From a virus, in IMG/VR virus record IMGVR_UViG_3300009128_000060, positions 1-37,510 of that record: a stretch of DNA of 37,510 nt; one strand, 5' to 3'. A model generated the notes under the pieces. The model worked only from the letters and a program-made list of their open reading frames with translations. It was not told the DNA's origin and ran no database searches. Below, piece by piece: positions 1 to 37,510 of this stretch (within the stretch, counting starts at the first letter, position 1; every line of letters starts with the position of its first letter). The translations under genes and the position numbers were made by a program.

Positions 1-143
1 GCTCCAAATTGTTTAATAGAGAATAAAGATTTATAAACTGCTTTACAATTTTTAAGACCGAATGACCAATAACAGCCATAACAGCCATCACAGCCACGAC
101 AGCTATAACAGCCATTTACATTTTCACAATTTACATTTGACAT
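1..143 (-). CDS. Cysteine-ladder protein (3' end outside window)
   Basis: The reading frame opens at ATG 143 and runs off the left edge after 47 codons. It starts MSNVNCENVNGC and has cysteines at residues 12, 15, 18, 21 and 24, an exact C-x-x repeat (CYSCRGCDGCYGC), plus Cys6 and a later Cys. Such ladders suit either multiple metal sites or a short-repeat solenoid, and the sequence does not decide between them. The repeat is also visible in the DNA as near-repeats of acagcc in plus orientation. The gene lies about 120 bases beyond the zinc-ribbon gene at 393-262. No family is recognised and no function is claimed. That it is coding rests on the sustained Cys spacing and the unbroken frame. 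Confidence 0.6.
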   Translation of the reverse strand, partial: MSNVNCENVNGCYSCRGCDGCYGCYWSFGLKNCKAVYKSLFSIKQFG

Positions 144-261
144 AAGTTTATAATTTAATGTTTAGTTTATTAGCTTTTGTTTACAAGCTTCCCTTGGAGA
201 TAAAGTCTTTAATTTGGTTAGTATGATATTGTTTTCTCTTTCCTGTTCATAAAATTATTCT
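144..261 (-). other. Short gap with an interrupted minor frame
   Basis: No complete gene is supported here. One minus frame starts at an ATG overlapping the end of the zinc-ribbon gene (268-266), reads MAIKE, meets TAA, then stays open for 30 more codons (FYEQERENNI..., ending KQKLIN). This could be a decayed small gene or chance. No promoter or terminator is evident. Confidence 0.3.
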
Positions 262-393
262 TTAATGGCCATACCTAATAAATCTTTTATACTCTTTACA
301 CTTAGGACAAAAAAGTAATTTATTACTGAATCTTTCTTCACTAAAACGTATAATAGTTTTTGTATAACCGCATTTACACTTGTATTTAGAAAT
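262..393 (-). CDS. Small zinc-ribbon protein with probable AUU start
   Basis: A 43-residue frame starting at ATT 393 reads MSKYKCKCGYTK and later FCPKCKEYK: one C-x-C and one C-x2-C pair about 21 residues apart, a plausible single zinc ribbon. No ATG, GTG or TTG lies near its 5' end. A GGAGG at 406-402 is 8 nt before ATT, the ideal spacing, and the upstream in-frame stop (TAG) lies just before that GGAGG. The frame overlaps the end of the 33-residue membrane gene upstream. AUU starts are rare but known (infC). The product is unknown; nucleic-acid binding is a guess from the zinc ribbon. Confidence 0.55.
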   Translation of the reverse strand: MSKYKCKCGYTKTIIRFSEERFSNKLLFCPKCKEYKRFIRYGH

Positions 394-487
394 TTGTATA
401 ACCTCCAGCTATTTTAAGCATAAACCATATAAAGAAAAGAATTATGGGAGTTACTACTATGAACACTATTTTGTCGTATTTAGTCAT
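386..487 (-). CDS. 33-residue single-span membrane peptide
   Basis: ATG 487 overlaps the TGA of the lipoprotein gene (ATGA junction), so translation is probably coupled. The peptide MTKYDKIVFIVVTPII followed by LFFIWFMLKI is one hydrophobic segment of about 22 residues with a charged N-terminus and a short tail. Its 3' end carries the GGAGG that serves the next gene. It sits in a run of membrane or secreted early proteins (lipoprotein, single-pass protein, anchored transglycosylase). No family is recognised. Confidence 0.55.
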   Translation of the reverse strand: MTKYDKIVFIVVTPIILFFIWFMLKIAGGYTNF

Positions 488-858
488 TTTAAATTAAATA
501 CTTGATAATCTATTAATTTATCATCTATTCTCTCAGCAGATTCAGTATCAATGATTGTATGTTTTTCATAAGTATAACAATTACAATCTACATCAAGTGA
601 ATAATTATTAAGATAACAATTTACTTTATAATTATCACCTTCATATTTTATTATGTAATCAGATCCACCTACTGGAGCAAATTTTTTTATCAAATTAATA
701 TTATTATCTTCTAACTCGCTAATTTCATTCCAATAAGCTTGATAACATTGTTCAACTTCTTTTTCCCGTTCTTCATACCAACTATCAGGAGGACCATCAA
801 AAACGTATGTTCCACACCCACTTAATAAAATAAGTAGTAGAATTAATAGTATTTTCAT
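484..858 (-). CDS. Lipoprotein, 124 residues
   Basis: The N-terminus MKILLILLLILLSGCGTY is a textbook lipoprotein signal with lipobox LLSGC, so the mature protein should begin at Cys15 with a diacylglyceryl anchor. The mature part is acidic and has several Cys (around QCYQAY, VNCYLNN, DCNCYTY) that could form disulfides outside the cytoplasm. It starts 1 nt after the stop of the single-pass protein gene and ends in an ATGA overlap. Phage lipoproteins often block superinfection (Llp of T5, Ltp of TP-J34), but there is no sequence match here to support that role; it is inferred from type and position only. Confidence 0.75.
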   Translation of the reverse strand: MKILLILLLILLSGCGTYVFDGPPDSWYEEREKEVEQCYQAYWNEISELEDNNINLIKKFAPVGGSDYIIKYEGDNYKVNCYLNNYSLDVDCNCYTYEKHTIIDTESAERIDDKLIDYQVFNLK

Positions 859-859
859 A

Positions 860-1210
860 TTAATTTATCTTTACTTTATCTTTTATATAACAAATATATC
901 TAGTGGTTGTTGAAAATTTATAATAACCAAAACTAATAATATGATTATTACTTACTATTTCATATTCAGTTTTTTCTTCTTTTGATAATGCTCTATACTT
1001 TTCAGGAACTATCCAATCTTTTGTATATTTAATATCTACAAAATCACAATATTTATTCCTGTCATCACCAAAATAATCAATACGGTTTTCTACAACAAAC
1101 TTCTCCTGCCACTCATATTTAGGTCTAACATCATTAATCCACCTCACAAAAAAGAATAAAGCTATAATAGTAGTAAAGACGATACAAACCTTATAAAATG
1201 TTTTAATCAT
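860..1210 (-). CDS. Single-pass membrane protein, 116 residues
   Basis: The N-terminus MIKTFYKVCIVFTTIIALFF is a membrane anchor, followed by an about 95-residue soluble domain rich in aromatic residues (DYFGDDRNKYCDF, KYTKDWIVPEKY). The start at ATG 1210 overlaps the end of the 48-residue basic gene, and the stop abuts the lipoprotein start. This tight packing suggests one membrane-acting operon with its neighbours. No family is recognised. Orientation is most likely N-in with the domain outside, which is inference. Confidence 0.65.
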   Translation of the reverse strand: MIKTFYKVCIVFTTIIALFFFVRWINDVRPKYEWQEKFVVENRIDYFGDDRNKYCDFVDIKYTKDWIVPEKYRALSKEEKTEYEIVSNNHIISFGYYKFSTTTRYICYIKDKVKIN

Positions 1211-1349
1211 AATATTTACTTATTTCTTTATTTAAGTTTTTTAGAGCTTTTTTTAGAAAGCGTCTTAATTTTATTTTCCTGTAAGGGATTTTCTTTAACC
1301 TGCGGATAGTGTTATCTCTATCTTGTTGTAGTATTATTAGAGGTTTCAT
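1203..1349 (-). CDS. 48-residue basic protein
   Basis: The frame starts at ATG 1349, one base after the stop of the transglycosylase gene (TAATATG), and ends overlapping the next ATG. The product (MKPLIILQQDRDNTIRRLKK..., ending NLNKEISKYYD) is very Lys/Arg-rich and probably helical. An upstream in-frame ATG at 1436 lies inside the transglycosylase gene in another frame and is unlikely to be used. The function is unknown; the high charge would allow nucleic-acid or membrane-surface binding. Confidence 0.5.
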   Translation of the reverse strand: MKPLIILQQDRDNTIRRLKKIPYRKIKLRRFLKKALKNLNKEISKYYD

Positions 1350-1350
1350 A

Positions 1351-1827
1351 TTAAATTTTATTCCAGCAGACCCATATTCTGCCTTTACCTTGTTTAATTT
1401 TTTCGTTTGCCCATCTAGCACTAGCATAGACATCAAACTTTTCTAATATACTAATATCTTTGTGTACGCTGTTAATCTGAAATAATCCAACGTCTAAAGT
1501 ATTATTAGTATTGATGTGCCAAGCATCTTTATTCATACTTGATTCACACATCGCTAAATTTACTAACACATCACAATTCTCGCCATTTGTAGCTAAACAA
1601 ATATGTTCCTCGATAGTAGGTTCAATAGCCTTTGTAAGGCTTATTTTAGCCTCCACGGGGCTTATAACAGGATAAAGGGCATTAGATACCTTTCCAGCTA
1701 CTAAATCGCTTAAAATGACGATTTCAACCAAAGCAATGGTGATTGCGATAATGAAGAAAGTTCTCCATTTGTTTGATCTTTTTGCGAAGCGACCAACTTC
1801 ATCTCTAATTTTTCTTTTTGTAAACAT
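1351..1827 (-). CDS. Membrane-anchored lytic transglycosylase
   Basis: A 158-residue protein. Residues about 22-45 form a membrane anchor (FFIIAITIALVEIVILSDL). Residues about 75-158 form a lysozyme-like SLT domain, with the expected catalytic Glu95 in MCESS, the DVGLFQIN motif at 112-119 and ASARWANEKI near the end. It should cleave the glycan strand outside the membrane. The domain is short and ends at WVCWNKI. Cys77, Cys85, Cys94 and the late Cys could pair. It lies in the early gene group, far from the holin/hydrolase pair at 8.9-10.2 kb, so a role in entry, envelope remodelling or exclusion is as likely as lysis. Confidence 0.85.
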   Translation of the reverse strand: MFTKRKIRDEVGRFAKRSNKWRTFFIIAITIALVEIVILSDLVAGKVSNALYPVISPVEAKISLTKAIEPTIEEHICLATNGENCDVLVNLAMCESSMNKDAWHINTNNTLDVGLFQINSVHKDISILEKFDVYASARWANEKIKQGKGRIWVCWNKI

Positions 1828-1878
1828 TTTTATTTTTGTTTAATGATTAAGCCTCTCTTGCCATTAGAGGTTTAAGCA

Positions 1879-2064
1879 CTAAACTCTATCGGGATATTCA
1901 TCTCCCCACTCTTCATAACAACCAATACATCTACCAGTTTCTTCTATTGAATCTAAATCGGCGTTATCATTTTCTTCATCTTCTACATAATCAAGACCAC
2001 ATAATTCACACTTAAGAGCTGGTTTAGGTTCTGGTTTACCAATTTTTGATTCATCTAATAGCAT
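1879..2064 (-). CDS. 61-residue acidic zinc-knuckle protein
   Basis: MLLDESKIGKPEPKPALKC leads into two C-x2-C pairs (CELC near residue 19 and CIGC near 46) separated by a very acidic stretch (VEDEENDNADLDS). Four Cys in this spacing suit one zinc ribbon. The start overlaps the end of the 49-residue gene upstream. Small zinc proteins like this are frequent in phage early regions; no specific function can be read from it. Confidence 0.65.
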   Translation of the reverse strand: MLLDESKIGKPEPKPALKCELCGLDYVEDEENDNADLDSIEETGRCIGCYEEWGDEYPDRV

Positions 2065-2200
2065 AACTATAATTATCTTTAATCTTACCTTCTTTTACTT
2101 CTTTCCAAGTAGGGGATTGATGTATTTGTTTAGGAGGATTCTTTTTACCGAACTCTACTAAGCGGTTAAAGTTTTTAATTGTCTTTATTGCTTCTTGCAT
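2051..2200 (-). CDS. 49-residue hypothetical protein
   Basis: ATG 2200 opens a frame inside the 3' end of the preceding gene (26-nt overlap) and closes at 2051, overlapping the next start by 14 nt. The product starts MQEAIKTIKNFNRLVEF and contains SPTWKEVKEGK. Composition is ordinary for a small cytoplasmic protein. Support is position in an operon of overlapping genes and sensible codon use; no family is recognised. Confidence 0.5.
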   Translation of the reverse strand: MQEAIKTIKNFNRLVEFGKKNPPKQIHQSPTWKEVKEGKIKDNYSYAIR

Positions 2201-2369
2201 ATTCCGTTTTTAATAAAGTTTCTATCATATCAGATAAATTAAATTCTGGTTCTAACATTTCATCATCTACCTCATAATCCCTATATAATTCAGGAATAGG
2301 TAAAGTAGAATTTAACTTATTTTTATGATTAGTAATATCTTGAATAATTACTCTTATTTTTCTTTTCAT
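2175..2369 (-). CDS. 64-residue hypothetical protein
   Basis: Starts at ATG 2369 with the A/T-rich leader AAATAATATG typical of this element and no GGAGG. The basic N-terminus (MKRKIRVIIQDITNHKNK) is followed by an acidic middle (YRDYEVDDEMLEPEF) and an amphipathic end (SDMIETLLKTEYARS). It follows the promoter-proximal 57-residue gene directly. No known domain is recognised. Confidence 0.6.
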   Translation of the reverse strand: MKRKIRVIIQDITNHKNKLNSTLPIPELYRDYEVDDEMLEPEFNLSDMIETLLKTEYARSNKDN

Positions 2370-2370
2370 A

Positions 2371-2544
2371 TTATTTATTTAATTCTTTTAATCTTTTAAG
2401 CATTTGGGCGTATTCTAAAACCATGTCATTTAAAACAGCTTGTTTGCTATGAGGACGACCAGTGATGCTGATGCGACGACTAGTTTCTTTAATAATCACT
2501 TTTTCGGCTGGTTCATAAACTCTAAACATTTTTGATTTATACAT
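2371..2544 (-). CDS. 57-residue promoter-proximal protein
   Basis: I place the start at ATG 2544 (MYKSKMFRVYEPAEK) rather than at in-frame starts up to 2595, because a strong promoter occupies 2595-2567 and its transcript would begin near 2560. The leader has an A-rich purine tract before this ATG. The product has a basic stretch (KETSRRISITGRPHSK) followed by a helix-forming end (LNDMVLEYAQMLKRLKELNK), which could be DNA-binding, but no family is assigned. Confidence 0.6.
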   Translation of the reverse strand: MYKSKMFRVYEPAEKVIIKETSRRISITGRPHSKQAVLNDMVLEYAQMLKRLKELNK

Positions 2545-2566
2545 AATTTTTTCTTTATCTAATTCT

Positions 2567-2595
2567 ATCTTAGCATACATTTTTACACTTGTCAA
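2567..2595 (-). promoter_or_regulatory. Sigma70-type promoter
   Basis: On the minus strand, TTGACA (2595-2590), a 17-nt spacer, then TAAGAT (2572-2567) preceded by TGC (extended -10). The start point is predicted near 2560. It lies just after the winged-helix gene and would drive the left-end genes. Confidence 0.75.
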
Positions 2596-2612
2596 GCATA
2601 CTTATCAACAGG

Positions 2613-2819
2613 CTATCTTAAAAACTTAAAAAGGCAATATTCTACATATCCTTTAGTCTCTCTACGAGATATAACTTTATTTTCAGCCATCATTCTAGCT
2701 GTTCTAGACACAGTAGAGGGTTTATGAGATAAATAGCTTAAATTACGCTCTAGAGAGCCTCCTGAGAGTCCTCTGGGGTGTTTTTCTAGTTCTTCAATTA
2801 TATAATCTTTAATTCTCAT
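2613..2819 (-). CDS. Winged-helix DNA-binding protein, 68 residues
   Basis: MRIKDYIIEELEKHPRGLSG begins a helix-turn-helix with the look of a small winged helix. The recognition helix is likely around HKPSTVSRTARMMAEN, and the wing around ISRRETKGYVEYCL. The start overlaps the stop of the NinB-like gene. It lies upstream of the promoter at 2595-2567 and could be its regulator. The fold call is by pattern, not alignment. Confidence 0.65.
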   Translation of the reverse strand: MRIKDYIIEELEKHPRGLSGGSLERNLSYLSHKPSTVSRTARMMAENKVISRRETKGYVEYCLFKFLR

Positions 2820-3241
2820 TTTATTTCTTCTGGGTCAGGAATTACTAAGTTTAATTCCATTGAAGCCCATCTTTTAATACTTTCTATATATTCACTAAAT
2901 TCTGTTGTTAAAAGCTCTGTAGTAGAACAAGGGACTATTTTAATTTCATTACGCCACTTTATTTCTTTTTTAGGAGCAAACATCTGTTTTAAAATTTCAT
3001 GAATTAAATTTCTTTCTTGTTCATTATTAAAATCAGATCCATTTTCATCACAAATCATTTTAACAACAACCGCCCAATAATATTTATTAGATTGAATAGT
3101 CCGTCTTTTACCTTTTTCTGCAACAGTAACTTCTACATTCTTTCCATTAAGGGAATAGATATAGTCATTAAACCTTTTAGGGTTTATCAGTTTTAGCTTG
3201 GCTTTTTCTATTGAGCCGTAGAAGATTGGTGTTGGTTTCAT
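2816..3241 (-). CDS. NinB-like recombination protein
   Basis: A 141-residue protein, matching lambda NinB (Orf) in length. Recognisable features are the N-terminal strand SLNGKNVEVTVAEKGKRRT, the QSNKYYWAVVVKMI helix, a conserved HEILKQMF, STTELLTTEFSEYIESIKRWA and the IPDPEE end. In lambda, NinB/Orf is a recombination mediator that binds single-stranded DNA and SSB. The gene overlaps its neighbours by 4 nt on both sides (ATGA-type) and lies about 4 kb downstream of an ssDNA-binding-like gene, consistent with DNA metabolism. Confidence comes from motif recognition only. Confidence 0.75.
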   Translation of the reverse strand: MKPTPIFYGSIEKAKLKLINPKRFNDYIYSLNGKNVEVTVAEKGKRRTIQSNKYYWAVVVKMICDENGSDFNNEQERNLIHEILKQMFAPKKEIKWRNEIKIVPCSTTELLTTEFSEYIESIKRWASMELNLVIPDPEEIK

Positions 3242-3444
3242 AACCTAAATAGTTTAAAAATAAATCTTTTCCATCTAGAAATTTCAATATCATACATACA
3301 AAGATATAAATCAGCTATCATTTCAAAAATCTCTTCTTCTGTCCTGCCTTGAGTCATGTATCTATTTCCGTCTGGTAAATAACAATAGGCTAAATAAAAC
3401 CCATCCTCTTTCCAAATATTAAACTTATATTTTCCTTCTATCAT
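3238..3444 (-). CDS. HicB-like orphan protein
   Basis: The 68-residue product has the HicB/UPF0150-type core: WKEDGFYLAYCYLPDGNRY, then TQGRTEEEIFEMIADLYLCM, a partial RNase H-like antitoxin fold. No HicA-like toxin (about 60 residues with a dsRBD-like His) was found beside it, and there is no C-terminal DNA-binding domain; the protein ends in a basic hydrophobic tail (RWKRFIFKLFRL). An orphan antitoxin-like protein could counter a host HicA, but that is inference. Confidence 0.55.
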   Translation of the reverse strand: MIEGKYKFNIWKEDGFYLAYCYLPDGNRYMTQGRTEEEIFEMIADLYLCMYDIEISRWKRFIFKLFRL

Positions 3445-3554
3445 TTTCTTCTATAATTACATCTAAAATTACTACACTTATCTACCTCTTTATTTTTAGA
3501 AGCGATGTATTGTTTTACTAATTTAGATTTGCATTGCGGGCAACGTTTAGACAT
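3441..3554 (-). CDS. 37-residue zinc-ribbon protein
   Basis: MSKRCPQCKSKLVKQYIASK opens a tiny zinc ribbon: CPQC and, about 22 residues on, CSNFRC. ATG 3554 comes right after the stop of the ATP-grasp gene, with the AATAATATG-type leader, and the TGA overlaps the HicB-like start. The function is unknown. Confidence 0.6.
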   Translation of the reverse strand: MSKRCPQCKSKLVKQYIASKNKEVDKCSNFRCNYRRK

Positions 3555-3555
3555 A

Positions 3556-4293
3556 TTATTTATTTTTACAGTTTGGATAATGATAGCTTCTTCCACCAAC
3601 AGCCATATCTGTTAACCACCATAAACCATTTTTATCTTGTAAAAAATCTACTGACCAGTATCCAGTAAACCATCTACCAACATATTTGGCCATTAATTCA
3701 AGTTCTTTTTCGTCTTTTTTACCTAACCTTTGTAATTTTTGTAAATTAACTTTGCTTATACCATTTTGTCCAAATGCTTCTCTTGGCCAATAAGGATGAT
3801 TACAAATTACTTTTCCTTTATTTATAAACATCCTACGCTCTTTAACGATTGGCATACTGTTAAAATGTGTAAAAATTGGTTTAGTTGGTATAAGTTCTCT
3901 TACCGCCCAAATTGAATAATCAAATGGTAGTCCAGCTATATTAGCTAGACAAGAATGTTCTACTAAATTAGCAACATGCGATATTAAATATTTATCGTCT
4001 AAATTATCTATATAACAAGTATCTTTCCAAGAATGCTTATCACTTGTCATACCAGTTCTCAAAAAACAAGGCAGTCCAATTTCATTAATGGCACTTTTTA
4101 ATCTTTTAGCAAATGGATTATAACCATAAGGTCTTTTACCGTCTGCTAGAACACCTAATTTACAATCACTAGAATCAACCATAATTGTTTTTGGCACTCT
4201 CATTCCTATTTGCTTCAATAAAGGAAACCAATAAGACATATTATTTTTATTTTCTTCCTCGTAATCTGTCTTTTGTTCAAATGGATTCTTCAT
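3556..4293 (-). CDS. ATP-grasp-like protein
   Basis: A 245-residue protein resembling the ATP-grasp fold used by carboxylate-amine ligases. Cues: a strand/loop with Arg (LPCFLRTGMTSDKHSW, about 74-89), REL at 132-134, the IVKERRMFINKGKVICNHPYW segment in two halves (about 149-169), and acidic candidates Asp216 in GYWSVDFLQD and Asp229 in WWLTDMAVGGRSYH for metal binding. The substrate cannot be inferred. It starts 11 nt after the end of the Cys-rich gene, with an ATAATATG leader. It could modify a peptide or small molecule during infection. Confidence 0.6.
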   Translation of the reverse strand: MKNPFEQKTDYEEENKNNMSYWFPLLKQIGMRVPKTIMVDSSDCKLGVLADGKRPYGYNPFAKRLKSAINEIGLPCFLRTGMTSDKHSWKDTCYIDNLDDKYLISHVANLVEHSCLANIAGLPFDYSIWAVRELIPTKPIFTHFNSMPIVKERRMFINKGKVICNHPYWPREAFGQNGISKVNLQKLQRLGKKDEKELELMAKYVGRWFTGYWSVDFLQDKNGLWWLTDMAVGGRSYHYPNCKNK

Positions 4294-4304
4294 ATTATTC
4301 TATA

Positions 4305-4508
4305 TTACTCTCTTTTTTTACCACAGCGACATTGTTTTCTTCCATCTTTGTATTCTAAAACAAGGTGCATCTCACCACATTGTTCTTCTGGTGTGCAAGG
4401 ATTATCTTTTCTTTCTTCTATTAATTCTTGATATTCATCTGTTTGGCATCTACCGCTACCATAAGCTCTTCTGAAAGCATCTGCCCAACATTTTTCACAA
4501 GCCGCCAT
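4305..4508 (-). CDS. Cys-rich 67-residue phage protein
   Basis: MAACEKCWADAFRRAYGSGR is followed by more Cys (CQTDEY, PCTPEEQC) and a C-terminal CRCGKK. Seven Cys in 67 residues suggest one or two zinc sites. The CEKCWADAFRRA start is, to my recollection, common among small metagenomic phage proteins, but no function is attached. It lies between the ATP-grasp gene and the 100-residue gene. Confidence 0.65.
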   Translation of the reverse strand: MAACEKCWADAFRRAYGSGRCQTDEYQELIEERKDNPCTPEEQCGEMHLVLEYKDGRKQCRCGKKRE

Positions 4509-4512
4509 ATAT

Positions 4513-4815
4513 TTAATTATTATTACTCTCTGGCAAAAGCTCTTCTACTATTTCCCAGTGTTTTTTATCTCCTATAGTAATATCAGGGTTTTTGTCTTCT
4601 ACATCCTCTAATGAATTAAATATAGAGCGGATTAGTTTTTCTATATCTTTCCACTCGTATGATTCCCAGGTTCTTATTACCTGCCAATTAGTTCCTATCT
4701 TACGTAGTACTTGGAGTTCCCTGTAATCAAAAGCCCCGAATACAACTGCAACAGCGTAATATTCACTCTCCCAATATTTAGGGTAATATTTACTTTTCTT
4801 TGATTGGAATATCAT
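4513..4815 (-). CDS. 100-residue hypothetical protein
   Basis: An alpha/beta protein with many aromatics (KYYPKYWESEYYAVAVVFGA, TNWQVIRTWESYEW) and an acidic end. It starts at ATG 4815, 2 nt after the winged-helix/zinc gene stop, and lies in a compact operon. The pattern of short strands then a helix (KDIEKLIRSIFNSLED) suggests a small globular fold. No family is recognised. Confidence 0.6.
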   Translation of the reverse strand: MIFQSKKSKYYPKYWESEYYAVAVVFGAFDYRELQVLRKIGTNWQVIRTWESYEWKDIEKLIRSIFNSLEDVEDKNPDITIGDKKHWEIVEELLPESNNN

Positions 4816-4817
4816 TA

Positions 4818-5081
4818 TTATCTTTTATCATTATATAAATCTCTATGGCAAGTAGGACATTTCCATTGGGCCATAAAGTTCTTTTTATTTTTCTCCCAAC
4901 ATCCGTCTTTTCCAGCTCCGCCAGCAAATCCTAATGCTTCTAAATGATACCAAGTTCCTGATAAAGATTTTAACTTAATCGCTTTTCTAATTTCATCTAC
5001 TGTTGGACAACGATGATACTCTTCTCCATAATCTCTAATGAACTTTATAATTTCTATTCTTTTTTCTGGTTTATATTTCAT
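4818..5081 (-). CDS. Winged-helix plus zinc-knuckle protein
   Basis: 87 residues in two parts. Residues 1-55 resemble the LexA-type N-terminal winged helix: EIIKFIRDYGEEYHRCPTVD, EIRKAIKLKSLSGTWYHLEA. The C-terminus carries WKCPTCHRDLYND, a single C-x2-C knuckle, with another Cys at GCWEK. There is no LexA protease part. It overlaps the MTase stop by 4 nt (ATGA). A small transcription regulator is likely; its target is unknown. Confidence 0.6.
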   Translation of the reverse strand: MKYKPEKRIEIIKFIRDYGEEYHRCPTVDEIRKAIKLKSLSGTWYHLEALGFAGGAGKDGCWEKNKKNFMAQWKCPTCHRDLYNDKR

Positions 5082-6218
5082 AATAAAGTATCTTGTTTTA
5101 ATCTTTTATTGCAAAGTTTTATATATTCAGGATTGAGTTCAATGCCGACATAATTTCTACTAAGATAACGAGCTACTTCGGCAGTTGTGCCACTCCCCAT
5201 AAAAATATCTAATACTATCCCTTTTGGCGGACAACCAGCTTTAATCGGTGTAACAACAAGTTCTTTAGGAAAAATTGCAAAGTGTGCATCTTTATACCCT
5301 TTAGGTGGTATTTTCCAGACAGTTCTTTTATTCCTGCCTTTAGACATATCCATAATTGCATATCTTGATAATACATCCATAGAAGATTGAGCTTTATTAT
5401 TTTTATCAGTTTTATGTATTTCAGGATTATATTGTTCGTTATTTTCAATAAATTTTTTTGCTCTATTAATTGAAACTTCTGCCATTGGTTCTGTCTGTTG
5501 TTCAAAATAATATTTCTTATTCTTAACAAAGAAAAATATCTTTTCAAAATCTACTGTAAATCTATCATCTGCTGAACTAGGCATACAATTAGGTTTATAC
5601 CAGATAATTTCATTACGGAGTATCCAACCTCTATTCGTCATTTCTATTGCAAAACGAGAAGGAATTTGAATAAGACATTTATCAGATATTCTATAGTCTG
5701 GATTTAATTTAGGCTCTATATGAACTTCTTTATTTTTTGTTAAAGAATGATTAACACCATCTTTTTTTCTTTGGCCTCTTGAATAAGTATCGCCAATATT
5801 AACCCAACAAGTTCCTTCTTTTTTTAAAACTCGTTTTACCTCGTCAAAAATATCACAGAGTTTATTAATGTATTCTTGGAATGTAGGCTCAAGTCCGAGT
5901 TGTCTGTCAACTCTCTTAGCTCCACATTTACCACAAATCTCTTTATAAATTGCATCTCCAACTGCGTGTCCTTTTTCCGCCATTGCTTTATGTCCAGTAG
6001 CAGTATTTTCACTTTTCTTACTATCTCGCCAATGATTACAATCTTTCTTACCACCTTCCCAAGTAGCAGTTCCATAATCTCTAAGGGCTCATTTACCAAT
6101 ACGGTGGACTTGTGATTACCATATCCACACATTCGTCTGGAAAGGTTTTGAGAACACTTAATGCTTCCCCACAAACCACCGTATTTATTTTTTCTTTGAA
6201 TGTTTTTTGCGATGACAT
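5078..6218 (-). pseudogene. DNA methyltransferase split by a 7-nt insertion
   Basis: The first frame (ATG 6218 to TAA 6093, 41 residues) ends ...DMVITSPPYW, catalytic motif IV of N6A/N4C MTases. The remainder, in a shifted frame from 6088 down to 5078, continues ALRDYGTATWEGG and includes DIFMGSGTT (AdoMet motif I) near the end, followed by YVGIELNPEYI. Motif IV before motif I is the beta-class order. Between TGG and GCC-CTT lies TAAATGA; removing these 7 nt restores SPPYWALRDYG. The first usable ATG for the rest is 5983, giving 301 residues without motif IV. The enzyme is therefore probably dead, or at best a two-polypeptide enzyme. The first frame overlaps the HNH 3' end. Confidence 0.85.
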
Positions 6219-6712
6219 ATTTCGCATAATGTTATTAAATTTTTAACCCTAAACCTTAATTCAGGATATGCCGACCACGGCTTTATATGATGAACTACTA
6301 ATTTATTTTTAGTGTGTCCAATACCACATTCCTGACATTTATATTTATCCCGTTTAAGTATGGATTTTGCTAATTCTTTCCAAACACTACGAGCATATTG
6401 AGATTGTCTTTCTGGACTATGACCACCATTCCAATTGGGATTAGATTTTCCAGTTTTGCCAAACATTCCATTATCTTTTCCTTTTAATCCCCAATATTTT
6501 TTTAATCTTATTTCTGCTATATCTCTTGTCTTAATATTAAACTTTTTCAGAAAATACAATATATTGTTCTTTTTACATTTTTGTTCTATTGCTATCTGTT
6601 CTGCTGATTTTTCTTTTTTAATATATTCCGAAACAAGCCAATCTTTATTCCAATATGGTTTTGGCTTTCTGTAAGTATATCCTCTAACAAATTGTCCTTT
6701 TTTATTTCTCAT
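6185..6712 (-). CDS. HNH homing-type endonuclease
   Basis: 175 residues from ATG 6712 (MRNKKGQFVRGYTYRKPKPY). An upstream in-frame ATG at 6730 lies within the -10/spacer of the gene's own promoter and is less likely. Domains: an N-terminal helical region with a probable HTH (KSAEQIAIEQKCKKNNILYF), a NUMOD3-like segment (GMFGKTGKSNPNWNGG), then the HNH nuclease: CQECG, VVHHIKPWSAYP, LITLCEICHRKKH, with two C-x2-C zinc pairs. It sits between two broken MTase pieces, as expected for a mobile homing gene. It probably nicks or cuts MTase-gene DNA of relatives. Confidence 0.88.
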   Translation of the reverse strand: MRNKKGQFVRGYTYRKPKPYWNKDWLVSEYIKKEKSAEQIAIEQKCKKNNILYFLKKFNIKTRDIAEIRLKKYWGLKGKDNGMFGKTGKSNPNWNGGHSPERQSQYARSVWKELAKSILKRDKYKCQECGIGHTKNKLVVHHIKPWSAYPELRFRVKNLITLCEICHRKKHSKKK

Positions 6713-6718
6713 ACCTAC

Positions 6719-6747
6719 ATTATATACCATATTGGTCTATAAGTCAA
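6719..6747 (-). promoter_or_regulatory. Strong promoter predicting a leaderless HNH mRNA
   Basis: TTGACT (6747-6742), a 17-nt spacer and a consensus TATAAT (6724-6719) on the minus strand. The usual start point, 7 nt after the -10, falls on the A of ATG 6712, so the transcript would begin with AUG. The -35 lies just after the stop of the truncated MTase piece. Confidence 0.8.
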
Positions 6748-6748
6748 A

Positions 6749-6856
6749 TTACAAAGCCCAATAAGGTGGTGAAGTAATAACCATATCAATACTCTCGTCT
6801 GGGAATGTTTTAAGAATATCTAAACAATCTCCTTGATATATTTTATTTACTTCCAT
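6749..6856 (-). pseudogene. 5' fragment of a second DNA methyltransferase
   Basis: ATG 6856 starts MEVNKIYQGDCLDILKTFPD and ends ...MVITSPPYWAL then TAA, after 35 residues. This is the normal N-terminus of a beta-type MTase cut just after motif IV. It is clearly homologous to the N-terminal piece at 6218-6093 (GEALSVLKTFPDECVDMVITSPPYW). The break is within two codons of the insertion point in the other copy. No downstream MTase sequence follows; the HNH promoter begins directly. It is a remnant and could not methylate DNA alone. Confidence 0.85.
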
Positions 6857-6972
6857 AAGCCTATTTTAATAAGAGTAAGGGTTTTTATCCTTTAATGGGT
6901 TTAAAGCTCAAATTTTATGTAGGTATAAGCTAGAAACCGCCTTTTTTGAGGGGGGTCTCCCTATTTAGGGAG
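6857..6972 (-). other. Intergenic gap with stop-codon hairpin
   Basis: About 100 nt without a gene. CTCCCT (6957-6962) and AGGGAG (6967-6972) form a 6-bp, 4-nt-loop hairpin that spans the TAG of the zinc-protein gene. No U-tract follows on the transcript side, so it is not a clear rho-independent terminator; it may protect or process the RNA. Confidence 0.4.
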
Positions 6973-7155
6973 GTGTTTATCACAATAATCTATTACCCCC
7001 TTCTTTTCAATAATTCCTGTAATGTGACTATAACAGAATTTATTTTTACAGATTGAGCATTTAGCCATTGGATTGGTGTAGCTTACTGGTGTATCACAAG
7101 TATTACATCTTCCTCTTGGTATTGCTTTTAATCTGTCTTTAGTTGCTTGATCCAT
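6961..7155 (-). CDS. Double zinc-finger protein with PHD/FYVE-like spacing
   Basis: I choose ATG 7155 (MDQATKDRLKAIPRG), 1 nt after the stop of the upstream gene; the in-frame ATG at 7212 lies deep inside that gene. The 64 residues carry C-x2-C-x12-C-x2-C-x4-C-x2-H-x13-C-x2-H (CNTC, CSIC, CYSH, CDKH), eight ligands whose spacing fits a cross-brace two-zinc fold of the PHD/FYVE/RING kind. It follows the ssDNA-binding-like gene. Phage function is unknown; protein or nucleic-acid binding is inferred. Confidence 0.65.
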   Translation of the reverse strand: MDQATKDRLKAIPRGRCNTCDTPVSYTNPMAKCSICKNKFCYSHITGIIEKKGVIDYCDKHLPK

Positions 7156-7156
7156 A

Positions 7157-7735
7157 TTATTTAACAGCCTCCTCTGGATCAACTTCTTTAGGTTCAGCAA
7201 AAGGATCATCATTAGTCATTAAAGCTTGTAAATCAATATAAGTAGTATCAAACTCTTTTTTAATCTCTTCAGCTAAAGGAGTAGGAGGACGTGGAGTTAC
7301 TTCATACTTGGTATCATTAAACTCCATTCCAGTTCTTTTAATTACTATGTCGTAGTTTTGAGGATTACCCCACGCTTTATCACAATGCAAAGTGTAGAGA
7401 GTGTCGTGGATAGTAGATTGAGTAACTTCTAAGATTTTAACTGCACCTTTGTAACCAGTTACTTCTCCTGCATCATTTTTGATAGGAGTATCTTCATAAT
7501 CCCATACAGGAAAAGCCCAAAAATGTTTAACTGGTCTTTTAGGGTTGATAGGCTTTGGAGCTGAATCCATACCAGTATAAGGAGTTCTTACTGGCTTATT
7601 ATCCTCTGTCCAGTCTTCCCAACCTAGTAAAGCATCTCCTAAAATACGAATAGGATAACTGCCTTCTTTTTTAAATCTAAGATAACGACTTGATTGTTGT
7701 GGAGCTTCATAACCTCCTGGTAAAAATGTGTTCAT
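7157..7735 (-). CDS. Single-stranded DNA-binding-like protein
   Basis: 192 residues. An N-terminal part reads SSRYLRFKKEGSYPIRILGD, followed by GWEDWTEDNKPVRTPY, FWAFPVWDYE and a central KGAVKILEVTQSTIHDTLYT, resembling phage-type OB-fold ssDNA-binding proteins with many aromatic residues on the strands. The C-terminus is strongly acidic (DDPFAEPKEVDPEEA), as is typical of SSB tails that recruit partners. It lies downstream of the candidate origin region with only small genes between. It would coat ssDNA in replication or recombination. The call is by pattern, not alignment. Confidence 0.65.
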   Translation of the reverse strand: MNTFLPGGYEAPQQSSRYLRFKKEGSYPIRILGDALLGWEDWTEDNKPVRTPYTGMDSAPKPINPKRPVKHFWAFPVWDYEDTPIKNDAGEVTGYKGAVKILEVTQSTIHDTLYTLHCDKAWGNPQNYDIVIKRTGMEFNDTKYEVTPRPPTPLAEEIKKEFDTTYIDLQALMTNDDPFAEPKEVDPEEAVK

Positions 7736-7758
7736 AATGTTTTGGTTAATTAATAAGT

Positions 7759-7902
7759 TTATTTAATTAATGGAATTAATCTTGATAGATGTTTCATTGC
7801 TTGGGCAATCCAAAAATCTTTATCTTCTTTATTAATATCTCCATCAATGGCATCAACTAAACATTCTAATGCTTCTTGTAATTCTTTTTTTGCTTCTTCC
7901 AT
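7759..7902 (-). CDS. 47-residue helical acidic protein
   Basis: ATG 7902 begins MEEAKKELQEALECLVDAID and continues to FWIAQAMKHLSRLIPLIK. It is likely two amphipathic helices, mixed charge, cytoplasmic. It lies just upstream of the ssDNA-binding-like gene. The leader is AATATTATG with no GGAGG. No family is recognised. Confidence 0.5.
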   Translation of the reverse strand: MEEAKKELQEALECLVDAIDGDINKEDKDFWIAQAMKHLSRLIPLIK

Positions 7903-7989
7903 AATATTAATCTCTTAGATAATGCTCCAGATAACCCGTACGAGATATAGCCTTGTCTCATTTAGTCGAGATGCTAAGCTATTTAGGTA
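7903..7989 (-). other. Short spacer, no gene supported
   Basis: A 31-codon frame (MRQGYISYGLSGALSK...) starts in this spacer and overlaps the 47-residue gene in another frame. It lacks supporting features. No terminator or promoter was found. Confidence 0.3.
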
Positions 7990-8118
7990 CTAAGTATCTA
8001 GAACATTGTCTAAGTTATTAATTTTTATTTTATAGCCTTTCTTTAATTTAGTAGAGTTTCTTACTTTAATCCACTTGTTATTAATTAATTGCCTGAATAC
8101 TACTGATTTATTTTTCAT
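7990..8118 (-). CDS. 42-residue basic protein
   Basis: ATG 8118 lies inside the end of the upstream 49-residue gene (11-nt overlap), suggesting coupling. The product (MKNKSVVFRQLINNKWIKVR..., ending NNLDNVLDT) is basic, with possible strands. No family or function is recognised. Confidence 0.45.
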   Translation of the reverse strand: MKNKSVVFRQLINNKWIKVRNSTKLKKGYKIKINNLDNVLDT

Positions 8119-8257
8119 TTCTTTTCTTATTTAAAATACCATCTAAATATTTAGCAATACTTGTTTTGCCTTTCTTTTTTTTTAAAAAGTCCAAATTAAC
8201 TTTTCTTATTCTTACTAAGTGTTTAAACTCTGAATTGTCCCACTTATTCTTTACCAT
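8108..8257 (-). CDS. 49-residue basic leader-operon protein
   Basis: First gene after the control region: ATG 8257, product MVKNKWDNSEFKHLVRIRKV then KGKTSIAKYLDGILNKKRNE. It is basic and short. The TSIAKYLDGIL helix recalls small ribbon-helix-helix regulators, but this is weak. Two palindromes lie just before its start and could be its operator. It is translated from the mRNA carrying the 8417-8504 and 8285-8344 structures. Confidence 0.5.
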   Translation of the reverse strand: MVKNKWDNSEFKHLVRIRKVNLDFLKKKKGKTSIAKYLDGILNKKRNEK

Positions 8258-8260
8258 ATT

Positions 8261-8286
8261 GTTTACTTAGTAAACTTAGTTAACTA
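8261..8286. promoter_or_regulatory. Two adjacent palindromes (operator-like)
   Basis: GTTTACTTAGTAAAC (8261-8275, perfect 7-bp arms around one base) and TAGTTAACTA (8277-8286, perfect 10-bp palindrome) lie 4 nt upstream of ATG 8257. They could be a repressor site or affect translation of the first gene. Confidence 0.45.
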
Positions 8287-8344
8287 TTACCCCCTCCCCC
8301 ATAGGGGCAACCTCTAAACGAGGTTATGGGGTATGGGGGTAATA
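8285..8344 (-). other. Large 22-bp stem-loop in the early leader
   Basis: Arms pair in three blocks: TATTACCCCC (8285-8294) with 8335-8344 (10 bp), CCCCAT (8297-8302) with 8326-8331 (6 bp), AACCTC (8309-8314) with 8320-8325 (6 bp); the loop is TAAAC and a 6-nt bulge AGGGGC lies on one side. The G/C content is far above the surroundings. There is no U-tract, so it is not a terminator. It may be a regulatory RNA, an origin hairpin or a replication-protein site. Confidence 0.7.
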
Positions 8345-8410
8345 CAGCAGTGCGTAGTTCCTTGTTTTAAAAGGTGAACTAGAGTAAGTCCTTATTTATT
8401 TGGGATTTTT

Positions 8411-8485
8411 TTATTTAAAAACCCGTAAAAAACTATCTGCCGTCCGCCACCCACGTGGTTTCTTCAGATAGCCTTTTACAGGCAT
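8411..8485 (-). CDS. Possible 24-residue leader peptide
   Basis: ATG 8485 opens MPVKGYLKKPRGW then RTADSFLRVFK, with TAA at 8413-8411. It crosses the full long stem of the structured leader, so ribosomes on it would open that stem. No Shine-Dalgarno is visible. It may be a regulatory peptide or chance. Confidence 0.3.
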   Translation of the reverse strand: MPVKGYLKKPRGWRTADSFLRVFK

Positions 8486-8504
8486 TTAATGTGGGTTTGG
8501 ACGG
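8417..8504 (-). ncRNA. Structured leader RNA with pseudoknot topology
   Basis: In transcript order: CCGTCC (8504-8499) and ACCCAC (8496-8491); then a 15-nt arm (8479-8465); then GTGGGT (8454-8449) and GGACGG (8445-8440), which pair with the first blocks; then CAGATAG... (8439-8425), which pairs with the 15-nt arm over all 15 positions, including two G-U. A U5 tract follows at 8421-8417. The two helices cross, so they form a pseudoknot or exclude each other. The long helix plus U-tract looks like a terminator and the other helix like its competitor. It lies just after the 8552-8524 promoter. Confidence 0.65.
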
Positions 8505-8514
8505 TTTATTAGAT

Positions 8515-8598
8515 TGTGGATAAAATATAGCATAGTCTAAAAATAGTGTCAACACTTTTTATTAGGCTAATCTTAGCCAAGTAAAATATTTATACACA
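8515..8598. other. Candidate replication origin: two DnaA boxes
   Basis: TTATCCACA on the minus strand (8523-8515) and TTATACACA on the plus strand (8590-8598) both match the DnaA-box consensus TTATNCACA without mismatch. Between and beside them the DNA is very A/T-rich. The minus-strand box begins right after the -10 hexamer of the promoter, so DnaA could both repress that promoter and open the DNA. There are only two boxes, so this is a candidate. Confidence 0.5.
8524..8552 (-). promoter_or_regulatory. Strong sigma70-type early promoter
   Basis: TTGACA (8552-8547), a 17-nt spacer, TATATT (8529-8524). The -35 sits in a short inverted repeat AGTGTTGACACT, a possible operator. It faces the early genes (8257 downward) and lies beyond the late terminator at 8631-8604. 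Confidence 0.85.
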
Positions 8599-8603
8599 GG
8601 CAT

Positions 8604-8631
8604 AAAAAAACTCCCCCGATTAAAGGGGAGT
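8604..8631 (-). terminator. Rho-independent terminator of the late/lysis operon
   Basis: On the minus strand, ACTCCCC (8631-8625), an 8-nt loop, GGGGAGT (8616-8610), then a run of T down to 8604. It follows the last small lysis-region gene and precedes the early promoter. Confidence 0.9.
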
Positions 8632-8667
8632 ACAAAGTTTTGTTTTAGGCCTCTATATAATAAGACG

Positions 8668-8766
8668 TTAACTGAGTGGATTCGTTACAGTTAAAATAGT
8701 AAAAGAAGCCAAAAAAGCCAATAAGAATAACAGTATAAATAAAGATATTGCTATTAAGTTATTCAT
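8668..8766 (-). CDS. 32-residue membrane peptide
   Basis: ATG 8766 overlaps the previous TGA (ATGA). The peptide MNNLIAISLFILLFLLAFLA is almost wholly hydrophobic, with a polar end (TVTNPLS). It is the last gene before the terminator and lies in the lysis region, so a holin-like or accessory membrane role is possible. Its size alone cannot prove function. Confidence 0.5.
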   Translation of the reverse strand: MNNLIAISLFILLFLLAFLASFTILTVTNPLS

Positions 8767-8870
8767 TTCCGTTTATTACATCTTAAACATACCTTATAAG
8801 AAGGAAAATTAGAGAATAACCCTTCGTGGTATTCCCATTTATGTATTCCTATAAAGCAAAGCCACTTCAT
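8763..8870 (-). CDS. 35-residue zinc-knuckle protein
   Basis: ATG 8870 overlaps the holin stop (ATGA). The sequence MKWLCFIGIHKWEYHEG ends KVCLRCNKRK. The layout C...HKW...C-x2-C matches the small phage/prophage proteins of the DUF1660 type (MKxLCxxxxHKW...CLRC). It could bind one zinc. The function of that family is not known to me. Confidence 0.6.
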   Translation of the reverse strand: MKWLCFIGIHKWEYHEGLFSNFPSYKVCLRCNKRK

Positions 8871-9073
8871 TTAACTAAAGTCTTTGAACCAAATGCTACT
8901 GGGTCTTTAGAAATTAAACCTACAATCAACTGAACTAACCCAAATCCAGTCATTACTAATTCTGGTAAAACTTCTGCCATTGTTTTCTCACCTGTAAAGA
9001 TAAGAGAAACACCTGTGATTAACGCTATGACACCAGTCCATAGACGTTTACTGCGAAACCATTGTTTTTCCAT
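8867..9073 (-). CDS. Holin-like protein
   Basis: 68 residues: basic N-terminus (MEKQWFRSKRLW), a first hydrophobic stretch (TGVIALITGVSLIFTG, about 13-28), a polar turn, a second stretch (LVMTGFGLVQLIVGLIS, about 39-55) and a basic end. Two spans, small size and position 9 nt after the cell-wall hydrolase gene fit a holin that permeabilises the inner membrane. It has ATGA coupling to the next small gene. No specific holin family is named. Confidence 0.7.
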   Translation of the reverse strand: MEKQWFRSKRLWTGVIALITGVSLIFTGEKTMAEVLPELVMTGFGLVQLIVGLISKDPVAFGSKTLVK

Positions 9074-9082
9074 ATGTTTTTT

Positions 9083-10198
9083 TTAATGTTTAAACTTATC
9101 ACTACCTTTCACGTCATCAAAGCCTTGTACCTTGATTCCTTGCAAAGTAGCGTAATCTTTTAATTGTTTGAACTTATCTTCGGTAATTCCTTTCAACTCA
9201 CCCTCTTTGGTTGCATCATTTAAACCAATATTGACTCTGCCTTGTACCCATTCATCATTTGTCCACCAACCTAGATATTTGATAAGCTCATCACTTACAA
9301 AATACATCTCACCATTAGCTTCGTATCTTTGAATACGTTTGCCTTGAAAATTATTATAGACAATTTGACCAGCACTATACTTATCATCCTTAGCTCGTAA
9401 CTTATACTTTTTAACAAAAGCAAATGGATAATCCCAAGCTACTTTCTTAAATGGAGTACCTGACGAATCCTTATAAGAATCTAATATCCACCAGTATTGC
9501 CCGTATTCAGCACCTACTGCAATGCCACCAGTCCAATGATTATCATTAGCCCAATTAGGTTTGTAGTAAATACCATTCTTTTGATACCAAGCAGCAACAC
9601 CTACTCCTAGAGGCGAAAACTGTAATTGATGATACATAATATCTTGTATGGTATTAACAGGACTAGGGAACAACCACTCATGTCCAAAGTCCCATCGGTC
9701 TTTCCACTTTGCAGCTTCAGCCATCATTGCAGGAGTAGGAGTCATTATAAGATCGGTTTTCTTCTTCATCTCTCTAGTAAATGGATATGTACCAGCAGGA
9801 AACATACCATACTTACGAATAGCCTCTGCTACCTTATGGGGACTACCTCCTCTATAAGGGCTAACATTAGCCAAATTAGCCAAAGGAATCTCATCGTACT
9901 CCTCATACTCTCCGTACTTAGCTAATTGAATAAGTTGAATCATATTCTCTGTACCAAATACAGTACAAAACATTGATTCAATTCTTTTTCTTTGAGCTTC
10001 AAAAGCAAGACGTTCAGCTTCAGGTTTCCAATTCCTGTCGGCTTTTAAGACAGTCTCCTTACCAAACTTAGCTCCTAGCTCACCAACTAAACTAGAGTAG
10101 TGATCTCCGTCAGCGTCTATCAGCTTTTGTTCTGCCTTAGCATCAAAGCCTTCATTCTTTTGTCTAACAAATCTAATTGCCTGATTTAATAATTCCAT
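9083..10198 (-). CDS. Papain-fold cysteine peptidase, probable endolysin
   Basis: 371 residues. A papain-like triad can be proposed: Cys78 in SMFCTVFGTENMI at the start of a helix, His221 in NDNHWTGGIAVGAEYG, and Asp240 in WWILDSYKDSSGTPF; the NHW-GG and ILDSY spacing is that of C1-type peptidases. The N-terminal 70 residues are helical. After about residue 265, the KYKLRAKDDKYSAGQI and GRINIGL-like regions may form a small binding domain. It lies next to the holin-like gene, with an HNH gene upstream. It could cleave peptidoglycan cross-links or a proteinaceous wall. The substrate is not known. Confidence 0.65.
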   Translation of the reverse strand: MELLNQAIRFVRQKNEGFDAKAEQKLIDADGDHYSSLVGELGAKFGKETVLKADRNWKPEAERLAFEAQRKRIESMFCTVFGTENMIQLIQLAKYGEYEEYDEIPLANLANVSPYRGGSPHKVAEAIRKYGMFPAGTYPFTREMKKKTDLIMTPTPAMMAEAAKWKDRWDFGHEWLFPSPVNTIQDIMYHQLQFSPLGVGVAAWYQKNGIYYKPNWANDNHWTGGIAVGAEYGQYWWILDSYKDSSGTPFKKVAWDYPFAFVKKYKLRAKDDKYSAGQIVYNNFQGKRIQRYEANGEMYFVSDELIKYLGWWTNDEWVQGRVNIGLNDATKEGELKGITEDKFKQLKDYATLQGIKVQGFDDVKGSDKFKH

Positions 10199-10243
10199 AT
10201 ATTTAGTTGTTAATTATTTAGTGGGGCAGCCTTTCGTCTGCCT
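10199..10243 (-). other. Short hairpin between HNH and hydrolase genes
   Basis: GGCAG (10225-10229) and CTGCC (10238-10242) form a small stem after the HNH stop. There is no U-tract, so termination is unlikely. Confidence 0.3.
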
Positions 10244-10468
10244 TTAAGCAAGAAACGCATCTAAGATATAATAATACTTTACCTCGTCAAGTCTTTCTTT
10301 TACAGGGATCATCATCTCTAAATCATCATGACACTCACGACAAATAAGGATTGTTTCATCACTTCTGAAAAATCTTTTGGGTAAAATGTGATGAACTGTT
10401 AATTGTTTTCTTTGATGACATTTAGGACATTCCCCATATTTTCGTTGCTGCTTGCATCGTTTTTTCAT
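10244..10468 (-). CDS. Small HNH endonuclease
   Basis: 74 residues, a minimal HNH: CPKCHQRKQLTVHHILPKRF and ILICRECHDDLE, i.e. two C-x2-C pairs with HH in between, the beta-beta-alpha-metal fold. GGGAG lies before the start. It inserts between a small membrane gene and the hydrolase gene, where it looks like a freestanding mobile nuclease. A packaging-associated HNH role is less likely because the terminase is over 20 kb away. Confidence 0.8.
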   Translation of the reverse strand: MKKRCKQQRKYGECPKCHQRKQLTVHHILPKRFFRSDETILICRECHDDLEMMIPVKERLDEVKYYYILDAFLA

Positions 10469-10493
10469 CTCTCGCTCCCATATATAAATGAAC

Positions 10494-10646
10494 TTATTTT
10501 TTAAAGTCGTATTTACTTGGATCGTAATTTGGACTATCTAAATCTTTATATATATCTTCATCGGTTATATCCAATGTAAATGAATAATCAAGAGATTTAA
10601 TTATCCACCAAATTATTATTATTGAGATTATTAAAATGATCGCCAT
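10494..10646 (-). CDS. 50-residue single-span membrane protein
   Basis: ATG 10646 overlaps the previous gene by 16 nt. MAIILIISIIIIWWIIK is a clear membrane segment, followed by a 33-residue acidic tail (DITDEDIYKDLDSPNYD). Next to the lysis genes, this could be a spanin-like or antiholin-like protein, but there is no lipobox or other diagnostic feature. Confidence 0.55.
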   Translation of the reverse strand: MAIILIISIIIIWWIIKSLDYSFTLDITDEDIYKDLDSPNYDPSKYDFKK

Positions 10647-10951
10647 CCTATTAAAGCTAATACTGATACAATAAACCCAATTATTATAACCTGAATACTA
10701 CGAGTAAAAAATACTTCTACCCATTTCTTGGTATATTTTTTATCTGCTTCCTTAAAAAATTCTCTATTAGCTTCTAACACAGCAATTTTTATATCTTTTT
10801 TAGTAACCAAACTACTAAGTTTATCTTTAATTTCTTTAAATTGTTGTGCTGTGTTTTCCATAAATTTTCTGGTTTCAGGACTAGGAAATGAATGTTCTTG
10901 ACCATATTCAAACCCTTTGTTATAAATTTTTGTTTTTTCATCTTCGTTCAT
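10631..10951 (-). CDS. Coiled-coil tail-anchored membrane protein
   Basis: 106 residues. The N-terminus MNEDEKTKIYNKGFEYGQEH is soluble, then a coiled coil (NTAQQFKEIKDKLSSLVTKK), and a single membrane span at the C-terminus (SIQVIIIGFIVSVLALIGW) ending RSF. The layout is that of XhlA/hemolysin-type accessory proteins near phage lysis genes, and I assign it tentatively to the lysis module. The start overlaps nothing; it is 2 nt after the surface-protein stop. Confidence 0.55.
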   Translation of the reverse strand: MNEDEKTKIYNKGFEYGQEHSFPSPETRKFMENTAQQFKEIKDKLSSLVTKKDIKIAVLEANREFFKEADKKYTKKWVEVFFTRSIQVIIIGFIVSVLALIGWRSF

Positions 10952-10952
10952 A

Positions 10953-11528
10953 CTAATTCATATTTACGCTAATTACTTGTGGAAGTTCATAAGTTATTTC
11001 TAATTGAGGACGATATGAAGCTGTACCATGATCTTGAGAAGCAATCGTAATTATATGAGCAGTAGTACTAATAAAACCATTCCAATAAGCATCCATTTCA
11101 ATATTTGTATAACCTGTTAAATTTACTTCTGCACAAACAGCATCTGCAGTTGATGTTAAACTTTTTGCTCCTGCTGTATTAGTAGTATTAGTACCAAGTA
11201 ATGTTCCATTAGTTATCGTTAATCCATAATCAGTTGTTTCTAATGTTGAACCTGCTGTGTTACTTCCAATATAAACTTTATTATCTATATTCGCATCATT
11301 ACCTGCAAAAGCAGTTACTCGCCAAGAAAGTTTTACTTGAATTACTACTGCATTATCTGGTAAAGAAGAAGTATCAAAAAACATAAAAACATGTTTTTCT
11401 GAAGCATCAACATCTTGTTCATTAGAAGAATTAGCACCAATCAACATCGTTGTAGCAACAGTATTAACACTACTGGTAGTACCATAACCATCTTCACTTG
11501 AACCATTAAATGTTTCTACAGTTGCCAT
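10953..11528 (-). CDS. Beta-rich surface/tail protein
   Basis: I choose ATG 11528 (MATVETFNGSSEDGYGTTSS), which overlaps the nucleotidyltransferase stop (TAATG); the earlier in-frame ATG at 11564 gives an unlikely Arg-rich extension. The 191 residues are Thr/Ser-rich beta sequence: VFMFFDTSSLPDNAVVIQVK, then AHIITIASQDHGTASYRPQL ending with ITYELPQVISV. This is the pattern of DNRLRE/jelly-roll domains found on cell surfaces and phage adhesins. A decoration or receptor-binding role is inferred. Confidence 0.6.
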   Translation of the reverse strand: MATVETFNGSSEDGYGTTSSVNTVATTMLIGANSSNEQDVDASEKHVFMFFDTSSLPDNAVVIQVKLSWRVTAFAGNDANIDNKVYIGSNTAGSTLETTDYGLTITNGTLLGTNTTNTAGAKSLTSTADAVCAEVNLTGYTNIEMDAYWNGFISTTAHIITIASQDHGTASYRPQLEITYELPQVISVNMN

Positions 11529-12136
11529 TATCTTTCTCTCCTTTCTTCTCCTTCTGGAGTCCAATAATCACTATCCCAAACTGGAGCTTCTCTTAATTCT
11601 ACATCGTATCTTCTAGTTTCTGGATTATAGCGACGGTGATAATTATCTGGCATTGGAACTCCATGTTCTCGACCATATAATTGTCTTTCTCCTAGAGAAT
11701 AAATTTCATTATATTCTTTATTATCATGACATTGAAAACGAATTTCTATCATGTGCTTTATTCTCATCGAACAATCATACATCATTTCAGTTATTAAATT
11801 TACATTATTACTTAGTATTTCTTCAACTCTCCTTTGATTTCTAACATTAGCAGCTGCTAATTGAATATCAAAATCTGAAAAAAGTTTTTGAATTCCATAA
11901 GCATAAGAACCACAAATCTCAATATCTTCTATTAAATTTGGTAATTCAGGAGCTTCACATACTCTTGCTAATTCTTCTATAATTTCTTCTATTATAGCTT
12001 GTAAAGTATCTAATTGTTCTTTACTAGCATTTTCAATAAAATCCATATCCCAAAATCGACCTCTTCTACCCCACCAATGAAGATGACCAATAGCTGGATG
12101 ATTTCTTTCTCTAGGTTGTAATAGTATTTCTATCAT
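11528..12136 (-). CDS. Nucleotidyltransferase-fold protein (Pol-beta superfamily)
   Basis: 202 residues. ICGSYAYGIQKLFSDFDIQL contains the superfamily signature GSxAxG-x6-DxD at residues 76-90 (Gly76, Ser77, Gly81, Asp88, Asp90); a third acid may be Glu131 in HMIEIRFQ. A helical segment precedes it (LDTLQAIIEEIIEELARV). This is the minimal nucleotidyltransferase core, which moves NMP to a protein, RNA or small molecule. The charged C-terminus (REAPVWDSDYWTPEGEERRE) is unusual. It lies between a collagen-like fibre and a surface protein, with TAATG coupling. Its substrate is unknown. Confidence 0.75.
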   Translation of the reverse strand: MIEILLQPRERNHPAIGHLHWWGRRGRFWDMDFIENASKEQLDTLQAIIEEIIEELARVCEAPELPNLIEDIEICGSYAYGIQKLFSDFDIQLAAANVRNQRRVEEILSNNVNLITEMMYDCSMRIKHMIEIRFQCHDNKEYNEIYSLGERQLYGREHGVPMPDNYHRRYNPETRRYDVELREAPVWDSDYWTPEGEERRER

Positions 12137-12138
12137 AT

Positions 12139-13800
12139 TTAATTTACATCAGCATCAAAATAACCCTCCACATTAATTGTTATTGTTTTAGCAACTATTT
12201 CAACGTGTTCAAATATTAACCATTTTCCTGTTTCAATCGTACTACTACTAAATGAAGTTTCTTCATCATAATAACAACTTGTTCCACTACTACCTGCTGA
12301 TAATTCATCTATTAAAGTATCATTACCTGTACTAACATCTGTCTCACTACTAGATTTATATAATTCACAACCATAATTTTCAGTATCTGACATTAAAAAT
12401 ATTCTAGTTATATTAAAAGTGAATCCAGTATCATTCTGCCAAACACAAAAAGATTGAGTTGATCGTCCTGCGTGAGTACCTATTTTATCAGGACTTTGAA
12501 CTGAAAAAGTAATAGTCTTTTTTACTTGATTCATTACTACCTGAGCAGAATTATCATCACTATAACCTCTAATCGCTTCTTCATTAGCATCCCATGAAAG
12601 TTCTCCAGCTGTACTAAGATCAGGATCATCTGCTGGAGTAAGTTTTATTGAGGCAAATTCTGGAGTTCCAGTAGTAGTAACGTCTTGGTCAATATAAGTA
12701 TGATCTGTACCATTAGAACTAACATGATCATAAGCTGCTTTTAGTTCAGCTACAGTAACCACATTAGCACCAGCCGTTAAAGTCATAACATCAGTTGAGG
12801 AATTACCTGTTATTTTAGTAGAACTATCACCCCAGGCCAAACTTTGACCATTAGCCATTAAATAAGAACCTGAAGCATAAATATCTCCAATAACTGTTAA
12901 AGCATAAGTAGGAGCAACACCAATGCCAACTTTGCTATTAGTCGTATCTACTATTAAAACATCACCACCATCATTATTTTTTCTAACTAAGAATGCTTCG
13001 GTTGAAGTATCATCAATTAATACCTGATCTTGAAATGACATCTGGTCAGCTAAAATTTCAAATTTCTTATTACTCAAATGAGTAAATATCATGGCTGTAC
13101 CACCAGTATCTAAAGTCAAATTCTGACCAACAGTAGTAATAACATTATTCTCAATATTAATTTGATCAATAGTAATTGAACCAGTAGTTTGTATATTATA
13201 AGAACCCAAATCAATATCAGTTGTTGCTCCAGTATAAGGAACATAAGTATCTAAACGTTGCATTGCTTGTTTAATACCTGAATCACCAATTACTCCACCT
13301 CGTCTTTTATGTTTTCGCATTTCTTCTGCTATCGTCTCATACATTTCATTTCGAAGACGATCAAATTCTTCAGCATCAAAATTATCTCCATCTTTACCAG
13401 GTTTACCTTGTGGACCTTGAGGACCTTCTGGTCCTGGCTCACCATCACGACCATTTTTAACTTCAATTAATTTTTTATTAACCTTATTAATAACATTATC
13501 AGTAAGTTTAGTCATTGCAGATTTTAACTTTTTAAAAGACTTTTTATCACCCTTGCTATATTCTTTAAGAATTTTATTTAATTCATTTTCAAAATAACTT
13601 AATAATTGATTTTCTTTATCAGCAACCATTAAATCAATTTTATTAAAAAGTTTTGGTTCTAATTTGTTTAGAAGTTTTGGTTCTAACTCTCTAACAAATT
13701 CAATAACTTTCTTAAACAGATCAAAAAACTCATCTCTTGAAAGAGTACCATTAACTATTGATGCTAGTTCTTTTATTTTTTTTAGTTTTGGATTTGTCAT
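12139..13800 (-). CDS. Collagen-containing tail fibre
   Basis: 553 residues. Residues 1-115 are helical and highly charged, with a small repeat (ELEPKLLNKLEPKLFNKID). Residues 117-138 are a collagen-like Gly-x-y stretch (GRDGEPGPEGPQGPQGKPG). Then comes a helix, and from about 185 (YVPYTGATTDIDLGSYNI) a long beta region with VGIGVAPTYALTVIGDIYAS, common in trimeric phage fibres. The C-terminus (about 430-553) is a probable binding head. It should trimerise, anchor by its N-terminus and meet the host with its end. It follows the internal-protein gene by 5 nt. Confidence 0.8.
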   Translation of the reverse strand: MTNPKLKKIKELASIVNGTLSRDEFFDLFKKVIEFVRELEPKLLNKLEPKLFNKIDLMVADKENQLLSYFENELNKILKEYSKGDKKSFKKLKSAMTKLTDNVINKVNKKLIEVKNGRDGEPGPEGPQGPQGKPGKDGDNFDAEEFDRLRNEMYETIAEEMRKHKRRGGVIGDSGIKQAMQRLDTYVPYTGATTDIDLGSYNIQTTGSITIDQINIENNVITTVGQNLTLDTGGTAMIFTHLSNKKFEILADQMSFQDQVLIDDTSTEAFLVRKNNDGGDVLIVDTTNSKVGIGVAPTYALTVIGDIYASGSYLMANGQSLAWGDSSTKITGNSSTDVMTLTAGANVVTVAELKAAYDHVSSNGTDHTYIDQDVTTTGTPEFASIKLTPADDPDLSTAGELSWDANEEAIRGYSDDNSAQVVMNQVKKTITFSVQSPDKIGTHAGRSTQSFCVWQNDTGFTFNITRIFLMSDTENYGCELYKSSSETDVSTGNDTLIDELSAGSSGTSCYYDEETSFSSSTIETGKWLIFEHVEIVAKTITINVEGYFDADVN

Positions 13801-13805
13801 ATTAT

Positions 13806-16800
13806 TTAATTAGCAAATAATGCTCTTAATTCTTCATCAGTCATAATTTTTTTAGTAGTATCAATTGAACTGACCACACCTTCTTTAAAATCTTTAATCA
13901 TTTGTTGTGCTTCTTTCTTAGTAATCTCTCCATTTCTAAGTAATCTACCAATACGATTTTCTTCTTTTGTATATCTTTTCCAGTCATCTATTGGTACTAA
14001 CCGTAAATTAGATTTAGTATTTGAACCACCTAATTGTAATGGTATGGTGTGGTCTAATCGTAACTCATCAGTAGCTCCCCGTTCTTCTCTAATAGCTTGA
14101 GATTCTTCAAGCGACATTCGTTCTACAATAATTGTTCCATTATCAACTCGTCTTATCTTTTGACCAGTAAACCAACGATTAAAAGCAGTTACTGGGTCAA
14201 CACCCAAAGCCTTAGCATTAACCCATATTGTATTTATAAAACCTCTTTCATCTTTACCACTAACATCTTCCCAAATTTCTCGTTTATCTGGTAATTCTTC
14301 TAAAGCCTTATCTAATTTCTTTTGTTGACCTTCACTAAGATAGTTTCTAAACTCTTCCTGCTTTGGTGCTTCCCAACCATCGTATATCCAAGCCTTTCTT
14401 CCATAACTTTTATTAGGGCCAGCATTTTGTAAGAACTCTACTTCTTCAGTAAACCATCTACGATTTTCAGCAGCAACACCAATATTTCTAATCCAATCTT
14501 TAGCAGCTATTGAACCATATTTACCACGTAAAATAGAACGCATTACCTCATCAGTATCTGAAACCACAGCTAACATTTTACCTTTTTTATCTCTAATACC
14601 ACCCTCTTCTATAATTTCCATACCTTCTCTGATACGTCTCAACTGTTTTGGTAATCCCAATGCTTCTGATACAGCAAAGAAGGTTCTCTCCCATTCACCA
14701 GTATCCTTTGATTTGTTAAGGTTTCTTATAATTGTGTTTACATTACCAATAACAGGAGATGGTGATGCTTCTTGCTCACTCATAAGTGCAAATGCAACTT
14801 GTGAAACCATAGGAATATTACCAAGTAATGATTGAGTTACATCCTTTGCCATCTCTTTTTCATCACTCCATTGGAACGATAATTTTTCTATAGCTTGTTC
14901 TGCGTAAGCAATAACAGTAGCAGCAGCCATAACTTCAGCTATAGCCTTTGGCTTTGCCATTCCTTTAGCTTTTAGAACGTGTTGGAAAAAACCATTAAGC
15001 TGGGAAGTTAAAGGATAGAGAAACATTAAAAAGAAATTACCAACTTCTTTTCTAAAAAACTCTGGTCTTTGACCCTTAAAAAATCCACCAAACCATAAAT
15101 CAATAGCATCTTGAGAACGTTTCTCTATAAGACCACGAACCTCTGGTGTTATTTCAATACCTTCTTTCAAAAACTTTTTATAGTTTTTATCCAACAAACC
15201 ATTAAGTGCAACCTGAGCATTCTTTCTATCAAAACGAGTTAAAGCACCAGTAAATACTCTACCAACCTTACCCTGTAAATCGGCAATAGCAATATCACCA
15301 CTTCTCTTAGTAATAGATGGTAATTTAGAAACATCAATATCAAATGCTTTAGCATATTGACTTTTAAACTTGGGTCGTGATTTAGCAACAATAGCTAATG
15401 GAATTTGAGTTAATGCCTGTTTAATAACTGATGAATAGTTAAGCCCTAATGAACCCATAGCTGCGGTCTTTCTAGCAAACTTAGAAATATCTGCAGCAGC
15501 TTTACCAGCAACTGTGACTGGAAGGTCAGGGGTAGTTATTGACTTCAACCAGCCGTGCATCAATTCATAATCTTTACCAGTAATTAAATTCTTAAACTGG
15601 TCGCTATCAATTAAATATTTTAAGTGTTGATCGGTCTCTGAATAATTAAGGAAATCTGTTATACCAGAAATCCACCTGCTCGCTACCTTTCTATAATCAG
15701 TCTCATATAATTGAGTAGGCACTTCTTTGGTACGTTCTTTTAATGAAAAGAATGATGGATGTTTTCTAAATAACCACTCTTGAGAACCCTGAGTATCAGC
15801 TAGTTTAATATCCTCCCTGGTCATTATTGGTGCGTAATCATCTACTTTACTAGGGACTTTACCAACCTTTCTAGATACTTCGAAAAATCTAGGTTCTGTC
15901 TCGGCTATAATACTGTCAAACAATTTAACAAACTTCTTTTCTTTAGGAGATAAATCAGCCAGCCTTACATTATATCCCTTGCCCTGACGATTTAAATAAT
16001 ACTTACCTATATTATCAGCTTCTTTACTTGAGAGATTAAAACGTGGTGCTGTAATCCATCCTCCCTCTTTAGTAAATGCACCCTCTTTAAATAATCCTGC
16101 TTCCTTGAAGCGATCTATAAAATCAACTCTTTGTATCTCAGCTCCTCTACCAGCACTTACAATATCATCATACATAAAGGCTAGGCCCTTACGTTCAAAA
16201 TATACTTGTGGAAGCTCAATACCCCGTGCCACATTAAATATGGTTTCTTTTACATCATTAATTTTATTTGCTTTCTTCCACTTGAGCGGTAGCTCGTCTG
16301 TATAATCAGTCTCAACTTTTTTTATTTCATCCTTTGTAATATAGGTAGCAAGTGAGCCATCTTTATTTCTTTTTACTTTAACGGTGTCTACGAGCTTTGT
16401 ACCGTCTTCTAATACAATATTAGCTATATCTTCATCTGATAAATGTTTCTTTTCTAATTTATCAATAATGACTTTTGTATTACCATGATATCTATCTACA
16501 TTATCAATAGCATCAGAACGTATTTTTTTTTCTTTAACTTCTAACTTCTGAGCTTTCTTTTCAGCTATCTCTGCAGCTTTAACCTCCTTCTTAGTAGCCT
16601 TTATTTCGGCTTTTAAGCCCCCTCTAAGCTCTTTTCTAGTAGGCTGAATAGCTTTACCTGTTCCAAGCGTAAAAGTGTCTCCTACAATAACTGCTGGGAG
16701 ATTTCTGGTTTCTTTAATTGGTTTTGTAATAACTGGTTTAGTAGACTTAGCTTTATTCCATATATCTGTTAGTTGGGATTTGGTTTTTAGAACATCTCTA

Positions 16801-18395
16801 TTTATAACAACTGTTTCAGTATCGCTATATCTTACAGCATCATACCCATTTTTTTCTGCATATTTATATATGTCGTTCTGAACTCCACCAACACCCCCTT
16901 TTTTAACTACATCTTTAGCCGTTAATTCTCCGAATGGCTCTATTCTTAGACTTTTCGGAATATCATTAGTATCTAATACTTTTGCATCTTTACTTATTAT
17001 ATATTCTTTTATAGCACCTCTATCTTTATATGTTTGAGCATATTCTTTTGTAGTAGCAAAGTAATCACCCTTTAATGATTTTTTCCCATCTCTTAATTCG
17101 CCTGCTCTATATATTTTATCCTGTGCTTTAACAAACTCCTCTGCACTCTTATACTTCTTAGCTTCTTGGATTAGTGGGTCTGATACATCTTTAATATTAG
17201 CTTTATTCCAGATGTCTGTTAGTTGGGATTTGGTTTTGATTTCTGGTACAACACCATCAATGTGCCATGTTTTGTCTACAATATTAAAATGAGCATAAGT
17301 ATCTCCCCTCTTCCAAAAATTCTTATTTGGTTGCTGTTCAAAACCAAGCCCTGAAAACAAACCCTCCCCCTTGTTTTTAGTAATTTTAACAATACTTTTT
17401 TCTTCACCAACCATATCTATCGCTTTTTCTATTGTTGGTTGTTTTCCCACAAACTCCTCTGCACTCTTGTACTTACGAGCTTCTATTGCTAGGGGCTCTA
17501 ATTCTTTAGTAATTGTTTTCCGTACATCAGGCGTTATTTCCCTGGTTACTTTTGCAACTGGAACATCAATTTTTCTAACTGGTTTGATCTCATCAGCTGC
17601 TTTAGTAACTGGTTTTAATTGCTTAAGACTAACTTTACCTGTTCTAGTTGTGGTTTTTTGTACATCGGCTATATGAGTAAGGAGTTTAGTGGCCTGTTTT
17701 TGATTCTTAATATTAACAACTTCAGGAGCGAATTGCTTTACCAAATCATCCTCTACTCGTAATCTAGTCAATACCCTAGTAGCATCGCCCAAATTATTAG
17801 CTTCTTTTATAGCAAGTGTTACTCCTTTTTTACTTCCACCAAAACCAGTTAAATCAAGCCCAACATCGGCTAGAATGCCTACAAAAGCTAATTCTGTTGG
17901 GAAGTTTTTAGCTAATTTACCAAAATTAGATGATTCTGGCTCACTCTCGCCCCATTGTTTTACCTTTGTTTCTGCTTCAGCAATACGCAATGAAACAGAT
18001 TTAATTTGATCAGTACCAAATATCTTTGTAAATCCTGGTGATACATCTAAAGTGTGGGGTGCCTTAACTCCTGGTACTGCCTGACTAAGCGTAACACCGG
18101 CACTCGCAATATTACGAGCTGTCCATTGAGCTATGTCTCTGGCGACACTTCTAAAAGCACCAGGTGTCTCTCTAACAATATCCCTAATTCTCACTTTTGG
18201 AGCAGGTGCAAAAAACTTCTTTAAACCAGTAAGATTGACAGTATCAAGCTTTGATGTTTTAGGAAGAGAAAAAGGAGTACTAGTCCTTCTACCTGATGAA
18301 CCACGAAATAACTGAATAGGTTGTCTTTGAAACTGAAACTCCCCACTAGGTTGGGTTGTTGGTCTTTTTAATGCTGTAAGACTTATTCTTGCCAT
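13806..18395 (-). CDS. Giant modular polyvalent internal virion protein
   Basis: I choose ATG 18395 (MARISLTALKRP; GGAG 6 nt before it) over ATG 18407; 1529 residues. Numbering below is from 18407 (add 4). Two cassettes begin with KYKSAEEFV (313, 418) and end with KTKSQLTDIWNKA (391, 541). The second looks like an ADP-ribosyltransferase fold: IYRAGELRDGKK, GDYFATTKEYAQTY, EKNGYDAVRYSDTETVVI. Residues 600-630 are Lys-rich coiled coil. The region about 960-1250 resembles large polyvalent-protein domains (SLGLNYSSVIKQALTQ, FFLMFLYPLTSQLNGF). The end has an HNH nuclease, LDHTIPLQLGGSNTKSNLRL (1451-1470). Such proteins are thought to be injected with phage DNA. It lies where T7 has gp16. Confidence 0.75.
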   Translation of the reverse strand: MARISLTALKRPTTQPSGEFQFQRQPIQLFRGSSGRRTSTPFSLPKTSKLDTVNLTGLKKFFAPAPKVRIRDIVRETPGAFRSVARDIAQWTARNIASAGVTLSQAVPGVKAPHTLDVSPGFTKIFGTDQIKSVSLRIAEAETKVKQWGESEPESSNFGKLAKNFPTELAFVGILADVGLDLTGFGGSKKGVTLAIKEANNLGDATRVLTRLRVEDDLVKQFAPEVVNIKNQKQATKLLTHIADVQKTTTRTGKVSLKQLKPVTKAADEIKPVRKIDVPVAKVTREITPDVRKTITKELEPLAIEARKYKSAEEFVGKQPTIEKAIDMVGEEKSIVKITKNKGEGLFSGLGFEQQPNKNFWKRGDTYAHFNIVDKTWHIDGVVPEIKTKSQLTDIWNKANIKDVSDPLIQEAKKYKSAEEFVKAQDKIYRAGELRDGKKSLKGDYFATTKEYAQTYKDRGAIKEYIISKDAKVLDTNDIPKSLRIEPFGELTAKDVVKKGGVGGVQNDIYKYAEKNGYDAVRYSDTETVVINRDVLKTKSQLTDIWNKAKSTKPVITKPIKETRNLPAVIVGDTFTLGTGKAIQPTRKELRGGLKAEIKATKKEVKAAEIAEKKAQKLEVKEKKIRSDAIDNVDRYHGNTKVIIDKLEKKHLSDEDIANIVLEDGTKLVDTVKVKRNKDGSLATYITKDEIKKVETDYTDELPLKWKKANKINDVKETIFNVARGIELPQVYFERKGLAFMYDDIVSAGRGAEIQRVDFIDRFKEAGLFKEGAFTKEGGWITAPRFNLSSKEADNIGKYYLNRQGKGYNVRLADLSPKEKKFVKLFDSIIAETEPRFFEVSRKVGKVPSKVDDYAPIMTREDIKLADTQGSQEWLFRKHPSFFSLKERTKEVPTQLYETDYRKVASRWISGITDFLNYSETDQHLKYLIDSDQFKNLITGKDYELMHGWLKSITTPDLPVTVAGKAAADISKFARKTAAMGSLGLNYSSVIKQALTQIPLAIVAKSRPKFKSQYAKAFDIDVSKLPSITKRSGDIAIADLQGKVGRVFTGALTRFDRKNAQVALNGLLDKNYKKFLKEGIEITPEVRGLIEKRSQDAIDLWFGGFFKGQRPEFFRKEVGNFFLMFLYPLTSQLNGFFQHVLKAKGMAKPKAIAEVMAAATVIAYAEQAIEKLSFQWSDEKEMAKDVTQSLLGNIPMVSQVAFALMSEQEASPSPVIGNVNTIIRNLNKSKDTGEWERTFFAVSEALGLPKQLRRIREGMEIIEEGGIRDKKGKMLAVVSDTDEVMRSILRGKYGSIAAKDWIRNIGVAAENRRWFTEEVEFLQNAGPNKSYGRKAWIYDGWEAPKQEEFRNYLSEGQQKKLDKALEELPDKREIWEDVSGKDERGFINTIWVNAKALGVDPVTAFNRWFTGQKIRRVDNGTIIVERMSLEESQAIREERGATDELRLDHTIPLQLGGSNTKSNLRLVPIDDWKRYTKEENRIGRLLRNGEITKKEAQQMIKDFKEGVVSSIDTTKKIMTDEELRALFAN

Positions 18396-18396
18396 T

Positions 18397-20583
18397 TTAT
18401 TCTCCAACTAAAGCATTTAACATTCTATTTACATCAGTCCTTTTACCAGACCAGAAACTGGAATAACCAAGACTGTCCGCTACTTCTTTTAAATCTTCTA
18501 TTGAATACGCATTTAAAATTGCGTCCTTTATTTGTTGATTAGAGGCATTACCACTTCTAGCTTGTTGTATTCTATCTCGTAGTCCTTGAGCAGTAAGTCT
18601 ATCACTTGATGGTTGACCTCCGCCAGTACCACTAACATCAATTTCATCTGGTAGATTCTCTAAAGTTCCGCCAGTATTAAAATGATTTTGTACCTCATTA
18701 GCAGCTGCTTCAAGCTCTTCTGAAGTAGCGTTTGGGTTGCTATTCATTATGGTAGTTGCCATTTCCTTTGACATACCAGCTGGTGGTGTCCAATCGTATA
18801 AATTTTTAAATTGAGTTGTTTCATTAGTACTCATTGGGTCGCCTGTGTCTGTGATAGATGGTGTGGTTGTCTTTCTTCTAGACAGGTTTTCTGCTACTGC
18901 ATCTACTCCTGCTTGCCAATTACCGAAATTAACTTCAGCACCAGTATCTGTATTACCTACATTTCCTGGGTTAAATGTTCTTGCACCCTTACCTGCTGTG
19001 CCAAAACTACTATCTTGTTCCATAATGGCCATCATAATCTCCCAAGACACACCATGCTGTTCTGCTGCTTTGCTTATCATTTCGCCCGTAACAGGACTAC
19101 CAGAGGCTTTTGATTGGATATACTGATCCATTTGTTCAACACTAGTCATCTGACCCATGTTACTAAGAATTGATTTTATTCTAGCTTCGTGATTGGGATC
19201 TGTAGCATAAGTACCAATATCATAAGATTGACCACCCACATCAGTTACTACGTTGATAGAGGTGGCTCCTTCAATTGGTGAGTTCTGGGCCAAAAGATTT
19301 ATCGCATCATCTAATGATTTAACCTCACTAAATTGAGATAAAACTGCTACATCTGGAGTTTTTCCAGCACTCAACATAGCATTAACATATTCTATCTTTA
19401 ATCCCAAAACTTGTTTTTGAGTATTCTTTTGTTCACCCAATAAACCTTGTTGATTTTGTAAATCTAATTGAATTTGAGCCAAATATCGTTTTTCCTCAGC
19501 TTCAACTTGTGGTGCAAGTATGTTTATTTTTCGTATTGTTGAATTATATCTATCTAATCTATCTTGATACCTTAAATCAACTGCCCTATCTGCAGCATTT
19601 TGAGCAGCACTCAATTGACCCTGCATAGCTAACAAATCAGATTGAATAAAAGCTGCATCAGCTGTTAAAGCGTTCTTTTGAAGCAGGTATCTTTCATAAT
19701 TTCTTCCCTGTGCTCCTCTTAATCTAGAAAGTGTAGAATGTTTAGTTTCTTCTTCTTTATTAGCTAGATTATATGAAGCTGTAAGTGCATTAATCTCATT
19801 ACTCTTTTGTTTAAGTTCGGCTTGTTTTGATAATAACGATTGTCTCAATCGTTCTACTCCTCGCATTTCTTCTTGATTTAATTGTGCAACACCCCTACCT
19901 GTTAATGAATCTGGATCTAAACTTGCTATAAGAGCATTGAGTGTTGCAGAACTTTCTGTTTCTGGTATCTCTCCAATTAAAAGCTGTTGTAACCTATCTA
20001 TCTCGGTTTGAGTACTTGAAATAGTAGAATCAAAACCACCAGCTACTGTATCAGCTTCAAATGTAGTTTGAAGCTGATCATCACCTATATCTATAGGTTG
20101 TTCAAAGGACATTGTATCAGATGATATGATATTATCATCAAAAGTCCCACCTAGTGTCCATCCCTGACTAAATAAATTGTTTGCTTCTTGAGAACCAGTT
20201 GCTACCCTTCTTACTTCTCCAGTAGGGCTTGTAAGTGTGGCTGGTTGTCTAAAAAAGAGCCTTGGATCGTCTGCTGTTGGAGCACTAATGAAATCACCAA
20301 ATTCACTTTCAGCAATTCCAGCGGCCGCTAGTTCTTCACGTCTTTGCTGTAATGCAGCTTCATTGGGAATATAAATTCCTTGACCAACAATAGGTTCTTG
20401 AGAGGGAGATGTAGGAGGTAAAGGAGGAGGTGAAGTAGGAGTTGGCGTAGTAGGAGTATAAGAATATCCGAAAGTTTGTGTAGCATAATCTACATTTGCT
20501 TGGTCTGTTTCACTTCCAGTTCCAGCTGCTATACGAGCCGATGCTATATCAAGCTCCTGTATTTGTTGTTGTGTTAATGGCAT
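18397..20583 (-). CDS. Internal virion protein with lysozyme-like domain
   Basis: 728 residues. An N-terminal Pro/Thr-rich linker (TPTTPTPTSPPPLPPTSP, about 43-60) is followed by mixed sequence, then a long coiled coil (about 185-395). A lysozyme/transglycosylase-type domain spans about 500-570 (AAEQHGVSWEIMMAIMEQDS, with Glu522 the likely catalytic acid, then TFNPGNVGNTDTG and NWQAGVDAVAENL). A helical C-terminus (AYSIEDLKEVADSLGYSSFW) completes it. It would locally open peptidoglycan during DNA entry. Next to the giant polyvalent gene, the pair recalls the T7 gp15/gp16 ejection proteins by position. Confidence 0.75.
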   Translation of the reverse strand: MPLTQQQIQELDIASARIAAGTGSETDQANVDYATQTFGYSYTPTTPTPTSPPPLPPTSPSQEPIVGQGIYIPNEAALQQRREELAAAGIAESEFGDFISAPTADDPRLFFRQPATLTSPTGEVRRVATGSQEANNLFSQGWTLGGTFDDNIISSDTMSFEQPIDIGDDQLQTTFEADTVAGGFDSTISSTQTEIDRLQQLLIGEIPETESSATLNALIASLDPDSLTGRGVAQLNQEEMRGVERLRQSLLSKQAELKQKSNEINALTASYNLANKEEETKHSTLSRLRGAQGRNYERYLLQKNALTADAAFIQSDLLAMQGQLSAAQNAADRAVDLRYQDRLDRYNSTIRKINILAPQVEAEEKRYLAQIQLDLQNQQGLLGEQKNTQKQVLGLKIEYVNAMLSAGKTPDVAVLSQFSEVKSLDDAINLLAQNSPIEGATSINVVTDVGGQSYDIGTYATDPNHEARIKSILSNMGQMTSVEQMDQYIQSKASGSPVTGEMISKAAEQHGVSWEIMMAIMEQDSSFGTAGKGARTFNPGNVGNTDTGAEVNFGNWQAGVDAVAENLSRRKTTTPSITDTGDPMSTNETTQFKNLYDWTPPAGMSKEMATTIMNSNPNATSEELEAAANEVQNHFNTGGTLENLPDEIDVSGTGGGQPSSDRLTAQGLRDRIQQARSGNASNQQIKDAILNAYSIEDLKEVADSLGYSSFWSGKRTDVNRMLNALVGE

Positions 20584-20587
20584 ATTA

Positions 20588-21100
20588 TTATCGATAATTT
20601 AATTCATATCTTATTTTTAATGTAGAACCTAATCTATTTTTAATTGCGATTCCTGAACCTGCATCATATATACAGAACTTTGCATCCGTATCCGTGTTAA
20701 CTGTATTGCCAGAATTAGCTATTAAAGTTACTACTCCAGCTGATGTCCATGTAAATTGTCCATACTCTTGATTATCTCCTATCATTGCGAATCCCCAACC
20801 TATACTACCTGGTAATATTAGAATCTCTGCATCATCAGCTAAATCAACTGAATTTTTTATTGTTGTTATTTTTCCAGCAAAAGAAGTAAATCTCTCTTTA
20901 AAAATTTCTTGATCAGTTGTTAAATCAGATATACTTTTTCTTCTAATAAGTAAATCTTGTTCATCCGATTGTGTTTCTGGTAATTGTGTTAATATTTCTT
21001 CTTCTACTATAGGAGGATCTAGCTTATCCTTTTTAGGTTCTTTAAGTTTTTTTTCTGTAAAAGGTTCTTCTAATTTAAATTGGTTTTTCAATGGGGTCAT
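20588..21100 (-). CDS. Tail-associated beta protein
   Basis: 170 residues. The N-terminus is charged and Pro-rich (KLKEPKKDKLDPPIVEEE), then a short helical region, then a beta-rich domain from about residue 85 (ILILPGSIGWGFAMIGDNQE, YGQFTWTSAGVVTLIANSGN, FCIYDAGSGIAIKNRLGS) of the kind seen at the ends of tail or fibre proteins. It overlaps the nozzle gene by 26 nt. The N-terminal arm may dock to a tail part. No family is named. Confidence 0.6.
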   Translation of the reverse strand: MTPLKNQFKLEEPFTEKKLKEPKKDKLDPPIVEEEILTQLPETQSDEQDLLIRRKSISDLTTDQEIFKERFTSFAGKITTIKNSVDLADDAEILILPGSIGWGFAMIGDNQEYGQFTWTSAGVVTLIANSGNTVNTDTDAKFCIYDAGSGIAIKNRLGSTLKIRYELNYR

Positions 21101-22514
21101 AATGTATTTTTATTTGTCTTATTGGCACTGGTCTTGTTCCTGACCAATATATTCTAATCTGAACATAAGTTGTTTCTATATTAACATTCCTTCCAACTGT
21201 CTTTTCTGTTATAGCTCCATCAGTAGCAAAATTCATAGAACTTAAATTATCAGCAGTATTATCAGATGAAACATAAAGAGACGGTTGAATTATATCTCCT
21301 GCTTGTAATACATCACTTATAATTTCTACCTTTGTTATCTTTGAATTTGATGGTAAATAATATTTATTACTTCTCCAAAGTTTACCCGATTCATTTGTTT
21401 CTGTATCTATATATCCAAAAGAAGGTGCTGATTGTGGTCCTTTGCCAATGGCCAATGAATCAGCTCCAAAATATTTAATCATATTTATACGTGTAACACC
21501 ACCAGTATATGGATAATAAAAAACTCTATTCCCCCTAGGATAAATTTTTCCATAGGCTAATACATCATCTACTTCTGTTATATACAATGTATCATTATGA
21601 GAAGTTACTTTATGTGGGTGTATTATTTCATCTATATCATAGTCTATATTTAAAGTTCTGATATGTGTTATTCCACTACCATTAAAAAAACCGAAATTCT
21701 TTCCATAAAACACATAAGTAATTCCACCAAGATTATAAAATGCAGTTACTTTTTCGTTTACTCTAATTTCTTTATTTGGAACTGGATTAACTCCATCATA
21801 AATTAATATTTTTGTTTTTCTGCTTCCACCAGCAGTCACATTAAGTCCATCTTGAACAGCTACCAACATATCACCAGTTTGTTCAGAAATACCAATGGCT
21901 GTAATATAATTATTATATCCAAAATCTACATGATCTTCGACTCCAGCTGAACCATCCCAATAATGAAGAGCAGATTTGTCTCCTATCCATAATTTCTTAT
22001 CAAATTCAATCATTGGATGTGAAAATCCATTTTCCAACACTGCTGTTCCAGCAACGGTTGACCACCAATCTTCATCAAGAGCTCCCAGATTATTAGTTAA
22101 TTTTGCAATATCTGTTTTTGAAGTTACGAATATATCAGTTCCAAAATAAGCCATATCGGTAATACCAGCTTCATAATTTCTTGCTCCAGAATCAGTTTGT
22201 TCAAGGGTTGGTTCATTTCCTATTGCATTCCATTTATAAAAATTAGCATTATTACCAGCTGGTTTAGAAACAAAATATAAAAGATTTGGACTAAGGGTAG
22301 CACCATCTGAAACAGAGGCTATAATTTTATTATCTGTGGCAAGATTACCAGCTTCATTAGACATTTCTGTATAAAGAAACCCACTGGTCATTTTACCAGG
22401 ATATATCTTAGGATTATTTACTTTATCTTCTGGACTAAAGCCAGCATCTGGTAAATCATCTGTAAATGATACACCCCTTACAAATTCTTGTGCTCCTATT
22501 GTTATTACTCCCAT
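21075..22514 (-). CDS. Tail nozzle-like beta-propeller protein
   Basis: 479 residues, largely beta, with repeated short motifs such as LAYFGTDIFVTSKTDI, DKKLWIGDKSALHYWDGSAG, GDMLVAVQDGLNVT and HNDTLYITEVDDVLAYGKIY: blades of a propeller-like fold. It follows the connector gene by 1 nt, as T7 gp12 (nozzle) follows gp11 (adaptor), so I propose the tail tube or nozzle. It is shorter than T7 gp12 (about 794 residues). The identification rests on context plus repeat pattern. Confidence 0.6.
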   Translation of the reverse strand: MGVITIGAQEFVRGVSFTDDLPDAGFSPEDKVNNPKIYPGKMTSGFLYTEMSNEAGNLATDNKIIASVSDGATLSPNLLYFVSKPAGNNANFYKWNAIGNEPTLEQTDSGARNYEAGITDMAYFGTDIFVTSKTDIAKLTNNLGALDEDWWSTVAGTAVLENGFSHPMIEFDKKLWIGDKSALHYWDGSAGVEDHVDFGYNNYITAIGISEQTGDMLVAVQDGLNVTAGGSRKTKILIYDGVNPVPNKEIRVNEKVTAFYNLGGITYVFYGKNFGFFNGSGITHIRTLNIDYDIDEIIHPHKVTSHNDTLYITEVDDVLAYGKIYPRGNRVFYYPYTGGVTRINMIKYFGADSLAIGKGPQSAPSFGYIDTETNESGKLWRSNKYYLPSNSKITKVEIISDVLQAGDIIQPSLYVSSDNTADNLSSMNFATDGAITEKTVGRNVNIETTYVQIRIYWSGTRPVPIRQIKIHYDPIEKPI

Positions 22515-22515
22515 A

Positions 22516-23199
22516 TTATTTAAAAAGTCTTTGTTTAGTAGTTATTCTGGGTCTAATTATTGGTGCTCTATTAGCATAATATTCTTCACATTCTTCAAGT
22601 TTTTGATCTAATAATGCCTTGAAGTTTGAGATGCGTCTATTTTGTTCCGTTTGAATAGAATAATCTAAAGCAGCTCCATATACCATACCAATATGTAAGA
22701 ATTGTGGAAGATTTGCTACATCTGCATCGGCAGATAAATCAGTAGCCTCTTTACTATAATAAACCTTTAATCCATTGGTTACACTAAATTCTGGTAACCA
22801 GTTAAAAAATATAGATTCATCATACAACCTAACTTCGTAAGCAGAATCAATGGTATCACTAGCATCTTGTTGATTTGTCAATGCTTGTGGAATATTCGCT
22901 ATATCAACTATCTTTAGTTTAGTCCATTGATTCTCAGTAGCACCAGAACTTAAATTAGCCTCTATTGATTTTATAGTAAGTAAATCAGTAGGAAATAAAT
23001 ACTCTCTTTGGTTAGCTACTATATTTGCAGTGGCAACTTCACCAGATACTTCCCAACCAATATTAGCCATTATAGCCTTAACTATAAAGTCATGGTAATA
23101 GTTATTTAGAGCTATCTTTTGATTTGCCGTAGAATATTCTGTAGTAGATATATTGCCCAAGAGTAACATTAATTTTGTTTGTTGTTCTAGGAATGTCAT
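22516..23199 (-). CDS. Head-tail connector (adaptor)
   Basis: 227 residues, starting MTFLEQQTKLMLLLGNISTT, then a helical segment with KIALNNYYHDFIVKAIMANI, a beta part (EYLFPTDLLTIKSIEANLSS) and a helical end (ISNFKALLDQKLEECEEYYA). The layout (N-terminal helices, beta insert, C-terminal helices, about 200-230 residues) is that of adaptor proteins such as T7 gp11 and P22 gp4-type connectors. It lies next to the nozzle-like gene. The exact family is not assigned. Confidence 0.65.
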   Translation of the reverse strand: MTFLEQQTKLMLLLGNISTTEYSTANQKIALNNYYHDFIVKAIMANIGWEVSGEVATANIVANQREYLFPTDLLTIKSIEANLSSGATENQWTKLKIVDIANIPQALTNQQDASDTIDSAYEVRLYDESIFFNWLPEFSVTNGLKVYYSKEATDLSADADVANLPQFLHIGMVYGAALDYSIQTEQNRRISNFKALLDQKLEECEEYYANRAPIIRPRITTKQRLFK

Positions 23200-23214
23200 T
23201 TTATTTATTATTAA

Positions 23215-24114
23215 TTATCGTTTACTCCACGTTGTAATGGGTTTTGTTCTAGTTGAATAAGAAGTTGATGGTTCAGTTCTGTCAGTCCAAGAAGTTGATG
23301 GTTTGGTTCTTTTTGTCCATGAATGAAATTTTAAGATTACTCCAGATAAAACAAAACTTCCAGCACTCAAAATCAACGTTCTACCCCTACCCAATATAAC
23401 AGCAACACCAGTAAGAGCAAAAGAACCAACAGAACAAACTAATGTATTTGCAACTGGTGGAATATCTGTAGAAAATGATGCTGAATTTGGATTAGACAAA
23501 TCATTATCATTGGTAGTTTCATCTAATAAACTATTATTTAATTTCCAATAAGCTACTAAACCTGCTTCATTACCAACTAACTCAGTTTTATAATTATCTG
23601 ATATTTCCGTTGATGTTCTAATGTCATTCCAAATTCTAACATCATCAATTTTACCATCAAAATAATCTCCAGAAGTTTCTGATGCCCTACCTATTGTAAG
23701 TAGAGAACTATTATCATCTATCACTGTTTCACCACCAGATTGTTGTGTTCCCTGTTGTGAGCCATTTACATAAAAATCTGCTGTTCCAGCACTTAAATCA
23801 TAAGCAACTGCAACGTGATACCACACACCATTATCTGGTTCAAATGTAACTGAAAGTACTGTTGTATTGGCAGCTGTTCCATCTGAGGAGACAGCAACAC
23901 CAAGAGTTGCATTACTAGCAGAAAATGAATAAGACCTCTTATCTACTTCATCTACTTTAAACTTTGCTATTACCGCTTCATTCGCATCAACTGATTCAAA
24001 TTTAACCCAAGCCTCTATTGTGAAATCAGAGGAAAGTGATAGAGTTGCACTATCTGCGGCTGATAGATAATGACTACTATCTTCTTCTAAATCGATTGAA
24101 TGTGTATTAGCTAT
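23215..24114 (-). CDS. LamG/concanavalin-like lectin with probable AUA start
   Basis: 299 residues if started at ATA 24114: (M)ANTHSIDLEEDSSHYLSAAD. The lectin fold runs through FTIEAWVKFESVDANE, VWYHVAVAYDLSAGTADFYV and YFDGKIDDVRIWNDIRTSTE. The C-terminus (about 265-299) has a 10-residue Thr/Ser/Pro repeat (STSWTDRTEP, STSYSTRTKP). The nearest standard starts are GTG 23826, which would cut the fold in half, or none. AAGGAGGTGATGACC places a perfect 11-nt anti-SD match 9 nt before ATA. MANT-SIDLE is, to my recollection, the usual start of this family. It overlaps the small gene upstream. Confidence 0.7.
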   Translation of the reverse strand: MANTHSIDLEEDSSHYLSAADSATLSLSSDFTIEAWVKFESVDANEAVIAKFKVDEVDKRSYSFSASNATLGVAVSSDGTAANTTVLSVTFEPDNGVWYHVAVAYDLSAGTADFYVNGSQQGTQQSGGETVIDDNSSLLTIGRASETSGDYFDGKIDDVRIWNDIRTSTEISDNYKTELVGNEAGLVAYWKLNNSLLDETTNDNDLSNPNSASFSTDIPPVANTLVCSVGSFALTGVAVILGRGRTLILSAGSFVLSGVILKFHSWTKRTKPSTSWTDRTEPSTSYSTRTKPITTWSKR

Positions 24115-24232
24115 AGGTCATCACCTCCTTAAGATTATGCCCCCAAGTTATAGTTTTACTTGGCATATCTCTATTAAATGTTTTCTTACAAATAACACAC
24201 TCTTTCTTTATCTTGCCACCTTTATAAGTCAT
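24107..24232 (-). CDS. 41-residue protein carrying the strong SD of the lectin gene
   Basis: ATG 24232 is 1 nt after the upstream stop (TAAAATG). MTYKGGKIKKECVICKKTFN has one C-x2-C knuckle, and the end WGHNLKEVMTYS encodes the extended Shine-Dalgarno site of the next gene. The TAA at 24109-24107 overlaps the lectin frame by 8 nt. Translation through it could feed ribosomes to the AUA start. It may be a remnant of a larger zinc protein. Confidence 0.55.
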   Translation of the reverse strand: MTYKGGKIKKECVICKKTFNRDMPSKTITWGHNLKEVMTYS

Positions 24233-24233
24233 T

Positions 24234-24668
24234 TTATGCTATTGTTAATACTCCGTTTGTACCATCAAAGTCCAAAGTAAGTGTATTACCATCTGCTAAC
24301 GTTAAAGCAGAACCATAATCATAATAACAAATAAGCTCATCGTTTGCTGCTGTGTCATTATAAATATAAATATATCTAAACGTTGCAACCGATCCACCAC
24401 TGGCACTCAATGTTAAATCAGTTAATGTTAATTTATAAGTTCCACTACTTACAGCAGAAGACGCTGTGGTAATATTTCTTGAAGATAAATTTGTATAAGA
24501 AACTTCTGTTACATTAGCCAATACTCCATTACCATCAGCAGTAGGATCACTACCTTCAGAACCAGGAGCAGTATTAGATAATGCTACTGTTAATTGATCT
24601 GAACTTAGATCATGTTTTTTTTCTGCCACATCTTCTACAAAATCATTTATTTTTGTAAATGTTGCCAT
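24234..24668 (-). CDS. Virion structural protein, 144 residues
   Basis: MATFTKINDFVEDVAEKKHD begins a pattern I recognise from many tailed-phage structural genes (MATFTKINDFVE..., HDLSSDQLTVALSNTAP), followed by a Ser/Thr-rich beta body and FRYIYIYNDTAANDELICYY, then a LALADGNTLTLDF-like strand. It lies among capsid and tail genes. A capsid-decoration or tail-tube role is plausible; which one is not decided. Confidence 0.7.
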   Translation of the reverse strand: MATFTKINDFVEDVAEKKHDLSSDQLTVALSNTAPGSEGSDPTADGNGVLANVTEVSYTNLSSRNITTASSAVSSGTYKLTLTDLTLSASGGSVATFRYIYIYNDTAANDELICYYDYGSALTLADGNTLTLDFDGTNGVLTIA

Positions 24669-24678
24669 ATTTTTTTAG

Positions 24679-25281
24679 TTAATTAATTTTCTCTCCAATA
24701 TGTCCAACTTTGATAGTTGGATCGGCGAATGTTTTAATATTAAATTTCTTTGCGTTCTCACAAAAATACCAGTCTTCCCCCAATTTACATTGTCCAGTAG
24801 GATGGTATTCAAATTGAAACCAAGGTCTTTTAATTTTAAGGAATATACTGGTTTTAATTAAAATTATCCCAGTTCCAGTAGCATGGCATTCAAATACATC
24901 TTTATATTTTGGATCTTTATTCTTTTCAAGATTAACATAATGAGTTTCATCTATTGCTTTCATACGGTCTAAATCACATCTTGGGTGATAAGCTACTCCA
25001 CAAATATCTTTATCGTTTGAAATAAGCTTATCTAAGGTATCAGGTGGAAAAGTCATATCATCATCAATCATTAACAACCATTCAGATTTGTTATTCAAAG
25101 CTTGGACTACAATGTAGTTCCTGTTCTCGGCAATAGTATATCCATGCTCAGGACAAATAAGGTGTAAATTATATTTACTAGATACTTCAGCTATTAATTC
25201 CAATAAACACTGAAATGTTTCTGGCTGAAATCCTCTATTAGTGGGTACAGCAATCGTAATTTTGGTTTTATCTTTTGTCAT
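24679..25281 (-). CDS. GT-A glycosyltransferase 2
   Basis: I choose ATG 25281 (MTKDKTKITIAVPTNRGFQP); the in-frame extension to 25386 overlaps the broken HNH frame and looks non-native. 200 residues. The nucleotide-sugar region includes AENRNYIVVQ and the metal motif MIDDDM (Asp73-75). HATGTGIILIKTSIF, PWFQFEYHPTGQ and GEDWYFCENAKKF follow, as in family-2-like enzymes. It is a paralogue of the enzyme at 26189-25617. It overlaps the HNH remnant by 14 nt. It might glycosylate virion proteins or host surface glycans. Confidence 0.75.
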   Translation of the reverse strand: MTKDKTKITIAVPTNRGFQPETFQCLLELIAEVSSKYNLHLICPEHGYTIAENRNYIVVQALNNKSEWLLMIDDDMTFPPDTLDKLISNDKDICGVAYHPRCDLDRMKAIDETHYVNLEKNKDPKYKDVFECHATGTGIILIKTSIFLKIKRPWFQFEYHPTGQCKLGEDWYFCENAKKFNIKTFADPTIKVGHIGEKIN

Positions 25282-25564
25282 AAATTTTATGGCATTTATA
25301 GCAACGTGGTTGATAATCGTCCAAATTCCTTTTATATTTATGGTCTTTATTTGACCAGTCTCTTGCTTGTTTACCGCAATCAACACATTATGGTTTGTGT
25401 CCTTTTTGAAACCCCATTTTACTAATTGATGGATGATCTTCTTTTGTTAAACCCTTATTCCAAGGTTTTTTGCCTTTCATTCTTTTTGAATGTTCTAAAT
25501 TTGAACCTAATTTTTTACCTTTGTTCCATACAGATTTTACTCTTTTATAAACTCCTTTTGGCAT
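25268..25564 (-). pseudogene. HNH endonuclease interrupted by an in-frame TAA
   Basis: ATG 25564 starts MPKGVYKRVKSVWNKGKKLG and reaches GFQKGHKP then TAA (25390-25388) after 58 residues. In the same frame the sequence continues CVDCGKQARDWSNKDHKYKR, NLDDYQPRCYKCHKIYDKR to TAA 25268. The first part is NUMOD3-like (WNKGKK, PWNKGL); the second is the zinc-binding HNH core (CxxC...DH...N...CxxC). One stop codon separates them without a frame change, so it is a recent nonsense mutation or a rarely read-through stop. It is inserted between two glycosyltransferase paralogues. Confidence 0.8.
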
Positions 25565-25588
25565 AATATTATATTTAATAATTATGCC
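25560..25588 (-). promoter_or_regulatory. Hairpin that hides the HNH start codon
   Basis: GGCATAAT (25560-25567) and ATTATGCC (25581-25588) are perfect 8-bp arms; the ATG at 25564-25562 lies in one arm. It would limit translation, as in T4 I-TevI mRNA. Confidence 0.5.
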
Positions 25589-25591
25589 TTA

Positions 25592-25620
25592 ATTATATCA
25601 TCTTCGCTATCGTATATCAA
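25592..25620 (-). promoter_or_regulatory. Promoter of the broken HNH gene
   Basis: TTGATA (25620-25615), a 17-nt spacer, consensus TATAAT (25597-25592) preceded by TGA (extended -10). The -35 overlaps the stop codon of glycosyltransferase 1. Confidence 0.75.
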
Positions 25621-26189
25621 TATTTGAATGAACCTATATGTTTAATATCTAATGATGCGTCAGCAAATACCCTATATCCTGCTTTTCTTGCATCTTCACA
25701 AAATATCCAATCGTGAGACCTCTTAACACTTCCGTTCTCATTCCACTCGTACTTAAACCAAGGCTGTTTTAAATGCTTAAAAACCTCACATTTAATAAGC
25801 ATTGCTCCTGTACCAATAGCAGCTACTTCAAATACTCCAACTCTCTCATCTTTCGGAATCTGCTTATCTGGTAGAAGTTCATAAACATAGTCTTGAACCT
25901 CGTATTTAGTTAGATAAACCCCTCCTATAATATCTTTATTGGCCTCTAAAAGCCTTTCTAAGGCGTTTTCAGGTAATATCATGTCATCATCTACAAAAAA
26001 GAGATAATCACACCCAGAATTGACTGTTTTTGCAGCAATCCAATTTCTATTCTCAGAGGTGTTATATCCCCTAGTAGATACTAGAATCTCGAACTCATAA
26101 TTTGAATGAGCTATCAAATTCATTATTGAAGCTGCTGTCTTAGGTTTTATCAACCTATTTGTAGGCATTCCCAAAGCAATTTTTAACAT
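25617..26189 (-). CDS. GT-A glycosyltransferase 1
   Basis: 190 residues, MLKIALGMPTNRLIKPKTAA, then SENRNWIAAK, the metal-binding VDDDM (Asp67-69), GVYLTKYEVQD, AIGTGAMLIKCEVF, PWFKYEWNENGS and HDWIFCEDARKAGYRVFADA. It shares this order with the paralogue downstream, so the two arose by duplication. It lies directly after the major capsid gene and is preceded by crossing inverted repeats. It likely transfers a sugar from a nucleotide donor; the acceptor is unknown, with capsid glycosylation a guess from position. Confidence 0.75.
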   Translation of the reverse strand: MLKIALGMPTNRLIKPKTAASIMNLIAHSNYEFEILVSTRGYNTSENRNWIAAKTVNSGCDYLFFVDDDMILPENALERLLEANKDIIGGVYLTKYEVQDYVYELLPDKQIPKDERVGVFEVAAIGTGAMLIKCEVFKHLKQPWFKYEWNENGSVKRSHDWIFCEDARKAGYRVFADASLDIKHIGSFKY

Positions 26190-26192
26190 AAC

Positions 26193-26227
26193 GGGTAGGG
26201 CAATCCTTTTAGTGAATTACCCGCCCT
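26193..26227 (-). other. Crossing inverted repeats before glycosyltransferase 1
   Basis: In transcript order AGGGC (26227-26223), GGGT (26222-26219), then GCCCT (26201-26197) and ACCC (26196-26193). The first pairs with the third and the second with the fourth, a pseudoknot order. It ends 3 nt before ATG 26189 and could restrict the ribosome. There is no T-tract. Confidence 0.45.
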
Positions 26228-26239
26228 ATATATCAACAA

Positions 26240-27106
26240 TTAAGCAACGTTAATATCCATAAAAAATTCAGCTAGTTGAGCTGGGAAGTTAGTACCATAA
26301 TCTACACGAGATACGATACCAAGTCCTGACAACTTAGCTGGATCTTCAATGAATTTAGCTTTACCGTAAGTACCTTTTAAGATACCAATTTCTGCCTGTT
26401 TCTTAATACCAGCGAATACATGATTAGCGGTATGAGAGTTTGACAGATAATGGTCAACACCCATATAACGGAATGCTTTTTGAACTGGAATACCATTCTT
26501 TAAGCTAATATCGGCTTCTGTGAAACCATTAGCTTGAACAAATGCTTCTAACAATTCAAAATCTTCTGCTCTCCATACAATAAAAATACCGTTCTCAACT
26601 GCTAAATCAACACCATTATTTTCATAGAGTTTTCTCTTGATAGCACGAATAATGTCATCAACATTAGCTGCTGAAACAGTAATTTGAGATGTATCATCAT
26701 CTCCTGTATTAGCTAAGTCAGTTACACCAAAATCTTTCCATGATGCATGAGTAGCCAAGATAAGAGTTTCAAGAGCTTCATCGATCTTTTTACCTTGAAA
26801 ATCAGCAATCTTCATCTGATCAGCATAGGTTTGCTGGTAACGATCTGCTTCGTCAATAAACATAGGAATAACTTTGTAAGTACTTATAGTTAATGTATCA
26901 GCAGTCAAAACAAAGTCTTCATAATTATAAGCAGTACCACGAGTACCAGTAACAACTGACGGTTCGGTACTCATGTAAGAATTTACAATAGTACGAATAT
27001 TTGAATACATTACTTTAAGCACATCCTTCCATGTAGTAGGAGTCATAAGACGTTTACGCATTCGTTGCACGTAATCATGCTTGTTATAAGTGATTGTATT
27101 TGCCAT
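26240..27106 (-). CDS. Major capsid protein
   Basis: 288 residues starting MANTITYNKHDYVQRMRKRL, without a long cleaved delta domain. Features suit the HK97 fold: an N-terminal helix, then ADTLTISTYKVIPMFIDEADRY, the DEALETLILATHASWKDFG spine-like helix region, VDDIIRAIKRKLYENNGVD, a beta region (IFIVWRAEDFELLEAFVQAN) and a C-terminal beta part (GLGIVSRVDYGTNFPAQLAE). It follows the scaffold gene by about 50 nt and precedes the glycosyltransferases. Assignment comes mainly from order (portal, scaffold, capsid, connector) and overall pattern. Confidence 0.75.
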   Translation of the reverse strand: MANTITYNKHDYVQRMRKRLMTPTTWKDVLKVMYSNIRTIVNSYMSTEPSVVTGTRGTAYNYEDFVLTADTLTISTYKVIPMFIDEADRYQQTYADQMKIADFQGKKIDEALETLILATHASWKDFGVTDLANTGDDDTSQITVSAANVDDIIRAIKRKLYENNGVDLAVENGIFIVWRAEDFELLEAFVQANGFTEADISLKNGIPVQKAFRYMGVDHYLSNSHTANHVFAGIKKQAEIGILKGTYGKAKFIEDPAKLSGLGIVSRVDYGTNFPAQLAEFFMDINVA

Positions 27107-27155
27107 TCTGATTACTTTCTATTTTAATTAGCAACCAGACTACGACCTTACCAGA

Positions 27156-27755
27156 TTAATTATGTAAATCATCAGAGAACATATTATTCTCCTTATCAGC
27201 TTTTAATCTAGCGTCAATGACTTCATTGGCTAGTTTAGTATCTGATGGGGTTATATAATTTCCGTCTTTATCTTTTCTATCGATCCAATAATCGACAGAA
27301 CCTTTATTGCCCCCTGCTTTACTTTTCCCGCCTTCTGGCATACCTGATTCAGCTTCACGCTGGTCTTTAGCGTCTTTAAGTTGAGCTTTGATATGCTTCA
27401 TGTCTAGAATATCTCCAGCAGGTAGTTTTAATCTTGCCATTTCATCCTTAATTAACTTTTTGTCATCAGGAGTTTTAATGTCTCTACCTTCAAGAAATGC
27501 GTCTAGTGCATAATCTGGTTCGTCTGGTTGTTTTGCTTTAGGATTTTTGGGTTTAGTATCTGGTTTAACCTCTTTAGGTTTCTCCTTCTTCACCCATTTA
27601 CCATCTTTACGTTCAAATCCTTCAGCCTTCTTTGCTCTTGCATGTAACTGTTTATTACTTTTATCAAGAACAGCTGCCTCTTTCTTTAAAGTTTCCTTTA
27701 CTTCAGAGACATTTTCATCGTTTAGAGAGTCGATGGTCTCATGTAAATTTGCCAT
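27156..27755 (-). CDS. Scaffolding protein
   Basis: 199 residues, very charged and low in hydrophobics: MANLHETIDSLNDENVSEVK, a coiled-coil start, a Lys/Pro-rich middle (KKEKPKEVKPDTKPKNPKAK), and acidic/basic helices later (DDKKLIKDEMARLKLPAGD). This composition, with a gene immediately before the capsid protein gene, is typical of phage scaffolding proteins. The C-terminus (KADKENNMFSDDLHN) may bind the capsid protein. No protease motif is seen. Confidence 0.75.
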   Translation of the reverse strand: MANLHETIDSLNDENVSEVKETLKKEAAVLDKSNKQLHARAKKAEGFERKDGKWVKKEKPKEVKPDTKPKNPKAKQPDEPDYALDAFLEGRDIKTPDDKKLIKDEMARLKLPAGDILDMKHIKAQLKDAKDQREAESGMPEGGKSKAGGNKGSVDYWIDRKDKDGNYITPSDTKLANEVIDARLKADKENNMFSDDLHN

Positions 27756-27788
27756 ATGTTTGTAAGCGAGTATGACCCCGCAATTAAT

Positions 27789-27807
27789 GTCAGGTTAAGA
27801 GCCTGAC
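27789..27807 (-). other. Intergenic hairpin before the scaffold gene
   Basis: GTCAGG (27789-27794) and CCTGAC (27802-27807) give a 6-bp stem with a 7-nt loop. There is no T-tract. It could mark mRNA processing or tune scaffold/capsid levels. Confidence 0.4.
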
Positions 27808-27821
27808 GCTCTAATTAAATA

Positions 27822-28586
27822 TTAATATCTTGCTGGGTAACAATTTGCTAGTAATGAACCAGTTAAATTATGGCCACTACCTTTTACAAATGAATCTGTA
27901 GATGTTGCATCAATGGTTTTAAACCAAGCAACAATAGATGTTCCATTAGTCAAGTTGAACTCAGTAGTTGTTGGAGCACCATCAGAACCAACAGTATAAT
28001 AACTTCCAGGATTTCCCCAATTTGTCATATCATTGAAAAGATTAGCGTCAACATCAAATGTATTAGCAGCAGTTGTTGAAGCTATTAGAGTTTCTGTTGT
28101 GGTATTAGTCCAACTTGGACTTGAAGATATTTTAGTTGTTGTTCCAACACCATAACTAAATGTCCAAGTACCAGTACCTGTTAAAATTGGTAATCGTACA
28201 TTATCACATATCAACGTTTTTCCAGTAGTATTAGTCCAATAAGCAACTGATGCTCTTAAATCCCTAGTAGCATCTTCTTCAGCTACGTTAGAAGTAGAAG
28301 TAGGAGGAACACCAATTGGTTGATTAACCCCAATTCCTAACATTTGTTGATGAAAAATGACATCTTGATAAATATCTCCACCTGGGAACGCCCCAAATTC
28401 AATATCAGGTGCTTCAACAGACTGTGCCTCAGATTCATAATAGTTATAGTCACCTTCTACATTTACGTTATTAGATACTGAATAAGCGTATATACCAGTT
28501 CCAACAGCTAATATTGCAATCAATGCGATGACTACGTAAAACACCCCATTATTTTTTACTCTTAACAGTTTTTTTATTTTCTTCAT
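27822..28586 (-). CDS. Single-pass membrane protein with Thr-rich ectodomain
   Basis: 254 residues. The N-terminus is basic (MKKIKKLLRVKNNG), then a membrane span (VFYVVIALIAILAVGTGIYA, 15-34), then a Thr/Ser/Asn-rich beta domain (TNTTGKTLICDN, GTGTWTFSYGVGTTTK, FNLTNGTSIVAWFKTIDATS) ending NCYPARY. Two Cys near 127 and 249 may pair. It overlaps the basic protein gene by 38 nt. Lying between portal and scaffold, it may be a virion or envelope-exposed protein. No family is named. Confidence 0.6.
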   Translation of the reverse strand: MKKIKKLLRVKNNGVFYVVIALIAILAVGTGIYAYSVSNNVNVEGDYNYYESEAQSVEAPDIEFGAFPGGDIYQDVIFHQQMLGIGVNQPIGVPPTSTSNVAEEDATRDLRASVAYWTNTTGKTLICDNVRLPILTGTGTWTFSYGVGTTTKISSSPSWTNTTTETLIASTTAANTFDVDANLFNDMTNWGNPGSYYTVGSDGAPTTTEFNLTNGTSIVAWFKTIDATSTDSFVKGSGHNLTGSLLANCYPARY

Positions 28587-28755
28587 CTTTTTTCTTGTTA
28601 TCTTTTTTAGTAGAGGTTCGACTACTTCCTCTTTTTTTCACTTTTTTTTCTCTTTTCTTCCTAACTCTCTTTTTTCTCTTTTCATTATCCTCCAAAGCAT
28701 CCTCTCGTATTTGATCCTTTAAAGACGGCATTCTAGCCTCATGCATTTTTGACAT
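28549..28755 (-). CDS. Highly basic 68-residue protein
   Basis: MSKMHEARMPSLKDQIREDA is followed by a Lys/Arg-dominated tail (KRKKRVRKKREKKVKKRG, KKDNKKKDEENKKTVKSKK). It is a strongly positive, probably disordered protein. In a head-gene region it might neutralise DNA or bind scaffold or nucleic acid. Composition bias prevents family assignment. It overlaps the next membrane gene by 38 nt. Confidence 0.6.
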   Translation of the reverse strand: MSKMHEARMPSLKDQIREDALEDNEKRKKRVRKKREKKVKKRGSSRTSTKKDNKKKDEENKKTVKSKK

Positions 28756-28771
28756 ATATTTTTCTTATTAA

Positions 28772-29185
28772 TTATCTATAAGATATGGTTGATGTTCCTG
28801 TCCCAGCAGTTATGACATCTAGATATAACCCATCTGTATAAATTACATCAAAGGTGTAAGTTCCAGCAGCCAAACTAGCTGGTACTATTCCAAGTAAAAC
28901 TGTTGATGTGGCTACATCTGTATTAGCTAATGAGTTTGTTGCATTTAAAAGCCAATACTCTGCAGTTCCTGCTTCAGTAATAATTACAGACCCAAGAGTT
29001 CCCCAACCCTCACGAATTAAACCATCGGCTAAATTCATATCAGACGGTGTAGAAGTAGCTGTATATTCATTTCCAACAGTTACACCCTGAAATGTTTGGT
29101 CATCGCTCTTCAGATTAAAGAAATATACCCCAGCTACAACTAAAGCAATTACTATAATCCAGAGCAATATAATATTTAATTTCAT
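28772..29185 (-). CDS. Signal-anchored beta-sandwich-like protein
   Basis: 137 residues. MKLNIILLWIIVIALVVAGV is an uncleaved-looking anchor; the rest (TFQGVTVGNEYTATSTPSDM, ILTEAGTAEYWLLNATNSL-like, AAGTYTFDVIYTDGLYLDVI) is Thr-rich beta. The start follows the preceding stop by 1 nt. With 28586-27822 it forms a pair of anchored, beta-rich proteins in the head region, which is unusual. Function is unknown. Confidence 0.6.
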   Translation of the reverse strand: MKLNIILLWIIVIALVVAGVYFFNLKSDDQTFQGVTVGNEYTATSTPSDMNLADGLIREGWGTLGSVIITEAGTAEYWLLNATNSLANTDVATSTVLLGIVPASLAAGTYTFDVIYTDGLYLDVITAGTGTSTISYR

Positions 29186-29186
29186 A

Positions 29187-29441
29187 CTATTTTCCTTTAT
29201 TAGTTATTTTATTGCTCGACCTTTGTATTTTATAAGAGCTTATATCTTCCAATGCGCCCTCTATCAACTTTTCTGCCTCTATATTCGCTCTGTACTTTTC
29301 TCCTAAAATATTATTATCGTTTTGTGTATCAATATCAGGTTTATTCTTCTCAATTCTTTCAGCTATAACTTCCTCTAAAGCCTTTAACATTAACTCATCT
29401 TCGGCTAAAACTCTTAATTTATCTTTTAATACTTCATTCAT
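29187..29441 (-). CDS. 84-residue helical protein after portal
   Basis: MNEVLKDKLRVLAEDELMLK begins a largely helical acidic protein (ALEEVIAERIEKNKPDID, YRANIEAEKLIEGALEDISS) with a basic end. It overlaps the portal stop by 4 nt (ATGA type). Such small genes after portal are often head-assembly accessories, but no family is identified. Confidence 0.6.
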   Translation of the reverse strand: MNEVLKDKLRVLAEDELMLKALEEVIAERIEKNKPDIDTQNDNNILGEKYRANIEAEKLIEGALEDISSYKIQRSSNKITNKGK

Positions 29442-31207
29442 TGTATTTGTCTTTCTTTTTCTGTTTTAACTGCTCCTTGTCCTAAATCCTTTATAGCTCC
29501 TGTTCCTCCACCTGGTTGTGGAGCTAGAGCAGGTGCGGGAGCTATAGTAATTGGATTTAAACCAGCACTTTCTAGTATTGTATTAAGTAATTTACCCATT
29601 TCAGAGTCTTGTCTTAGCTGAGGAGTAGCTAAATACTGACGTAGAACATTAACTAACTTATCTGTCAATAGAGCCAGGTTCTTCTGCTTACCTGCGATAT
29701 TAGTCATTACTGATAACTCTAAGTTCTCCATTTCACCCTTTAATATCTTAAAAAACCGCTTACTGCCTTGTTTAACAATATCTTGTCTAACTTGATCTTC
29801 GTATAAAGCAACTAGCTCATCATTAGCAGGATCTAAAGCAAAAACACTATTTTTCTTAAATTGGTTTGTTTTGTGAGTTAATACTTTTTCAACAACTTGT
29901 TCCATCTCATCAGCTGAAAGTTCCTGCATAAACGTTTGTTCTTTGACTATTTCTGTTTGGAAATAAGGTAAAATCCAATCCCTATAAAGCTCATCCATGA
30001 ATACAGCTAACTTACCTTGTCTATACTTATGAAGTCCTTTACCTTCAATTTGTTGGGCTTCGTAAAGCTTAAACGGAGTACCTGATGATGGCTCTTCACC
30101 TAATAACGGCTCTGGTGCAGCTCCTACTAACTGAGCATGTTGCCAGAAACGATCTACTGAATCATTAAACACCTGTAAATTACGAGGATAAGTATTTATT
30201 TGTTGGATTGTTCTACCTTCTTGTAAATCTAATATCTGGTTATTCTCTACGTCATTAAGGTTACTTTTTGATTTAAACTTTGGATCATCTGACCAAAGAA
30301 CATTCTTAGCAGCAGCATCTAACATCTCTCTGATTTTAACTTCATCCCAATTAGTCCAAGTCTGAGCTTCAAATAGTTCCTCAACTCCACCTCTACCCAA
30401 TGCACGATTCTTAACTTCGTCTCGTTTAATAAATTTAAAAGGAAGTTTAGGCATTTTCTTACGGAATAAGGTAACTCCAGCCTTTTGACCTTCTGGCTTC
30501 ATGTATTCAGCTACTACTTGGATTTGAGGTACGTCCTTCTTGCTTTCATTAACTATATCTTCGTCATTAAGCCATTCTACGGGCAGATTACCGTGTATCT
30601 CATAAACCTTAACAACATCCTTATCTTCTTTCTTTACTAATTGAATAAGGGCTTCTATGTCTATGTCAGCTCCTTCGTCTCCCCATCCTAGCTCATCAGC
30701 ACGTTCTCTAAGTTCACTAAAGCTCATTTCATGCATTATCCCAAATGGATTATCTAAAATACTGTGCTGATTACAGAACGCTAAACTTCTAAGATCAACT
30801 ACTTCAGGCTTAGCTTTCTTTGTTTTACGGACTAAAGCACCACCATTAGATCCATAACTCTCTACCATTTCGTCTATAAAAGTATCTATTTCATTAGCTA
30901 AAGCCCATGTTATGTGATATTTCTTAACTAATAAAGACTTAAAATATTCATCTGGGTTGTCCACGTACAACTCAATATCCTTTACATCAAAGCCTTCTGT
31001 GCGAAATTGAATATTAAGAATAGGGAGTACAATATTCTTAAACGGCCTTAAATCCCTATTATCATTGTCATCAGAAAACTGACTATTCAAGTATAGAAAA
31101 GAACGTCTTAAATGGTCTCTCATATTCCAATCCCAACCCTCTTCAATCTCTACGGGTTTACCATATTTCGTTTTTTGATCAACGATATAATCAAATACTG
31201 TTTCCAT
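29438..31207 (-). CDS. Portal protein
   Basis: 589 residues, the usual size for short-tailed phage portals. Marks: RDHLRRSFLYLNSQFSDDND near the N-terminus, a beta/helix body with VAEYMKPEGQKAGVTLFRK, the long helical segment around EAQTWTNWDEVKIREMLDAA, GEEPSSGTPFKLYEAQQIEG (a conserved-looking turn before the C-terminal domain) and a final helical region (LLNTILESAGLNPI) with a Pro/Ala-rich tail. It forms the ring through which DNA passes. Its start is just downstream of the 31225-31283 element. Confidence 0.8.
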   Translation of the reverse strand: METVFDYIVDQKTKYGKPVEIEEGWDWNMRDHLRRSFLYLNSQFSDDNDNRDLRPFKNIVLPILNIQFRTEGFDVKDIELYVDNPDEYFKSLLVKKYHITWALANEIDTFIDEMVESYGSNGGALVRKTKKAKPEVVDLRSLAFCNQHSILDNPFGIMHEMSFSELRERADELGWGDEGADIDIEALIQLVKKEDKDVVKVYEIHGNLPVEWLNDEDIVNESKKDVPQIQVVAEYMKPEGQKAGVTLFRKKMPKLPFKFIKRDEVKNRALGRGGVEELFEAQTWTNWDEVKIREMLDAAAKNVLWSDDPKFKSKSNLNDVENNQILDLQEGRTIQQINTYPRNLQVFNDSVDRFWQHAQLVGAAPEPLLGEEPSSGTPFKLYEAQQIEGKGLHKYRQGKLAVFMDELYRDWILPYFQTEIVKEQTFMQELSADEMEQVVEKVLTHKTNQFKKNSVFALDPANDELVALYEDQVRQDIVKQGSKRFFKILKGEMENLELSVMTNIAGKQKNLALLTDKLVNVLRQYLATPQLRQDSEMGKLLNTILESAGLNPITIAPAPALAPQPGGGTGAIKDLGQGAVKTEKERQIQ

Positions 31208-31224
31208 ATATTTATAATTTACAC

Positions 31225-31283
31225 AAAAAAAGTCCCACTACTCTCTGCCGTCTCGCGAAAAGCAGAGTGTTGCGAGACTTTTT
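31225..31283 (-). terminator. Terminator-like element with crossing stems before portal
   Basis: In transcript order: AAAAAGTCTC (31283-31274), which pairs with GGGACTTTTT at the end (10 bp, one G-U), followed by U's to 31225. Inside, CTCTGC (31267-31262) pairs with GCAGAG (31248-31243), while GTCTCGC (31278-31272) pairs with GCGAGAC (31256-31250), crossing the former. So a terminator form and a pseudoknot/competing form exist. Near-symmetry would let it stop transcription both ways. It shares GACGGCAGA with the 8417-8504 element. Confidence 0.7.
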
Positions 31284-31360
31284 ATATATATTTGGACAAA
31301 ATTTATTATTCATAGCTTTATTCTTAATAATTAAAGAACAAAGCTTTTTACTATGTTAAT
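31284..31360 (-). other. A/T-rich gap before the portal leader
   Basis: About 75 nt without a gene. TATGAATAAT and TTGTTC elements occur, but at 21-nt spacing, so I do not call a promoter. Confidence 0.3.
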
Positions 31361-31666
31361 TTACTTATTTAATCTTTCAGGTATATTAGTTTTATTATCA
31401 CCATCTAAAAGATACTCTAGGTTTTTAGCCCAGTAAGCTTTTACTATCTTATTTGCTAAAATCTTACGAATTAAAGGCATGGTCATAAGATGCTCATGCT
31501 TCTTAGACCCTTTATAAACAGTAAGTATGCCCTTACCCTTTATTTGATCCCAAGTTAACTTTAGGCCTTCCAGTGCCTTCAACAGGGTCTGTCCCTGAGA
31601 TTCCCACTTCTGCGTCAACACTTCCAGCACTACTTTGTACTTCGGTTTCTTTATTGAGTCTTTCAT
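31361..31666 (-). CDS. 101-residue basic protein upstream of portal
   Basis: MKDSIKKPKYKVVLEVLTQK then LLKALEGLKLTWDQIKGKGI, LTVYKGSKKHEHLMTMPLIR and NKIVKAYWAKNLEYLLDG. It looks like a compact alpha/beta protein; small basic proteins like this are common near phage terminase genes. It overlaps the 96-residue gene by 134 nt in another frame. Both frames look coding. No function is assigned. Confidence 0.55.
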   Translation of the reverse strand: MKDSIKKPKYKVVLEVLTQKWESQGQTLLKALEGLKLTWDQIKGKGILTVYKGSKKHEHLMTMPLIRKILANKIVKAYWAKNLEYLLDGDNKTNIPERLNK

Positions 31667-31823
31667 AGCTTGTTTCTAAAAACTTCTTAAGTCTATATAA
31701 TGTCCAAAGTGATACCTTTGGCTTTTTTAATACGTCATGTAATCCCATCCATTGATGGTCTTTTTTACCTGTAATCTCAATAGAATCCTCTGTATCTGTA
31801 ACTATAATGTCTAGGTATATCAT
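31533..31823 (-). CDS. 96-residue protein overlapping the next gene
   Basis: The frame starts MIYLDIIVTDTEDSIEITGK and runs to GRPKVNLGSNKG. The first 60 residues (VLKKPKVSLWTLYRLKKFLE) look like a real protein; the last 45 are polar and Gly/Ser-rich and overlap the start of the 101-residue gene. The TAA-ATG arrangement with the upstream gene is tight (4-nt overlap). Function is unknown. Confidence 0.5.
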   Translation of the reverse strand: MIYLDIIVTDTEDSIEITGKKDHQWMGLHDVLKKPKVSLWTLYRLKKFLETSYERLNKETEVQSSAGSVDAEVGISGTDPVEGTGRPKVNLGSNKG

Positions 31824-32071
31824 AATATTTTCTTTAATTCCTCTACTTTTTTTGGATCATCCATCCAATTATCAGCCTCTTCGCTATCTCCTTTTGCTTT
31901 CTTCCACTCAGCTAACTTCTTAATTAGTTTAGGATTGGTAGTATAAATGGTTTTTCCTACTGCTTTTGATACTAATTCATCAACTTTAGACGTTCTTTTA
32001 GCTAAAGGTCTATTCATATCAGCAAGAGTAATCACATCGCTTCCTTCTTCAAAATATTTATCGTCTGACAT
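31820..32071 (-). CDS. 83-residue hypothetical protein
   Basis: MSDDKYFEEGSDVITLADMN is followed by basic-acidic helices (TSKVDELVSKAVGKTIYTTN, LAEWKKAKGDSEEADNWMDD). It is soluble, sits between the terminase and portal genes and overlaps the next start. No family is recognised. Confidence 0.6.
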   Translation of the reverse strand: MSDDKYFEEGSDVITLADMNRPLAKRTSKVDELVSKAVGKTIYTTNPKLIKKLAEWKKAKGDSEEADNWMDDPKKVEELKKIL

Positions 32072-32072
32072 A

Positions 32073-32336
32073 CTATTTTAATTTTTTTACTTTTTTAATA
32101 CAAACTTTAGGTATTGACATAACTTCTGAAACTTGTTCTATTTTATCATCTTCACCCACAACCATTGACTGAGCTATACTAATGAATTTATCAGTCTCCT
32201 TTATGAAAAATCCAACTGAAACACTGTGAGCGTTTTCTGTTTTGTTTATCTCAAATAGAGCCTCATCTAAATCCCTCCAAGTAGTATCGTTATTAGCGTC
32301 TATCCACTCAATTTTGATTAACTGACTTTGCTTCAT
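32073..32336 (-). CDS. 87-residue hypothetical protein
   Basis: MKQSQLIKIEWIDANNDTTW starts right at the terminase stop (ATGA overlap). The pattern SVGFFIKETDKFISIAQSMV and EVMSIPKVCIKKVKKLK suggests a small beta fold. It probably belongs to the packaging operon. Function is unknown. Confidence 0.6.
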   Translation of the reverse strand: MKQSQLIKIEWIDANNDTTWRDLDEALFEINKTENAHSVSVGFFIKETDKFISIAQSMVVGEDDKIEQVSEVMSIPKVCIKKVKKLK

Positions 32337-33574
32337 CTACCCTTATTAATCATTTTTTGTTTACTTTGTGGCTTTAACTCGTCTTCAAACACTCTATCCC
32401 AATAATCTTCTTCTTGTTTTAACCGCCCAAGGGTTTCCATAGCATAACGAATAGCATCCATACAGTGATCGTTTCCTTTAATGGGTTCGTTTGGTTGAAG
32501 ATATTTACCGTTTTTATCTGTTGCCCAAAGATAGTTTCTGTATTCTTTAATCAAATTTATTGACCTTTTAGTAACTGAAATAGGTTGATCTTGAACTAAC
32601 TGTACACCCTGACGTACTGAATCTTTACCCTTTTTGCAAGGAATTATATTGATTCCATAGACTTTTATTTCGTCTATTGACTTAGGTTCAGCTGAATCTG
32701 CTATTACTAGACGATCTTGTTGTTTATCATTTTCAAATATCTGCTTAAGGGTATCTACTATATCCTTATTAGACATGCCCTTCTTATATACTATTTCATC
32801 AAATATCCACCTACCATTACAGTACCATATCGCTACTATTGCCGTGGGATCGTTAGTATAACCAAAGTCTAAACCATACCTTTCTAACCTTGCTTCTTTA
32901 GGAATATCATCAATTAAGTCCCAATTAGTATAAATGCGTCCTTCAATATCACCTAATTCGCCTAAACCATAGACTTTCCACCAGTTTTTGTTCCACTTAT
33001 GACTCTCTATTTCATCGATTATTGTCTGTGAAAGAGCATTTAGACAGTCTTTATAGGTTAAAGTGATGAAATCTATATCGTCCCGCTTATTAAGCATATC
33101 TGTATAAAACCAGAATTCATGGGTGGGATTCCAATCTAACCAGATTATCTTCTTGGTACGAGTAATAAGCTGATCTACTATCTCGTAATCTAGGTTATTT
33201 GCTTCATTTACAAATAAAATGTCCCGTCTAGGGCCGTGTGCTTTACCAAATTTATCAAAAGAAACAAACTCTAATATGCTTTTATCCTTAAAAGTATAAG
33301 TACTTGTAGTCTCGTTCCACTTACTATCATCCCAATATCCGTTAGAAACCATTATATTCCTAAAGTCTCTAATAGCACCCAGTTTAAGATGAGGTACACT
33401 TTCAGCAACTACTGTCATTATTTCTCCTTTTCCACTTTGTCCTCTATCTATTAACCAAATCAGTGTACTTATAGTCTTTGAAGCTGAAGTTCCACCAGAA
33501 ACAGCTCTAATCCTCTTCTTTAGACTGAATATCTTTTTTGTTGCTTGAGTATCCTTGAATTGACTGTCCTGCAT
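32333..33574 (-). CDS. terL: Terminase large subunit
   Basis: 413 residues. ATPase: Walker-A-like SGGTSASKT (26-34), Walker B ILFVNE (119-124). RNase H-like nuclease: Asp236 in GLDFGYTNDPTA, Asp293 in IADSAEPKS, Asp373 in HCMDAIRYAM. This matches the Terminase_3/PBSX-type large subunit. It packages DNA into the procapsid through the portal. It overlaps the small subunit by 68 nt and ends in an ATGA overlap with the next gene. The most certain identification in the window. Confidence 0.95.
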   Translation of the reverse strand: MQDSQFKDTQATKKIFSLKKRIRAVSGGTSASKTISTLIWLIDRGQSGKGEIMTVVAESVPHLKLGAIRDFRNIMVSNGYWDDSKWNETTSTYTFKDKSILEFVSFDKFGKAHGPRRDILFVNEANNLDYEIVDQLITRTKKIIWLDWNPTHEFWFYTDMLNKRDDIDFITLTYKDCLNALSQTIIDEIESHKWNKNWWKVYGLGELGDIEGRIYTNWDLIDDIPKEARLERYGLDFGYTNDPTAIVAIWYCNGRWIFDEIVYKKGMSNKDIVDTLKQIFENDKQQDRLVIADSAEPKSIDEIKVYGINIIPCKKGKDSVRQGVQLVQDQPISVTKRSINLIKEYRNYLWATDKNGKYLQPNEPIKGNDHCMDAIRYAMETLGRLKQEEDYWDRVFEDELKPQSKQKMINKGR

Positions 33575-33893
33575 ATATTGGTATTATCTTTTCACCTTTA
33601 CTTGTTAGGTCTTGTTCATACCTGTCCTTATAATTTTCTTTAAAGGCGTTTTTTAAATAAAAAATAGCTCCAGTACAAGCGGGTTTATTCAGTCTTTCAA
33701 TCCAGTATTGTTCTATTCTATCGTCTATTTTTTTTATGGTGTCGGAAAACTGATGTCCTTTTTTCTTCCAATCACAATAAGTATCTCTACAAATAGCTAA
33801 AGTTAGCCTAATTCCAGCTTTATTTGGTACTTCAGCTTTACTAAAGTAGTCTTCTATTTTTTCTTCTAGTTCCTCTAGGGTGTATTTAGCCAT
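33507..33893 (-). CDS. terS: Terminase small subunit
   Basis: 128 residues: MAKYTLEELEEKIEDYFSKA, then an HTH-like stretch (VPNKAGIRLTLAICRDTYCDW) and KPACTGAIFYLKNAFKENYK, DRYEQDLTSKG, typical of small terminases that bind the pac/cos DNA. The sequence FYLKNAFKENYKDRYE is a familiar signature. It starts 3 nt beyond the attenuator T-run and overlaps terL by 68 nt. The recognised DNA site is not identified here. Confidence 0.88.
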   Translation of the reverse strand: MAKYTLEELEEKIEDYFSKAEVPNKAGIRLTLAICRDTYCDWKKKGHQFSDTIKKIDDRIEQYWIERLNKPACTGAIFYLKNAFKENYKDRYEQDLTSKGEKIIPIYAGQSIQGYSSNKKDIQSKEED

Positions 33894-33895
33894 AT

Positions 33896-33922
33896 AAAAA
33901 AGAGGTACAAAAAACTACCTCT
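33896..33922 (-). terminator. Attenuator hairpin just before the terminase genes
   Basis: On the minus strand AGAGGTA (33922-33916), an 8-nt loop, TACCTCT (33907-33901), then T's to 33896. It lies between the promoter (34024-33996) and ATG 33893, so most early transcripts would stop here unless it is bypassed. Confidence 0.85.
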
Positions 33923-33968
33923 GATTACTAATAAATCTGTAAATAAAGACATTATCCTTGACAAACAT
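33915..33968 (-). CDS. Possible 17-residue attenuation leader peptide
   Basis: ATG 33968 to TAG 33917-33915: MFVKDNVFIYRFISNQR. The stop lies in the 5' arm of the terminator hairpin, so a ribosome at the stop would cover that arm and prevent termination. No Shine-Dalgarno is seen. The regulatory role is an inference from geometry. Confidence 0.4.
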   Translation of the reverse strand: MFVKDNVFIYRFISNQR

Positions 33969-34233
33969 AAGAATAATTACGTTAATAATATCTTTATATT
34001 ACCACACTTTTGTTAATAGTGCAAATACTTTTCCACAATCTCTTTATAATACCCTATATTTACTTTTATTGTTTGTTCTTTTTTTGCTTTTAGTCTTTCT
34101 AGCCACTCTTTACCTTTCTTTTCGTTTATGGCGTTATGTATTTCTGGGTTTCCTTTATGATGAAGAAGGTGACATTTGGCTTTATACAGGAGGTCAGTGG
34201 GTTAATACAGGCAATATTTCTGAACTTCAATAA
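33958..34233 (+). CDS. Doubtful plus-strand hydrophobic frame
   Basis: The only plus-strand frame that looks protein-like: after a TTG start, a long hydrophobic run (NTLYLLLLFVLFLLLVFLAT), then GFLYDEEGDIWLYTGGQWVN. There is no Shine-Dalgarno, no good promoter, and it overlaps the minus-strand promoter and a membrane peptide. I keep it only as a low-confidence candidate. Confidence 0.2.
   Translation: MTNIRIITLIISLYYHTFVNSANTFPQSLYNTLYLLLLFVLFLLLVFLATLYLSFRLWRYVFLGFLYDEEGDIWLYTGGQWVNTGNISELQ
33996..34024 (-). promoter_or_regulatory. Promoter of the terminase/late operon
   Basis: TTGCAC (34024-34019), a 17-nt spacer, TAATAT (34001-33996), with TGG immediately before the -10 (extended). The transcript would start near 33989 and reach the attenuator within about 70 nt. 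Confidence 0.75.
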
Positions 34234-34321
34234 AAAGTGTGATTAATTCTACATATTCTTTACTTAGAAGAAAGAAAGCATAACTAGCTATAAGTGCTAT
34301 TAGTGATAATACATAATACAT
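34202..34321 (-). CDS. 39-residue membrane peptide
   Basis: ATG 34321 overlaps the resolvase-like stop (TAATG). MYYVLSLIALIASYAFFLLS is one membrane span, followed by KEYVELITLFIEVQKYCLY. It lies at the end of the upstream operon. No family is recognised. Confidence 0.5.
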   Translation of the reverse strand: MYYVLSLIALIASYAFFLLSKEYVELITLFIEVQKYCLY

Positions 34322-34758
34322 TATTCTTTTAATTCCTTTAAGACAGCGTTTAAAGCTGTTTTTAAATTATTTAACTTATATTGTAACTCTTTATTATTAA
34401 CAGGCTCTGAGAGGCTTATTTTAGCGTTTTTATGCATTATATCCATTAAGTCGTAAAGTGATAGCACTACATAGGGTTCGGGGTTTATATCGCTTGATTT
34501 GGGGTATTTAAAGGCAAGTATCTGAATATTAGCATCATTGCTTTGTCTTTTTATTTGTTCTATCCATTCTATTATTACTAGATTTTTATGATTTTTAGCT
34601 TCAATCATCCAATCTAATTGTGGACATCTAACATCTGCTTTATCTAATCCAGCTCCTGAACCAAATACTCGATAAGTTTTAGAATCTAAATTTTTTAATT
34701 CTTTTACTAAGAATTTTTCAAATTCAGCACCTTTTTGTTTCTTGGTTTTATTTTTCAT
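34321..34758 (-). CDS. PD-(D/E)xK nuclease, Holliday-junction-resolvase-like
   Basis: 145 residues. KGAEFEKFLVKELKNL begins the fold (Glu12/Glu14), then FGSGAGLDKADVRCPQ (Asp42) and DWMIEAKNHKNLVIIEWIEQ (Glu53, Lys55), the E...D-x10-ExK pattern seen in archaeal-type Hjc resolvases and many phage nucleases. A C-terminal helix (LNNLKTALNAVLKELKE) may dimerise. It would cut branched DNA before packaging, fitting its place just ahead of the terminase operon. It could also be a restriction-type nuclease. Confidence 0.75.
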   Translation of the reverse strand: MKNKTKKQKGAEFEKFLVKELKNLDSKTYRVFGSGAGLDKADVRCPQLDWMIEAKNHKNLVIIEWIEQIKRQSNDANIQILAFKYPKSSDINPEPYVVLSLYDLMDIMHKNAKISLSEPVNNKELQYKLNNLKTALNAVLKELKE

Positions 34759-35157
34759 TTATTCAATATCTAAAACCCAAATTGGATCATAAGTATAACC
34801 ATTAGAATTGACTTGAACAAAATAGATAGTTCCTTTTCCTTCTGTTTTTACAGTATGGTAAGTAACATAATTATTTTCGTAGATTCTTTTACCATTATCT
34901 CCTTCAAAATAAGCATAACCAAATTGAGAAGTTAGAAAATTATAAGTATTAGTTTTAATTATTTCTGAACTGACCATTGGTTTAAAATACGCATTACCAC
35001 CTCTACCTCTTAAAACTGAACTAGTTGGTTCTACTGGATATGGTATTACTGGATCATTTGGTGGTGCTATAATGTGATGCTCGATTAATCTTGCTGTTCT
35101 AGCTGAAGCCATAAATGGTATAAGCATTAAAGCTAGAATTAAAAGTACTTTTTTCAT
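34759..35157 (-). CDS. Secreted protein, 132 residues
   Basis: MKKVLLILALMLIPFMASAR is a classical cleavable signal peptide (ASA before the cut). The mature part, TARLIEHHIIAPPNDPVIPY, SVLRGRGGNAYFKPMVSS, FGYAYFEGDNGKRIYENNYV, is beta-rich. The start overlaps a small membrane-peptide stop (ATGA). It ends 1 nt before the nuclease gene. An exported phage protein could act on the envelope or exclusion; there is no evidence beyond export. Confidence 0.7.
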   Translation of the reverse strand: MKKVLLILALMLIPFMASARTARLIEHHIIAPPNDPVIPYPVEPTSSVLRGRGGNAYFKPMVSSEIIKTNTYNFLTSQFGYAYFEGDNGKRIYENNYVTYHTVKTEGKGTIYFVQVNSNGYTYDPIWVLDIE

Positions 35158-35285
35158 AGTTTTATTTTTAAATAATAAATTAGTCCGATTATTATAAGTA
35201 TAGCAAATAAACTAGGTTTAGCCAGTATAAAAGACAGTATAGCCCTAGGTGCTTCTATAAATAAGCCGTGTAAGATGTTTTTCAT
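35154..35285 (-). CDS. 43-residue membrane peptide
   Basis: ATG 35285 overlaps a mini-frame stop (TAATG). MKNILHGLFIEAPRAILSFI has a first hydrophobic part, and FAILIIIGLIYYLKIKL a membrane span. The TGA overlaps the secreted-protein start, so the two are likely co-translated. No family is recognised. Confidence 0.5.
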   Translation of the reverse strand: MKNILHGLFIEAPRAILSFILAKPSLFAILIIIGLIYYLKIKL

Positions 35286-35314
35286 TACAATAATCCTTTT
35301 TTAATTCTTTTCAT
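35285..35314 (-). CDS. Nine-residue mini-frame coupled to the membrane peptide
   Basis: ATG 35314 reads MKRIKKGLL and stops with TAATG at the next start. It follows a leader very like that of the MTase gene at 36752 (AAGATAATTAAAA-AAAGTTTATG). It may serve translation coupling or be a relic of gene capture. Confidence 0.35.
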   Translation of the reverse strand: MKRIKKGLL

Positions 35315-35344
35315 AAACTTTTTTTAATTATCTTAATTATTTAT

Positions 35345-35487
35345 TTAAATCGCGTGGCTATTTTCTATTGAATCTTTTGTTACTTTACCACATTTTTTGC
35401 AATAAATAGTTACTCTGGTTGCTTGCCATCTTGTTTTATATTGATTTACTTTTTTTGTAGTTGTTTCCAAGTTATTTGTCTTTTCAT
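35345..35487 (-). CDS. Zinc-ribbon gene with a possible -1 frameshift
   Basis: ATG 35487 gives MKRQITWKQLQKK then TAA. In the -1 frame the sequence continues VNQYKTRWQATRVTIYCKKC, GKVTKDSIENSHAI to TAA 35347-35345. The switch point is A-AAA-AAG, the best-known -1 slippery heptamer (dnaX). The frame joins smoothly and the protein would have one C-x2-C. Alternatively a homopolymer error or a decayed gene explains it. No downstream stimulating structure is obvious. Confidence 0.4.
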
Positions 35488-35491
35488 ATTT

Positions 35492-35737
35492 TTATTTTAA
35501 TTTTTTATTTATCTTATCTCTTACCTTTGTCCAAAAATCTCTTGAAATTTTGGTGGAGCAATCAATATCTCCAGATTTCTTATTATTACATTTTGAACAC
35601 ATTGTTTGTATATTTTTCTTACCAACATTTTTTTTGAAGTTTATTCCAAGCTCTCTAGTTCTTTTATAAGCCCACTTGGGTATTATATGATCTTTAGTTA
35701 AATTATCAGTTGAATTACATCTTACACATTTCATCAT
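35492..35737 (-). CDS. HNH endonuclease
   Basis: 81 residues: CVRCNSTDNLTKDHIIPKWA, then GKKNIQTMCSKCNNKKSGDI, i.e. C-x2-C, DH, C-x2-C-N, the small HNH type. The start overlaps the end of a fragment with a C5-MTase motif. Like the gene at 6712-6185, it borders an MTase remnant. It is probably a homing nuclease or a decayed mobile element. Confidence 0.75.
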   Translation of the reverse strand: MMKCVRCNSTDNLTKDHIIPKWAYKRTRELGINFKKNVGKKNIQTMCSKCNNKKSGDIDCSTKISRDFWTKVRDKINKKLK

Positions 35738-35964
35738 ACTTCTAATTGAAAATTACTTTTTATCTTGTCATCTAATATTTCTTTGTCAGATTGAGTGTGA
35801 TGAGTTATAGATAAAGTTTTAGTATTCCCGCAGATATTTTGTCTAAAACTACTATGGCTTTGGCAGGGCGGACTACTCCAAATAAAATCAAATTCTTTAC
35901 CTACTTCTTTATAGGTAGCACCATTAATAAACATTTTAACTATTTTGTAATTTCTTTTGTTCAT
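35734..35964 (-). pseudogene. Chimeric fragment with C5-cytosine MTase motif IV
   Basis: 76 residues. Residues 1-25 (MNKRNYKIVKMFINGATYKE) look like a HTH segment of the kind fused to HNH proteins; next comes VGKEFDFIWSSPPCQSHSSF, which contains the PCQ catalytic motif of Dcm-type enzymes (normally near residue 70-90 of a 300-residue protein), and then unrelated-looking sequence. No AdoMet motif precedes it and no TRD follows. I read it as a recombined remnant. It starts in an ATGA overlap with the intact MTase. Confidence 0.6.
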
Positions 35965-36752
35965 AATAGAGTTTGTTGTTTAAGTCTTTCTTCCGCAATT
36001 TTGCAGTATTCTTTGCTTATATCAATTCCTATATATTTTCTACCTAATTGATAAGCCATTTTAGTAGTTGTACCGCTTCCATTCATAGGGTCTAATACCA
36101 AATCTCCTTTATTACTCCAACTTTGTATATGGTCTGATGCTAATTTTTCAGGAAACATAGCAGGATGTTCATAGGCATTTTTATCTTTTGTAGTCAACAT
36201 AAAACCAGTATCATACTTCCAAACATTAGTTCTTTGACTTTTTTCTGGGGATATGTTTTTTCGTGGGTATGTTTTCCCATCTTTTTCTCTAACTGTTTTT
36301 GTTTTAAGTTTTCCAGTAAAATATGTATTTACCCTATCTTTTATTAAATTAACAGTTTTTGGTTTACGCTTACTCAAAATAAACATATATTCAAATCCAT
36401 TAGAATATCTATTTTTATGTGGTAATCCACCATTGGTTTCATAAATCATTGTATCAAATAAGCTAAACCCAACTTCCTTAAAATAAAGTGCTTGCTTAAA
36501 ACTTGTTCCTGTTTCGCTCCCATTTATAGTAGCGTCTCTAATTACCCAAACTACTACCCCACCATCTTTAACTACTCTAAATAACTCTTTAGCTATACCT
36601 TCAAAATCAAATGAATAACCCTTATAATCTCTTAAATTATCATAAGGTGGTGAGGTAACTACTAAATCAACACTATTATCAGGCATATTCTTCATTACCT
36701 CTAAGCAATCTCCTTGTATTATTTTATTTATAAAATCTTTTGGATATTTCAT
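35961..36752 (-). CDS. DNA methyltransferase (beta class, N6A/N4C)
   Basis: 263 residues, apparently complete: GDCLEVMKNMPDNSVDLVVT leads into motif IV TSPPYDNLRDY (33-43); a central target-recognition part; then VLDPMNGSGTTTKMAYQLGR (motif I, about 220-237) and YIGIDISKEYCKIAEERL. Motif IV before I gives the beta class. It methylates adenine-N6 or cytosine-N4 at an unknown site, with no partner restriction enzyme in the window, so host-defence evasion is likely. It has the intact version of the junction that is broken in the two copies near 6 kb. Confidence 0.88.
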   Translation of the reverse strand: MKYPKDFINKIIQGDCLEVMKNMPDNSVDLVVTSPPYDNLRDYKGYSFDFEGIAKELFRVVKDGGVVVWVIRDATINGSETGTSFKQALYFKEVGFSLFDTMIYETNGGLPHKNRYSNGFEYMFILSKRKPKTVNLIKDRVNTYFTGKLKTKTVREKDGKTYPRKNISPEKSQRTNVWKYDTGFMLTTKDKNAYEHPAMFPEKLASDHIQSWSNKGDLVLDPMNGSGTTTKMAYQLGRKYIGIDISKEYCKIAEERLKQQTLL

Positions 36753-36771
36753 AAACTTTCTTTTAATTATC

Positions 36772-36975
36772 TTAATTAGTTATTTTTTGAGCAGTCTGAT
36801 TTTCAGGTAATTTATCTCTTCTTCTACGCCACATGTCTTCTAAAATATAAATAGCGGCAATGATCATCGAACGAATTTCTTTTTGTTTTTCATAATCCCA
36901 CGCTTCAATTCCACTAATACCAAAATCTATTTCTCCGTTTTTATCTTTATAAATTTTTAAATAAGTTTTATCCAT
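36772..36975 (-). CDS. 67-residue small phage protein
   Basis: MDKTYLKIYKDKNGEIDFGI, then SGIEAWDYEKQKEIRSMIIA and AIYILEDMWRRRRDKLPE. A strand pair followed by one long helix is the expected fold; I recall similar sequences with the GIEAWDYEKQKE motif in other phages but know no function. It lies 19 nt upstream of the MTase gene. Confidence 0.6.
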   Translation of the reverse strand: MDKTYLKIYKDKNGEIDFGISGIEAWDYEKQKEIRSMIIAAIYILEDMWRRRRDKLPENQTAQKITN

Positions 36976-36989
36976 ACTTAAGTTTCTAA

Positions 36990-37169
36990 TTATCTTATTT
37001 CCTTTATATCAAATATATCAATAAAATCCTCGTATTCGTCGCTTGAATCAATTTCATTTTGCATTGCATTACGAGCTTGTTCTTTGGTTCTACAATGAAG
37101 GGCAAGTATAGTATTATTATCCCAGTCATCATTAAGAAAAAAAGCTCTTGGTTTGTATTGTTTTGACAT
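36990..37169 (-). CDS. 59-residue acidic protein
   Basis: MSKQYKPRAFFLNDDWDNNT, then ILALHCRTKEQARNAMQNEI and an acidic end (DSSDEYEDFIDIFDIKEIR). A beta-helix-beta pattern is possible. It lies between the partial gene and the 67-residue gene. Function is unknown. Confidence 0.55.
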   Translation of the reverse strand: MSKQYKPRAFFLNDDWDNNTILALHCRTKEQARNAMQNEIDSSDEYEDFIDIFDIKEIR

Positions 37170-37185
37170 AGAATAATCTTAATAC

Positions 37186-37510
37186 CTAGTTTATAACTTT
37201 GATACCACTTTTTTTAAGTTCTTTTAATGTTGATTCAGATATTTCTACCTTAACCATTTTTTCTTTATTAGAGTCTAATCCTGTAATCTGTTTAAAAACA
37301 TCAGCATCAAATTCAGATAAAGAAGCAAGATAATTAATAGCTTCTTGTGGCATATCTTTATAACTTTCTTCAAAGGTTGGAGTGTAAGTTAATTGGTAAA
37401 CATCAATTTTTGACCAATCTTTTCCAGCTTTATTATATAAATCGTAAGCGTTAGTTTGTTTTGGAAACCAACCATTTAATTTTTTTTGCAATTTATTCCA
37501 AACTTCTTGA
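37186..37510 (-). CDS. Partial gene at the right edge (C-terminal part)
   Basis: The frame is open to the right edge: QEVWNKLQKKLNGWFPKQTN, then AYDLYNKAGKDWSKIDVYQL, PQEAINYLASLSEFDADVFK and QITGLDSNK, ending STLKELKKSGIKVIN. The TTG at 37491 is probably internal, since the codons before it fit. The C-terminal part resembles small phage proteins of unknown function, and the 5' end lies outside the window. Confidence 0.55.
   Translation of the reverse strand, partial: QEVWNKLQKKLNGWFPKQTNAYDLYNKAGKDWSKIDVYQLTYTPTFEESYKDMPQEAINYLASLSEFDADVFKQITGLDSNKEKMVKVEISESTLKELKKSGIKVIN

Follow-up and report, generated by a model that had tools for sequence, protein, structure and literature searches.

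The cassette formed by mobA and gene 60 of phage T4 was reportedly described by Bonocora et al. in 2011. In this phage the HNH endonuclease gene mobA splits a gene, and a downstream 50-nt insertion that opens with a stop codon is thought to be protective against cleavage (PMC3014915, PMC5009743). A homing-type insertion of an HNH gene between conserved codons of a DNA methylase has been described in the mycobacteriophage ShiLan (PMC11855218), and mobile ORFs (mORFs) of fungal mitochondria are found in atp6 of Allomyces and in atp6, cox2, nad3 and atp9 of Glomus (PMC3630166). The promoter of I-TevI, also from phage T4, overlaps an operator that resembles its homing site, which is the basis of autorepression (PMC2988022).

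Here we compare with these systems a locus on the minus strand of the 37,510-nt linear IMG/VR contig IMGVR_UViG_3300009128_000060, the whole of which is referred to as the window. The locus probably represents an HNH homing-type cassette that became integrated at the motif IV codons of a methyltransferase (MTase) gene; besides the HNH gene, this cassette carries a promoter of its own and a foreign MTase 5' end. Its features are listed in 5' to 3' order on that strand.

6856-6752, minus strand: 5' piece of the MTase gene, read as native, MEVNKIYQGDCLDILKTFPDESIDMVITSPPYWAL, ending in SPPYWAL; GC 30.0, GC3 16.7, like the 3' piece and the genome
6747-6719, minus strand: left end of the insert, resembling a sigma70 promoter (TTGACT, 17-nt spacer, TATAAT; 11/12)
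6735-6727, minus strand: candidate operator in the promoter spacer, CCAATATGG, the reverse complement of the motif IV codons CCATATTGG (P-Y-W)
6712-6185, minus strand: HNH endonuclease gene, 175 aa; PF01844 2.3e-11, phrog_8446 5.5e-29
6218-6096, minus strand: second MTase 5' end, within the insert and read as foreign, MSSQKTFKEKINTVVCGEALSVLKTFPDECVDMVITSPPYW, ending in SPPYW; GC 43.3, GC3 36.7
6095-6089, minus strand: TAAATGA, 7-nt insertion at motif IV, with stops in two frames, TAA in frame 0 and TGA in +1
6088-5078, minus strand: 3' piece of the MTase gene, read as native, ALRDYG...DIFMGSGTT..., 336 codons, open to its own stop; PF01555 9.4e-45; GC 32.1, GC3 17.0

The SPPYWAL of the left 5' piece is followed directly by TAA (6751-6749), and the start codon of the second 5' end is located inside the HNH gene. 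The insert, made up of the promoter-like site, the HNH gene and the foreign 5' end, amounts to 663 bp. The host gene is best explained as a beta-class N6/N4 DNA MTase of the phage, split at the motif IV codons (SPPYW). Reading and mapping of the letters confirmed what the initial annotation had described, namely two 5' pieces, an HNH gene, TAAATGA and an open 3' piece, together with an intact third MTase (36752-35961) that has an SPPYDNLRDY version of motif IV.

Behind this third MTase lies a second small HNH gene (35737-35492, minus strand). The 76-aa ORF directly upstream of it (35964-35734, minus strand) contains a C5-cytosine MTase fragment around motif IV, FDFIWSSPPCQSHSSFRQN (PF00145, E 0.024), which matches a Flavobacterium phage MTase at 79% over 19 aa; the stretch 35964-35492 is perhaps the trace of a comparable event in an MTase of a different class. 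A further small ORF (74 aa; 10468-10244, minus strand), the third that is HNH-like, gives weak domain scores that fall below the cut-off.

The 175-aa HNH protein scores above the PF01844 cut-off, and HH and four C residues are invariant across nine relatives. A structure model (mean pLDDT 73.5) has a predicted N-terminal helix-turn-helix, with blocks at about 85-93, joined to a C-terminal HNH domain by a linker of poor prediction quality; the closest solved structures are phage HNH nucleases, the nearest being 5h0m (GVE2 HNH). As in free-standing homing endonucleases, the gene has a recurrent position within a conserved host gene, of which uninterrupted alleles exist in other genomes. We collected 34-37 uninterrupted MTases for comparison, and those with SPPYW-x-LRDYG are common.

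Scanning of IMG/VR with the HNH protein and its alignments (loci found are given L-numbers) recovered relatives in L057 (67-68% identical), L054, L003/L004, L055, L056, the L058-L063 group and L064. These nearest IMG/VR relatives are 38-68% identical and every one is located in or against an MTase gene; a second, alignment-based scan of IMG/VR yielded no further close member. The tandem layout, in which the HNH gene is succeeded by a second MTase 5' end, is present in six loci (the window, L003, L054, L056, L057 and L064), and its recurrence in other uncultured phages shows the arrangement to be more than chance. In these loci the second 5' ends mostly start inside or overlapping the HNH gene. 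A truncated native 5' piece is found upstream of the HNH gene in 5/6 of them and is absent from L064, where the HNH gene is frameshifted. The host gene in L056 belongs to a different MTase subfamily, with SPPYDNL in place of SPPYW, the version that the initial annotation had taken to be spared. A search of IMG/VR for exact matches to a 24-mer from the window's second 5' end gave L064 alone.

A different arrangement is observed in L055 and L058-L063, in which the HNH gene splits the MTase downstream of motif IV, SPPYW/F is intact and there is no second 5' end. Each MTase half has its own start in L055 (4040-4580) and L058/L060 (3989-4560), and it is possible that these are genes in pieces that could still work. 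Motif IV is hence not the sole insertion point of this HNH clade, and target and insertion point may differ. The initial proposal of motif IV as the homing site accords with the location of all the nearest relatives in or against N6_N4 MTase genes, but it does not extend to these downstream splits. Intact MTases beside an HNH gene, which the initial annotation had named as speaking against homing, are preceded by distant HNHs (27-30% identical) in L065 and L078 and do not occur in the close clade.

Searches for the HNH protein outside IMG/VR gave a single partial match, near an MTase end in a Chloroflexi genome, among bacterial and archaeal genomes, and distant HNHs only among cultured phages. 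On the bacterial contig concerned (L123, Chloroflexi MAG JACCWY010000319.1, about 2964-3500), the HNH relative, 49% over its C-terminal part, is directly upstream of an MTase 3' end (DPFAGSGTT...). Among close relatives of the window phage, none with an empty site was found; a syntenic search via the neighbouring gene 7735-7157 retrieved relatives that are 35-46% identical and have no MTase there.

The initial annotation took the locus for two MTase copies broken alike. The junctions are as it had reported; composition, in contrast, argues for one native gene, with a foreign 5' piece in the insert. The GC content in the window is 30.0 in the left 5' piece, 29.4 in the HNH gene, 43.3 in the second 5' end and 32.1 in the 3' piece. 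Corresponding values are 47.8, 32.7, 34.4 and 44.1 in L057, where the flanks are at 42-44, and 39.4, 31.8 and 31.0 for the first three parts in L054, with a flank of 38; in L064 the second 5' end has 43.3 versus 33-36 around it. L003 fits this pattern mainly by third positions and L056 is non-discriminating. The parts that deviate in composition are the HNH gene and/or the second 5' end, whereas the left 5' piece and the 3' piece resemble the genome, and the simplest reading is therefore that a single native MTase gene is interrupted by an insert that includes a foreign 5' end. Native and foreign 5' ends are 81% identical in amino acids and 71% in nucleotides in L054, and 76% and 62% respectively in L057, a better agreement at the protein level that is as expected for genes that diverged under selection and were then joined. 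The second 5' ends are mostly closer to uninterrupted MTases or to the local left piece than to each other, which suggests, weakly on 30 residues, that the second 5' end may have been captured repeatedly. Protein similarity was tried as a guide to the origin of this end and was ambiguous on the 30 residues; composition was clearer.

At the second junction the window reads SPPYW-TAAATGA-ALRDYG, L064 SPPYW-TAAGG-QLRDYG, L057 SPPYWGL-TAATC-RDYG, L003 SPPYWGL-TAGCTA-RDYG and L056 SPPY-TGAC-DNLRTY. All of the readable second junctions (5/5) have an insertion of 4-7 nt that opens in an in-phase stop, although the placement of some is ambiguous by a few bases; L054 was left out because its contig ends inside motif IV. 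The MTase 3' pieces contain no further stop. Among MTases without the cassette a stop just after motif IV occurs in 1/37, this being L030 (about 3949-4000), in which a single TAA stands right after SPPYWSLRDY in an otherwise open gene with no adjoining HNH gene; this could be a scar without a cassette. The chance of a random codon being a stop here is 0.06-0.08, which gives about 1e-6 for five independent cases and about 2-5e-4 for three. With 82% nucleotide identity between their second 5' ends, the window and L064 may have inherited the stop from a common ancestor. That all five readable tandem copies have an insertion at the same place fits the initial suggestion of a repair scar or a protection, and by analogy with T4 the stop-led insertion is probably a scar of cleavage resistance. 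Protection alone does not explain why the insertions always open with a stop, because any indel would serve.

Phage MTases are dispensable and often decay, and L030 has a stop near motif IV but no HNH gene, so the locus might be viewed as two tandem MTase paralogues turned pseudogenes with an unrelated HNH gene between them by chance. Ordinary decay of this kind is nevertheless unlikely, as six loci share both the architecture and the HNH clade, the lesion is single and always at motif IV of genes that are otherwise open, stops are found at 5/5 readable tandem junctions versus 1/37 MTases without the cassette, and the composition is that of one split native gene. It is exceedingly unlikely that the arrangement is an assembly chimera or a sequencing error, for which one could point to the single metagenome contig of the window and to the end of the L054 contig inside motif IV, since different insertions occur at the same place in different samples and L003 and L004, which are two assemblies, agree across the whole 1840-bp locus. 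Owing to this identity, a comparison of L003 with L004 for selection on the 3' piece had zero differences to count.

Translation might in principle continue past the second junction, with ribosomes skipping or frameshifting over the stop-led insertion to give a working hybrid MTase, as in gene 60 of T4, where, alongside mobA, ribosomes bypass a gap of 50 nt whose first codon is a stop (PMC3014915, PMC5009743). The MTase 3' pieces are fully open and read-through is possible in L003. The sequence TAT TGA C in L056 is also similar to the RF2 frameshift site. However, the insertions are only 4-7 nt long and unstructured, and apart from the CTT/CTA pair of L003 there are no matching take-off and landing codons. 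A +1 shift at the window insertion runs into TGA, and with neither read-through nor frameshifting of any help a true hop would be needed. We consider bypass to be distinctly improbable, and programmed frameshifting was rejected as a general explanation because the window insertion has stops in two frames. The MTase at this locus is best explained as dead, as judged from the sequences, because the junction insertion would end translation in every readable case.

Group I introns often contain HNH genes, and a true intein is found in the same MTase family in L042, where an intein-like insert (about 3055-4010), a different mobile element, is located at KPNC|MPSS, another conserved stretch of the gene. 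It is nonetheless very unlikely that the insert described here is an intron or an intein with an HNH gene. Compared with Rfam at gathering scores, neither the window nor L003 gives a match, the approximately 40 nt between the left break and the HNH gene are all promoter, and 0 nt separate the HNH gene from the second 5' end; moreover, the native 5' piece in L003 lacks PPYW, such that splicing from the left piece cannot restore motif IV. An intein is ruled out by the stops, TAA at 6751-6749 and at 6095-6093. The adjacency of an HNH nuclease and an N6/N4 MTase might instead denote a restriction-modification pair, but all of the tandem loci have an interrupted MTase, which would leave the nuclease unopposed, the insertion lies inside the gene, and one HNH clade is associated with different MTase subfamilies; this too seems highly improbable.

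The left end of the insert is consistent with a self-contained cassette that brings its own promoter. The -10 element in the window ends 6 nt upstream of the HNH ATG, and the HNH mRNA may be leaderless, with transcription starting at about the ATG. The same element is found in the window, L054, L056 and L057 (TTGACA, TTGACT or TTGCTT, 16-17 nt, TATAAT or TATATT), and is separated in each case by exactly 6 nt from the HNH ATG. The spacers contain a string that matches the inverted PPYW codons at 8/10 positions in the window (CCAATATGG; 8/500 shuffles), 10/10 in L054 (CCAATATGGTGG; 0/500), 9/10 in L056 (CAATATGGTGG; 5/500) and 7/10 in L057 (83/500), and its distance to the -10 element varies between loci. 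Neither promoter nor inverted target is present in L003 and L064. The resemblance to I-TevI is suggestive of an operator, although the string might also be shared by descent.

In nine cassette-bearing records, CCNCCNTAYTGG is found at the broken copies and at the L054 promoter site, and in the L055 record at the split gene and one other place; in this search the intact target is nearly absent elsewhere in these genomes. This distribution, and the insertion into both SPPYW and SPPYDNL genes, point to the motif IV codons as the likely target. We infer cleavage, mobility, protection and autorepression from such comparisons of sequence. The HNH protein would introduce a cut or nick at the conserved SPPY(W) codons of MTase genes that are uninterrupted, and a cassette-bearing genome would then serve as repair template, so that the cassette is copied into the break. 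Joining of the foreign 5' end to the native 3' piece would rebuild an intact motif IV, and hence the target. The surviving copies would be those holding a small junction insertion that destroys the cleavage site, because the foreign 5' end would otherwise restore it. Rather doubtful, though conceivable, is that the foreign 5' end and the immediate stop are an obligate functional part of the element and not a scar, the front of the target gene being swapped for a diverged, stop-marked copy that would serve as built-in immunity or be skipped in translation. If so, the gene 60 arrangement of T4, unique until now, would have in these loci a small counterpart in kind that is spread over several phages.

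T4 mobA with gene 60 is the closest precedent. Both combine an HNH gene with a stop-led insertion in the downstream gene, but the T4 element targets a topoisomerase rather than motif IV of an MTase, its gap of 50 nt is bypassed by ribosomes whereas the insertions here are of 4-7 nt, with no landing codon in the window and no sign of bypass, and mobA is reported to be promoter-less (PMC2988022) while the present insert has its own promoter-like site and a foreign 5' end. For a long time the stop-led insertion of gene 60 beside a homing endonuclease was without parallel; what we observe is apparently a recurrent natural series of five junctions in two MTase subfamilies, on which the idea of protection could be tested directly with short substrates. 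ShiLan likewise has a short methylase-like stretch, closer in amino acids than in bases, and neither intron nor intein, but according to its description the methylase frame is kept open with the HNH gene out of frame, in contrast to the stops at both junctions here. In Aeh1 a free-standing HNH gene, mobE, similarly splits a coding gene, nrdA, at a functionally critical region (PMC2988022); the split nrdA stays functional, whereas here the catalytic motif is cut off from the rest by stops. I-TevI shares a promoter that overlaps a homing-site-like sequence, although it is a GIY-YIG enzyme within a group I intron for which this is proven, as opposed to an HNH gene without an intron and with a candidate operator. 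The fungal mORFs also bring a foreign end of the host gene, whose native end persists as a remnant; the two ends are conserved at the amino-acid level, whereas their bases have diverged. They bring 3' ends, the mirror image of the 5' end found here, and encode LAGLIDADG or GIY-YIG rather than HNH enzymes; being of another nuclease class and organism, they work alike and are not homologous, and the present cassette would be the phage counterpart of such elements that swap a host-gene end. Because many N6/N4 MTases have the motif IV codons in common, a target there would allow a single nuclease to spread between numerous genes, and would repeatedly inactivate phage methylation. The kind of element is already known from T4 mobA/gene 60, ShiLan and the fungal mORFs, and the variant described here is new.
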